DNA of 64,000 nt from Primulina eburnea (lineage: Eukaryota; Streptophyta; Magnoliopsida; Lamiales; Gesneriaceae). The first letter of the stretch is position 1. Each line of letters opens with the position of its first letter. The position numbers were made by a program, and so were the translations under genes. A model generated the notes under the pieces. The model had not been told where the DNA came from and did not search any database. It worked only from the letters and a program-made list of their open reading frames with translations. Shown piece by piece: positions 1 through 64,000 of this stretch. The DNA lies in contig NC_133104.1 of the NCBI RefSeq assembly GCF_022965805.1, positions 24,610,069 through 24,674,068 of the forward strand, in the 5' to 3' direction.

Positions 1-2465
1 AAACACTCCCCACCCCCCTTGCATGGCAGCACACGATCATAGCAATCTAGGAGAGAATTTTCGAAAGGTTCAAGCTAGTTCAAGTCAAGGAGTCCCTACG
101 TTCTTCGTCGTCAACGGATATTCGAGCGTATATAATGCAAAAGAACGCCTAAATCTTTCTTTTCTCATCCATCATATCATATTATGGTTTGAATTATTGT
201 ATGCATGAAGAACATGAAATATTTTTAAGAATTTTCGTAATATTGCATGTAGGCATGAGGGAAGTTGACTTTTGATTCAAATAATTTGTTCTTTGCATGC
301 TAAGGAGCTGCAATGATGCCATATTATGTTTAAGCAAAGCTTTCAAGTAAAACAAAGTCCCACACACACACCAAAGATCGGCAGAAACCAAAGGAAACAA
401 GAAGAAAACTATACACGGCTGTCTTGGGGATAGGGTGATCGGGTTTCATGAGGGAGGGTTGAGCTTGGTCTTGGCTTGGGCCAGGGCTCGGCTAGAGTCT
501 TGCGCAGGTCAGGGGGAGAGTCCTAGCCAAGCTAGGACTCACAGTCAGGGCTGGGGAAGAGTCCTCGCCACGCTAGGACTCTACCCGAGTGCACCGCCGA
601 AAGTGCGTAGGGTTCGCACGGCTGCGGGAGTCCAGGGGCTCGATGCATGGGGCACGTGCTGTTCTAGGGTGGTTCACTAGGGTCCTAAGAAGGTGCATAA
701 GGTGATGGTTCAAGGACTGGGGCGTCTGCTTAGGGTCTAGCCACCAAAACATAGAGTCCATGCAAATGGAAACTCTCGGCCAGCATAGGGTCTCTTAGGA
801 GGGGCTTGTTTTTGGGTTTTGGTTTGGTTTCATGGTAAACTTAGGGTCCAGTAGGCTAATTTATGGTGTTGGGCAAGTTTGGGACCAACATGGTTCGGGG
901 GTAACTCGTGAAAATCGGAAGTTGGCTCGGGGACGAAGTTTAGGTGTCAAATAGGGTGTTTTAAATAAAGAAAAAGTGGAAAACGGCTCGGGGGGGGGGG
1001 GGGGGGGGGGAGGTCGAGTCGTGGTCCATAAGGGCTAAAATAATATAAAAAGACTAAATTTAGAATTTATGAATGTTATATTAAAGATTGAGATTTTTCG
1101 GGATTAAGACATCGTCAAAACAATTAATTAAAGATAAATGAAAAGGTCTAAGTTTTAAGCCAAATAAATTTATGGAAAAATTAATTTAGGCTTAAATAAT
1201 CAATTGGGATATGTTAGAGTCAAGAAATCGAGAAAAAGCCGAAAACGTAAAATGTCGAATCTAGGGGTAAAACAGTCTCTTTACACCTAGAAATTAGTAA
1301 AGGTCATGGCAGTGCCCTAAATGCTGTTTTTATGAAAATATGATTATTTTTAAATGTTTATGAATTATTCATGATTAAAATATGATTTTTAAGTGTTTAA
1401 GGAATTTTTATGATTTACGGAAGACATTTAAAATACATGTTGCATGCTTGGTTTCAAAAATGAAAAATGTTATGTTATTCATGATTTTTATAAAGTGATG
1501 TGAATGAAAAATGTTGAAGCAAGTGCAGTAAAGTGATCGTGACTAATTCGTTAACAATGGCGACGTCGTGAGTGTGATGGTCCCAGTGGGAGCCCGACGA
1601 TCGTGTTTCCATTATTACGAATATGAGGTTATGAGGTTTGAGGAAGAATGAGAATATCGTGAGGGGAGAAGGCACCAGAGGGAGCCCATTTATGGGAGAA
1701 TGCCCCAGAGGGAGCCCCGACAATCGTATTTCTATTTGATCATGTTAGGCCAAGGCTCAGTTGACCGGTGAGAGCGTCGTTGATGTCCCCGCCGCCCAGT
1801 ACTGTGGTTTCATGTAGATGGATCCATCGATTTTCATGTCATGTTGAGAAAAGTCACAATTAATGATCTGATTTCAACAAAGGAAAAAGAAAAATGTTTA
1901 TGATCATGTTAAAGGATTTTATGTCATGTCAAGGAAAATGTTAAGATTTATGTTTGCATGTCATGAAAAGTTATTTTTACTGTGGCATGTGGTTTTATAA
2001 ATATTATTTGATATAAATATGAAGGGTTGTTGAGTCTTTAGACTCACTAGGTGTGATGGATGCAGGTGGGATTGAGGGAGGTCTTGACGAATGATTTGAC
2101 TGGACTGAAGTCGCACACAACCCGAGGACCAGCGCTACTATTTTCCGTATTACGTTTTATGGTTACTGATTTTAAATTAAAGATTTTTAGACTATATATT
2201 TATGCTTTTTGAGAGATTTTTTAGAAGTTTAGTATGTGCTATACTTTTCAAACTTATTGCTTTTTAGGTTTGGTAAACAGTAGACGATTTCAGTTTTATG
2301 ACTATTTCCTTGACTTTTTAAAATGCAAGTTGGTCGATGTTTTATTTTAAAGATTAAAATATTTTATAAAAATATTTTCATGTGGCAAGTATACATGGCC
2401 GAAACTTGAGTGTTTAAAAAAAAATTCTAGTACTTTTAAAGCAATAAAAAGGGCAAGACGTTTCA
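1..2465 (+). repeat. 5' LTR of element A (its start lies outside the window)
   Basis: The sequence from base 1 matches the 3' LTR from about 19848 onward, so roughly the first 550 bp are missing here. It ends in TTTCA just before a tRNA-iMet type primer-binding site. It holds a run of 21 G at 990-1010 and a segment of about 240 bp (around 830-1070) that the 3' LTR lacks. Small ORFs that occur in both LTR copies are explained by LTR duplication and are not called as genes. Confidence 0.9.
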
Positions 2466-2467
2466 GT

Positions 2468-2479
2468 TTGTATCAGAGC
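2468..2479 (+). other. Primer-binding site of element A (tRNA-iMet type)
   Basis: TTGTATCAGAGC differs by one base from TGGTATCAGAGC, the common plant retrotransposon primer site complementary to initiator tRNA-Met. It lies three bases after the LTR end. Confidence 0.85.
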
Positions 2480-2754
2480 AAAGGTCATGTAATGGGTTGT
2501 GCCACCATCAGCGCCAAGAAGATCAGTCGTCAAGCCTCAAAGTTGTAAGTTTTACATGCTTTATGTGACTTAATATGTTGTTATCTGCTTGGCGATATGA
2601 ATATTATGTTTAAGATACATGTTTATTAGCTTTTTGAGTATTTATGCTTTGCATGCTTAACTTGCTAAAATGAATTAGGACATGTCACATGATTAGAAAA
2701 CTTAGATTTAATTGCATGTTGGTTACGTTAGAATTTGGAAAACGTTCAGATAAA

Positions 2755-3870
2755 ATGCCTCCTAGACGTGCACCCGTTATCGAGAATAAAGAAGAGAACA
2801 ATGTTAATCATCGAGGGAATAGCCAAAGAAATGCACCACCGCCACCACCCCCTCCTCCAGGATATCCTGCTACCCGTGCATTAGAGGGGTATGGCTCGTC
2901 TATTCGAGCAACAATTACAGCAGCAGCAGTTACAACAACAGCAATTACAGATGCAGTTACAGCAGCTACAGCAGCCACCTAGGCCACAACATGATATTTA
3001 TGAGCAATTCCGGAGGCTAGGGCCGAAGGAATTTTTTGGCACTACCAATCCTTTTGCTGCAGAGGTTTGGATCCGTTCACTTGAGGTACATTTTCGCTAT
3101 CTTGATATGGGAGATGCGGACCGGGTGAGATGTACCACTTATCTGTTTAGAAATGACGCATCTTTATGGTGGGAAGGAGCCGAGCATGGTGTTGACCTTG
3201 CCACGCTCACTTGGGCACAGTTCAAGACGAATTTCTATGAGAAATATTTCACTCCGGATGCTAGGAGCCGAATAAAGAGAGAATTTATGGCTCTTCGCCA
3301 GGGAGATGCCACTGTTGCTGAATTTTTGAAGAAGTTTGATAGGGGTTGTCATTTTGTGCCCCTTATTTCCGTTGATGCTGAAGAAAAGCTTAGACATTTC
3401 ATGGATGGCCTACGACCTACCATTCGGGATAAGGTCATGATGATGCGTCCTGGGGATTATGCTACAGCAGTTACCTACGCATATCAGGCTGAGCAATCCT
3501 TGAGGGACATTGACTTTGAGTTACAGCGTAAGAGGCAACAACATCAGAATAATAATCAGCCTAACAAGAAGCCATATACGGGACCCCCTAGACCTCAAGG
3601 GCCTCAAAAGCCCCAAGGTCCTCAAGAAACCAGCGCCACCAAAGCCACAAAATCCTGGAGCACCAAAGCCTGCTGAGAGGCAACCATGCAAACAGTGCAA
3701 CCGCCCGCATCTTGGCGAATCTGAATGGGGATCAATTAAATGCTTCTACTGCAAGGAGGATGGACACAAAGCTAATGACTGCCCAAAGAGGAAAGCAGCT
3801 ACTACGGCCCGAGCTTATGTTATGAATACCGAGGAAGCTGAGGAAGAGGCTGACACTACACTCATCACGG
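2755..3870 (+). pseudogene. gag of element A, first exon (frameshifted)
   Basis: The frame starts at an ATG reading MPPRRAP and passes through a proline run. It shifts frame near 2885, where one extra T sits in GGGTATGG. It then runs through a glutamine-rich stretch (QLQQQQLQ) and the Retrotrans_gag core, marked by WWEG and FYEKYFTPDAR. A second shift lies near 3630. The zinc knuckle CFYCKEDGHKANDC (CX2CX4HX4C) is at about 3743-3784. The protein would form the nucleocapsid-like particle of the element. The exon ends at the GT donor at 3871. Confidence 0.85.
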
Positions 3871-4482
3871 GTAACCTAGTCATTTAACAGTTTTATATTG
3901 CTCATTACTGCATGAAATGTTAAATTGGTTGTTATAATTGATTTGGGATCAAGATTTAACCTAGTGTAAATTATGTTGCATGTTCTACCCAGTTGGATTT
4001 AAGTTATGATTTTAGAAACCATAGAAAATGATATGAATTTTGTGCCTTATTTTATGTGAAGGATGAAATGACTCCAATTAAAAATTTTAGGGCCAAAATT
4101 AAAGAAAATCATAACTAAGGGATTGTTAAGGGGTTCGAATTATTGGGGTATAATTGTGCAATTTTCGAAAACATTGGGTCTAAAAAGGTAATTCTCGATA
4201 AATAAGGGACCCAAGTACAATTTCTGAAATCTTAAGGATCAAAATGTAATTCTCGAATCATGAAGGGCTAAATCAGAATTTCGAATAATATAGGGACTTA
4301 ATTGCAACAATACGGAAATTTTGGGGTCAATGTTGCAAATTTCATAAGTTGAAGGACTAAAGTGCCATTTATCCAAGAAATGTTTAAGTTCAACGCGAAA
4401 TCTTTATATAACTTTGGGAATTAATGATAGTAAATCCTTAAGATTCAACACGAAATGATTTAAAAGACATTTTTCACCGCAG
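3871..4482 (+). other. Putative spliceosomal intron between gag and protease of element A
   Basis: The coding frame runs to CTCATCACGG, followed by GTAACC. It resumes after TTTTCACCGCAG with GGAGGATC. Removing 3871-4482 (612 bp) rejoins the gag tail to the protease segment in frame, and the ends are canonical GT and AG. The interior is AT-rich and full of stops. It consists of loosely repeated phrases of about 35-45 bp of the form AGGGACTAA...ATTTCGAA. A related sequence ending in TTTTTTTGCAG stands at the same place in the minus-strand relative at 32646. An ordinary insertion is the alternative, but the exact frame repair argues for an intron. Confidence 0.72.
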
Positions 4483-6714
4483 GGAGGATCATCATTCTAG
4501 GTGTAGCTACCTATGCTTTGCTAGATTCAAGAGCTACACATTCTTTCATATCTGAAACCTTCATCAAATGACTGAATATTACTCCTCAAGATATGGGTTT
4601 AGGTTTCAAAGTTACTATTCCTTCCGGTGATCAAATGCTGACGACTAAGATTGTTAAGAATCTGGAGCTTCGTTTATTCAAAGATGTTGTACGGGCAGAT
4701 CTTATTGTGCTTCCTATGCCCGAATTTGACATTATACTTGAGATGGATTTGTTATCAGCGAATGGAGATTCGATTGATTTTCGTCAGCGATCAGTATCTA
4801 TTAAACCACCTAGTGGTAAATCTTTTGTCTTTGAGGCGGCGAGAAACAAGCAAATGCCGCACATTATCTCTTGTCTATGTGTGAGGAAGCTTATTAAGCA
4901 TAGATGTCAAGCATATCTAGCATGTGTCACTACTACACATGAATCCATCAGTCGGAAGTTAGAAGATGTTGATATTGTGAGAGATTTTTCTGACGTCTTT
5001 CCCGACGAAGTTTCTGGCATTCCACCCGATCGTGAAGTGGAATTCTCTATTGATCTTATGCCGGGAACTGTTCCTATATCGAAAGCACCATATCGTCTAG
5101 CACCTGCAGAAATGAAAGATCAAATTCAAGAATTGCTAGACAAGGATTTCATTCGCCCTAGTTACTCTCCATGGGGAGCACCGGTATTGTTTGTGAAAAA
5201 GAAAGATGGCAGCATGCGTCTTTGCATTGATTATCGAGAGCTTAATTGGGTCACTATCAAAAATAAGTATCAACTGCCATGAATTGAAGATTTGTTTGAT
5301 CAGTTGTAGGGAGCATCGGTATTTTCTAAGATTGACCTGCGATCGGGCATCAATTGAAAGTAAAAGAGTCTGATGTTCACAAGACAGCATTTCGCACGAG
5401 ATATGGGCACTATGAGTTTATGGTCATGCCATTCGGGTTGACCAATGCGCCAGCGATCTTCATGGATCTCATGAATCGCGTATTTCAGCCGTATCTGGAT
5501 CAGTTTATTACTGTCTTCATTGATGACATATTGATCTATTCCAAGAGCAGAGAGGAGCATAGCCGACACTTGAGGATCGCACTGCAGGTATTGCAAGACA
5601 GAAAGCTATATGAAAAGTTCAGCAAGTGCGAGTTTTGGCTTGATAGAGTGGCGTTCTTAGGCCACATAATTTCTAGCGATGGAGTGGAAGTTGATCCGAG
5701 TAAAGTGGAAGCAGTGAAAGAGTGGCCAGTACCGAAAAGTGTCACCGAGATTCGCAGTTTCTTGGGACTAGCTGGCTATTATCGCAAGTTTATTCAGGGG
5801 TTTTCATCTATAGCGGTACCTATGACTGCCTTGACTAAGAAGAATGCGAAATTTATTTGGGGACCCGAGTGTCAAGAAAGTTTTGACAAGTTAAAGCAAG
5901 CCTTGATATCAACACCAGTGTTATCTATGCCATCAGGGCAAGGGGAGTATGTTCTTTATACCGAAGCTTCTAAACTTGGTTTGGGCGCAGTTCTGATGCA
6001 AAACGACCGAGTTATCGCCTATGCGTCAAGACAATTGAAAATTCATTAAAAGAACAACCCTACTCATGATCTTGAGCTTGCGGCAGTAGTCTTTGCACTA
6101 AAAATTTGGAGACACTATCTTTATGGGGAGAAGTACAAGATATTCACCGATCATAAAAGTTTGAAATACTTCTTCACCCAAAAGGAGCTGAATATGAGAC
6201 AGCGCAGATGTCTTGAATTGGTAAAGAACTATGATTGTGACATTAGCTACCATCCGGGGAAAGCTAATGTAGTGGCAGACGCATTGAGTAGAAAATCAGC
6301 AGTTATCACTCATTTATCACTCCAAAGATCGTTGCAGTCCGAGATACAACGGTTTGAGCTTACAGTGTATGCTAGGGGCGAGGCCCCTAATCTTGCCACA
6401 TTTATCAGTGTAGTCGACTTTGAGAGACATAATTCGTGATGGACAGTCTACTGATGAGTAGTTGCAAAAGTGGAGAGCAAGAGGTGAGGCTAAGGGCCGG
6501 AGCTTATTTTCAGTAGTGGATGGTTTAGTCCGTTATCAAAACCGTCTATGGGTTCCTAGTGACGATTCCTTGAGAAATCTTATTATGAAGGAAGCCCATG
6601 ACACACCATATTCCATTCATCCGGGCAGCACAAAAATGTATAGAGATCTGCAGTTGTTATATTGGTGGCCAAGCATGAAGAGGGACATTATGAGATATGT
6701 ATCCGAGTGTTTGA
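4483..6714 (+). pseudogene. pol of element A, part 1: protease, reverse transcriptase, RNase H, start of integrase
   Basis: In order: the protease segment (GVATYALLDSRATHSF, whose active-site triplet is now D-S-R), the linker ([20 protein letters not shown]), the RT ([16 protein letters not shown], then FIDDILIYS as the catalytic motif at about 5518-5544), RNase H ([14 protein letters not shown], with the first Asp changed to Glu) and the zinc-binding start of integrase. Breaks include TGA near 4569, TGA at 5281, TAG near 5307, a small frameshift near 5350, TAA near 6047 and a shift near 6418. Several of the stops are CGA-to-TGA or CAG-to-TAG changes. The last five bases (6710-6714, TTTGA) are the target duplication of the nested element. 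Confidence 0.88.
6710..6714. repeat. Target site duplication TTTGA, left copy
   Basis: TTTGA directly precedes the TGTTGCGAC start of the Athila LTR. The same five bases follow the other LTR at 18122-18126, where the interrupted integrase codons of element A resume. Confidence 0.92.
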
Positions 6715-8296
6715 TGTTGCGACTTTGATTGTTGCACTCCAAAGAGCAGGTTGTCCACAAGTAATATAATTCGGTGAGTCCGAATATCGTATCCACAGGG
6801 AAGCTAAGGTAATTACAAGTCCACTACAATGTCTTTTAGTTTTGTTTTTGTTTTTGTTTCTTTTTAATTTTAATTGTTTGAATATTTAATGGGTAAATTT
6901 TAATTGTTCAAATTTTAATTTAAGTAGTTGAGATTAAAGGATCCACTCTTGGTATTTTAATAAAGTTAACATTAACGAACAATATTGAAATCCACTTAAT
7001 AAAATGGTTCCAATATATTAAATAACCATATTTATATTATGTTATAAATTATTATCTCATAAATATATAATATATACCAAAACTTATAAATGTGGTCAAG
7101 TATTTATTGTGCTATATATATATTTGTAAACACTAAATCAAGGTTCCCACTTTAAATAGTTGGTAAAACCAAACTAACATTTAAATGGTACCAAGAAAAT
7201 ATTATTATGATATATTTATATATAGTAAATCAAGGAATCCAAGTTAAATGGTTGGTAAAAGCAAACTAACATTTAAATGGTTTCAAGAATTTAATATTAT
7301 AATATATTTATATATAATAAATCAAGGCATCCACTTTAAATGGTTGGTAATACCAAACTAACATTTAAATGGTTCCAAGAATTTAGTGTAACATATAGCA
7401 ACAATAAATCAAAACTCCCACTTATAAGTAGGGTATAAAAATACTTAAAGAAATAAATATAACATAAACAATAAATAATGATTAAATAATATAAAACATA
7501 GATTCTTACCTTATAATAACCTTATTATCATGCCAAGAGCTTCACCTTATCATCTCAACTTTAGGAAGTTAGCTATTGATTATTCAAAGTGTAAAACTTT
7601 GAATATGAAATTAACATGCTAATTATATTTAAATGTAGAAATAAAAGAAAAATATAGAGAGAAATATTATGAACTGAAAGATTTGTTCATAGAATGAGGG
7701 ATATCCCAATACATTACAATGCACCCCTATTTATAGCCAAATTTGGGGAGACAACCACAAATAAAATATTATTTTTTACACATAAGTCTTCATTGGTGTT
7801 CCAAGAAATTAATATTATATTACACATCACTTTTGAAAATCTTCTTCTCCGAATTTACTTCTTCACATAAAAAGAAACATGTGGATAATTGAGTTGTCTA
7901 ATTGTCGTATTTTTTTCTGAATATTTGACCAAGTAATTTGAGAGATATGGTCAAAATACTAGAGCATGGTAAAACTGCCACTCCTTTGGTAACTTTAATT
8001 GTTGATTAATTTGATCCCACTTGTGAGAGGATTTTTATCTCATGCTTGGCAACAATATTGTAGATCATATAATCAACTTTCTACAGGTCCAAGAATCATC
8101 TTAATCCCATTTGCAACGCCAAGGTAATTCTTGTTTTATCGAACCTGTAAAAAATAGTAAAAACTTATAATTACACAACAACTTATATTTTATACAATTT
8201 ATTATAAAACATATAATATTTAAACATTTAATAAAACAAAAACTATATATTTATATTATAAAACATTTAATTAATGTACAATTTTTATGTTTATCA
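6715..8296 (-). repeat. 3' LTR of the Athila element
   Basis: This 1582-bp sequence matches 16542-18121. It contains three tandem units of exactly 92 bp starting at 7135, 7227 and 7319, each opening with AAATCAAGG. It ends next to the purine tract at 8297. Confidence 0.93.
7135..7390. repeat. Three 92-bp tandem repeats inside the LTR
   Basis: Units start at 7135, 7227 and 7319. Each holds TTTAAATGGTTGGTAA or a near copy, followed by CCAAACTAACATTTAAATGG. The same array stands in the other LTR at 16960, 17052 and 17144. It may be part of the LTR promoter region, but that is inferred only from its position. Confidence 0.85.
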
Positions 8297-8309
8297 CATC
8301 TCCCAACCA
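8297..8309 (-). other. Polypurine tract of the Athila element
   Basis: On the minus strand GGTTGGGAGATG directly precedes the 3' LTR, which is the position where plus-strand priming occurs. Confidence 0.7.
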
Positions 8310-9531
8310 GCTTATTGCTAGTCCCTAGCAATTTAAGCGTTAATAGCAATACAAAACATATTGATTAATTTAAATAGAAATGTAATCAGAACTATCTAAG
8401 TGTTTAAATTAAATTTGAAAACTGTCAAAGTTATATCAAGATCATCATAATTATAATTTATGAAATAATTTGAGATGATTAATTCAAAGCTTATTTCAGG
8501 TAGTTAAATGTATACGGCCTTTAGAAATTCCTAGTAAGAGTCTCAACTCCAAATCCTCACAGGTTAATAAATGTTTCAATTTATGGCAATGATTTCTCTC
8601 ATGGAGTTGGAATACAGATAAATGCTCAGAAAAATGGTTTACAGAATGCAGACAGACAAACGAGGCAAACTAATCAAAAGATAGGAAATCCATTGATTTA
8701 AAATCCAGTTGTTCTTATTATATATATATATATATTTTTCCTGATTTTTTTTTTTACATCATGGAATCAAACTAAGTTTATGCTTCTTCACCACATATTT
8801 ATTTAATTTGTACAATGTAATTCTCTCTCTCTTTTTTTTTATTTGTACTTTTATGAGAGAAAAATGGGTCGCAGCATATAACTTAAATTACATAAATCTT
8901 CAACATCTTTCTTTTTTTTTTCTTCGCTTTTTTTTTTTTTCAGAAATATCAATTTTTTTTTAAAAAAAAATAAGAACTCAAATCTAAACAATTGATAGCC
9001 TCTCCGATGATCAATAAAGGCTCGCAAGATGTTTTCTCAATCCTCTCCACTCACTCACAAAATATGTGTGAGTTCAAAAATTTTAGCCACTCTTATAAGG
9101 TATATCTTGGGCCATATACTTTAATACCTAATTTTATAACAATGGTTAATCACTCAAAAAAATTTGATAAATCATAATTTTATATTGATCAGAATATTAA
9201 AAATGACCTTTTTTCAAATAAAAATTTAAACATTCTTATATAGATTAATGCATGTTCTAATTTAAATCTTTCAAATATGTAATGTATGACATTTTTGCAA
9301 AAATTACTAATGTACAAACAATAAACATGGTTTTATTTTAAAATAATATTTAATTTTTTTTTAAAAATTTTTTTTTTTTTTAAAATGTGTTCTCCCCCCA
9401 ATCAGAATATGACATTGTCCCTAATGTCAAAATAGCTATTAATAAAGAGTACATAATGAAAGAGATATCACCTGGAATTTTATTGAAGATAACAAACTGA
9501 AACAAACGCAAACCAATCCACGATGTTTGAA
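8310..9531 (-). other. Non-coding 3' region of the Athila element
   Basis: This is an AT-rich stretch with long T runs (around 8740-8755, 8830-8840, 8910-8960 and 9355-9383) and a short TA tract near 8720. I see no coding frame with a recognisable product. It lies between the LOG-like ORF and the polypurine tract and probably serves as the 3' untranslated part of the element RNA. Confidence 0.6.
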
Positions 9532-10170
9532 TCAATGATCCAACTTCCTTTTCTTACTGCTTGATTGCGACCAATTGATCTTTGTTATCATCGGATCAGG
9601 CTTATGAACAAAAGCTTCCAAATCATCAATTAATTGATCGGCAGTCGAAGCACAGATGAGCATCCGTCGTGAATTTTCCGAAATGAAATTCTGTTCCACA
9701 GCTTTATCAAGAAATGTCAACAAACTGTCATAATAATTATTGATATTCAACAAGCCCACATGTTTATTATGGATATTAAGTTGTGCCCAAGAAACAGTGT
9801 GAAAAATTTCTTCTAATGTACCAAAACCACCTGGTAGTGCGATAAAAGCATCAGAATTTTCAATCATTTGAGTGATTCTTTCATACATAGAAGAAACTTT
9901 TAATTCTTCCCCAATCGTAACACCTGTAATATTTCCTTCAGCTAAAGCTATAGGAATAATACCCAAAACCTGACTACCTCCAAGATGAGCAGATGTTGAA
10001 ACAGATCCCATTAACCCAATATTACCTCCCCTATATACCAAGTGAATTTTTCTCTCAGCCAATATCTTTCCAAGATTATTCACTACTTCTACAAACACTT
10101 CATTTTTTCCAGGACTCGACCCACAAAATACACAAATATTTTTCAATGTTTGTGCAGAGGATCCAGCCAT
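9532..10170 (-). CDS. LOG-family protein (cytokinin riboside 5'-monophosphate phosphoribohydrolase-like) inside the Athila element
   Basis: The 212-residue ORF has the whole LOG fold signature: NICVFCGSSPG at 11-21, an YRGGNIGLMG loop at 46-55, R98 in MYERIT, SDAFIALPGGFGTLEE ending at 121, and WAQLNIHNKHVGLLN at 128-142. Family members release active cytokinin bases from nucleoside 5'-monophosphates. The PGGxGTxxE motif and the nearby Arg form the active site, and both are kept. The first glycine of the usual GGG loop is Arg here. The usual Lys after that Arg is also changed, so activity is not assured. The C-terminus ends KKRKLDH, a possible nuclear signal. The ORF has no introns, whereas plant LOG genes usually have several, which suggests capture through RNA. 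It lies between pol and the 3' LTR, in pol orientation. The ATG context is AAAACATGG. Confidence 0.9.
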   Translation of the reverse strand: MAGSSAQTLKNICVFCGSSPGKNEVFVEVVNNLGKILAERKIHLVYRGGNIGLMGSVSTSAHLGGSQVLGIIPIALAEGNITGVTIGEELKVSSMYERITQMIENSDAFIALPGGFGTLEEIFHTVSWAQLNIHNKHVGLLNINNYYDSLLTFLDKAVEQNFISENSRRMLICASTADQLIDDLEAFVHKPDPMITKINWSQSSSKKRKLDH

Positions 10171-10190
10171 GTTTTTACTTTCTTTTTTTT

Positions 10191-10215
10191 TCTGCGAAAA
10201 TAGAGAGAAAGATGA
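10191..10215 (-). promoter_or_regulatory. Candidate splice acceptor upstream of the LOG-like ORF
   Basis: On the minus strand a pyrimidine tract, CTTTCTCTCTATTTTCGCAG, ends about 20 bases before the LOG-like ATG. It would suit a spliced subgenomic mRNA. The call is by motif only. Confidence 0.4.
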
Positions 10216-10223
10216 GAGATTTT

Positions 10224-10379
10224 TTAGGGGTAATATGTTATCATGACAAAACTATGGGTCACAGCTGTAAACAGAATAAATAGTAAAAACAATAATGACA
10301 CACATGCATATAAACAGTAGCGTGATTGTGGCTCACAATTTTCCTCTGGTTTTACGTCCAGAAACGGCTTCAACGCCTT
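10224..10379 (-). other. In-frame 51-codon extension after the TAG stop of the Cys-rich ORF, with a membrane-like segment
   Basis: Directly after the TAG at 10380-10382 the same frame stays open for 51 codons to a TAA at 10224. It contains LYACVSLLFLLFILFTAV, a strong transmembrane-type segment. It could be translated only by readthrough or splicing. In T-rich DNA such hydrophobic runs also arise by chance, so this is recorded as a possibility and not as a gene. Confidence 0.3.
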
Positions 10380-10925
10380 CTATGAGTCGAGGATATGCTT
10401 CCCATCCAATTTTCTTATAAATTGGCAAACAGGGTCTTTTTTAGTCAGATTCCCAAGACTATGACGCTCATCTTGGAATTGTTTCCATAAACGGAGAAGT
10501 TCAATATGCACATGTCCACTAGAATGCGTCTCAAGAGTCAATAAGATGTTATCTAAAGACTCCTTACTCAGCCCATTCTTAATGAAACCAATTTTATCTT
10601 CTCTGTTATCGGAAACACATCCCAAAGATCTGCATCGTTTGTCACAAGTCCATCTTGCACACTTATGACATACCCCTAACCTTTTGGCCCTTCGTTTTTT
10701 CGCATAAGTGCTTTTTCCTAATCCAGGCAAATATCGAATAAGCAATGATTGTGGAACTTCTCCTCCTAATCGGACCTTAGCTTCTATTACAAGACGAATA
10801 TCTTCTGGAATTCCTTTTTGCATTAACAATCTCAATCTTTCACACCTTCCTGCATAAATTTTTCTTAGAACATTTTCAGAAACAGAGGGAAAATATTTAC
10901 AAATTTTTGAGAGAATTTCATCCAT
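10380..10925 (-). CDS. Cys-rich basic protein resembling carlavirus nucleic-acid-binding proteins, inside the Athila element
   Basis: The 181-residue ORF has a helical, leucine-rich N-terminal part. A segment reading GIPEDIRLVIEAK (38-50) leads to STYAKKRRAKRLG (72-84), and a cysteine cluster follows at once: C86, C89, C94, C98, C103. A short YA(K/R)(K/R)RRA basic block directly before a zinc-finger-like CX2C...CX4C, with a FIxxG segment behind it (114-118), is the layout I recognise from the cysteine-rich protein of carlaviruses. Those proteins bind nucleic acid and in several cases suppress RNA silencing. The loop between the cysteine pairs is shorter here, and a C-terminal part (119-181) is unassigned. 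It shares orientation and position with the LOG-like ORF, between pol and the 3' LTR. The ATG context is CAAAATGG. The family call is by eye and could be wrong. Confidence 0.6.
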   Translation of the reverse strand: MDEILSKICKYFPSVSENVLRKIYAGRCERLRLLMQKGIPEDIRLVIEAKVRLGGEVPQSLLIRYLPGLGKSTYAKKRRAKRLGVCHKCARWTCDKRCRSLGCVSDNREDKIGFIKNGLSKESLDNILLTLETHSSGHVHIELLRLWKQFQDERHSLGNLTKKDPVCQFIRKLDGKHILDS

Positions 10926-10984
10926 TTTGAAAAGAAAAGAAATGATTTTTTTTTATTTTTTGTATCAGCAATTGTGGGAAACTG

Positions 10985-11034
10985 ATTTAACCGACTATGA
11001 GAGTCACGGAGTACCGTTATCCGCCATTTAACCG
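10985..11034 (-). promoter_or_regulatory. Pair of identical 9-mers upstream of the Cys-rich ORF
   Basis: CGGTTAAAT (minus strand) occurs twice, at 10985-10993 and 11026-11034, in a less AT-rich island between the end of pol and the Cys-rich ORF. A promoter or RNA signal is possible but unproven. Confidence 0.3.
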
Positions 11035-11058
11035 GTAAAATAAAAAGATTAAGGAAAC

Positions 11059-11080
11059 CTGAAAAACAAACAAAATTAAA
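11059..11080 (-). promoter_or_regulatory. Candidate splice acceptor between pol and the Cys-rich ORF
   Basis: On the minus strand TTTTGTTTGTTTTTCAG lies just after the pol stop and about 135 bases before the ATG at 10925. Env-like frames of retroelements in this position are commonly expressed from spliced RNA. The call is by motif only. Confidence 0.4.
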
Positions 11081-11094
11081 TGCAACATAAAAAT

Positions 11095-11754
11095 TTAAGG
11101 ATCAGAAAGGGAAATAAACTCTTCTTGAAAGATTTCATTTTCCAAAAATGGTTTAAGCCTTTGTCCATTCACTTTAAAAACATCACCATTTTTAGAATTT
11201 TCAATATCCACAGCTCCATAAGGATACACATGCTTTACAACATATGGGCCTGTCCATCTTGATCGTAATTTGCCTGGGAATATGTGAAGTCGAGAATTAT
11301 AAAGCAAAACTTTTTTACCAATCTCAAAAGATTTTCTAAGAATTGTTTTATCATGAAATGATTTGATTTTTGCTTTATAAATCCTTGAATTCTCATACGC
11401 ATCATTTCTGAGTTCATCAAGTTCATTAAGTTGCAATTTACGCAATTTGTTGGCATCATCCATGCTTGAATTTAAAGTTTTGATCGCCCAATAAGCTTTA
11501 TGTTCCAATTCTACAGACAAATGACAATGTTTTCCATAAACCAACCTATAGGGAGACATATTCAATGATGTTTTAAAAGCTGTTCGATATGCCCAAAGTG
11601 CATCATTAAGTCGCAGAGACCAATCTTTTCTATTTAAGTTAACAGTTTTTTCCAAAATTTGCTTTATCTCCCTATTAGCTAATTCAACTTGTCCATTTGT
11701 TTGAGGATGATAAGGAGTAGTTACTTTGTGAGTAATACCATATTTTTTCATTAA
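11095..11754 (-). pseudogene. C-terminal part of the Athila integrase (separated by a frameshift)
   Basis: The frame opens with KKYGITHKV and [17 protein letters not shown]. The Glu of this block is the last of the DDE catalytic triad. It continues through [16 protein letters not shown] and the C-terminal RWTGPYVV segment typical of Athila integrases. It is out of frame with the upstream pol ORF because of one extra T in a T run near 11777-11781. Without that shift the integrase would be complete. Confidence 0.85.
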
Positions 11755-14700
11755 TGAAGCAAATGGTTTATTAAAAAGTGAGTTCCCCCATCACTTATCA
11801 TAGCTCGAGGAATTCCGAATCTACTAAAAATATTTTCTTTCAAAAATTTGATGACGATTTTATGATCATTTGTTCGACATGGAATTGCCTCTATCCATTT
11901 GGAAACGTAATCTACTGCAACTAAAATATACAAGTATCCAAACGACGGTGGAAAAGGTCCCATAAAATCAATTCCCCAACAGTCAAAGATTTCAATTTCA
12001 ATGATAGGATTCAAAGGCATCATGTTTCTTTTTGAAATTGCACCCAATTTTTGACAATTTTCAAAGATCTTGCAGATTTCGTGGGTGTCTTTAAACAAAG
12101 TGGGCCAATAAAATCCACACTGCAAAATTTTTGCAGCCGTTTTCTTTGAAGAAAAATGTCCTCCGCATGCTTCTGAATGACAAAATTTAATGACACTACT
12201 TACCTCATTGTCGGGTATGCAACGTCGAAAAATTTGATCTGGACAGTACTTGAACAGATACGGATCATCCCAATAAAAGTTTTTTACCTCATTCAAAAAT
12301 TTTCTCTTATCTTGGGAACTCCATTGCGGTGGCATTTTTCCTGTCACAAGAAAATTTACTATGTTAGCAAACCAAGGTGTAGTAGTAACTGAAAATAGAT
12401 GTTCATAAGGAAAATTATCGTTAATTGGTGTTATTTCAAAAGATGATCCTGTTACTAGTCTCGATAAATGATCGGCTACAACAATCTCGGTTCCTTTTTT
12501 ATCTTTGATCACAATGTCAAATTCTTGGAGCAACAAAATCCATCGTATCAGTCGTGGCTTTGCTTCCTGTTTCGTCAACAAATATCTAATAGTAGAATGA
12601 TCAGTAAACACAATAGTCGTTGATCCAATCAAATAAGAACGAAATTTATCTAATGCAAATATTACAGCAAGTAGTTCTTTTTCAGTTGTGGAGTAATTCA
12701 TTTGAGCATTGTTTAAAGTTCTACTTGCATAATATATCACATAAGGCTTACCGTTTCTTCTTTGACCCAGTACTGCACCGACTGCATAATCACTCGCGTC
12801 GCACATGATTTCAAATGGTAAAGACCAATCAGGAGGATGCATGATAGGAGCTGATGTTAAATGTCGAATGATTTTATCAAAAGCATTTTGACATTCTTGA
12901 GTCCACTCAAATGCAGGGTCTTTTGTTAAGAGGTTACAAATGGGTTTAGAGATTAAACTAAAGTCCTTTATAAACCTCCTATAAAATCCAGCATGTCCCA
13001 AAAATGAGCGAATTTCTTTAATGGTTTTTGGAGGGGGTAAATTGGCAATGACATCGACTTTTGCTTTATCAACTTCAATTCCATGAGATGACACGACATG
13101 TCCCAAAACAATTCCAGAAGTAATCATGTAATGACATTTTTCCCAATTTAAAATAAGACCTTTTTCCTCGCATCTTTTTAAAACTTTTTCCAAATTTTCA
13201 AGACAATTATCAAATGTATTCCCAAAGACAGTTAAATCATCCATGAAAATTTCCAAAAAATTTTCAACCATGTCGCAAAAAATGCTTAGCATACATCTTT
13301 GAAATGTTGCTGGGGCATTGCATAATCCAAATGGCATCCTTCTAAATGCAAATGTTCCAAAAGGACATGTGAATGTAGTTTTATCTTGATCTTCGAGTGC
13401 AATGGGAATTTGATAATAGCCTGAATATCCATCAAGAAAATAGTAGTATGGATGACCTGCTGCTCTTTCTAAAATTTGATCCAAAAATGGTAATGGAAAA
13501 TGATCTTTTCTAGTGGCATCATTTAATTTTCTATAGTCAATACACATCCGCCAACTAGATGGGACTCGACTTGTTAACAATTCACCTTTTTCATTTTTTA
13601 TCACTGTGATGCCAGATTTTTTTGGAACTACTTGTGTTGGGCTTACCCACTTACTATCAGAAATGGGGTAGATAATCCCAACATCAAGTAGTTTGAGAAC
13701 TTCAGTTTTCACAACATCTTTCATGTGTGGATTTAATCTCCTTTGTGGTTGTTGAGATGTTTTTGCATTTTCTTCTAAATGAATTTTGTGTGTGCAAATT
13801 AGTAGATTAATGCCCTTAAGATCTTTTAGTGTCCAACCAATTGCATTTTTATGTCTTTTAAGCATATCAACTAATTTACCTTCTTGATCACTTTCTAGTT
13901 TGGAAGAAATTACCACTGGATATGTTTCATCTTCTCCAAGAAATGCATACTTCAATTCTTCTGGCAAGGGTTTTAACTCCAATATTGGTGGTTCGTCTTT
14001 GTTCTCATATTTTGCATCAAATTCTTTCTCTGATCCTGTTAACGAGTGATACCTGATAAAATCATCAAGATCAATTTCAATATTTTCTTTAACAGTTTCA
14101 ATTGAACAAATATCTAATTGATCACGAGTACTCCCTTCTTGAATGTTTTCTTCCACAAGAGTTTCAATAAGATTTTCATCTTCACTTTCATCTCCTTTGT
14201 CATGTGGTTGCTTACAAAGATTAAAAACATTGAGCTCCAAGGTCATGTTACCAAATGACAACTTCATTATTCCATTCCTGCAATTTATAAGAGCATTAGA
14301 AGTTGCTAAAAATGGACGACCCAAAATTACAGGCATTGCATTACAAGTTTCGATAGGTTGTGTATCTAAAACTATGAAATAGACAGGATATACAAAGTTA
14401 TCAACTTGGACCAACACGTCTTCTACCATACCTCTTGGCACTTTAACAGATCTATCGGCAAGTAAAAGTGTTACCGAAGTAGGTTTTAACTCGCCTAGAT
14501 TGAGTTCTTGATAAACTGAATATGGAAGTAAATTCACACTAGCTCCAAGATCAAGCAAGGCTTTTTTAATCTTTCGTTCTCCAATAATACAAGAAATAGT
14601 AGGACAACCAGGGTCTTTGTATTTCAAAGCATTATTATTTTGAATGATTGCACTTACTTGTTCTGCTAAAAATGCTTTCTTTTTTACATTAAATTTTCTT

Positions 14701-15248
14701 TTCACAGTGCACAAGTCTTTCAAAAATTTGGCATATGATGGTACCTGTTTTATTGCATCTAATAAAAGAATATTAACTTTTACTTGTTTAAAAATATCAT
14801 ATATATCAGAATTCAAATTTGATTTTTTTGTATTTTTCAATGCATGAGGGAATGGTGGTGACACTGTCTGTTGAACCTCCTCTTCGCAAGTTATGGGTTC
14901 CACTTCCTTACCCTTTGGAGTTGATTTATCATCATCTTCACAAGGTTCAAGAATGGATTTTTCCACAACCTTACCTCTTCGAAGGGCAATAACATATTTT
15001 ACCTGATCCATCGGTTGAGTTCCAGAAGTTCCACTTTGTGTATGATGATCCTTGGGATTAGGCAGAGGTTGTGAAGGAAATTTACCTTTTTCACGAACAT
15101 TAAGTGCAGATGCAAATTTAGCAAGAGTATCTTTCAAATCTGTCATGGTTTGAGCAGTTTGAGTATTGATAGACTCTTGCTTTGCAATGAAAGAATTCAA
15201 TGTATCTTCCAAATTTCTTTTCGACGGAGGAACATAAGGTGCATAATT
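11751..15248 (-). CDS. Athila pol: protease, reverse transcriptase, RNase H, integrase N-terminal and core parts
   Basis: More than 1150 codons are open. Residue numbers count from the TTG at 15212. The Athila-type [10 protein letters not shown] block lies near 158, the protease motif LLDLGAS near 219, RT with [10 protein letters not shown] and a catalytic FMDD near 655, RNase H with [14 protein letters not shown], the integrase HHCC zinc finger near 1015 and the first two catalytic Asp ([17 protein letters not shown]). The frame is the same as gag. Gag and pol are separated only by one TAA at 15249-15251, so no ATG start is needed if that stop is read through or is a recent mutation. The ORF ends at a frameshift in integrase. 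Confidence 0.9.
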
Positions 15249-16406
15249 TTAAAAATTTTGTTGATTTTGAAAATTTGGTTGCGGAAATTGTGCAGCATTA
15301 TCATTCCTCCAACTAAAATTTGGATGGTTTCGCCAACCTGGATTGTAATTTTGAGAAAATGGTTCAAAATTCGGCCTTTTGAAATTGTTCAAAATATTGG
15401 CTTGTTCATGGAGACATTCTTTAAAAGAGGGAAAAGTGGGACAATCTTTTGTAAAATGATCACTTGTATCACAGATGTGACACGCAATTTCTTGAACAGA
15501 TTTTAATTGACCATTCTTTTTCAATTCAAGTGCCTCAACTTTTCTTGCCAAAGAGGTAAATCTAGCTTGAAGATCATGTTCATCTTTGAGAGTGTACATA
15601 CCTCCACCAGATGTAGGAGATTGAATCTTGTTTGATGGTTCGATTGTACCTATAGTGTCCCAATTTTGAGCATTTTCAGCTAATGAATCGAGATACTCAA
15701 TTGCCTCGTTTGGATCTTTATCTTCAAATGTTCCATTACACATAAATTCAACCATTTGCCTATATTTAGGTGTTAAGCCTTCATAAAATTGAGAAACAAC
15801 TCTCCAAATTTCAAAACCATGATGTGGACAAAGATTAAGCAATTCTTTGTATCTATCCCAACACTGATAAAAAGTTTCTCCTTGTTTTTGAGTGAAAGTG
15901 ATGATTTGCCTTTTGAAAGAATTTGTTCTATGAGATGGAAAAAACTTTTTCAAAAATTGTTGTTGCAATTCATCCCAAGTTCGAATAGATCCCGATCTAA
16001 GATTTTGTAGCCAAGTTTTAGCTTTATCTTTTAAAGAAAAAGGAAAAAGTTTAAGGCGAATGGTGTTCATGCTACAATTTAGATCATTATATGTGTTGCA
16101 CACTTCTTCAAACTTTCGTAAATGCATGTATGGATTTTCAGAATCTAAGCCATGAAAGTTGGGTAAAAGTTGGATAATACCAGGCTTAAAATTGAAATGA
16201 GATGCATCAGGGGGAAAAACTAGACATGAAGGTGCACTAGTACGTGTAGGATTCATGTGATCTCTAAGTGTTCTTCGTCTATCATGATCATGTTGAGATT
16301 GAATTTCATCTTCATTTTCTTGGATGGGTTCTTCCACCATGTTTTGTAAAAATAAAGGGTTATTTCGAATGAGTCGACCACTAAGTGTACGTGACCAAAT
16401 GCTCAT
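15249..16406 (-). CDS. Athila gag
   Basis: The chosen start is the ATG at 16406 (MSIWSRTLSGR). An upstream in-frame ATG at 16463 would add 19 mostly hydrophobic residues. The protein holds the Retrotrans_gag core (YMHLRKFEEVC, FPFSLKDKAKTWL, FLKKFFPSHRT, CPHHGFE) that matches the Athila type, then a zinc knuckle CHICDTSDHFTKDC (CX2CX4HX4C), and it ends in an Asn/Gln-rich tail. It forms the particle that packages element RNA. It starts about 110 bases after the primer-binding site and ends in TAA, in the same frame as pol. Confidence 0.9.
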   Translation of the reverse strand: MSIWSRTLSGRLIRNNPLFLQNMVEEPIQENEDEIQSQHDHDRRRTLRDHMNPTRTSAPSCLVFPPDASHFNFKPGIIQLLPNFHGLDSENPYMHLRKFEEVCNTYNDLNCSMNTIRLKLFPFSLKDKAKTWLQNLRSGSIRTWDELQQQFLKKFFPSHRTNSFKRQIITFTQKQGETFYQCWDRYKELLNLCPHHGFEIWRVVSQFYEGLTPKYRQMVEFMCNGTFEDKDPNEAIEYLDSLAENAQNWDTIGTIEPSNKIQSPTSGGGMYTLKDEHDLQARFTSLARKVEALELKKNGQLKSVQEIACHICDTSDHFTKDCPTFPSFKECLHEQANILNNFKRPNFEPFSQNYNPGWRNHPNFSWRNDNAAQFPQPNFQNQQNF

Positions 16407-16516
16407 GGAAATACAAATGCAAATGCAAAAGAATAAAACCACACAAAAGCAATAAAAATTCAAATAAAGAAAAATAAACTATAAACAATATTAAATAAAC
16501 TTGAAATTAAAATATA

Positions 16517-16535
16517 CTTCCCGGCAACGGCGCCA
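16517..16535 (-). other. Primer-binding site of the Athila element
   Basis: TGGCGCCGTTGCCGGGAAG on the minus strand lies six bases inside the 5' LTR. TGGCGCCGTTGCCGGGG-type sites are typical of the Athila and Tat lineages. Confidence 0.88.
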
Positions 16536-16541
16536 AAAACT

Positions 16542-18121
16542 TGTTGCGACTTTGATTGTTGCACTCCCAAGAGCAGGTTGTCCACAAGTAATATAATTCG
16601 GTGAGTCCGAATATCGTATCCACAGGGAAGCTAAGGTAATTACAAGTCCACTACAATGTCTTTTTGTTTTGTTTTTGTTTTTGTTTCTTTTTAATTTTAA
16701 TTGTTTGAATATTTAATGGGTAAATTTTAATTGTTCAAATTTTAATTTAAGTAGTTGAGATTAAAGGATCCACTCTTGGTATTTTAATAAAGTTAACATT
16801 AACGAACAATATTGAAATCCACTTAATAAAATGGTTCCAATATATTAAATAATCATATTTATATTATGTTATAAATTATTATCTCATAAATATATAATAT
16901 ATACCAAAACTTATAAATGTGGTCAAGTATTTATTGTGCTATATATATTTGTAAACACTAAATAAAGGTTCCCACTTTAAATGGTTGGTAAAACCAAACT
17001 AACATTTAAATGCTACCAAGAAAATATTATTATGATATATTTATATATAGTAAATCAAGGAATCCAAGTTAAATGGTTGGTAAAACCAAACTAACATTTA
17101 AATGGTTCCAAGAATTTAATATTATAATATATTTATATATAATAAATCAAGGCATCCACTTTAAATGGTTGGTAATACCAAACTAACATTTAAATGGTTC
17201 CAAGAATTTAGTGTAACATATAGCAACAATAAATCAAAACTCCCACTTATAAGTAAGGTATAAAAATACTTGAAGAAATAAATATAACATAAACAATAAA
17301 TAAAGATTAAATAATATAAAACTTAGATTCTTACCTTATAATAACCTTATTATCATGCCAAGAGCTTCACCTTATCATCTCAACTTTAGGAAGTTAGCTA
17401 TTGATTATTCAAAGTGTAAAAGTTTGAATATGAAATTAACATGCTAATTATATTTAAATGAAGAAATAAAAGAAAAATATAGAGAGAAATATTATGAACT
17501 GAAAGATTTGTTCATAGAATGAGGGATATCCCAATACATTACAATGCACCCCTATTTATAGCCAAATTTGGGGAGACAACCACAAATAAAATATTATTTT
17601 TTACACATAAGTCTTCATTGGTGTTCCAAGAAATTAATATTATATTACACATCACTTTTGAAAATTTTCTTCTCCGAATTTTCTTCTTCACATAAAATGA
17701 AACATGTGGATAATTGAGTTGTCTAGTTGTGGTATTTTTTTCTGAATATTTGACCGAGTAATTTGAGAGATATGGTCAAAATACTAGAGCATGGTAAAAC
17801 TGCCACTCCTTTGGTAACTTTAATTGTTGCTTAATTTGATCCCACTTGTGAGAGGATTTTTATCTCATGCTTGGCAACAATATTGTAGATCTTATAATCA
17901 ACTTTCTACAGGTCCAAGAATCATCTTAGTCCCATTTGCAACGCCAAGGTTATTCTTGTTTTATCAAACCTGTAAAAAATAGTAAAAACTTATAATTACA
18001 CAACAACTTATATTTTATACAATTTATTATAAAACATATAATATTTAAACATTTAATAAAACAAAAACTATATATTTATATTATAAAACATTTAATTAAT
18101 GTACAATTTTTATGTTTATCA
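16542..18121 (-). repeat. 5' LTR of the Athila element
   Basis: This 1580-bp copy of 6715-8296 begins TGTTGCG and ends TTATCA (plus strand). The 92-bp triple repeat stands at 16960-17220. The two LTRs differ at about 25 positions by my count, plus one 2-bp indel in a TA tract. Confidence 0.93.
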
Positions 18122-18126
18122 TTTGA
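18122..18126. repeat. Target site duplication TTTGA, right copy
   Basis: It follows the LTR end directly and matches 6710-6714. The integrase frame of element A continues from here. Confidence 0.92.
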
Positions 18127-19262
18127 CTTGTCAGCAAGTCAAAGCAGAGCATCAAAGACCAGCGGGAAAATTGAAGCCACTCCCTATTCCCGAGTGGAAA
18201 TGAGAAAATATCACCATGGAATTTGTTGTGGGATTGCCAAAGATTGTTAAGGGATTGAACGCAATTTGGGTGATAGTAGATCGTCTTACGAAATCAGCGC
18301 ACTTTATACCTATTAAGACGACATTCACCATGATTCAGTATGCCGACTTGTATATTCGGGAGATAGTTCGGCTGCATGGGATTCCGGTATCCATCCTTTC
18401 TGACAGGGATCCGAGATTCACGTCATCTTTCTGGAAAAGTCTGCATGCAGCAATGGGGACCAAGTTATTGTTCAGTACAGCGTTCCACCCTCAGACCGAT
18501 GGCCAGTCGTAGAGAGTTATACAGATTTTTGAAGATCTACTGCGAGCTTGTGTTATTGATTTTCAAGGCAGTTGGGAACCAAAGCTACCTCTAGTGGAGT
18601 TCACCTACAATAATAGCTTCCAATCATCAATCGGGGTGGCTCCTTTTGAGGCACTTTATGGAAGGAAGTGTAGATCTCCTATTCATTGGGATGAGGTCGG
18701 AGAAAGAAGAGATATTGGTCCAAATGTGATTGAAGAGACAGCTGAGCTTGTAGTCAAAATTCGTGATAGAATGAAGACTGCACAAAGCCGACAAAAGAGT
18801 TATGCGGACAAAAGGCGAGGAGACTTAGAGTTTGCAGTGGGCGACCATGTATTTGTAAAAATAGCACCTATGAAGGATGTTATGCGCTTTGGCAAGAAGG
18901 GCAAGCTAAGTCCAAAATTTATTGGTCCATTCGAGATTTTGGAGAGAATTGGGACACTATCCTATAGAGTGGCGTTGCCACCAGTACTTTTAGGAGTTCA
19001 CAATGTGTTCCATATTTCAATGCTGCGGAAGTACATGTCAAATCCGTCGCATGTGCTTAATTATGAACCACTCCAACTAACTCCAAACATGACCTATGAG
19101 GAAAGACCTATCCAGATCTTAGCAAGGCAAGAAAGAAGATTGCGAAACAAAGTCATTCCAATGGTCAAGGTCAAGTGGTTGAATCACTCGGAAGAGGAAG
19201 CTACTTGGGAAACCGAGAGGGACTTGAAGAGTTGCTATCCAGATCTATTGGGTAAGTTCTAA
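18122..19262 (+). pseudogene. pol of element A, part 2: integrase core, C-terminal domain and chromodomain-like tail
   Basis: The sequence resumes with the cysteine end of the integrase zinc finger. It runs through the core ([32 protein letters not shown]) and the GPF(E/K)ILERIG and HNVFHISMLRKY segments. It ends with a group II chromodomain-like tail (VKVKWLNHSEEEATWETE) at 19262. TGA replaces a Trp codon near 18200, and TAG at 18510 replaces the codon of the catalytic Glu region. From 18594 the frame is open. Chromodomain-like tails direct integration to heterochromatin. Confidence 0.88.
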
Positions 19263-19281
19263 TTTCGAGGACAATTTATTT

Positions 19282-19295
19282 AAGGAGGGAAGAAT
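19282..19295 (+). other. Polypurine tract of element A
   Basis: AAGGAGGGAAGAAT directly precedes the TGTAAGGTCC start of the 3' LTR. Confidence 0.8.
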
Positions 19296-22058
19296 TGTAA
19301 GGTCCAAAATTAAGACGACGTAATCCAACTGCATGCGAATCTAAGAAATAATGAAAAAATAAGTAATAATTGATTTTAATTGCTAATTACTTATGTGACA
19401 TACTTGTTTATATGTTAAATGAGATTTTTATTGTCATCATGCATAAAATGGTATTTTTATGGAATATTCAAGCGACGATCGAGGAACGGGGACCGAGGGC
19501 TGAAAAATGTAACATTTTTTTATTAAATAATTATTTAAAATATGGTGGTCGTTTTTAGTACTTTTTAAATAAAGGGTTTTGAGGTGATTTTATACGCCGG
19601 GGCGTAAGTTTTATCGGTATGGGTTTTTGAACAAAATACGAGCTTCTTGACAACCCGGCTAATAAATTCACATATTTAATTCAAGAAAAACTTTGTCAAT
19701 ATCTTAATTATGTCCTAATTAGACTAATGGGCCTAATTTAATGTCTTAATAGGACTAAGGCCTAGTTAGTGACTAATTAGTATATAATATGTATCAAACC
19801 CTACACTCCACACCATAAACCATCGGCCACACGCTTCACTTTTCTGAAAACACTCCCCACGCCCCTTGCATGGCAGCACACGATCATAGCAATCTAGGAG
19901 AGAATTTTCGAAAGGTTCAAGCTAGTTCAAGTCAAGGAGTCCCTATGTTCTTCGTCGTCAACGGATATTCGAGTGTATATAATGCAAAAGCACGCCTAAA
20001 TCTTTCTTTTCTCATCCATCATATCATATTATGGTTTGAATTATTGTATGCATGAAGAACATGAAATATTTTTAAGAATTTTCGTAATATTGCATGTAGG
20101 CATGAGGGAAGTTGACTTTTGATTCAAATAATTTGTTCTTTGAATGCTAAGGGGCTTCCATGATGCCATATTATGTTTACGCAAATCTTTCAAGTAAAAC
20201 AAAGTCCCACACACACACCCAAGATCAGCAGAAACAAAAGGAAACAAGAAGAAAATTGTACACGGCTGTCTTGGGGATAGGGTGATCGGGTTTCATGATG
20301 GAGGGTTGAGCTTGGTCTTGGCTTGGGCCAGGGCTCGGCTAAAGTCTTGCACGAGTCAAGGGGAGAGTCCTAGCCAAGCTAGGACTCACGGTCATGGCTG
20401 AGGAGGAGTCATAGCCACGCTAGGACTCTACCCGAGTGAACAGCCGAAAGTGCGCAGGGTTCGCACGACTGCGGGAGTCCAGGGGCTCGATTCATGGGCC
20501 ACGGGCTGGGCTAGGGTGGTTCACTAGGGTCCTAAGAAGGTGCATAAGGTGATGGTTCAAGGGCTGGGCGTCGGCTTAGGTCTGGCCACCAAAACATAGA
20601 GTCCATGCAAGTGGAAACTCTCGGCCAGCATAGGGTCTCTTAGGAGGGGCTTGTTTTTGGGTTTTGTGTTGGTTTCATGGTCTCTTAGGAGGGGCTTTCT
20701 ATTAAATTTTGGGAATTTTTCGGGATTAAAACACCGCAAAACAATTAATTAAATATAAATGAAAAATTCTAAGTTTTAGGCCAAATAAAATTATGGAAAA
20801 ATTAATTTAGGCTTAAATAATTAATTGGGATATGTTAGAGTCAAGAAATCAAGAAAAATCCGAAAACGTAAAATATCGAGTCTAGGGGTAAAACGGTCTT
20901 TTTACACCTAGAAATTATTAAAGGTCATGGCAGTTCCCTAAATGTTGTTTTTATGAAAATATGATTATTTTTAAATGTTTATGAATTGTTCATGACTAAA
21001 ATATGATTTTTAAGTGTTTAAGGAATTTTTATGATTTACGGAAGACATTTAAAATACATGTTGCATGATTGGTTTCAAAAATGAAAAATGTTATGTTATT
21101 CATGATTTTTATAAAGTGATGTGAATGAAAAATGTTGAATGAAGTGAAGTGATTGTGACTAATTCGTTAATAATGGCGACGTCGTGAGGGTGATGGTCCG
21201 AGTGGGAGCCCGACGATCGTGTTTCCATTATTGCGAACATGAGGTTATGAGGTTCGAGGAAGAATGGGAATATCGTGACGGGAGAAGGCCCCAGAGGGAG
21301 CCCATTTATGGGAGAAGACCCCAGAGGGAGCCCTGACAATCGTATTTCTATTCGATCATGTTAGGCCAAGGCTCAGTTGACCGGTGAGAACGTCGCTGAT
21401 GTCCCTGCCGCCCAGTACTGTGATTGTAGATAGGTCCATCGATTTTCATGTCATGTTGAGGGAAGTCACAATTAATGATCTGAATTCAAAAAGGAAAAGG
21501 AAAATGTTTATGATCATGTTAAAGGATTTTATGTCATGTCAAGAAAAATGTTAAGATTTATGTTTGCATGTCATGAAAAGTTATTTTTACTTACAAGTAT
21601 TTTCATTATTGCATGTGCTTTTTTAAATTATTATTTGATATAAAGATGAAGGTGTGTTGAGTCTTTAGACTCACTAGGTATGATGGATGCAGGTGGGATT
21701 GAGGGAGGTATTGACGAATGATTTGACTGGACTGAAGGCGCACACAACCCGTTGTGTGGACCAGCGCTACTATTTTCCGCATTACGTTTTATGATTACTG
21801 ATTTTAAATTAAAGATTTTTAGACTATTTATTTATGCTTTTTGAGAGATTTTTGAGAGGTTTAGTTTGTGCTATATTTTTCAAACTTATTGCTTTCTAAG
21901 TTTGTTAAACAGTAGACGATTTCAGTTTTATGACTATTTCACTTGACTTTTTAAAATGCAAGTTGGTCAATGTTTTATTTTAAAGAGTAAAATATTTTAT
22001 ACAAAAATTTTCATGTGGCAAGTATATATGGCCGAAACTTGAGTGTTTAAAAAAAAAA

Positions 22059-22060
<2 letters not shown>
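19296..22060 (+). repeat. 3' LTR of element A, truncated at its 3' end
   Basis: It starts TGTAAGGTCC and matches 1-2465 from about 19848 on, with a deletion of about 240 bp near 20690. It contains the phrase GATCGAGGAACGGGGACCGAGG, which recurs in variant form in most Ty3 LTRs of this window (31090, 33770 reversed, 56350, 62375, 63735). The last 45-60 bp found in the 5' LTR are missing and a TA tract takes their place. Confidence 0.88.

Positions 22061-22089
<29 letters not shown>
22061..22089. repeat. (TA)n tract at the junction of two truncated LTRs
   Basis: Alternating TA of about 29 bp joins the broken 3' LTR of element A to the broken 5' LTR of element B. Confidence 0.9.
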
Positions 22090-22091
<2 letters not shown>

Positions 22092-23044
22092 TTCATAATA
22101 TATTTTAGGACTTTCTCCAGCAACTTGGATTACTAATCAAGCCAAAAACTGTAAGTTATCAGGTGAGGAAATTACTATTCATTCTTCTATTAAAACCTTT
22201 GGCATTTGGCCTGGAAAATTCAATAGCATTTATTTAATGTTCAAATATCATTCACAGTTCATTTCGATTACTGATATATTTTCTTGCATATTTATGAACG
22301 GACTGATATATCATTAATGAATGGAGTCATGGACAACGGATTTCAGTCCGGAAATTGAGTCCACTGGACAACGTGGCTTCTGCCCAGAAAGTGAGTCCAA
22401 TGAACAACGGGTCAAAAGTCTCAGGTATATGGTTCATCTGAACAATGCGCACCAAATATTTCGGTCCGGAGAATGGTTCACCCGACTCGTAAAAAGATCT
22501 TTTAAGTGCTCAATTAGAGCCACCAATGTTAATTTATGACATTTTCATTTATTTATTATTTTTAGTAATTTTAACATTTCATAGCATTCATAACATTTAA
22601 TTTGTTATGCCTATTATTTCATGCATAATTCTGATGAAGCGCTATTTTTATGATATTTAAAAGCTATATACTAATTTAAACTCACTAGGTCCTCAAAGAC
22701 ATAAACCTCTGTTTCTTTTGTCTATTGTAATTTCCAGACACAAGAACCCCAGAATTGGAACAGGAGGAAGATAAATTAACCTGAAAAAAGAAAATTTGAA
22801 AGTTGTGATGATCTGTTTATAAATAAATGTTAAACTTTCGCTGTAAAATAATTGTACATATTTGAAATAAGAATGTAAATATTTGTATATAATCTTTTAA
22901 TAATAATAGAAAATATTTTTATCTAAAATATCTTTTTATTAATAATAATGGTAAAAATAAGGATAACAGTTCAATAAGGAAATATTGTAGAAAATATGGC
23001 ACTTAGTAAGGGAAAAATTATGAATTCCTAAACTGGGCGCCACA
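22087..23044 (+). repeat. 5' LTR of element B (5' part missing)
   Basis: It matches 29992-30942 of the 3' LTR, so about 1.2 kb of its start is gone. It ends GGGCGCCACA just before the primer-binding site. A 72-codon frame starting MESW at 22321 recurs at 30219 in the other LTR and is explained by the duplication. Confidence 0.85.
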
Positions 23045-23048
23045 GAGG

Positions 23049-23060
23049 TGGTATCGAGCC
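23049..23060 (+). other. Primer-binding site of element B
   Basis: TGGTATCGAGCC, an initiator tRNA-Met type site with one base missing relative to TGGTATCAGAGCC, begins four bases after the LTR end. Confidence 0.78.
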
Positions 23061-23158
23061 AGATTTCTTTGAGTCTAGAGATAGGAGCCTAAGGTTTATT
23101 ATAATGTCATTTGTTAATCTTTATGTTTTTCCTCATAATTGAAATGTCTCTTTTCAGG

Positions 23159-23990
23159 ATGACAGAGTCTAGTGGGACATCAAAGAAAAAACAAACTATA
23201 ATCATCAAACAAATGGAGGAAGAAATAGAAAAATTTTGCAAAGAAAACTCGGATTTGAAATGTCTAATGAATATGTTTCGGGAGCATTTTGAAACCTTTG
23301 GAACAATGAAACTTTTCATGGATTTATTGAAGAATGGATGAGGGCTGATAATCTAGCATATCAGGGAGATTTGGGTCATGTAATATATGAAAAAGACTGT
23401 ACCCTTATATATTTACTAGATATGCATGAATTCTATGACCGAGGTTTGATTAGTTTCTTAAAAGGAGTATCACACCCTTCGATCCAAATTGACCACTTAA
23501 TCATGCATGGGCGTGAACTGATTTATCAATCTATCCAAGGAATGGAACCGGGGGTTATCGGGCCATCTTACAAAAATCAAGCTAATCAGACCACCGCTCA
23601 TCCCATTACTAACACATTTGAAACCGGAGGTAGTAGCTTGACTAAAAATATTCCACAGTATGTACCAGCCTTTTTTGTAGAATATCCTGGATTCATGAAC
23701 ACAACAATAGATCAAAACCCCTTTATGATAAAAAAAAATATCTGTTGCAGTCACCGGAAGTTGAGTTTCTTCCTGATCTCATGTGGGAAAACTTAGGAGT
23801 AGATGAACATGTTCCAATGACTATTATACCTGAAAGTGAAAATGTTAATGAGTTTAGTTATGAACCGGACCCAGTTGAACCATATACATCACTGCCGAAT
23901 ACGGATCAAAATGTCACCATGGGAACCAGAGGCACAAATGAAGGCACGAGTCTCATAATTTTTATAGATCTCTCAGACGATGAGATATGA
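23159..23990 (+). pseudogene. Extra leader ORF of element B upstream of gag (unknown product, frameshifted)
   Basis: Three overlapping open stretches (23159-23341, 23332-23796, 23745-23990) read as one protein of roughly 270-280 residues broken by small indels near 23310 and 23730. The first part is lysine- and glutamate-rich and likely coiled coil (KKQTIIIKQMEEEIEKF). The middle part has MRADNLAYQGDLGHVIYEKD. The end is acidic (FIDLSDDEI). A CTCTTTTCAG acceptor-like tract stands right before the ATG. I recognise no family. Extra ORFs before gag are known in Ogre-type elements but are not usual in chromoviruses. Confidence 0.5.
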
Positions 23991-24193
23991 AGACAATGAC
24001 TATTTTGCACTAGTATTAATAATCATCATCTTTTGTAGGTATGATGATTATCAAGGTCATCAATTTTTGTAGGCAATATGACCCCGTTTGCTAGTTCTTT
24101 TTGTATTATGCTTGGGTATTGTAAATATTTGAAATATGTCTTGTTTATAAATAAAACTGACTGCTTACCCTATGACATAACTATGTACATTTA

Positions 24194-24196
<3 letters not shown>

Positions 24197-24236
<40 letters not shown>
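24197..24236. repeat. (TA)n microsatellite
   Basis: About 40 bases of TA dinucleotides lie between the leader ORF and gag of element B. Confidence 0.9.
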
Positions 24237-24241
<5 letters not shown>

Positions 24242-24335
24242 TGCAAGAAATTTCATATTTTATATTTACGTGTTTAAAATGACGTCTTTGCAAAATAGTA
24301 CTAAGCTAGAATCAGACAAGAAATTCCGTCTCAAG

Positions 24336-25354
24336 ATGACCACAACTCGGCAACTGGTGGAAATTCCAGAAGCGCTCAACACAATCCCCCCCAAGAACAA
24401 AACGTACAAAATATGTTTGAAATAATGCATCAATTTGTGCAGTTTTGTTAGCAAAATGCACCACGACCTCATGATCAAGCTCAAGAACATCACATTGAGG
24501 CAAATGATCGAGCTCTTGAAAGGTTTTTGAGATTCAAACCGCCAAAGTTTGAAGGCAAACCAGATGCGCATCAAGCAGAATCTTGGTTAAAAAAAATCAA
24601 CAAAATATTCTCTGTTCTCAATTATTCTGAAAAACAAAAGGTGAATTTTTCCACTTACTTATTTGAAGAAGCAGCTCACAACTGGTGGCGTACTGTGGAA
24701 CATAATTGGACAAATAATCACACCCCAAAAACGTGGGACAATTTTCTGCAAGAATTCAAAGGTAAATATATAACTCAAGTTATATTAAATACCCGAGAAC
24801 GTGAATTTATGGATTTAGTCCAAGGTGACATGACCGTGTCTCAATATGAGGCATAATCCCACCGTCTTATACTTTATGCACCACACTACATGGATGATGA
24901 GGTAAGAAAAAGAAAAAAAAAATTGTTCAAGGATTAAATCTAGATATTCGTTGGGCAACATTGCCCACAAAAGTTGCCAGTTATGTTTCTGCTGTCAATC
25001 AAGCTCTACGAGTATAAGAAGACATCAAGGTACTTCTTAAAAAAGAGGAAGAAGAAAAGAAAATCAGAAAGCCCAACCTTTTTGAAGATAACAATCGGAA
25101 AAGAAAATTTGAAAAAAGAACACAACCAGTCAGGCACGGAGAAGCTGTCAAAGGAAAATTTCCAAGAAACAACAGTAAAAAGCGTTGATATTGCGGATTA
25201 CCAAATCATGAAGAAGAAAAGTGTGGGAGAAAAGGTGGGAAATGTCTTATTTGCGGAAGTGAGCAACACCGCATTCAATATTGTCCAAAAAGAAGGAAAA
25301 AGACTCAACCCACAACAAAGCCAAAGATACTCACTCGAGCCTATGCCCTCTTAG
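24336..25354 (+). pseudogene. gag of element B (frameshifted)
   Basis: It probably starts at the ATG reading MTTTRQ. The frame shifts near 24390. The Retrotrans_gag core is open at 24527-24856 (RFKPPKFEGKPDAHQAESWL, NWWRTVEHNW, FKGKYIT), followed by a TAA. Cysteines in the third frame near 25190-25300 give a zinc knuckle CLICGSEQHRIQYC (CX2CX4HX4C). Confidence 0.78.
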
Positions 25355-25375
25355 AAAACAAAGAGGAGGAAGTTG

Positions 25376-28300
25376 ACCCCACTGCAGTCGTAGAAGGTAC
25401 TGTTACCATATTATCCAGTTCTGCAAAAGCTTTATTTGATCCAGGAGCTATTATTCTTTTATCTCAAAAGTTTTTGTACATAAAGTACCACTGTTATCTG
25501 TGCAGCTACCATATAGTTTTGAAATTAGCTCACCTTTAGGGACAACAATGATTATTGACATCATTTAAAAAAACTGTCCCTTAAACTTCCAAGAAAAAGA
25601 ATATCTAGCAGATTTGATTGAATTACCTATCAAGAACTATGAAATTATTCTTGGAATGGACTGGTTATTTAGACACCAAGCCCAACTCAATTGTTACACA
25701 AAATAAGTTTATCTTCAAACTTCTCATCCAATCAATTTCAAAGCAAACCATACCATGGGAATAATATCAACAGCATAAGCTAAGGCTATACAAAAAGACA
25801 ACGGACAAGGATTTCTAGCTTATTTGATAAATAAGCCAAAAGATCAACTCAAGATCTCAGAAATCTCAGTTGTACAAGGATTTCTAGAGGTTTTTCCTGA
25901 AGAGATCAATACTTTACCTCCTCAGAGAGACGTAGAATTTTCCATTGATCTAATACCTAGAGCACAACCCAGATCTAAAACTCCATACCGAATGGCACAT
26001 TCAGAGTTAAAGAATTAAAACTTCAATTACAAGACCTCATGGACAAGAAATACGTCCGGCCTAGTACATCTCCATGGGGTAATCCTGTATTATTTGTCAA
26101 AAAGAAAGATGGAACTCTAAGGATGTGCATTGATTATCGAGAACTTAACAATGTGACCATCAAAAACAAATATCCTCTACCGCATATTGAAGAATTATTT
26201 GATGTCTTACAAGGGTCTCAATTATATTCAAAACTTGATTTGCAACAAGGATATTACCAATTGAGAATTAAGGAGGATAACATCTCCAAAACGACTTTTA
26301 ATACCCGTTATGGACACTATGAGTTTGTGGTAATGCCATTCGAATTAACCAACGCTCCTGCATCTTTCATGGATATGATGCATCGAATATTTCAACCATT
26401 CTTGGACAAATTCGTTGTCCTATTCATAGATGATATTTTGATATTTTCAAGAAGTCATGTGGAACATGCTCAACATCTACGATTGATTCTCAAAAATTTG
26501 AAAGAACATCAATTGTATGCCAAATTCAGTAAGTGTGAATTTTGGCTAGAGAAAATATCATTTCATGGCCACTTTATCTCTAAGAAAGGACTGGAAGTAG
26601 ATCCTGCAAAAATAGAAGCCATATCTCGATCGAAACAACCAATCAACATCACAGAAATTAGAAGTTTTCTCGACCTAGCAGGATACTACCGAGGATTCAT
26701 TAAAGATTTTGCGAAAATTGTTGTTCCCCTGACACAGCTAACTCGCAAAGACAACCCTTTCTTGTGGAATGATGAGTGTGAGAAATTTTTTTGCAAATTA
26801 AAAGAAATGCTTACTAGTGCACCTGTATTAGCTTTACCAGAAGGGACAGAAGAGTTTGTGGTTTACACAGATGCCTCAAAAGAAGGCTTTGGATGTGTAT
26901 TGATGCAAAATTATAACATTATTGCATATGCATCTAGAAAATTAAAGAATCACGAGTTAAATTATCCCACTCATGATCTGGAATTAGGAGCAATAGTGTT
27001 TGCATTAGCAAAATGGAGAAACTACTTGTACGGTTCCACTTTTGATATTTATACAGACCACAAAAGCTTGAAGTATTTATTTACTCAAAAATAGCTGAAC
27101 ATGAGGCAAAGAAGATGGATTGAATTTTTGGAAGATTACGATTGTTCCATTCTTTATCAATCAGGTAAAGCTAATGTAATGGCTGATGCTTTAAGTAGAA
27201 AGATTAGCATGGCTTGTTTGGAAATGAAAGAAGAAAGAGAATGGGTACACATCCATTCACGTGGGCACTTGACCGGATTGAGAATCGAACTTGAATTTCA
27301 TACTAGAATTAAGCAAAACCAAGAATTGGAACAAGAAGTTTCAAAACTCCGTATTGATACAAATTTCGTCACCAATTTCAAAGGAATACTTTTCTACCAT
27401 GGCCGTATTTGTGTGCCTAGCTCAATGAAAAAGAAAATAATGGAAAAATCACATCAATCTCGGATCAGCATTCATCCAGGAGGATATAAGATGCACCAAG
27501 AGATTAAAAACACCTCTGGTGGAAAGGAATGAAACAAGATATTGCAGATTTCATTTCACAATGCCTATCTTGTGATAAAGGCTGAACATCAAATGATAAA
27601 GGCTGAACATCAAAGACCAGCAGGTCTTTTGCAACCACTTCCTATACCAGAATGGAAATGAGATCAAATAACTATGGACTTGTGAGTGGATTACCCCAGC
27701 TCCCAGAAGGTTTTAATAGCATATGGGTGATCGTTGATCGCTTAACCAAGTCAGCACATTTCATACCCATAAGTCACAAACATGGGATGGAAAAACTGGT
27801 TTAACTCTATCAGAAAGAAATTATACGATTACATGGTATCCCCACTACCATAGCATCTGATAGAGATCCGAAGTTCACATCAAGATTATGGAAAAAACTT
27901 CAAGAATGCCTTGGTACCAAATTAAATTTTAGCACAGCAGCACATCCGCAAACTGATGGTCAGTCTGAACGAACCATTCAAATATTGGAAGACATGCTTC
28001 GCGCATGTGTGCTGGATTTTGGGGCAAACTGGGGAAAACATTTGCCTCTAGTTGAATTTTCATATAACAATAGTTATCAATCCTCAATAAAAATGGCACT
28101 GTATGAAGCATTATAGGGAAGAAAATGTCGCTCTTCTCTTAACTGGGATATGGATGAATGGAGAGGCACAAAGAATGGACAAGAACGTGCAATCAGGCCT
28201 GACATTATACAACAAGCTATCGACAAAATACAACTTATCAGACAACGAATACAAACAGCTCAAAGTCGACAGAAGAGTTATGCAGATAAGAGGCGGAATG

Positions 28301-28741
28301 ATTTGAAATTTGAAGTTGGAGATTACGTATTACTAAAAGTATCACCAAGAGAAGGAATCAAACGTACTGGAAAGAAGGGAAAGTTGCATCCTCGATTTGT
28401 TGGACCCTTCGAAGTGATAGAACGAATAGACACTGTTGCTTATCGTCTATCTCTACCTGAAAATATATGCGGTATACATAACGTATTCCACGCATCACAA
28501 TTAAGGAAATGCAAAGTAGACTCATCCCAATTGATTGACCACCAACAGATAGATCTGGAAGAAAATCTAACATATGAAGAACAACCTGTGAAAAATTTTG
28601 ACCAAAGAATAAGGAATTTCGTGGTTGACCAATTCAGTTAATAAAAAAGTCTTATGGAAAAGCTACAACATTGAATAATCAACGTGGGAAACAGAGAAAG
28701 ATATGAGATGTCAATATCCTCATTTATTCAAATAACTCTTA
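25376..28741 (+). pseudogene. pol of element B: protease, RT, RNase H, integrase
   Basis: The protease triplet is ALFDPGA (usually D-S-G). The RT is open at 26039-27094 with [20 protein letters not shown], the catalytic FIDDILIFS near 26425 and RNase [20 protein letters not shown] near 27092 precedes the connection and integrase parts. HPGG(Y)KMH starts the zinc finger, DRLTKSAHFIPI and [13 protein letters not shown] mark the core, and KGKLHPRFVGPFEVIERI with HNVFHASQLRK marks the C-terminal domain to about 28741. Stops and shifts lie near 25765, 26018, 27530, 27660, 28115 and 28640. Confidence 0.85.
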
Positions 28742-28761
28742 AATCTGGGGACCAGATTCTT

Positions 28762-28776
28762 AAAAGGAAGGGATAT
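28762..28776 (+). other. Polypurine tract of element B
   Basis: AAAAGGAAGGGATAT precedes the TGTGACACCC start of the 3' LTR. Confidence 0.78.
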
Positions 28777-30942
28777 TGTGACACCCTAAACAAAGGTGCA
28801 TAAATATATTTTAAAGTTTATTAGTATAACTAAATTTTATTATGTTCATTTTAGAATTTTTACCACCTTATTGTTCGGTACAAATTTTATTTGTCCAAAG
28901 TATATAGAAATACATTAAAATACATCACAATACACTTAAAAAATTCATCAAGTACTATGAGGTTCTCATTCCAAGAGCAAATACCAAAATTATAATAAAA
29001 TACTATAATTAAGCTCAACATATATGTTAAGTAATTAATTACAATAATCATTAGGTTGAATGTAAGATAATTTATAATTAGGTTCAATACATAGGTTTTA
29101 TGTAATATAATTAGATTCAATGAATATAATCATTAAGTACAATGTATTCTAACTAAGTACAAAGTATTTAAATGTATGTAAGTATATACTAATATTAAGT
29201 TTTGGATAAATATAATCTTTTTTCATTTCATAAATAAAAATAGATAAACATGAAAATTAAAAATGGATAAGCATGAAACATAAAATCAATTTGGATAAAA
29301 ATGAAATCCACGACTATATATATCTCTTATCAACTTCAAATTCAGAAATCAGCCAAGAAGAAAGAAACGAGAGAGAGATAAGAAAGAAAAGGAAGAGGGA
29401 AGAAGAAAGGAAGGAGGAAAAGAGAAAAATATAGAAGAAAAATCTCTAATCCTTTCCGAAAAATTCTAATAAATCATCAACTATTCACCTCATATCTTAA
29501 AGCAATATAGCACTGGAGGCGATGTAAAAGGATCGATCAAGAACAAGAAAATCAAACCAAAATATTCCGAAAAACGGCAACGGAATCCCGTTTCAAGCAA
29601 GGTAATATACGGTCATCTTTCTTATAGCTACACACCAAACTAGAGGTTGACTTGAACACAAAAGTTGTACCTCTTGTTGCATAGATAAGGTACATACCGT
29701 CCGTCATCCCAAAATATTGCCGGAACTAACATTTTCGGAATGCCTGAGTACATAAGTTATCCATAAGACGATATTTAAATCTGATATTGATCGGATCCGT
29801 CGTATCGCCATTTTTCCCGTGGCCGAACTTCCTGGTGATGTTTTCGACTTTTTGGCCAACTTTCGTAATGTTTAGAGATATATCCAAATTAATATGAATT
29901 TTGCGAACTTATGTAAATCAACCGGGTTAAATTTTGAACAAAAATAATCTGGAAATGATCAGCTGTTACTTAAAAAACTCTAACATATAAATATCATTCA
30001 TAATATATTTTAGGACTTGCTACAGCAACTTAGATTACTAATCAAGCCTAAAACTGTAAGTTATCAGGTGAGGAAATTACTATTCATTCTTCTATTAAAG
30101 CCTTTGGCCTGAAAATTTCAATAGCATTTATTTAATGTTCAAATAACATTCACAGTTCATTTCGATTACTGATATATTTTTTTGCATAATTATGAACGGA
30201 TTGATATTTCATTAATGAATGGAGTCATGGACAATGGATTTCGGTACGGAAATTGAGTCAACTGGACAACATGGCTTTGGCCCCAAAAGTGAGTCCAATG
30301 AACAACGGGTCAAAAGTCCCAAGTATATGGTTCATCTGAACAACGCGCACGAAATATTTCGGTCCGGAGAATGGTTCACCCGATTCGTAAAAAGATCTTA
30401 TAAGTACTCAATTAGAGCCACCAATGTTAATTTATGACATTTTAATTTATTTATTATTCTTAGTAATTTTAACATTTCATAGCATTCATAACATTTAATT
30501 TGTTATGCCTACTACTTCATGCATAATTATGATGAAGCGCTATTTTAAGTTATTTAAAAGCTATATACCAATTTAAACTCACTAGGTCCTCAAAGAATTA
30601 ACCATCTGTTTCTTTTCGTCTATTGTAATTTCCAGACATAGGAAACCCGGAATTGGAACATGAAGTAATTAACTAAAGCTAAAATAAGAGCATTTGAAAG
30701 TTGTGATGATCTGTTTATAAGTAAATGTTAAACTTCCGCTGTAAAATAATTGTACATATTTGAAATAAGAATGTAAATATTTGTATATAATCTTTTAATA
30801 ATAGTAGAAAATATTTTTATCTACAATATCTTTTTAATAATAATAATCGTAAAAATAAGGATAGTAGTTCAATAAATAAATATTGTAGAAAATGTGGCAC
30901 TTAGTAAGGGAAAAATTATGAATTTCTAAACCGAGCACCTCA
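28777..30942 (+). repeat. 3' LTR of element B (2166 bp)
   Basis: It starts TGTGACACCC after the purine tract and ends GAGCACCTCA, matching the end of the 5' LTR at 23044. A purine-rich run at 29360-29440 (GA and AAG repeats) and a TATATATATC stretch near 29318 may mark the promoter and leader. This is inferred from position. Confidence 0.85.
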
Positions 30943-31385
30943 TGAATGCATGCAATCTAGGGTCTTATTTAAAAATAAGTGTTTAATGAATTTTTATGCA
31001 TTTCATACATGATTATTGCATGGGTAGGGTTTATTTCAGGATTTTTATTAAGTTTCATGCATTAGGGTTTTAAGTTTCATTTCGCGCTCAAACGAGGAAC
31101 GGAGACCGGAAATTACAAGAAAAACATTTTTAGTGAAGGATTAATTTTATTTATTTAATATGAGATGTATTAAAGAGTATTTTTCGAAAATGGGCTTTGG
31201 TGGGTATTTGTACTCGACGGGTCGTATTTTTAGCCGGCACACAAATTTTAACGATTCAGACGACTTTTTGAGGGCTCTGGAAATATTTTAAAAATGTACC
31301 TAAACGAAATTTTTCGGGAGCATTTTTGGGCTTGATGGGTTTGTTTTTATGCTTAATGGGCTCAAAACCCTTCTCAATCACTTTA
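30943..31385 (+). repeat. Ty3-type LTR fragment (family D)
   Basis: It matches the LTR at the right end of the window (about 63640-64000). Both have GAACG or AAACGAG(G)AACGGAGACCGG, the phrase ACTTTTTGAGGG and TTTTCGG near the end. It lacks the LTR start and runs straight into the minus-strand RT remnant C. Confidence 0.7.
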
Positions 31386-32645
31386 AAATTTAGATTAAGC
31401 GTATTTGTGCCTCGACTTTGCTTGGATCGAACTCGACTTCATCTCTAGAGATAATGTGGCGTAAGAAAGCCACTCTCTCGAGCCAAAATTCGCACTTGCT
31501 GAACATAACAATATAACATTCTATCTTGCAATATTTGTAGTGATGTTCTTAAGTGTTGACTATGCTCTTCTTTGCACCTTGAGTAAATCAGAAAATCATC
31601 TATGAAGACTATGATAAAATGATCTAGATATGGTTGAAATATGCGATTCATGAGATCCATGAAGATCGCTGGTTGGTCAGCCCATATGGCATCACCATAG
31701 ACTCATAGTGCGCATATCGAAGTCTGTGAGCCATCTTATGAACATCAGACTCCTTCACCTTGAGCTGATGGTATCCCAAACGAAGATCTATCTTCGAGAA
31801 AATAGAAGTTCCTTGTAATTGATCAAATAAGTCCTTGATTCTAGGCAGAGGATATTTATTCTGATGGTGACTTTGTTCAGTTGTCTATAGTCAATGCAGA
31901 GTCGCACACTACCATCTTTTTTCTTCACAAATAATACCCGTGCACCCCACGGAGAACAACTAGGGAAAATAAAACCCTTGTCCAGCAACTCTTCAATTTG
32001 ATCCTTCAGCTCTTTCATTTCGTCGGGTGTTAGATGATAGGGTGCCTTAGAAATTGACAATGTATTCGACATCAGCTCAATAGAAAATTCCACCCCTCAG
32101 TCCGGTGGAATGCCAGAAACGTCCTCCGAAAAGACGCTAGGAAAGTCTTTGGCGACCTCAACATCCTCTAGCTTCTGAGTGACAGGAACATGTGCTGAAG
32201 TAATACATGCTAGAGAAGCTTGACAGCCTCGCTTTATAAGTTTACTCGCATATATGCAGGAGATAATATGCGGCATTTGCTTGTTCTTTTCTTCCTCAAA
32301 GAAAAAATATTTCCGCTGGGTGGTTGAAAAGATACTCATCTCTGCCGAAAATCTATCGTAGCTGAATTCATAGATAGATAATTCATGCCAAGAATGATGT
32401 TGAATTCACGCATCAGGAATACGATACGATCTGCCCGAACCACATCTTTTTGTAAACGAAGCTCCAAATTCTTCACAATGCTCGTGATAACCATCTGATT
32501 AACAGAAGAAATGGAAACTCTAAAGCCCAAATCCAAATCCTCGGGTATAATCTTTAGTCGCTTGACGAACTCTCAGATATGAACAAGTGTGTAACTCCTA
32601 AATCCAGCAATGCATAGGAAGCTACACCTAAAATGCATATCCTTC
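31386..32645 (-). pseudogene. Element C: minus-strand Tekay-like pol remnant (protease and RT)
   Basis: Read on the minus strand, the fragment starts after an intron-like sequence with a protease segment (GVASYALLDLG, the Ser of the active triplet replaced). It goes through NIILGMNYLS, FPSVFSEDVSGIPPD and [17 protein letters not shown], and reaches the RT catalytic FIDDFLIYS near 31590 before breaking off at about 31386. It is clearly related to element A. Stops lie near 32097 and 32336, and shifts near 31700 and 31860. Confidence 0.82.
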
Positions 32646-33105
32646 CTGCAAAAAAATATACCATCAAATCCAATCGTGTCGAAGACTCAAAGGATTTCTA
32701 TCATTAATTACCCAAAAATCTCCAAATTATCACTTTTAGCCCTAGTAATTCACGAAAAGTACAAATTTCACCCAAATAACTTTCGAAAAAAGCATTTCAA
32801 ACCTTAAACTTTCAGATTTCTTCATTTAATCCTTAAAATTTCAAAAATTAGATTTCTATCCCAAATAAAATTTCAAATTTAATCAATTCCAGCATTAACC
32901 ACTTCAAAATTACTGTTTTTGATCCTTAAAGTTTCGGATTTCTTCAATTTAATCCTTAAAATTTCAAAAATTGCATTTCTATCCAAAATAAATTTTCGAA
33001 TTTAATCAATTCTAGCCTTAACAACTTCAAAGCCCCTGAACTTTCAAAACATTTCAAATTTTGTCCTTGAATTTTCGAAATTCGTCCTTTTTGGTGTCCC
33101 TACCA
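32646..33105 (-). other. Intron-like sequence of element C (3' part)
   Basis: On the minus strand it ends in TTTTTTTGCAG immediately before the protease segment, at the same place as the intron of element A. Its body has the same repeated phrases (GGATTAAATTGAAGAAATC, AAATTTCGAAAATT types). The 5' part and the gag exon are missing. Confidence 0.65.
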
Positions 33106-33965
33106 TGACAGCCTTTATGTGCATAACTAACATGGATCTAAAAGCATCAAGACTCAAATTTTATCATGTACAAGCCATAAAAATGAAAATATATTAGAGG
33201 AGATCATTTTTTTATGCAATCATTATAAACAAATAATATTGTACGGACAATGAGTGAAGGAAGATTAAAACGTATTTTGCATATTTCACACACGAAAAAT
33301 AATCTTTGACGTGAGGGACGTTAGCGGAGAGAATGGGGAGGAGACCTTGCTGAATTTTCCCTTCAAAATTCACGTGAAAAGCTCTTTGGACGTGTGGTGT
33401 GTTGTTTGAGAGCAAACCCTAGGAATCTAGAGCTTGAAGGAGGCATGAGTTTTGTGTTGTAGATTAGGGTTTAGAAATCAATCTTCGGTATTTAATAATA
33501 AGGTTGAAAGCTTTGCCCAAAAACCTTGGAATAATAGGCCCATTAGAAAGTAGGTAAAATATTTCGTTTAGGAAAGTTTCGAAAATATTACCCGAGTTCC
33601 CAAAAAGTATTTATTTTCGTCATAAGTAGATTGTCGGTTTAAAATACTACTCGACGCGTAAAAACACCTCAAAGGATACCATTTTCGAAAATACCATATA
33701 AAATATACCATATATTAAATAATTAAAAATAATCATTTAATAAAAATATCTTCCCTTTATGGTTCTCGGTCTCCATTCCTCGATCGCGTCTGGAATAACC
33801 TTTAAAACACAGTTATATGCATTCTAATATAAAACTCTATGTTAAACATGTACAAATGCCTACCACATTCAATGAATTCAATAAATGCAATTAAAATAAT
33901 TTAATTAGGCAAAGGATTATTTCAATTAAAATAATTTAATTAGGCAGAGGATTATTTAAACATGT
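33106..33965 (-). repeat. LTR-like remnant, probably of element C
   Basis: On the minus strand GCGATCGAGGAATGGAGACCGAGAACC near 33770 matches the shared Ty3 LTR phrase of element A. The sequences around it also parallel the start of that LTR. A direct repeat of about 32 bp (AAATAATTTAATTAGGCA(A/G)AGGATTATTT) lies at about 33890-33958. The outer ends are not defined. Confidence 0.5.
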
Positions 33966-35086
33966 ACAAATGCTTACACAAGTGAAAGCCGATCACCAAC
34001 GACCTGAAAGAATATCGCAACTGTTAGAAATAAAAGAATGGAAATGAGAACATATTCCAAGGATTTCATGGTAGGTTTGCCAAAGTCAATACAAAGCAAT
34101 GAAATATGAGTAATCGTATATAGACTCACAAAAACTGTGCACTTCCTTCTCTTCCGCATGAATTACAATCTTGACAAGTTGACTACTTTATACATGAATA
34201 ACATGGTGCGGCTACATGGAGTGCAATCAAATATCTTGTCATATAGAGATCCAAGATTTGTGTCACATTTTTTATAAGCTTTCAAGAATCCATGGGAACG
34301 TAATTTACTCTTAATATGACTTATCACCCTCAAACTGATGGCCAAAAAGAGAGAATGATTCGAACCTTAGAGGATACGCTGAGGGCATATGCCCTAAACT
34401 TCAGTAGTAATTGCAGTGAGTATCTACCTCTGATAGAGTTAACTTACAATAATAATTATCACAATAGTTTTGAAATAACTCTATATACAGCCCGCCCTTT
34501 ATGGACGAATGTGTCGATCACCCCTATTGTACTTGGATGAAATAGATGAGACAGTCATAACTGGGCCAGAGCTAGTCCAAGAGACAAAGGGCAAAGTGGA
34601 CAGTGGAATTCACAGTGGGTGAAAAAGCTTATATTAAGGTCTCACCTATGAAAGTTGTCGTTAGATTGAGTAAAGTTGCATAACTGAAACTACAGTACAT
34701 AGGACCATTCGAAATTTTAGAGAGAGTGGACATTTGGCTTCTAGGCTAGCACTACCACTAGATATTTCTAGAATCCACAATGTATTCCACGTGTCCCAAC
34801 TAAAGAAATACATCCCGTAGCCAAGCCATGTGTTGGAAGTTGTACCATTCATGATAAAAAATAATATGGGAGAAGAGAAAAAATATGAAGAGGTCCCTAT
34901 TCGGATTGTGGAAACCAAGGACCAAGTACTGAGACGACGTACAATTCCTTACACAATGGTCCAATCACATAGAATGTGAAGCCATTTGAGAGTTTGAAGT
35001 GCAAATGAACAAACAATATCCTTACTTGTTTGAAGACCCATCCAACTCAAGTTTCGAGGACAAAAATTCCAATAAGAAGGGAGTGA
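33966..35086 (+). pseudogene. Element H: integrase remnant of a Ty3/gypsy element
   Basis: It begins inside the integrase zinc finger (TQVKADHQRPE). It continues with badly decayed core motifs (YHPQTDGQKERMIRTLEDTLRAY at 34316-34390, ELTYNNNYHNSFE) and C-terminal pieces (HNVFHVSQLKKYI near 34775). It ends at the purine tract AATAAGAAGGGAGTGA before the LTR at 35087. Many stops and shifts are present. Confidence 0.75.
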
Positions 35087-36516
35087 TGTGAGAACCCAAC
35101 GTTTTGGAAATTTAATTTTTTAAAATATAGATATGTCTATGAATTTATTTTTGAGTTATGATATTATTGTAAAAAAAAATAAATTCAAAAATATTAAATA
35201 ATACATGGTATTGGAAATTCCAAGATAATAAATAAATAAAATTTAAAATCTAGTACAAGAAATATATTTATTTCAAAATTAAGGCTATGATATCCATCAA
35301 ATTTGGAAGAAAATATTACATACAAGACATATTTTTTGAAAAAGGAAGTATCAAATTTTCAGTACAGTCTAGGTACATTATGAATCTATACAAGAAAACA
35401 CTCAACATTCAATCATCCAGTCCAATGCATAATTTCGAAATTTTGATAATTGGTGGCAAGTTTTTTCCCCAAAATTTGGCACTGTATTATTTGTAGAATA
35501 AGTATCTCAAAATTATGGAAAAAGCATCACGAGATTATGGAAAGAATATTATCTAAATGATGGTAAGATTTTCACTTCACCACCTATGAAATATCACACC
35601 TATGTCATTCAAAATTTACATAATTGAATCACTCTATATTTTCAAAAAATTTCTCTCCAAGTGCTGCTTGAATTTTAGAATTTTTGCTCCCCATCTTCTA
35701 TCGAGTTGCGAAGTTCTGCCATAGTCCAGATCTAAGGAGAATTTGAAAATCCTAGCCATGAAGCAATGCCATTGACGTTTTTTAGCATCAAATATCTAAG
35801 ATAAGTGAGCTTGTTTTAAAATATGTTGTGTATGAATTATTTCTTTTTTGAAAGTTTCGCTCGAGCACCTTTATTCTATTTATATAACTTTATGATCTGA
35901 TTATCGATTGACACTGTGATGATTCAACTAGATATGAGTGGAATCCCAATATGAAATATGTTTATGGCCCTTACACAGTGGGATTTTAACCATTATACGG
36001 CATCCCCTCTTAGAGGAGTAAAAATTAGAGATCGATATCAGTAAATCCTAGAAAGTAGATGAACATCAGTGCTTAAGCTAAGATATGCTTATGTCTATAT
36101 TGATGATATGAATTATGTTATGCATGGTAAGTTTTTATTCGAAAATCATATATATTTGTTATGTATATGCTCGAACGGCCCCTATTTGCTGAGTGATGAT
36201 CATATCACTCACCCCTTACTCCATCTCCCTATATAAGCCTAAAGATCATATAGATGAAAAAGAACATAACCAGTTTTGGGGATGGTTATGGTCAAATGTA
36301 ATGTTTCGTTTAGGTTCTATTTGTTTTTCCGTTGTAAGCACTTCCGTATAATTTTTATCGTTTTAGAATTTACGTTGTAAAAACAATTTCATATTTGATT
36401 ATGACTTGTAAACTGTTTTTTTTTTTTTTTTATAATGTACTACGAGACTTGTTGCTTTCAATTGTGTGACTGTAAAACAACGTCGATGTCGACTAATTCT
36501 GGTCTCGTGACGTGAC
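35087..36516 (+). repeat. 3' LTR of element H (right end approximate)
   Basis: It starts TGTGAGAACCCAACG after the purine tract. No second copy is in the window. The right end is placed at CTCGTGACGTGACA, because Ty3 LTRs often end this way. It contains a T run at 36418-36432. Confidence 0.55.
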
Positions 36517-36559
36517 ACGGACGATTCATTCTCAATGCATAGATCGTTTGGCTTCTTTA

Positions 36560-36830
36560 GTGCGATCCAAGCAAGGAACATAGCATCTAATCATGGACCG
36601 GATTTGATGATCAAGAGGATGAAGATCTGTTCGTAAAAATATACAAGAAGAGCCATCTCCGCTAACCCCGGATTGGTTTGATGTCCAGCGTTATATACAC
36701 GCAGGTATAGAAACTAAAACACCCTATGGATGTTAAATAAACCTACGACAGCCAAGGACAATTTTGAACATCAAAACAAAAATTTAAAACTTTCATTGTG
36801 TTTTGGGTGTGAAAAAACAGTACACCAACC
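36560..36830 (+). repeat. Ty1/copia LTR 3'-end fragment
   Basis: The series CCGGATTGGTTTGATG, AAACACCCTATGGATGTTAAAT, TTTAAAACTTTCATTGTG and TTTGGGTGTG parallels in order the last 200 bp of the element F LTR (CCGGATTAGTTGGAGCC ... GCGTTTGGGCGTGTAG). Confidence 0.45.
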
Positions 36831-36977
36831 ACAAACGCCCAAAAAATACACATTTCTTCAAGATCACCATAACACAAACATATGATAGATAATCTACATG
36901 TGATATAAAATCAAAGCGATCATGATGGTAAATCCTCTAATATACAACATGATTAGTCCAATCCAAGACCATGTAAC

Positions 36978-38485
36978 TTACTTCACGAAGTAAGGAAGAT
37001 CAAGAACATAGAGTAGAAAATAAGCCCAAAGGACGCCAGAAATCCCACCAAAGAAGAACCCACCACTAAACTGAGCCCACCCCTCCGCAGTCTGCAACTT
37101 GTCTGCCTCCTTCTTTCTTCCAGTTAGAGTCAAAGTTGGTGCAACTGACGGCTCACCTTCTTTAAATGTAGCAATACCATACATTGTCAGGCAAATGCTA
37201 AGGATAGTCACTAGGCCACCTGCTGCAAGTGAACCTGCTGCACCATGATAGGCTGTGTTCCGAAGCGGGCCCGTGACAGCGAATGGCCCGACCAAGAGGT
37301 ATCCGTGGGCCAGCCCCACTTCGATACCACGGAGGAGCGGGCTTACGGCCGTCCGGTAGCCAGGGAGGTTGGACAGGTACCAGGCTATCAATGGGCTCGA
37401 GGTGATCGGGGTCTCCAGGCTTCCGATGAAGGGGTCCCCGTTGATGGGTTGGATCACTTGGTATGTTGGCTGCAAGTGAATCACTATGAGATAAATAAAA
37501 AAATTCTTATGTATATGTAAAATGAAGAAAAAACAAATGAAATTTCTAGTAGCATGCATATTACATAGGCAATTTCAGTTTTACAATTTGAGTTTTACAA
37601 GTATGTTATAAAAAATATATATTTTACGTTTTTTCTGACTTTTCTGAATTTAATTATTGCATATTAGTGAGCTATATTAGTGAGCTAGAAGCTCTGATAT
37701 TCATTAGCATCATCCAATATTTACATTAATATTTGAAATTTGCTACGTTTCATATAGTAAAATATATATGAATTTTTTGTCAATTATGATCGAGTTTTAA
37801 TTACATTCATGTAATTGTCGATTGTACCTTTCGAAATGTTCTGCATCGAAAAATTTTAATGGGAAATTTAAAGTTAATAGTTGCTGGCATTTTCCCAACA
37901 ATTTCCGTCTTTCTTAATTAATTAAAGCAAGCCTATATATCACAACTTTCATTTCCATTTCCTTAAAATACAATGTCGTTCCATTTTATATATTCCAACA
38001 TTATCGATACTTTAATTACAATGTTCATCATTATTCTCCAATAAAATTTAATTTATTTGCATATTATAGTTAACTTAGAGTATTTATTTCAAATTTAATA
38101 CGTATCACGTGTGCACACACACACATACTAATGTAAAATTAAAAAAACATAACTTTTCAAAATATTTTATCAAAATGCTCACAAACATTACCTCAACCGT
38201 TTAGCAAAAAGCTCCAAGAATCGATCAACTAATATATATTAATAGTGGAAAAAATAAAATTATGATTTTATAAATAAATCAATCAATTCAAACACAACAT
38301 TCCGAGTAAAAAATCGAAACTCAGAGAATTCAAACCTTTTCGGCCTGGATAGCCTTGACGGTGGAGGATCTCTTGTTGGAGGGCGAAATTCTGAAGTGAG
38401 ATCCCGGAACACCCTTAGGAGGAGCTAGTAATCCCCTCGTACCAAAGGTGGTACTCTTCAGCTGGACAGCCATTGTTGAAGCCAT
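36978..38485 (-). CDS. psaL: Photosystem I reaction centre subunit XI (PsaL), two exons
   Basis: Exon 1 is 38485-38336 (50 codons, [10 protein letters not shown]...IQAEK), followed by a GTTTG donor. Exon 2 is 37469-36978, after a CTTGCAG acceptor, and ends YFVK-TAA. The intron is 866 bp. The joined length is 213 residues, normal for the plant precursor. Residues 1 to about 50 are a Ser/Lys/Arg-rich chloroplast transit peptide. The mature part starts with [20 protein letters not shown] and has three membrane segments near 99-116, 130-152 and 186-208. PsaL is a nuclear-encoded thylakoid membrane subunit of photosystem I. It binds chlorophyll and, with PsaH and PsaO, forms the docking area for LHCII in state transitions. 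No stops or shifts are seen, so this looks like a functional gene surrounded by transposons. Confidence 0.96.
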
Positions 38486-38539
38486 TTTTCTCAAAAAAAA
38501 AAAAAAAAAATTAATTTATTTTATAAAAATGTGACGGTG

Positions 38540-38665
38540 GAAACTATATAATCGAATTGCAGTATATCTTTTGCATAATAATTTGTGGTAAACATTTGGA
38601 CATTGCTACGCTTTCATTGGCTACTGTTCACTTGTAATCTTATCCTTTATCCACATTGGTGGTCA
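38540..38665 (-). promoter_or_regulatory. psaL promoter region
   Basis: On the minus strand a TTATATAG TATA-like box lies at about 38544-38552, some 60 bp before the ATG. An I-box GATAAG (38639-38644), a second GGATAA (38647-38652) and CCAAT motifs at 38615-38620 and near 38655 lie upstream. I-boxes are common in light-regulated photosynthesis promoters. Confidence 0.55.
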
Positions 38666-39058
38666 TCGATTTATACGTGCATGGGATCCTTTATTGTCCG
38701 TAAGGAATTTATTTGGATATAAAAAGAAGAGCAAGTCTCTACCGCGCCCCACAAGTTTATATTTTTAAGACAAGTCGATTGAGTTTAATTTAATTATAAA
38801 AATTTTAGGTATAAAAAATGATGCTTTTTCAAAAGTTTAATCAAATTAGAGATCTATATCACGGAATTAATATTTTTGCATTTAATTAATGAAAAAAAAT
38901 TAATTACAGTATATTGCATACTAATGAGGGATGACAGACTTAGATAGTACAACATAATACGAGAGCGATGAATTAAGTTTTACGGTTAATTTTAGCGTTT
39001 TAAAAGTGATTTTGCAAAACATTTGAGTTTACCGTGCGACAATAAGCAAAGGCATAAT
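38666..39058. other. Intergenic sequence between psaL and element F
   Basis: This AT-rich sequence has no coding frame and no repeat that I can match elsewhere in the window. It is probably the upstream part of the psaL promoter region. Confidence 0.5.
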
Positions 39059-41050
39059 TGTTAGAGTAGATGTCTTGCAAGCCAACTGTTGACTAGGAAT
39101 TTTATTGACTCAAGTGTAATAAACAATCTTTATTTTAATATAATTCATTATTTCATGGTTTGTTATTTCTTTATCTGTATACCATGTGAACAACATAGAT
39201 AAAGACTTTGATTATACTTTAATACAAATGAATCGTAATTCGATGTTGAAATTCATTTGTAAACACTGTATGATCTAAATTCGTTCCTAGTCGATTCAAC
39301 CGCCTAAAACATGGATAAAGGTCGCTTGAGCTCGAGACTAGCATATGTGATGTTGTGCACTGCGTTTCTTAATAAGGGCATAGAGATGTCCAAACATGCA
39401 GATGGGTTTTCATATGATGATTATACCGAACAACCCTCCCTCGGACTTTCCAAGTGGTTATCATTCATCGAGAGGATAAGTCTGTGGTTATGATTGTACA
39501 CCATTAGTCCTTACGACCCGGGACAACACTGAGGCTCTATATGCTAGGGCTGTGCTTTGACTCGTTTACCGGCTGCAGGAGAGTCATCAGGTGGCGAGGT
39601 TGGGTACAGTTGCGACACATATAGGAGCCAGTGCATTGTAGTCGAGGATTCACCGCTCACCTACAGGTGTGAATATCCTATGTGATCTGATGAAATAATG
39701 GTGCATGGAATCTCTGGCCAGAGTACGAGATGTACGTTGGAGAAAGAGTTATCCAAATAGTACACGCGATGCCACTGTTATAGTTATCACATAGTTATCG
39801 AATTAATATGCAACCCTCGATGAACCAATGGTTGTAGATTCGATCGTGATATATGAGATGAAGGGACCGTACTTTACATTAATCTTAATCGAATGGTTCT
39901 TGCAAGCACTATCAGTGATACCTAGGGGATCATGGAGCGATGCTACTAGACGCTCTTACCATGATCCGATGGATGCAATCAGAAATGATTTCTGACATTC
40001 TTGATCAAGATGTTGATGAAAAGAATGGGGCTAACTAGGGTAAGCCCGAATAAAGGATTATGTCCTGAATCACGAAGAGTTGTGAACCCACGGCTAGCTG
40101 TATCCCTGAACCATTGAGGGTCACACAAGTACTGGATTGTTTGTTTCCGTTGAGAGAATAAATTCAAGAAGTTGAATTTATATTATATAGTAAATTCAAG
40201 GATTTGAATTTATTATAATTAAATTTTTAAAAAATAAATTCAAGGAGTTGAATTTTTAAAATTTGAGAATTTAATTTATTAAACTCAAATGTTGGGTTTA
40301 TTAAATATTAAATTTTGGAGGCGATAAAAATTCAAAGAGTTGAATTTATAAATTAAATAATAAATTCAAATGTTGAATTTATAATGTATTTAATTTATTA
40401 AGCTCAAAAGTTGAGTTTATTAATTAATAAATTAAATATGGTGTGTAGTATGTTTTATGGGCTTGTAGGAGTACAAGTCCAACATGATAAATAATTAAAA
40501 TTTTAACGGGCTTTGATTGAATTAATTAAACTAATTGGACGAGCCCAATTAATTAAATCAAACCCATTAATATTAATTATGTAATTAGGTTATAATTTAA
40601 TTATATATAATACATTAAAATTCAAAACCTACCACCACCACCAACCAATTTTTCGAGAGACCCACCTCCAAAAGAAGAAAAAATTCGGCCATTCTTTGTG
40701 AAAGAAAATTTTGAGCCGTCTCACTTAATTTTCTCTCCTACGCAAATTTTTTTTCACATTCTCTAGTGCAATTTGAAAGACGAACATATTATCTAGTCGT
40801 GGACTTGATAGGAGGATCAAACTAGAAGTCTCTTGAAGAAACTTCGTAGGGATTCATCAAGAGCTAATCTGTTCATACCGGATTAGTTGGAGCCAATTGA
40901 TTAATTCACCAAAGGTATAACGATTCTAACATCCTATGTATGTTTTTGTTAAATCATACGAGCGTCCAAAGCAAATCGTATTTTGATTGTCAAAATAAAA
41001 TAAAATTTTAAAACTTCCGCGTTTGGGCGTGTAGAAAACCAGATCCAACA
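39059..41050 (+). repeat. 5' LTR of element F (1992 bp)
   Basis: It starts TGTTAGAGTAGATGTC and ends CCAGATCCAACA, right before the primer-binding site. A degenerate minisatellite of about 30 bp (AAATTCAAGGAGTTGAATTTAT) fills about 40150-40430. Ends and body match the pieces at 55657-56168 and 58914-59881. Confidence 0.92.
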
Positions 41051-41051
41051 G

Positions 41052-41064
41052 TGGTATCAGAGCC
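41052..41064 (+). other. Primer-binding site of element F
   Basis: TGGTATCAGAGCC is an exact tRNA-iMet type site one base after the LTR. Confidence 0.92.
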
Positions 41065-42383
41065 ATGTTTTCTGATTCGTATGATTTTAACTATTTATTG
41101 TAAAAATGAGTTTTTACAAGAAATCAATTATTATTGATTTAATTGGAAATTAAATAAAGTAGTTTATTTAATTTATTAAATCTTTTAATAATTGTGGTGG
41201 TTAGTGATAAAATTTTTAGATATATGATTTATCAATTAATTAAATTGATGTTAATATTTGATATTAAATGCATGATGGATGATCTAGAGCCTTGACCAAT
41301 GTGTTAGGTGTATGTTAGGATATTTTACTGTTTTATTCATTTTTTTTTAATATTTGATATTATTAAAGTGGGCCTGGTTTATGGCATGTTCCCACCCCAT
41401 AAGATGTATCCCTTATGTGCCATGACTATTTAAATGTAATTATTATAAATAGTGGGAGATCAAGACTGGAAGATGGTGGGCCCAATGAACGAGATGAAGA
41501 CATGTAAAATATTGTAAGCTCTTGTAATAGTTGCATTTGCATCCCTGCATTCACCTAAGTTTGGACCTGGATCCATGTATGGCTCACATGGATCTAATAG
41601 TGTTGGCGATCGATCATCCTTATTTATTGTTGAATGTCATATTATCATATATGTGATATATAGTAGTATGCATGTATGTATATTATTATTATTATTATAT
41701 AATATAGTTGCATGAATCCTGCAAACATATAAACTCGTGGCACACGTTTTTAAATTAAAATGATGAGACAATTTTAAAATTAAAATCCATCATTTTGAAT
41801 ATGATTCAAAATTTATATCAAATCGAAAAAGTAAAAATTAAAAGAGTTTAATTTTTTCCTTGCCTTCCATCAACCGTGGTTGCATGTTGATCGCTACCCG
41901 CGGACAGTGTCTGGCTCATATTATTGGGGAGGCCTGTACGCCGGAAAGCTGTGACTTCCACCAGACATATGATGTGAATTGAGTGGAACTCCCATGACTT
42001 CGGCTCATATTATTGGGGGAACTCATGGCGACCGTCCACTACAATTCAATATTGATGGGTTGGTTTGACACGTGAAAATAAACGGCGTCATATTATTGGG
42101 CACTTATTAAACGTGAGGCAAAACACGCGGAGGTTGCTTAGGGATGCAATTGGACTCTACCTTTTAGAAATTATAATTGGCTGATATTATTCGGGATTAT
42201 AATTTGCTAATTGGACTCTACGTGCCTACTAAGGAAATACGATTTCCCTTTTTCATCAGAGGGTGGTGAAAATGTCAAAATAGTGGGAGGGTGATTTATA
42301 AAATGAAATCCATATTTTATATCTTAGAATTATTTTAAAATTATTAGTAACCTTTATCTGTTTTCATTTTCAGTATATTTACG
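41065..42383 (+). other. Non-coding leader of element F with spaced CATATTATTGGG motifs
   Basis: No coding frame is seen. The motif CATATTATTGGG or a near copy stands at 41917, 42006, 42089 and 42183. The leader of element G has the same four motifs at almost the same spacing. A TTTTCATTTTCAG acceptor-like tract lies 11 bases before the gag ATG. Confidence 0.75.
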
Positions 42384-44214
42384 ATGTCTACTCGTAACCC
42401 GCTTTCAATCATTCTCGATCAAAACAAACTGACTGGCCCTAACTATCATGACTGGTTTCGAAACTTAAAGATTGTTCTGAACTCCGAAAGGATTGCGTAT
42501 GTGCTTGATAAGAAGCCAATTAAGGAGGCTGCTCCTAATATCAGTGGGACTGAATTAGCTAAGCTTGAGAAACATTGGGATCATGATCTCCAAGCTAAGA
42601 GCTACATGTTGGCTTCGATGTCGAATGAACTTCAAAGGAGGTTCGAGGAGGCGGTGAATGCTGCTGACATTCACCTTCATCTGAAAGAATTGTATGCTGT
42701 ACAAACTCGTTCAGAAAGACATGCGACTGTTAAAGAACTCATGACTACACGCTTGCGAGAGGGGACTTCGGTCCATGAGCATGGTGTTAGGATGATTGGG
42801 CTCATTGAGAAGTTGGTGGGACTCGACTTGGTTATTCCTAGTGAGCTCTCGACTGATATTCTCTTGGTGTCTTTGCCTGCCTCGTTCGATGGATTTGTGG
42901 TTAATTTTAATATGAACAAGCTTGAGGCCACCCTTGAAGAGTTGATCAATATGCTTACTAATTATGAGGCCACAATTAAAAAGGAAAAGCATGTTCTTCT
43001 AGTAGGTTCTTCGTATGGTACAAAAAAGGGAGCCCTAAATAAAGGCAAGAAGCGTTCTGTCCCTCCAAAGAAGAACAAGCCCAACAAAAAGCCATACAAG
43101 AAAGCAAATCTGGGGCCCACAAAGCCCGATAAGTCAGATCATGTCTGTTTCCACTGCAAAAATCCTGGACATTGGAGGCGTAATTGCGAGGAGTATATTG
43201 CCCAGAAGCGTTCTGGCCAGGGTATGTTTTATATTGAAGTTAATGTTATCAATTCCTCTTCTTGGGTATTGGATACCGGATGTGGTTCTCATCTATGCAA
43301 TGATTTGCAGGTGATGGGAAGAAGCAGGAGGCTAAGAGATGTTGAGACCTTTCTAAGACTAGGAAATGGAGCAAGAGTTGCTGCCTCTGCCATTAGAGAC
43401 GTTACTTTAATTTTGGACAATAATTTTAAGTTGTTTTGAGAGACGTTTTATTTGTTCCTGAATTGGTTAAAAACATTATTTCTATTTCTATGCTTGATAG
43501 GGACGATTATTCTTGTGTTTTTGCTAAAGGTGTTTGCAATTTATACAAGAATGAATGTTTGATTGGAACTGGAGAATTAACAAACGATCTCTATAACTTA
43601 AATTTAAAAGATATTCCGTTAAACAATGTCCAAGCGCATACAAAAAAACAACAAACAAAAGAAAAATAGAAGATCCAAATCCCGCACAAATATGGCACGC
43701 TAGACTAGGTCATATTTCTCAACGAAGGATGCACAAGCTAGTGGGAGAAGGCATGTTTGACTTGTCAGACATAAATTCTCTACCAACTTGTGAGTCCTGT
43801 CTAAAAGGAAAAATGACTAAAACTCCATTCAATGGAAACGTGGAACATGCGCATGGTCTACTGGATTTTATCCAGACGAACGTTTGTGGCCCGCTAAGTG
43901 TTAGCACAAAATTTGGGCATTCCTACTTCATTACCTTTACTGATAACCATTCGAGGTATGGGTACGTTTATTTGATGAAACACAAATCTGAAGCATTTGA
44001 AAAGTTCAAAGAATTCAGATCTGAAGTAGAAAATCAGCTAGAAAGAAGTATTAAGGCACTTCGATCTGATCGAGGTGGAGAATACTTAAGTGCTGAATTT
44101 TTGGGTTATCTAAAAGAGAATGAGATTCTTTCACAGTGGATTCCACCAGCAACACCACAATTGAATGGTGTTTCTGAACGTCAAAATCGAACCTTGATGG
44201 ACATGGTTCGATCT
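42384..44214 (+). pseudogene. gag-pol of element F, part 1: gag, protease, integrase start
   Basis: The ATG at 42384 opens gag (NPLSIILDQNKLTGPNYHDW, the UBN2/Retrotran_gag type). It has the zinc knuckle CFHCKNPGHWRRNC at about 43144-43185, then the protease motif WVLDTGCGSH (D-T-G). A frameshift near 43436 leads into the GAG-pre-integrase region (LWHARLGHIS type, near 43690-43710). The integrase core follows (FITFTDNHSRYGYVYL, ALRSDRGGEYLS, PQLNGVSERQNRTL) up to the insertion. A stop lies at 43667. The last five bases are the TSD of element G. Confidence 0.88.
44210..44214. repeat. Target site duplication GATCT, left copy
   Basis: GATCT directly precedes the LTR of element G. The right copy is at 53542-53546. 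Confidence 0.92.
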
Positions 44215-46352
44215 TGTTAGAGTAGGTGCCCGTCGAGCCAAGTGTTGGCCGAGTGTTCACAATGAAACTCTATGTACAAGCAGTCTTTATTTTAGTAATA
44301 TTTGAAATTATTATTTTGGCACATCTTTATCTGTATACCCATGCTAGTTGCATAGATAAAGCCCTTGAATATACAAATAGTAGAAAGAATATGAGATGCT
44401 CATACGATGAGTATCATGAAACTCATATTTGGAATACTGTATATTCTAAACGGTTCCTAGTCGATTCAGCCGCCACTAAAAAGGATATAGGCCGCTCGAG
44501 TTCGAGACTAGTATCTGCGATGTGAGTACCATGTTTCATTGGTAGGGGACATTGTGATGTCCGAACATGCAGATAGGTGCTCCTTGTAGAGTGCACTGAA
44601 AAACCCTCCATAAAAGGACTTTCCAAGTGGTTCTCACTTATTGAGTGGAAAAGTCCTGGTTTATGGTTGTACACCATTAGTCCTTATGACCCGGGACAAC
44701 ATTGAGACTCTATGTGCTAGCATTTCACTTTGACTTTTTTACCGACTCTTATGGGGTCATCAGGTGGCAAGGTTGGGTGTCATGTCGAAACATATAGGAG
44801 TCGATGCATTGTAGTCGGGGATTCACCGCTTACCTTCGGGTATGGATATCCTATGTGTTATCATGTGTATGTAGGTTGAAATCTCTGGCCAGAGTATGGT
44901 GGTAATTGTGAAAGGGGTTTCATAGATTACACCATCGACGCAACTACGACATGACACATAGTATCGATTCATTGACAACTCTCGATATACCAATGGTAGT
45001 CGAATCGGTCGGGATATATGAGTTGAAGGGACCGTACTGTACGCTAACCATAATAGAATGGTTCTTGTAGGCACTATCATTTGATACCTAGGGAATCATG
45101 TAAGCGATGCTGCTAGGAGTTCAACATGATTGGATGGGTACTATCAGACTTGAGTTCTGACATTCTTGTTATCAAGGTGTTGATAAGTAAGAATGGAGCA
45201 ATTGGGGTATGCTCGTATAAGGACATAATTAGTCCGAATCACATGGAGATGTGAACCCACGGCTAGTTGTATCAATGAACCATTGAGGGCCACACAAGTA
45301 CTAGCTTTCTAGATCCCGTTCAGAAGTAAAATAGTTCAATGTGTTGAACGGCTTATAATGGAGTTTATAAGCGTAAGGAAAATTAGAAGTATGAGTTTTA
45401 TAAAGGAGAAAATAGTTCAATGTGTTGAACGGCTTATAAATGAGTTTACAAGCGTAAAGAAAAATAGAAGTATGACTTCTATGAGATAAATGTAAATTTT
45501 GATTTATGGAAGTGTTCCTAAATTAAAATTTGGCCAAGTGAATAATGTATTTGAAATTTGTGATTTTCATAAACATTATTATGGACTAAATAAATTAATT
45601 CAAGTGTTGAATTAATTAAACACTAGTGGACCTAGTAGAGTCAAAATAATTAAATTAATTCAAGTGTTGAATTAATTAAATTATATTGAGTCTTGTAGAG
45701 CTCAATTTAAATTAATTATTTAACTAGTGGGACTTGGGTAAATTCAAGTAATGTTTAATTAGTCTCAAATATTTTTGAGATAATTAAATTTAGTCCATGG
45801 TTTTTAATTTGTTAAAAAACATATAATATGCATGCATGGGAGGTGAAAGGTTGGGAGACTACTTTTTGAGTTTTCAAGGCATGGCATGCAAAAAAAGTGA
45901 TTTCTACTTTATCCACTACCAAGACAAGTCTCCCTCCCCCTCATTTTACATCACTATGGCCGAAACTCACCTCACATTCTCTCCCAAATTTTTCTCTCCT
46001 TTTGTTCTTCAAGTTGTTGAGGAATTCATCACTTCTCTTTGAAAAATCTTCTTATTTTTCTAGTGCAAAATAAGAAGGGTTCTAGCTAGTTGGTGGTGGG
46101 CCTAATTTTGGAGTAAGGAGGAAGCTTGTAGATTGTCATCCTTTTCAAGAGCCAAGTTGTTTACAACTTGGTTGGAGCCATTACATCAATCTTTGAGATT
46201 GATAGGTAAATTTCTCAACACACTATGAATGTCATTTTTGTGTTTTATTGTATTTGCTACACAAGACAAAGGGTGGCCGAAATTTTGATACAAAATTTTG
46301 ATTTTTTTGAACTTTCGTTGCGCTTCCGGTCACCGTAACCGATCCTCTTTCA
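44215..46352 (+). repeat. 5' LTR of element G
   Basis: Nearly identical to 51406-53541. It contains an 81-bp tandem duplication (units from 45328 and 45409, each with AAAATAGTTCAATGTGTTG). Small ORFs in this LTR recur in the other copy and are not genes. Confidence 0.93.
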
Positions 46353-46354
46353 AG

Positions 46355-46366
46355 TGGTATCCGAGC
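46355..46366 (+). other. Primer-binding site of element G
   Basis: TGGTATCCGAGC is a tRNA-iMet type site with one substitution, two bases after the LTR. Confidence 0.85.
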
Positions 46367-46439
46367 TATGGTTACGTTTTTGTGTAGCAAATACAAGATA
46401 TTATGTTGAGATCGATTTCTAACCGCATGAGACAACCAA

Positions 46440-46660
46440 AACAACAAATCGAGGGCCGATTTTTGGGGTGTTTTTTGGGCAGCATGTTGCTGCCCATTTC
46501 GGGCAGCTCGGGCTGCCCGTGGGGCTGCCCGTTTCGGGCAGCAAGGGCAGCCCCTCGGGCTGGCCGAACAGCCCCCTTTCGAAAAAAAAAAAAAATTTGG
46601 CATGTTGGCCGGAATCCGGCGACGGAGTTCCGGCGACGGCGATGACGACTAGGGTTTCCA
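46440..46660. repeat. GC-rich cluster of GGGCAGC / GCTGCCC inverted repeats
   Basis: Within about 110 bp GGGCAGC and GCTGCCC alternate several times. Perfect or near-perfect hairpins are possible, for example 46477-46495 and 46501-46518. An A run and GGCGACGG repeats follow. The F leader has nothing similar at this place, so it looks like an insertion. Overlapping ORFs here in several frames are an effect of the base composition. Confidence 0.8.
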
Positions 46661-48163
46661 AAAGTGTTTTGGAATATCAAAGTGTCATGGGCCTTGAGTT
46701 GTTGGGCCATTAGATGGCTAACATGTTTGTGAACTTTAAATGGGCCAAAATATTTTTTTTGGTAAAAAATGAGTTTTTGGGCCCTTAAGTTTAAAATTAC
46801 AAAAGTTCCAAATATTTTCTCATGAAATAAATAATTTAAGTTGGACTTTAATTATTTATAGTAAATGGTGATTTACAAGAAATTCGGTTGTAAATAAATT
46901 AATTGGAAAGTAGACAAAGGTGTTTGTATACTTTGTTAATTTAGTTTATAATCGTGGCGGTTAGTGATTGGATCAAGATATATAATATTGGATCAATTAA
47001 TTATTGTGATAATTAATTGATGGTGTATGATATGTGATATTATGCATGAAGGATGATCAAAAGCCCAAGCCCAATTTGCTAGGTGTATGCTAGGATATTT
47101 TGTGTTGAATGATTGTAATAATTATCAATTTATAAAGTGGGCTTGGTTTATGATCCGTTCCCACCCTATGAGATGTATCCCTATTTGCCATGGATATTTA
47201 TTTGTAAATATTAGTATAGTGGATGATCAAGATTGGAAGATGGTGGCCATGATGATTATGAAGATCGAAGACATGTAAATATTGGAAGCTAATGTAATAG
47301 TTGCATTTGCATCCCGTGCATTTACCCTAGGATTGGACCTAGGCCCGTGTTTAGCTCACACGGGCCATTAGTATTGGGGCGATTGATCATCCTTGTTTGT
47401 TTACTGTTTATAATATATGCATGATATGTTATAAATAATGAGTATGTGCGTTATTATTATGGTAATAACAAAGTTGCATGAATCCGGCAAACATACGATC
47501 AAATATGGCCAGCTTTTAAAATAAAATTAATGATGAGACCTTTCAAAATTAAAAACCCTCATTTTGAATAAGATTCAAAATTAATATCAAGCCCGAAAAG
47601 GGGAATTATAAATTTGTTTATAATTTCCTTGTCTTCCATCGACAATGGGTGCATGATGAACGCTACCCGTACTCGGGGCTCGGCTCATATTATTGGGGGA
47701 GCTCTGGGTGCCGGAAAGCTGTGACATCCATTGACATAGTGATGTGAACTACGTGAAACTCCCATGATTTCGGCTCATACTATTGAGGGAACTCATGGCG
47801 ACCGTCCATTAAGGTTCAACATCGATGGGTAAGGCTTGAGAGGTAAAGATGAACAATGTCATATTATTGGGTCCTAATCAAACGTGAGACAAAAGTTTAC
47901 GTAGAGGGTTGCATTATGATGCAATTGGAAACTACCTTTTAGGAATTGTGATTGGCTGATATTATTCGGGATCATAATTCGCTAATTGGACCTTACGTAC
48001 CTACTGAGGAAAGGAGTTTCCCGTTTTCACTAAAAGGTAGTGAAAGATGTCAAAACAGTGGGAGTAAAAATTTTATAAAGTAAAAGTCTATACTTTATAT
48101 CTTACTAAATCTTTTAAAATAGTCATCAACATTTATCTCTTTACTTTTCAGTACAAATTGACA
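46661..48163 (+). other. Non-coding leader of element G
   Basis: It is related to the F leader. CATATTATTGGG-type motifs stand at 47686, 47776, 47860 and 47958. A TTACTTTTCAG tract lies 12 bases before the gag ATG. No coding frame is seen. Confidence 0.75.
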
Positions 48164-51100
48164 ATGTCTTCGATGCGCAATCCGATATCTGTAATACTCG
48201 ACAAACACATATTAACTGGACCTAATTACCTCACTTGGCTAAGAAGCCTGAAAATCGTCTTGAATTCGGAAAATGTAGCATATACACTGACTGAGTCGCC
48301 CCCTGTTGAGGCTCCGACTAACTGCCTCCTGAGGAATTGCAGACTTACAAGGAATGGTGTGACCATGACTTGATAGCCAGATGTTATATGCTGAATTCTA
48401 TGAATGATGAGCTGCAGAGGCGTTTTGAGGGTGCAAAGAGTGCTGCTGACATTCATTTGCATCTCAAAGAGCTCTTTGGTGAGCAAACACGACCTCTAAG
48501 GCATGCTACCGTCAAGGAGTTGATCACTTTGCGCATGCGAGATGGGGCCTCGGTCCATGAGCATGGCTTAAAGATGATCGGGCTCGTGGACAAGCTCGTT
48601 GGCATGAATCTGATCTTGCCTTCGGAGTTGACCACCGACGTGTTGCTCTTATCGCTGCCTAGCTCATTTGATCCTTTTGTGGTGAACTTCAACATGAACA
48701 AAATGCGACCCTTGAGGAGTTGGTGAACATGCTTGTTACGTTTGAATCCACCATCAAGAAAGAAAAGTTGGTTCTTTATGTGGGTTCTTCATCTGGTACG
48801 AAGATTGATCCACATGGGAAGGGAAAGAAGAGTTCTTTCCAACGTCCCAAGAAGAACGTGCCCTTGATGAGGCAATCTCCGAATCCCGTTGAGGCAGCCA
48901 GACCAGTTAAGGCTGACAAGACTGATGATGCATGCCATCACTGCAAGAAGCCTGGACATTGGAGGCGTAACTGCAGAGAGTATCTTGCCCAGAAAAGTTC
49001 TGGAAATGGTATGTTCTACATTGAAGTAAACATTTAAATTAACTCTACTTCTTGGGTATTGGATACCAAATGTTGATCACATCTCTGTAATGTGTTGCAG
49101 GTGATAGGAAGAAATAGGAAGCTTAGGGAAGGTGTGACCTTCTTGAGGATGGGCAATGGAGCAAGAGTTGCTGCCAAGACCTTAAGAAATGTTTACTTAT
49201 TGTTGAACAATGATTTTTAAGTTAATTTTAAGAGATGTTTTGTTTGTACCTGTTTGGTGTAAAACATTGTTTCCATTTCTATTGTGGTAAAGATGGATAT
49301 TCTTGTTTATTTAGCAAAGGTGTTTGCAACATTTACAAGAATGAATGTTTAATTGGTACTTGAGAACTTGAAAACGATCTCTATAACTTAAAATTAAAAG
49401 ATATTCTACTAAATGTCCATTCAAAGGCAAACACCATATGAGATATGGATGGGTAAGCCTCCCATATATTCTTATCTTAGAATATGGGTGCCCTGCTTAT
49501 GTGAAGCAGGTAGTGGGAGATAAATTGGATTGTTGATCCATTTTATGTTACTTTGTGGGATATCCAAGGAATTTAGTTGGATATTATTTCTATCATCCCC
49601 AAGAAACAAAGATGTTTGTTTCTAGGAATGCAACCTTTTTGAAAAATGATTTTCGATTGGATAGAAAAAGGGAAATGATAGAACTCGAAGAGGTTCGAGA
49701 AACACCCACAATTATAGAACCCACACCCGAAGAGCCAAGAGAGGAGATACAAGCTCCTAGAAGATCCGAGAGAGTCTCGAGACCACCTATGAGGTATGGT
49801 CTGCTTCTTGAAGAGGGCCATGATGAGCCTAACCATGGATGTGATCCAAGGACCTTCAAGGAAGCGTTATCTGATGCCGATTCATCCAAATGGCTTGAAG
49901 CTATGGAATCTGAGATGAATTCCATGCATTCAAACCAAGTGTGGGATCTTATAGATCCACCTGAGGGAACGGTTCCCATAGGGACTTGGGGCGGATGGGA
50001 AGGTATTGACCTTCAAGGCGCGATTGGTGGCAAAAGGATATACTCAAATACAAGGAGTTGACTTTGAGGAAACCTTTTGACCAGTTGCAATGTTCAAGTC
50101 TATAAGGATATTTCCAGCCATAACTGCATGGTATGACTATGAGATATGGCAGATGGATGTCAGGACAGTCTTTCTTAATGGGGATTTTAAGAAAGTGATT
50201 TACATGTCTCAACCTGAAAGGTTTACATCTATCGGAAGTGAGCATATGTATGCAAACTTCAGAGATCTATTTATGGTCTAAAGCAGGCATCTGGGAGTTG
50301 GAACCTCAGATTCGATAGTACAATCAAAGAGTTTGGTTTTGCTAAGAATCCTGAGGAACCCTGTGTGTATAAGAAGGTCAGTGGGAGTGCTGTGACATTC
50401 CTGGTGTTGTATGTTGATGACATTCTACTCATTGGGAATGATGTAGGAATGTTGCAATCATCTAAGATATGGTTAGCGAGTAAGTTCTCGATGCAGGACT
50501 TGGGTGAAGTATCTTTTGTATTGGGATACAGATCTATAGATATAGATCGAAAAGATTGCTTGATCTCACCCAGTCCACATACATTGATACCATCGTGAAG
50601 TGGTTCTCGATGGGTGAGTCCAAGAGAGGACACCTACCAATGTGTCATGGCGTGTTCCTATCCAAGTCTATGTCTCCCAAGACTGATGCAGAGATAACGG
50701 CGATGACAGGCATTTCTTATGCATCTACGATTGGTAGCATCATGTATGAGATGATATCTACACGTCCTGACGTGGTTTTCGCACTAAGTGTAGTGAGTAG
50801 ATATCAATCGAACCCTGGTCTTCCACACCTGAAAGTTGTGAAAGACATCCTCAAGTATTTGAGAAGGACCAATAAATTGTTCTTTGTCTATGGGGGTGGA
50901 GAACTGAAATTGGAAGGCTATACCGACTCTAGCTTCCAAAGCGATATCGATGACTCGAAGTCAACCTCTAGTTTGTATTCATGCTCAGTGGTGCTCCTGT
51001 CTCTTGGAAGAGTTCCAAGCAAGGCAATTCTGCGGATTCCAGCACAGAGGCCGAATACATTGCTGCATCGGATGCAGCAAGGGAGGCTGTTTGGATAAGG

Positions 51101-51391
51101 AATTTCGTCCAAAAGTTGGGCGTCATTCATAATGGAATTTCTCCTGTCCCGGTGTTTTGTGAAAACACGGGAGCTGTAGCTCAAGCAAAGGAGCCAAGGT
51201 CTCATCAGAAATCCAAACTAGTATTGAGAAAGTACAACATCCTCGGAGAGATTGTGGAAAGAGAAGTGTCTATCGACAAAGTCGGCTCCGCAGACAATGT
51301 TGTTGATCCACTAGCTAAGCCTTTACCTGGACCATTATTCGAGATGCATCGTGAATCAATGGGTTTGAAGCATACGGGTAGTTGGCTCTAG
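48164..51391 (+). pseudogene. gag-pol of element G (internally deleted)
   Basis: Gag starts at 48164 (MSSMRNPISVILDKHILTGPNYLTW) with a shift near 48335 and another near 48710. The zinc knuckle CHHCKKPGHWRRNC is near 48937-48978, and the protease Asp region is damaged. Near 49420 the sequence jumps to the end of integrase (PYEIWMG type), with no integrase core. The RT follows (WLEAMESEMNSM, then VLYVDDILLIGND at about 50407-50445) and the RNase H region (GYTDSSFQSDIDDSKSTS, EAEYIAASDAAREAVW), ending GSWL-stop at 51391. Multiple frameshifts are present. Confidence 0.85.
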
Positions 51392-51405
51392 TGCAAGTGG
51401 GAGAT

Positions 51406-53541
51406 TGTTAGAGTAGGTGCCCGTCGAGCCAAGTGTTGGCCGAGTGTTCACAATGAAACTCTATGTATAAGCAGTCTTTATTTTAGTAATATTTGAAATT
51501 ATTATTTTGGCACATCTTTATCTGTATACCCATGCTAGTTGCATAGATAAAGCTCTTGAATATACAAATAGTAGAAAGAATATGAGATGCTCATATGATG
51601 AGTATCATGAAACTCATATTTGGAATACTGTATATTCTAAACGGTTCCTAGTCGATTCAGCCGCCACTAAGAAGGATATAGGCCGCTCGAGTTCGTGACA
51701 AGTATCTGCGATGTGAGTACCATGTTTCATTGGTAGGGGACATTGTGATGTCCGAACATGCAGATAGGTGCTCCTTGTAGAGTGCACTGAACAACCCTCC
51801 ATAAAAGGACTTTCCAAGTGGTTCTCACTTATCGAGTGGAAAAGTCCTGGTTTATGGTTGTACACCATTAGTCCTTATGACCCGGGACAACATTGAGACT
51901 CTATGTGCTAGCATTTCACTTTGACTTGTTTACCGACTCTTATGGGGTCATCAGGTGGCAAGTTGGGTGTCATGTCGAAACATAGGAGTCGATGCATTGT
52001 AGTCGGGGATTCACCGCTTACCTTCGGGTATGAATATCCTATGTGTTATCATGTGTATGTAGGTTGAAATCTCTGGCCAGAGTATGGTGGTAATTGTGAA
52101 AGAGGTTTCATAGATTACACCATCGATGCAACTACGACATGACACATAGTATCGATTCATTGACAACTCTCGATATACCAATGGTTGTCGAATCGGTCGG
52201 GATATATGAGTTGAAGGGACCGTACCGTACGCTAACCATAATAGAATGGTTTTTGCAGGCACTATCATTTGATACCTAGGGAATCATGTAAGCAATGCTG
52301 CTAGGCATTTAACATGATTGGATGGGTACTGTTAGACTTGAGTTCTGACATTCTTGTTATCAAGGTGTTGATAAGTAAGAATGGAGCAATTTGGGTATGC
52401 TCGTATAAGGACATGTTTAGTCCGAATCACATGGAGATGTTAACCCACGGCTAGTTGTATCAATGAACCATTGAAGGCCACACAAGTACTAGCTTTCTAG
52501 GTCCCGTTGAGAAGTAAAATAGTTCAATGTGTTGAACGGCTTATAAAGGAGTTTATAAGCGTAAGGAAAATTAGAAGTATGACTTCTATAAAGGAGAAAA
52601 TAGTTCAATGTGTTGAACGGCTTATAAATGAGTTTATAAGCGTAAAGAAAAATAGAAGTATGACTTCTATTAGAGAAATGTAAATTTTGATTTATGGAAG
52701 TGTTCCTAAATTAAAAGTTGACCAAATGAATAATGTATTTGAAAATTGTGATTTTCATAAACATTATTATGGACTAAATAAATTAATTCAAGTGTTGAAT
52801 TAATTAAACACTAGTGAACCTAGTAGAGTCAAAATAATTAAATTAATTCAAGTGTTGAATTAATTAAATTATATTGAGTCTTGTAGAGCTCAATTTAAAT
52901 TAATTATTTAACTAGTGGGACTTGGGTAAATTCAAGTCATGTTTAATTAGTCTCAAATATGTTTGAGATAATTAAATTTAGTCCATGGTTTTTAATTTGT
53001 TAAAAAAACATATAATATGCATGTATGGGAGGTGAAAGGTTGGGGGACTACTTTTTGAGTTTTCAAGGCATGGCATGCAAAAAAAGTGATTTCTACTTTT
53101 TCCACTACCAAGACAACTCTCCCTCCCCCTCATTTTGCATCACTATGGCCGAAACTCACCTCACATTCTCCCCCAAATTTTTCTCTCCTTTTGTTCTTCA
53201 AGTTGTTGAGGAATTCATCTCTTCTCTTTGAAAAATCTTCTTATTTTTCTAGTGCAAAATAAGAAGGGTTCTAGCTAGTTGGTGGTTGGCCTAATTTTGG
53301 AGTAAGGAGGAAGCTTGTAGATTGTCATCCTTTTCAAGAGCCAAGTTGTTTACAACTTGGTTGGAGCCATTACATCAATCTTTGAGATTGATAGGTAAAT
53401 TTCTCAACACACTATGAATGTCATTTTTGTGTTTTATTGTATTTGCTACACAAGACAAAGGGTGGCCGAAATTTTGATACAAAATTTTGATTTTTTTGAA
53501 CTTTCGTTGCGCTTCCGGTCACCGTAACCGATCCCCTTTCA
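51406..53541 (+). repeat. 3' LTR of element G
   Basis: It starts after the purine tract AAGTGGGAGAT and ends CCTTTCA before the right TSD. Confidence 0.93.
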
Positions 53542-53546
53542 GATCT
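53542..53546. repeat. Target site duplication GATCT, right copy
   Basis: It follows the 3' LTR of element G and matches 44210-44214. The integrase frame of element F resumes here. Confidence 0.92.
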
Positions 53547-55642
53547 ATGGTGGGATTCACTGAATTGCCTATATCATTTTGGGGTTTTGCGCTTGAAACT
53601 GCGGCAATGTTGTTGAATAATGTCCATACAAAAGCAGTGGATAAAACACCATATGAGATATGGATGGGAAAAATTCCCAAATATCCTTACATGAGAATAT
53701 GGGGATGTCCTGCTTATGTGAAGCAGACATTGGGAGACAAATTGGATAGTAGATCCACTTTGTGCTACTTTGTAGGATATCCAAAGAATTCTGTTGGATA
53801 TTATTTCTATCATCCCAATGAAGCAAAAGTGTTTGTTTCAAGAAATCCACCTTTTTGGAAAGAGAATTTCTATTAGATAGAAAAGGCAAGATGATCGAAC
53901 TTGAAGAAATTCAAGATACTCCCTCAACTATAGAAGTTGAACCCATTTCCCAAGAACCAGTAGTTGAAGTACAAGCTTCTAGAAGGTCTGATAGGATTAT
54001 TAGACCACCTGCAAGATATACGCTTCTTCATGAACAAGGTCATGATGAGTCGTGTTGGATGTGATCCAATGAATTTTAAAGAAGCAATATCTGATACTGA
54101 TTCAACCAAATGGCTTGAAGCCATGCAGTCAGAAATGGACTCTATGTATTCAAACGAAGTCTGGACATTAGTAAATCCACTTGAGGGAATCGTTCTCATA
54201 GGATGCAAATGGATCTACAAAAGAAAGCTTGGGGCGGATGGGAAGGTAGTGACTTTCAAAGCAAGACTGGTTGCTAAAGGTTATACTCAAAGGCAAGGAA
54301 TTGACTATGAGGAAACTTTTTCACCAGTTGCTATGTTTAAGTCCATTAGAATACTACTAGCCAGAGCAGCATGATATGACTATGAGATATGGTAAATGGA
54401 AGTAAAGACTGCATTACTCAATGGAGACATCAAAGAAGAAATTTATATGTCTCAACCCGAGGGATATACACATCAGCAGGAAGTGAGCATAAGGTATGCA
54501 AACTTAACAGATCAATATATGGTCTCAAGCAGACATCAAGGAGTTGGAACCTCAGATTTGATAGCACTATCAAAGAGTTTGGTTTTGCCAAGAATCCTGA
54601 GGAACCGTCTGTGTACAAGAAAGTTAGTGGTAGTGCAGTGACATTCCTAGTACTTTATGTTGATGATATCCTGCTCATTGGGAATGATGTAGGATTACTG
54701 CAATCAACTAAAGTATGGTTAGCCAGTAAATTCTCTATGAAAGACATGGGTGAAGCATCCTACGTATTGAGAATACAAATCTATAGAGATAGATCAAAGA
54801 GGATGCTCGGACTCACCCAAGCCACCTATATCGATACCATTATAAAACGATTCTCTATGGAAGAGTCCAAGAGAGGATATTTACCAATGTGTCATTGTAT
54901 TACTCTATCTAAAGCTATGTGTCCCAAAACTGATGAAGAGATAGATATGATGACACATATTCCATATGCGTCAGCTATTGATAGTATTATGTATGGCGTG
55001 ATATCGACTCATCCTGATGCTGCTTACTCTTTGAGTGTTACAAGCAGATATCAGGTGAATCCTGGTCCAATTCATTGGAAGGCCGTGAAAGACATTCTTA
55101 AGTAATTGAGAAGGACTAAGAACTTGTTCATGCTCTATGGGGGTGGAGAATTAAAATTGGAAGGCTACACTGATTCTAGCTTCCAATGTGATGTAGATGA
55201 TTCAAAATCGACCTCTGGTTTTGTATTCATGCTTAAATGTGCGGCTGTCTCTTCGAAAGGTTCCAAACAAGATACCGTTGCGGATTCCACCATTGAAGCT
55301 GAGTACATTGCTGCATTTGCTGCAGCCAAAGAGGAAGTTTGGATAAGGAATTTTGTCCAAGAGTTGGGCGTTATTCCTAATGGAGTTGATCCAGTCCCAG
55401 TGTACTGCGACAACACTGGTGCCGTTGCGTAAGCAAAAGAACCAAGGTCTCATCAGCGATCCAAACATGTACTGAGGAAATTCCACATCATCCGAGAGAT
55501 TGTGGGAAAGGGAGACATATCAGTCGAAAGAGTCCCTTCTGCAGATAACGTTGGTGATCCACTTACGAAGCCCTTGCCAGGACCATTGTTTGAGAAGCAT
55601 CGCGAAGCAATGAGATTAAAGTTTATGGGTAGTTGGCTCTAA
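53542..55642 (+). pseudogene. gag-pol of element F, part 2: integrase end, RT, RNase H
   Basis: The integrase tail (PISFWGFALETAAMLLN, TPYEIWMGK, WGCPAYVK) is followed by RT (WLEAMQSEMDSMYSNEVW, KARLVAKGYTQRQGIDYEETFSPV, and catalytic VLYVDDILLIGND near 54650-54690) and RNase H (GYTDSSFQCDVDDSKSTSGF, IEAEYIAAFAAAKE, VYCDNTGAVA). It ends GSWL-TAA at 55642. Breaks include TAG at about 53873, TGA and TAA near 54373-54394, a stop at 55104 and a stop near 55430. Confidence 0.87.
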
Positions 55643-55645
55643 GGC

Positions 55646-55656
55646 AAGTGGGAGAT
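55646..55656 (+). other. Polypurine tract of element F
   Basis: AAGTGGGAGAT directly precedes TGTTAGAGTAGATTCC, the start of the 3' LTR. Confidence 0.78.
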
Positions 55657-56163
55657 TGTTAGAGTAGATTCCCTACAAGCCAACTATTGGCTAGGGATTT
55701 TATTGACTCAAGTGTAATAAACAATCTTTATTTTAAATGGTGCATGGAATCTCTGGTGCATTGTAGTCGAGGAATCACCGCTCACCTACAGGTGTGGATA
55801 TCCTATGTGATCTGATGAAATAATGGTGCATGGAATCTCTGGCCAGAGTGCGAGATGTACGTTGGAGAAAGAGTTATCAAAATAGTACACGCGATGCCAC
55901 TGTTATAGTTATCAAATAGTTATCGAATTAATATGCAACCCTCGATGAACCAATGGTTGTAGATTCGATCGAGATATATGAGATGAAGGGACCGTATTGT
56001 ACATTAATCATAATCGACTGGTTCTTGCAGGCACTATCAGTGATACCTAGGGGATCATGGGGCGATGCTACTAGACGCTCTTACCATGATCCGATTGGTG
56101 CAATCAGAAATGAGTTCTGACATTCTTGATCAATGTGTTGATGAAAAGAATGGGGCTAACTAG

Positions 56164-56168
56164 GGTAA
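56164..56168. repeat. Target site duplication GGTAA, left copy
   Basis: It precedes the TGTAGTGCCC start of the solo LTR. The undisturbed 5' LTR of F has a single GGTAA at the matching place (about 40041-40045). Confidence 0.9.
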
Positions 56169-57570
56169 TGTAGTGCCCAAATTCAATACACGTATAACCC
56201 ATGCATTTACTTAAATTGTTAAATCATTTAATTAATTTTAAATGAGTTTTAGCCATGCATAGATTATGAAAAATGCATTATTTTAAATTATTCATGTTCA
56301 TTGTGATGCACGTTAAAATGTCTTTCGAGTTTCATATTTCAGGCGATTATTCGAGGCGGGATCGAGGAAGAGACCGGTGACGATTTTGGAAATTTTATGT
56401 GGTACTTTATTTTAAGTCAGGAATGGGGCGTTTAAATAATTTATTGAGTTTTAGCATTTTAAGCTTAAATCACGTATTTAGTAATTTTGGGAGTTTTAAA
56501 CTTTTAAAAGTTTAGCACTTGTACAATTCACTAAGGGCTTTTAATTAGTTGAGAGGATAGATAGTATTTTAATTAATTGCTAATGATTTTAATTAAGCAA
56601 AAATCATTCCCTAATCTACTCTTTAGCACACGCACACACACATGTTTACACACCCACACTCAGACACACAAACACACACTAAATACCGTATAACACACAC
56701 ACATTCAGTTTTATTATTTTGAAAGAGTGAAAACCTAGGGTTATTTCTAGAGAGCAGCCGCCCCCTCCCTCTCCATCTTCTAGCAAATTTTCGAGAGTTT
56801 TATTGCAAGAAAGTCGAGCTGCAAGTCGTCCCGGATCAACCTCGCTTCTTTCCCGCGTCGGTGTCGTCGTTACGGTACTTTTAAATATCGAAAAGGCACG
56901 TATATTCTGTTCTTGATGCATCGATCATGTCATATTATGTGTGCGTTGTTATTTTTGCGTAAAACCATGTGTATGATGCGTAAAAGTTTGAGCAACTACG
57001 TTGGGATCACTTTTGAAACACTTTTCAGATCTGAGATTTTCGATTTTTCTGTTCGTATCAAAACTGCGATTTTTCTACTGGGATTTTGAGACAACTTTCA
57101 ACTACAAAGTTGTAGAACTTTTCAATACCTTCGATTTGATATATAATTCGAAATTTTTGGATAACAATTGAGCGAGTTATGACGTTTTTCGTGGGACTGC
57201 TCAAACTGCGACTTTTACGAAAATTGTGTTCTTGAAGTTTCTTTGTTGCAGGCTGCGTTGGGGATCGACGGGCGATCGTTGCTGCATCTAGGTATGATTA
57301 TGAGGATGATAGGATGTCAATTGATGCGTCGCCTAGGGTCGATAGGCACTCACACGCACTAAAAGTCGTAGGTAACGAATTGGTGTCAATTGCTATGTTT
57401 TGAATTGGATGTGTCGTAGGGGAACATCGTTGCCTTGGGTGGTTGTACGTTTATGGTTTGATGTTAGGGCATGATAGGATGGGTCTCGGGGGTCGTTTCA
57501 TATTCCGTGCAACCGAGTCTAGAAAGTTGAGCAAAGCATGTACAGAATTTTCGTAGCTTCGTTTGTCCCG

Positions 57571-57840
57571 CAGGTACACGGACCCGAGCACGGACCCTGG
57601 CACGGGATCTGTGTCTTTGTTTTTCTCTTGGTGCGCCATTACAGAGTCTACACGGACCTCCACCCGGACCCTGACACGGGGTCCGTGCCTTTGATTCTTT
57701 TCGGAGCCTTTTTCCAGAGTCTACACGGACCTCCACCCGGACCCTGGCACGGGGTTCGTGTCCACCCTTCTTTCCGAACCCTTTTACCCGAGTCTACACG
57801 GACCCCTACACGGATGTAGGCACGGGGTCCGTGTCCTTCA
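57571..57840. repeat. Four 73-bp GC-rich tandem repeats in the solo LTR
   Basis: Units begin at 57571, 57644, 57717 and 57790 (the last partial), each opening with a TACACGGACC block. Each unit pairs ACGGACC with GGTCCGTG or GGTTCGTG further on, so every unit can fold as a hairpin. ORFs on both strands across it are by-products of the repeat. Confidence 0.88.
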
Positions 57841-58161
57841 TAAATTGGGAAAATTATTATAGCATGTTTGAGGTTTGATGTCATGGTTTAGTGCAAGGGT
57901 TATCAAGGTCGTGTAATGGGAAATTTTAGAATGCCCTAAGTAATGATTGAACTTGAGAGTAAGTATGATTTCTACGTTTAAGTTATGCAAATTCATGTTA
58001 GTGTGCAGCAACGGCCCGATCGAAGTCCAATGAATCCCTCAACGACAAGTAAGTATGTTTGATGTGCAAGAAAATATTTTAAGTTTTGAGGTATGCTAAA
58101 TGTCTTGTGACCAAATTGAATGGGTTTGGAAGTCGGTGAACGTGGCCGAGGACCTCTCCAC

Positions 58162-58248
58162 CCCGTTAAATTATGAACGGGTTAGATCATGGTTGGAAAG
58201 CGTTAAATTATGAACGGGGACCAACCAGCCCGTTAAATTATGAACGGG
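58162..58248. repeat. Three copies of the inverted repeat CCCGTT-AAATTATG-AACGGG
   Basis: Full copies are at 58162-58181 and 58229-58248, with a slightly shortened copy at about 58200-58218. Each has 6-bp arms and an 8-bp loop, or could be a protein-binding palindrome. Confidence 0.85.
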
Positions 58249-58913
58249 GATCTCATGTATGTGGCAGTGGATACGTCCCTGTCATCCCGGTACTGCGTTT
58301 TGTCTGGTCAGGCTTTTATTATGTATGGGTCACTTGCGTTGAAACATCCTCTACGCAAAAATGATGAAGTTATGTATGTGCAAGTATGTTCAAGTATGCA
58401 GCATGTTTATGAAAAGTTTAAGTTATGGCACGTCGAAGTATGTATGTACGTATGTTCAAGTTTTAATACGCAAGTTCAAGTTTCAAGTTATGTATGTCCT
58501 ATTTTAAAGTTTCATGTGATTTTATAATGTAGTACTCGTTATTCCAGTTTATACGTGTTGAGTTTTTAGAATCACTAGACTTGATCGATGCAGGTGACTA
58601 TGTTGAGGAGACAGGAGGTGGTGACCAAGGGGCAGGCTTGGACTGAGCGGCAGGCTAAACCCGAGGACCGCCCATGTTATTTTACGATTTTTATGCAAGT
58701 TCAAAATACTCTGATGTTATGTTTCATTTCAAGACTTTTGGAGCAAGTGTTTCTTTTTAGCAAATTTTATTGGTGATGTCGATTTCAAACATTTTTATTG
58801 ACGAAGGATGTAGTGACGACCGTATTTGATTTCATTTCCGCATTCCTTTTAGTTTAAAAGAAAATTTTAAATTCTTCCGCAAATTTTAAGTAGTAAGAGT
58901 ACGGTTCGTTACA

Positions 58914-58918
58914 GGTAA
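58914..58918. repeat. Target site duplication GGTAA, right copy
   Basis: It follows the solo LTR end and leads back into the element F LTR. Confidence 0.9.
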
Positions 58919-59881
58919 GCCCGAATAAAGGATTATGTCCTGAATCACGAATAGTTGTGAACCCACGGCTAGCTGTATCCCTGAACCATTGAGGGTCACA
59001 CAAGTACTGGATTGTTTGTTCCCGTTGAGAGAATAAATTCAAGAAGTTGAATTTATATTATATAGTAAATTCAAGGAGTTGAATTTATTATAATTAAATT
59101 TTGAGAGAATAAATTCAAGGAGTTGAATTTATAAAATTTGAGAATTTAATTTATTAAACTCAAATGTTGGGTTTATTAAATATTAAATTTTGGAGGTGAT
59201 AAAAATTCAAGGAGTTGAATTTATAATTTAAATAATAAATTCAAATGTTTAATTTAAAATGTATTTAATTTATTAAGATCAAAAGTTGAGTTTATTAATT
59301 AATAAATTAAATATGGTGGGTAGTATGTTTTATGTACTTGTAGTCCAATATGATAAATAATTGAAGTTTTAATGGGTTTTGATTAAATTAATTAAACTAG
59401 TTGGACTAGCCCAATTAATTATATCAAACTCATTAATGTTAATTATGTAATTAGGTTATAATTTAATTATATATAATACATAAAAAGTCAAAACCTACCA
59501 CCACCACCAACCAATTTTTCGAGAGACCTCGGAAAAATTTGAGTCGTCTCTCTTAATTTTCTCTCCAACGCAAAATATCTTTCACATTCTCTAGTGCAAT
59601 TTGAAATAGGGACATACTATCTAGTCGTCGACTTGATAGGAGGATCAAACTAGAAGTCTCTTGAAGAAAGTTCGTAGGAATTCATTAAGAGCTAATCCGT
59701 TCATACCGGATTAGTTGGAGCCACGTGATTAATTCACCAAAGGTATAACGAATCTAACATCCTATGTATGTTTTGGTTAAATCATACGAGCTTCCAAAGC
59801 AAATCGTATTTTGATTGTCAAAATAAAATAAATTTTTAAAACTTCCGCTGCGTTTGGGCGTGTAGAAAACCAGATCCAACA

Positions 59882-59970
59882 GTGGTATCAGAGTTAGGTT
59901 TTCTGATTCGTATGATTTTAACTATTTATTGTAAAAATGAGTTTTTACAAGAAATCAATAATTTGCATAA
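59882..59970 (+). other. PBS and leader fragment after the 3' LTR of element F
   Basis: GTGGTATCAGAG followed by about 75 bp matches 41051-41140, the start of the internal region of F. A 3' LTR should be followed by host sequence, so this is the beginning of another copy. Confidence 0.88.
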
Positions 59971-60173
59971 TAACTTGCAATAATATGTGTGAGTTGTCAA
60001 ATTGTACGTTTTCCATATATAGATCATGAGAATGAAGTAGGTTTGATAGATTGAAAGTGAGTTGAAAAAAGAAATGAAAACTTGAATATATAACGTCAAA
60101 TGATAATCTTTAACTTATCAATAATCCAATATTCTTGAATCAATTCAATGAAACTCCGACATTATTTGGATAT

Positions 60174-60176
60174 CTT
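60174..60176. repeat. 3-bp target duplication CTT, left copy
   Basis: CTT stands on both sides of the CACTA element (60174-60176 and 61340-61342). Confidence 0.75.
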
Positions 60177-61339
60177 CACTATGTGAAAAAAGGCTTTTTA
60201 CTTCGGATATTATCTGAAGTAATAGGGTAGTTAAGTGTCGAAGTAAATGGACGTGAAGTAATAGATGACCTTTTACTTCATACAATAACCGAAGTTGTAT
60301 GATTGAAAATACTGAAGTCTTTGGTACTGAAGTCTTTGGTCGGTTTTCGTGTAACTAAATTACTAAATTTAGCGACGGAATTCATGTTACACACCGTCGC
60401 TATATTGCGACGGAATGTTAAAACCGTCGCTAATTAGAGACAGAATTCATGTTAGAAACTGTCGCTACCTAGCGACGGTCTTTGTATGAATTCCGTCGCT
60501 AATTTGTTCGGTAATATAAAAAAAAATTAAATAACTTAATAAATCTGTTTTATTAATAGGTGCGGTAAAATAAAAAAATTTAATAATTTAATAAATCTGT
60601 GTTATTAATTGGTACAATCGTGTAAGAGATAAAAATTTTAAGTATTGTGAAGTGGTAAAATCGTGTCAGAAATTTAAATTTTAAGTGTTGTGAAGTTGTA
60701 AAATCGTGTAAGTGAGAAAAAATTTTAATTGTAGTGAAGTGAAGTGGAAGAAATTGGAGAGAATTTGTAAGTATTTATAGAGAGTGGTGGAAGAAAATGG
60801 AGGGAAAAATAGGCGGGAATGAATTTTTTTGAAACTGGCGACAATTTTATTAAAAACCGTCGCAAAAATTTGAATCGGCGACGGTTTAAATGGAGAGAAA
60901 TATACGCGGTGTGTAATTTTTTTTAAAATGGGGACGGTTTTATTTAACCGTCGCCAAATTTTAAATCGGCGACAGTTTTTATTTGACCGTCGCTAAAATT
61001 AGCGACAGGTTAAAGTAAACTGTCGCCGATTTTAAATTTGGCGACGGTTGTTTAAACTGTCGCTACATTTAGCGACGGTTTATAAAAACCGTCGCATGGT
61101 TTAATCTTTTTACTTCGCTACAACGCATTTTCATTATTTTTTACTTCATCAAAATTGATATGCCGAAGTAAAATATAAAAAAAAAATATAGTGAAGCCCG
61201 TGTTTTTAAACATCCGAAGTAAAATATATTATTTTACTTCGCTTGTGTTATTAATGAAGTTATTGGTAACGTATTACTTCGTAATTTATATTTGCCGAAG
61301 TAACGTCTGGCGAAGTAAAATGTCATTTTTCACATAGTG
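60177..61339. mobile_element. Non-autonomous CACTA (CMC) DNA transposon, 1163 bp
   Basis: Terminal inverted repeats CACTATGTGAAAAA and TTTTTCACATAGTG bound the element, with a 3-bp CTT duplication as in the CACTA superfamily. Below each end are several copies of TTACTTCGG / CTGAAGTAA in both orientations. The centre has many GCGACGG and CCGTCGC copies in both orientations (about 60370-60500 and 60835-61100). No transposase frame is present, so it depends on a relative elsewhere. Confidence 0.88.
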
Positions 61340-61342
61340 CTT

Positions 61343-61849
61343 GATTATTAGTACACCTAGCACTAACATTCGGGACGATCAGACAACATGCAAATACTTT
61401 TGAAAAATTATTAATGTTGTGTTCGGATTGAATGATTTGTGAGTCAATTTGAAATCAAGTCAACATTTTAAATTCATTTAGTATATCCATTTGACTCAAT
61501 ATTAAAATGAATTATTTGAAATCTTTGTGTTGTTCTTATATATTTTTTTGCTTCAATTATTTCAAATCCACCATCGAACATGTTCTTTTGAAATTTATGC
61601 AATTTTAATCCTTTTATTTTAAACCTTCCCTCAACCTATTTGCCACGCCTCGGAACCAAGACGTACGCGACATAGGCAATATTTCGGTCCTTGCGGTTTG
61701 CGACGTCTCGAGCTCCATTATGTTGTATTTTGCACATCTTTAGCTAAACTTTCAAGTCCTGTTGTTGAGCTCTTAATTTGACAAGTTTGAGCCACGAGTC
61801 TCGAGGTTTATTGCTTGCGTGATTTGTTTCGAAAATCCAAGTCCTTACA
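61343..61849 (-). repeat. Ty3-type LTR fragment (element E, minus strand)
   Basis: On the minus strand it starts TGTAAGGACTTGG after the purine tract AATAAAGAGGGTGGGA (61850-61865). It runs left toward the CACTA element. Its other end is not defined. Confidence 0.6.
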
Positions 61850-61865
61850 TCCCACCCTCTTTATT

Positions 61866-62193
61866 GGAATTTTCTTTCTCTAAACTTGAATCTTCAAAAA
61901 GTTATGGATATTGAGTGTGCATCTTCTATTCTAATTCCCTTGTTGATTCCCGCTCAATATGATTAGACCAATGTATTTTGACACATGGAATAATCTCGTG
62001 TTTTAGTACTTGTTCATTGGAGTCTACTATACGGATAGAGATATCTTCATATTTTAGTTTCTCATTCAAGTTCACATCTATTAGCAACGGTGCGACTTCA
62101 AGAAAATGATTCAGGTCGAGGATGTATCTTAGTTGTGAAATGTGGAAGATGTTTGGACTCTTGACATGTCTGGTGGAAAGGCTAGTCAATAAG
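61866..62193 (-). pseudogene. Element E: integrase C-terminal end with chromodomain-like tail
   Basis: On the minus strand it reads IFHISQLRYILDLNHFLEV and IPCVKIHWSNHIERESTRELE, the end of a Tekay-type integrase. It is followed by the purine tract and LTR of element E. The rest of the element is missing: an unrelated LTR begins at 62194. Confidence 0.75.
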
Positions 62194-63288
62194 TGTAACA
62201 TCCAAAAGTCAACCCACGTAAACCACGTGCATGTAAATGGATTAAATTGCTTAATTATTTTATTTTATTGATTTTAAATTCTTACATGATGCATATTATA
62301 TGGCTAAGGGTCTAATTACATGATTTTATGAAAACTATAGATTTTACCTTAATATTCGATAATAGGATGGGGAATGAAGACCGAGGATGACCAAGATAAA
62401 ATAAATATTTTCAATAAATATTTTCAAGGTTTATTAATATGATTAAACAAGATTAATTTTTTTATAGAAATGGTAGAGCTCAAATTATTTTACGAGATGG
62501 GCTCGATTTTTTTTTTTAAGCCGGTTTTGGGAAAACGAGGGACTTTAAAATATCAAAATTATTATTTTTTAAAACTAATTTTTATAAAATTTTAATTTTC
62601 AATTAAATAGGTGTTATTGAGCCTAAATTACCTAAGATTAGTAGGCTTAATTGCTCCTATAAACTCAAAGGTCCAAAACATAATCCCATTAATATGCAAA
62701 TTAAAGTCTATAAAAAAAAGGAAATCCTATGTCTTTTTGAGAGCCATCACCGTTTACTTCACACACCATATTTCAAAAACTTGAGGAGGAGAAAGAAGGA
62801 TTTGTCAACGCCCGTTCGTCCTTCTCCACCCACCCACACCAACTATCGTATATTCGAACGTTCTAAAATGCAAATACACATTTCTAAACTTCTTTGACGC
62901 GTCATTCAAACCATATTATACATGTTTTGTTTATTTTATCTTGAAAAATAATTGAATAAAAGTCTTTTAACGTATTGACGAATATTTTCAAAGTTTTGAT
63001 GTTTTTATACGTGTATAAGTCGTGTTAAGATTCTCAAGGGTGATGCTACCAATATAAGATGTTAAAGGGCTAGGGAAAAGTATCATTAAGGGAAAACACG
63101 AGGGCTACACTCGAACAAGAGGGGGCCATGCATGGTGACGGGTAGAGTCCTAGGGTTTTCATGGAATTTTGGCATGTAAGTGTTCGGCTAGGACAAGGAG
63201 GCCGTGTGGCTCGACCTGGGCTTGGGCAGGGGTCGTGCTGGATGTGGATTGATGTTAGGAAGAGTCCTAGCTGAAAGGGGATCGATTA
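62194..63288 (+). repeat. Ty3 LTR fragment related to the LTR of element A
   Basis: It starts TGTAACATCCAAAAGTC and has the GGGGAATGAAGACCGAGG phrase near 62370. Farther on it has a GGGCTTGGGCAGGG ... AAGAGTCCTAGC region parallel to 470-560 of the element A LTR. It is cut at 63288 by the next LTR. No gene is seen. Confidence 0.65.
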
Positions 63289-64000
63289 TGTAGAACCCAT
63301 AAATTGGACTGCGTATAAGCCATGCATAATTCTAGTATTTAAAATTAAAATTATTTTAATTGTATGAGTATTTAAATTCTTTTCTTTAAATTTATTTATT
63401 CTACGCAGTAGTTTAATTGTTACCTTTTCAGTTAAATAAGTGAGGCCGGACTGGGGATGTAGTATTGAGATAAGTTAATAAAGACTTATTTAAGAAGTGG
63501 TAATTTAGCATGCTAGTAATTATATTTTAAAAAGTTGGCATGCATGCAAGTTATTAAATTTTTTTGGTATTTTACTTAATTGTTTTTAAAGCATTAAATG
63601 CATGTTTATTTCATTAATTTATGTTTAATTATTTTTATGCATTTTATGCATAATTCATGCAAGATAGGATTTGTTTCATGAAACTTTAAAAGTTCGTGCA
63701 TTAAGATTTTTAAGTTGCATTTCGCTCGAACGAGAAACGGAGACCGGAGAATTTTCAAAAAAATTATTTTATTATATGATCTATTTTTATAAATTAATTT
63801 AAATTGTTTTAAGGGTATTTTCAAAAATGGGATTTTATTTGGGTATTTTTAACCGTAAGATTTTATTTTTAACGGCACGCAAATTTTATCGATTCGGTGG
63901 ACTTTTTGAGGGTTCGGCTAATATTTCAATATCTTTTCAACACGAAATATTTTTCGGTAGTGTGTTTGGATTTAATGGACCTGCTTTTAATCTTATTGGG
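63289..64000 (+). repeat. Ty3 LTR of family D, running off the window
   Basis: It starts TGTAGAACCCATAAATTGG and is similar to 30943-31385 from about 63640 on (CGAACGAGAAACGGAGACCGG, ACTTTTTGAGGG). The right end is outside the window. Confidence 0.7.

What the first reader, a model, noticed from the sequence alone, without database searches (positions are those of the whole stretch)
9532..10925. A young Athila retrotransposon carries a LOG cytokinin-activating enzyme and a virus-like Cys-rich protein in the env position
Two intact, intronless ORFs with good ATG contexts stand between pol and the 3' LTR, in the orientation of pol, inside an element with clear LTRs, PBS, PPT and TSD. One is a LOG-family protein. 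The other has the layout of a carlavirus nucleic-acid-binding protein. LOG raises active cytokinin and so cell division. Carlavirus Cys-rich proteins bind nucleic acid and can suppress silencing or affect host transcription. A retroelement with both could act on host meristem cells and on silencing, which would help germline transmission. The function is inference. The arrangement is seen directly. I know of no description of it.
Basis: partly seen in the sequence, partly recalled or inferred. Interest (0 to 1): 0.93.

Follow-up and report, generated by a model that had tools for sequence, protein, structure and literature searches.

The report
Retrotransposon with virus-like and hormone-enzyme genes
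A plant retrotransposon carries two extra genes, one related to an RNA-virus protein that suppresses host silencing and one related to the enzyme that activates the hormone cytokinin, and evolution has kept both, so they probably help the element persist in its host.

Summary
Between pol and the 3' LTR of an Athila-type element (6715-18121, minus strand) stand two ORFs: a flexivirus-type nucleic-acid-binding protein (NABP, 10380-10925) and a LOG-family protein (9532-10170). They are not a late local insertion: the host genome (Primulina eburnea, inferred) holds at least 150 copies of each; in 61 of 61 copies examined LOG sequence stands beside NABP (LOG intact in 50). A second family carries both; between families dN/dS is 0.20 (LOG), 0.15 (NABP), 0.08 (integrase). 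Relatives occur in rosids and asterids. LOG in Gypsy elements is already in print; I found no report of the NABP there. Corrections: retro-LOGs form one clade apart from the host LOGs sampled; they keep the catalytic Arg/Glu, but 117 of 117 lost the pocket lysine and glutamate, so cytokinin activation is unproven. 99 of 120 carry a basic cluster plus LxLxL (EAR-like) tail, seen in 0 of 120 host LOGs (the window copy keeps only the basic part). Two conserved noncoding stretches flank or overlap NABP's ends. Best reading: an old retrotransposon lineage with selected accessory genes, probably anti-silencing or regulatory; mechanism untested.

The parts
6715..18121 (-). Whole LTR retrotransposon (family A copy), TSD TTTGA on both sides
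   Evidence: LTR pair; TSD and ends
16542..18121 (-). 5' LTR
   Evidence: 98.3% to the other LTR over 1582 columns
6715..8296 (-). 3' LTR
16518..16535 (-). Primer binding site TGGCGCCGTTGCCGGGAA (tRNA-Asp type, recalled)
   Evidence: sequence
8297..8304 (-). Short purine-rich run GGGAGATG next to the 3' LTR, candidate PPT
   Evidence: sequence
15249..16463 (-). gag ORF
   Evidence: PF03732 E 3.8e-21
11751..15212 (-). pol ORF: protease-like, RT, RNase H, integrase (frame breaks near 11,750)
11095..11751 (-). Integrase C-terminal part in a second ORF
   Evidence: (rve_3 below cut-off)
11059..11075 (-). Splice-acceptor-like site TTTTGTTTGTTTTTCAG before NABP (hypothesis)
   Evidence: 67 of 1000 shuffles as good
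10985..11037 (-). E1, conserved noncoding stretch with small predicted hairpins
10380..10925 (-). NABP ORF, 181 aa
10320..10460 (-). E2, nucleotide-conserved block over the NABP C-terminus and about 60 nt past its stop
   Evidence: 92-97% to family B in the core 10324-10443
10192..10215 (-). Splice-acceptor-like site before LOG (hypothesis)
   Evidence: 15 of 1000 shuffles as good
9532..10170 (-). LOG-family ORF, 212 aa, ends in KKRKLDH

Best explanation
This is one copy of an old, widespread Athila-type sublineage that carries two accessory genes in the env position, kept by selection. SHOWN: the order integrase-NABP-LOG in two element families of one genome, at high copy number, with dN/dS well below 1; the LOG belongs to a retro-LOG clade apart from the host LOGs sampled; NABP matches flexivirus NABP profiles. 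INFERRED: a retroelement ancestor took up a LOG copy (intronless, so probably via mRNA) and a flexivirus-type NABP before or during its spread through eudicots. NABP, with a basic run and a Cys cluster, works for the element as viral CRPs do for viruses: it binds nucleic acid and weakens silencing or alters host transcription. Retro-LOG is a phosphoribohydrolase-type protein with a changed base pocket and a basic (nuclear-type) tail; it changes local cytokinin or another nucleotide pool, or, in lineages with LxLxL, recruits TOPLESS-type co-repressors. Both may be made from spliced RNAs, with E1/E2 as RNA signals (weakest step).
For: At least 150 scored copies of each ORF (limit of the tool; 1430 and 1461 first-look candidates). 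61 copies: LOG intact 50/61; NABP 55/61 (copies were picked by NABP score, so biased); integrase C-term 45 of 60 found. Variants shared by 3 or more copies, N/S per site: LOG 0.15, NABP 0.27, integrase 0.09; singletons 0.56, 0.64, 0.92. Family A against B, one pair per gene: dN/dS LOG 0.20 (bootstrap 0.12-0.30), NABP codons 1-150 0.15 (0.08-0.30), integrase 0.08 (0.04-0.12), dS 1.2-1.6. Spread: named NABP hits in Xanthoceras, Populus, Rhamnella, Acer, Orobanche; LOG in Populus, Reevesia, Diplodiscus, Paulownia, Primulina. P0081 joins Athila-type integrase to NABP (65% over 133 aa). Retro-LOG clade 100/98. Catalytic Arg 114/117, Glu 113/117 kept. Basic cluster plus LxLxL in 99/120, host LOGs 0/120. 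Viral CRPs as silencing suppressors, one as transcription factor: passages of PMC12172455.
Against: No expression, splicing or protein data. Selection shows usefulness to the element lineage, not which function. In family B the NABP frame ends early in the five copies read, so full-length NABP is not needed by every family; 5 of 61 family-A copies lost most of LOG, two with one breakpoint. dS is near saturation. The pocket changes speak against ordinary cytokinin activation. Families A and B lack LxLxL. The NABP model is weak (pLDDT 65.7) and no viral match reaches E 0.001. Of four acceptor-like sites one beats shuffles clearly (15 of 1000; the others 67, 152, 539).
Confidence: 0.55

Rival explanations
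1. One reading: retro-LOG is an ordinary cytokinin-activating enzyme that stimulates division of meristem cells, where the element is then inherited.
For: LOG family match; catalytic Arg and Glu kept in 114 and 113 of 117; purifying selection.
Against: Lys100 and Glu125, which PMC4979012 assigns to the prenyl pocket, are lost in 117 of 117 retro-type LOGs but kept in 120 of 120 host LOG1/3/4.
Confidence: 0.15
2. NABP serves only the element's own replication, as a nucleic-acid chaperone or packaging protein for its RNA, and has no action on host silencing or transcription.
For: Basic run plus Cys cluster; conserved RNA stretches E1 and E2 next to its gene.
Against: Gag already has a zinc knuckle (weak); viral relatives act on the host. 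Not tested directly.
Confidence: 0.2
3. Passenger genes: LOG and NABP were carried along and amplified with the element without use; apparent constraint comes from recent amplification of few source copies.
For: Many copies are near-identical; NABP cut short in family B; LOG-less derivatives exist.
Against: Between-family dN/dS 0.20 and 0.15 with dS above 1; open relatives in several eudicot families (databases favour open frames).
Confidence: 0.08

Closest known systems
LOG/YgdH-bearing Gypsy elements of Citrus and Populus (PMC9289625, section 12 read; it cites Steinbauerova et al. 2011)
   Same: A LOG-type domain as extra coding part of plant Ty3/Gypsy elements
   Different: In what I read there: no viral NABP beside it ('carla' 0 occurrences), no selection test, pocket or tail analysis. 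The 2011 paper is not held; that it names Athila-like elements and LOGL4 is recalled
Flexivirus (carlavirus-type) cysteine-rich NABP/CRP
   Same: Profile matches above Pfam cut-offs; basic run followed by a Cys cluster
   Different: About 182 aa, spacing CX2CX4CX3C, lies in a retrotransposon
Athila4/Calypso-type elements with an env-like 3' ORF (recalled; cited in PMC7264820, passages seen)
   Same: Sense ORFs between pol and 3' LTR
   Different: Here two small genes of other families in that place
Orchid Gypsy elements with an AlkB m6A demethylase (PMC9289625, abstract and section 12)
   Same: Extra enzyme gene fixed in a Gypsy lineage
   Different: Other gene, other lineage
Animal retrotransposons with RNA-virus genes (PMC5177903, PMC7642597; search listing and abstract starts only)
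   Same: RNA-virus sequence taken up by a retroelement
   Different: Animals, other viral genes

Membership tests
Athila lineage of Ty3/Gypsy | Ty3-type order protease-RT-RNase H-integrase | tested here: met
   Pfam domains in order; protease models below their cut-offs
Athila lineage of Ty3/Gypsy | Placement by RT/INT tree against reference elements | not tested
   No reference set at hand; the label rests on layout, PBS type and recall
Athila lineage of Ty3/Gypsy | Sense extra ORF(s) between pol and 3' LTR | tested here: met
LOG (cytokinin riboside 5'-monophosphate phosphoribohydrolase) | LOG family profile | tested here: met
   PF03641 E 4.6e-36; 2a33 E 3.7e-60
LOG (cytokinin riboside 5'-monophosphate phosphoribohydrolase) | Catalytic Arg99 and Glu122 (CgLOG numbering, PMC4979012) | tested here: met
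   Present in the window; 114 and 113 of 117 relatives
LOG (cytokinin riboside 5'-monophosphate phosphoribohydrolase) | Prenyl-pocket residues Met96, His97, Lys100, Glu125, Trp129 | tested here: not met
   Window has M, Y, I, H, W; Lys100 and Glu125 lost in 117 of 117
LOG (cytokinin riboside 5'-monophosphate phosphoribohydrolase) | Cytokinin-releasing activity | not testable with these tools
   Needs an enzyme assay
Carlavirus-type NABP/CRP | Carla_C4 above the curated cut-off | tested here: met
   29.5 bits against 20.9
Carlavirus-type NABP/CRP | Basic NLS-like run next to the Cys cluster | tested here: met
   KKRRAKRLGVCHKC in the window; a basic run matched in 116 of 120 homologs
Carlavirus-type NABP/CRP | Zinc-finger spacing CX2CX12CX4C (PMC10141686, passages) | tested here: not met
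   0 of 120
Carlavirus-type NABP/CRP | Fold match to viral NABPs | tested here: inconclusive
   22 of the top 24 BFVD matches are named flexivirus proteins (2 unnamed), best E 0.029, model pLDDT 65.7
EAR-motif proteins | LxLxL in the protein tail | tested here: not met
   Absent in the window copy; present in 103 of 120 relatives

The most novel reading that the evidence does not exclude
A plant counterpart of a complex retrovirus: NABP is a regulatory RNA-binding protein acting on the element's own conserved RNA stretches E1 and E2 (a Rev/RRE-like or anti-silencing circuit), while retro-LOG, freed from ordinary cytokinin chemistry and sent to the nucleus (in many lineages with a co-repressor tail), reprograms host nucleotide, hormone or transcription state in cells where the element replicates. 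The pair has been inherited together since before or soon after the rosid-asterid split.
Probability: 0.2. Interest if true: 0.92.

Novelty: new variant of a known kind. Interest (0 to 1): 0.7.

Why it matters
A plant retrotransposon lineage has kept, under purifying selection and at high copy number, a relative of an RNA-virus silencing suppressor next to a hormone-enzyme relative. That makes the old question of what extra ORFs of plant LTR retrotransposons do testable with two genes of known biochemistry. Retro-type LOGs are listed as host LOG genes (Primulina LOG3-like, Populus LOGL10), which can mislead cytokinin gene-family studies; for Primulina P0129 the element context is shown here, for Populus not tested.

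Tried and rejected
Late local insertion with its own ends: rejected; the pair stands in the same order in 61 of 61 family-A copies examined (LOG truncated in 5) and in five family-B copies. Ordinary processed LOG pseudogene: rejected by tree and dN/dS. Viral contig collection: two scans found no relative. Rfam: no family at E1/E2 (a MIR166 match at 9524-9603 with E 0.51 taken as chance). Intron as explanation of the family-B NABP insert: no acceptor AG at its 3' edge in the sequence. First test of E1+E2b within family A, measured as difference from the window copy, was not significant (3614 of 10000); the majority-based measure, chosen after seeing that private changes of the window copy count in the first, gave 1 of 10000. 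Further families in this genome: the Paulownia LOG query gave a list in which the two places fetched were family-A-like; Orobanche NABP and host LOG queries did not complete.

Full report
What is there. The window holds an LTR retrotransposon on the minus strand, 6715-18121, with LTRs of about 1.58 kb, 98.3% identical, TG...CA ends, TSD TTTGA, PBS TGGCGCCGTTGCCGGGAA and a short purine run before the 3' LTR. Gag is at 15249-16463, pol at 11751-15212 with protease-like, RT, RNase H and integrase matches. The integrase C-terminus lies in a second ORF, 11095-11751, because this copy has a frame break there. Of four family-A copies looked at, L010 and L062 read through, L029 does not, and L016 gave no frame that could be judged; the family-B copy L077 reads through. 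Between pol and the 3' LTR are the two ORFs of the finding, both above Pfam's curated cut-offs.

Where it lives.

Copies. The genome search scored 150 NABP and 150 LOG matches (its limit) out of 1430 and 1461 first-look candidates, 96-100% identical, nearly all without stops. I fetched 60 further copies from the NABP list and used the window copy as the 61st. LOG sequence stands beside NABP in 61 of 61: intact 50, frameshift 5, stop 1, truncated 5. NABP: intact 55, stop 6 (biased by the choice). Integrase C-terminus found in 60: intact 45, frameshift 8, stop 5, truncated 2, of which L045 is cut only by my fetch. Variants shared by at least three copies are poor in amino-acid changes (N/S per site: LOG 0.15 from 5 N and 9 S; NABP 0.27 from 10 and 10; integrase 0.09 from 4 and 12), singletons less so (0.56, 0.64, 0.92). 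Truncated rows were left out of these counts (n 56, 61, 58).

A second family. A LOG 66-68% identical, listed by NCBI as the gene 'LOG3-like' (P0129), is multi-copy: 80 of the 150 matches (82-100% identical to P0129) precede the family-A ones. I read five copies. L077 has integrase 82% identical, then NABP, then LOG; the other four were fetched only from NABP on and show NABP then LOG. One pair per gene, family A against B: dN/dS 0.20 (0.12-0.30) for LOG, 0.15 (0.08-0.30) for NABP codons 1-150, 0.08 (0.04-0.12) for integrase; dS 1.2-1.6. The similar dS fits joint descent but is near saturation. In all five copies the NABP frame ends before the conserved C-terminal block; an insert with a stop is seen there, and L077 has an earlier stop as well. 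This speaks against a need for full-length NABP in every family.

Spread. 340 NABP relatives were found (120 listed), with names from Xanthoceras, Populus, Rhamnella, Acer and Orobanche, so rosids and asterids. LOG relatives of this type have names from Populus, Reevesia, Diplodiscus, Paulownia and Primulina among the 120 listed of 7943. A Rhamnella protein joins Athila-type integrase to NABP (65% over 133 aa); a Xanthoceras protein joins LOG to a pol piece (48% over 50 aa). Two NABP/LOG pairs have equal contig lengths (P0031 and P0126, 8723; P0015 and P0192, 4511), which suggests shared contigs. Inheritance and horizontal spread were not separated, and protein databases favour open frames.

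The LOG. In a tree of 55 rows (29 of the 120 listed, the window, one Xanthoceras piece, 21 of 120 host LOG1/3/4 proteins, AtLOG8, two bacterial LOGs) the 30 retro-type LOGs form one clade (100/98); host LOGs with AtLOG8 form another (100/94). P0124 and P0175 were left out. Other host LOG types were not sampled, so the donor is not identified. In the numbering of PMC4979012 (passages) catalytic Arg99 and Glu122 are kept in 114 and 113 of 117; Lys100 and Glu125 are replaced in 117 of 117; 120 of 120 host proteins keep all four, and so do three Xanthoceras chimeras, which were counted apart. So the protein probably still handles nucleotides, but its use of cytokinin precursors is doubtful. 103 of 120 end with LxLxL, 99 have LxLxL and a basic cluster within the last 30 residues, host LOGs 0 of 120. 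LxLxL is a published EAR consensus (abstract start of PMC9956375). The window's family and family B keep only the basic part.

The NABP. Cysteines 86, 89, 94 and 98 are at least 90% conserved over 92 sequences, in a spacing unlike the carlavirus one. The model is of modest confidence (pLDDT 65.7); 22 of the top 24 viral matches are named flexivirus proteins and two are unnamed, best E 0.029. Homology rests on the Pfam scores. Viral CRPs are described as silencing suppressors, one also as a transcription factor causing hyperplasia (passages of PMC12172455). Whether virus or plant element had the gene first is open.

Noncoding stretches. Against family B, the core of E2 (10324-10443), which includes about 60 nt past the NABP stop, is 92-97% identical in 60-nt windows; E1 reaches 82%; NABP and LOG coding DNA is 58-85%, integrase 68-83%, other spacer 38-55%. 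Within family A, E1+E2b vary less than other spacer (0.0055 against 0.0228; 1 of 10000 random site sets as low); the earlier measure was not significant. E1 folds into the same three small hairpins in both families. For E2, the isolated stretch gives similar hairpins, and one G-C pair of A is A-U in B, but a 150-nt fold of B pairs that part differently. With two families this is suggestive only, and recombination between families is not excluded. Acceptor-like sites stand before both ORFs; shuffles as good: 15 (LOG, A), 67 (NABP, A), 152 (NABP, B), 539 (LOG, B) of 1000, so splicing is a hypothesis.

What is known. LOG/YgdH in Gypsy elements of Citrus and Populus is in print (PMC9289625, section 12 read). 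In PMC7264820 'log' and 'carla' do not occur; PMC6317226 was searched for 'log' only (0). No paper on a carlavirus-type NABP in plant LTR elements was among those listed (20 of 67, 20 of 47, 2 of 2, 15 of 2209 and 15 of 109 listed); this is not proof of absence. RNA-virus genes in animal retrotransposons are known (listing and abstract starts).

Verdict. A real and maintained gene pair in an old plant retroelement lineage. LOG capture is known; the NABP and the pairing appear undescribed in what I could search. Mechanism open, anti-silencing or regulatory action most likely.

Noticed in passing
window 15814-15922 (+): Full-length Rfam snoR71 match (38.4 bits, cut-off 40, E 6.4e-5), antisense to the gag ORF.
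   Followed up: no
P0129, P0166, P0171, P0216: Retro-type LOGs named as host genes: LOG3-like in Primulina, LOGL10 in Populus. P0129 is multi-copy and beside integrase; the Populus ones were not checked.
   Followed up: partly
L077-L081: Family B NABP frame ends early, with an insert just before the nucleotide-conserved C-terminal block, in the five copies read.
   Followed up: partly
L009, L011, L012, L050, L059: Family-A derivatives that lost most of LOG but keep NABP; L009 and L011 share a breakpoint and lie 66 kb apart.
   Followed up: partly
window 8313-8334 (-), approximate: Perfect hairpin TTGCTAG-GGA-CTAGCAA shortly upstream of the purine run and 3' LTR.
   Followed up: no
window 1-836 and 19848-20681: 94.7% direct repeats of an older + strand Ty3/Gypsy-like element into which this element inserted.
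   Followed up: partly
window 7023-7506 and 16848-17331: Repeats at 92-bp spacing inside both LTRs.
   Followed up: no
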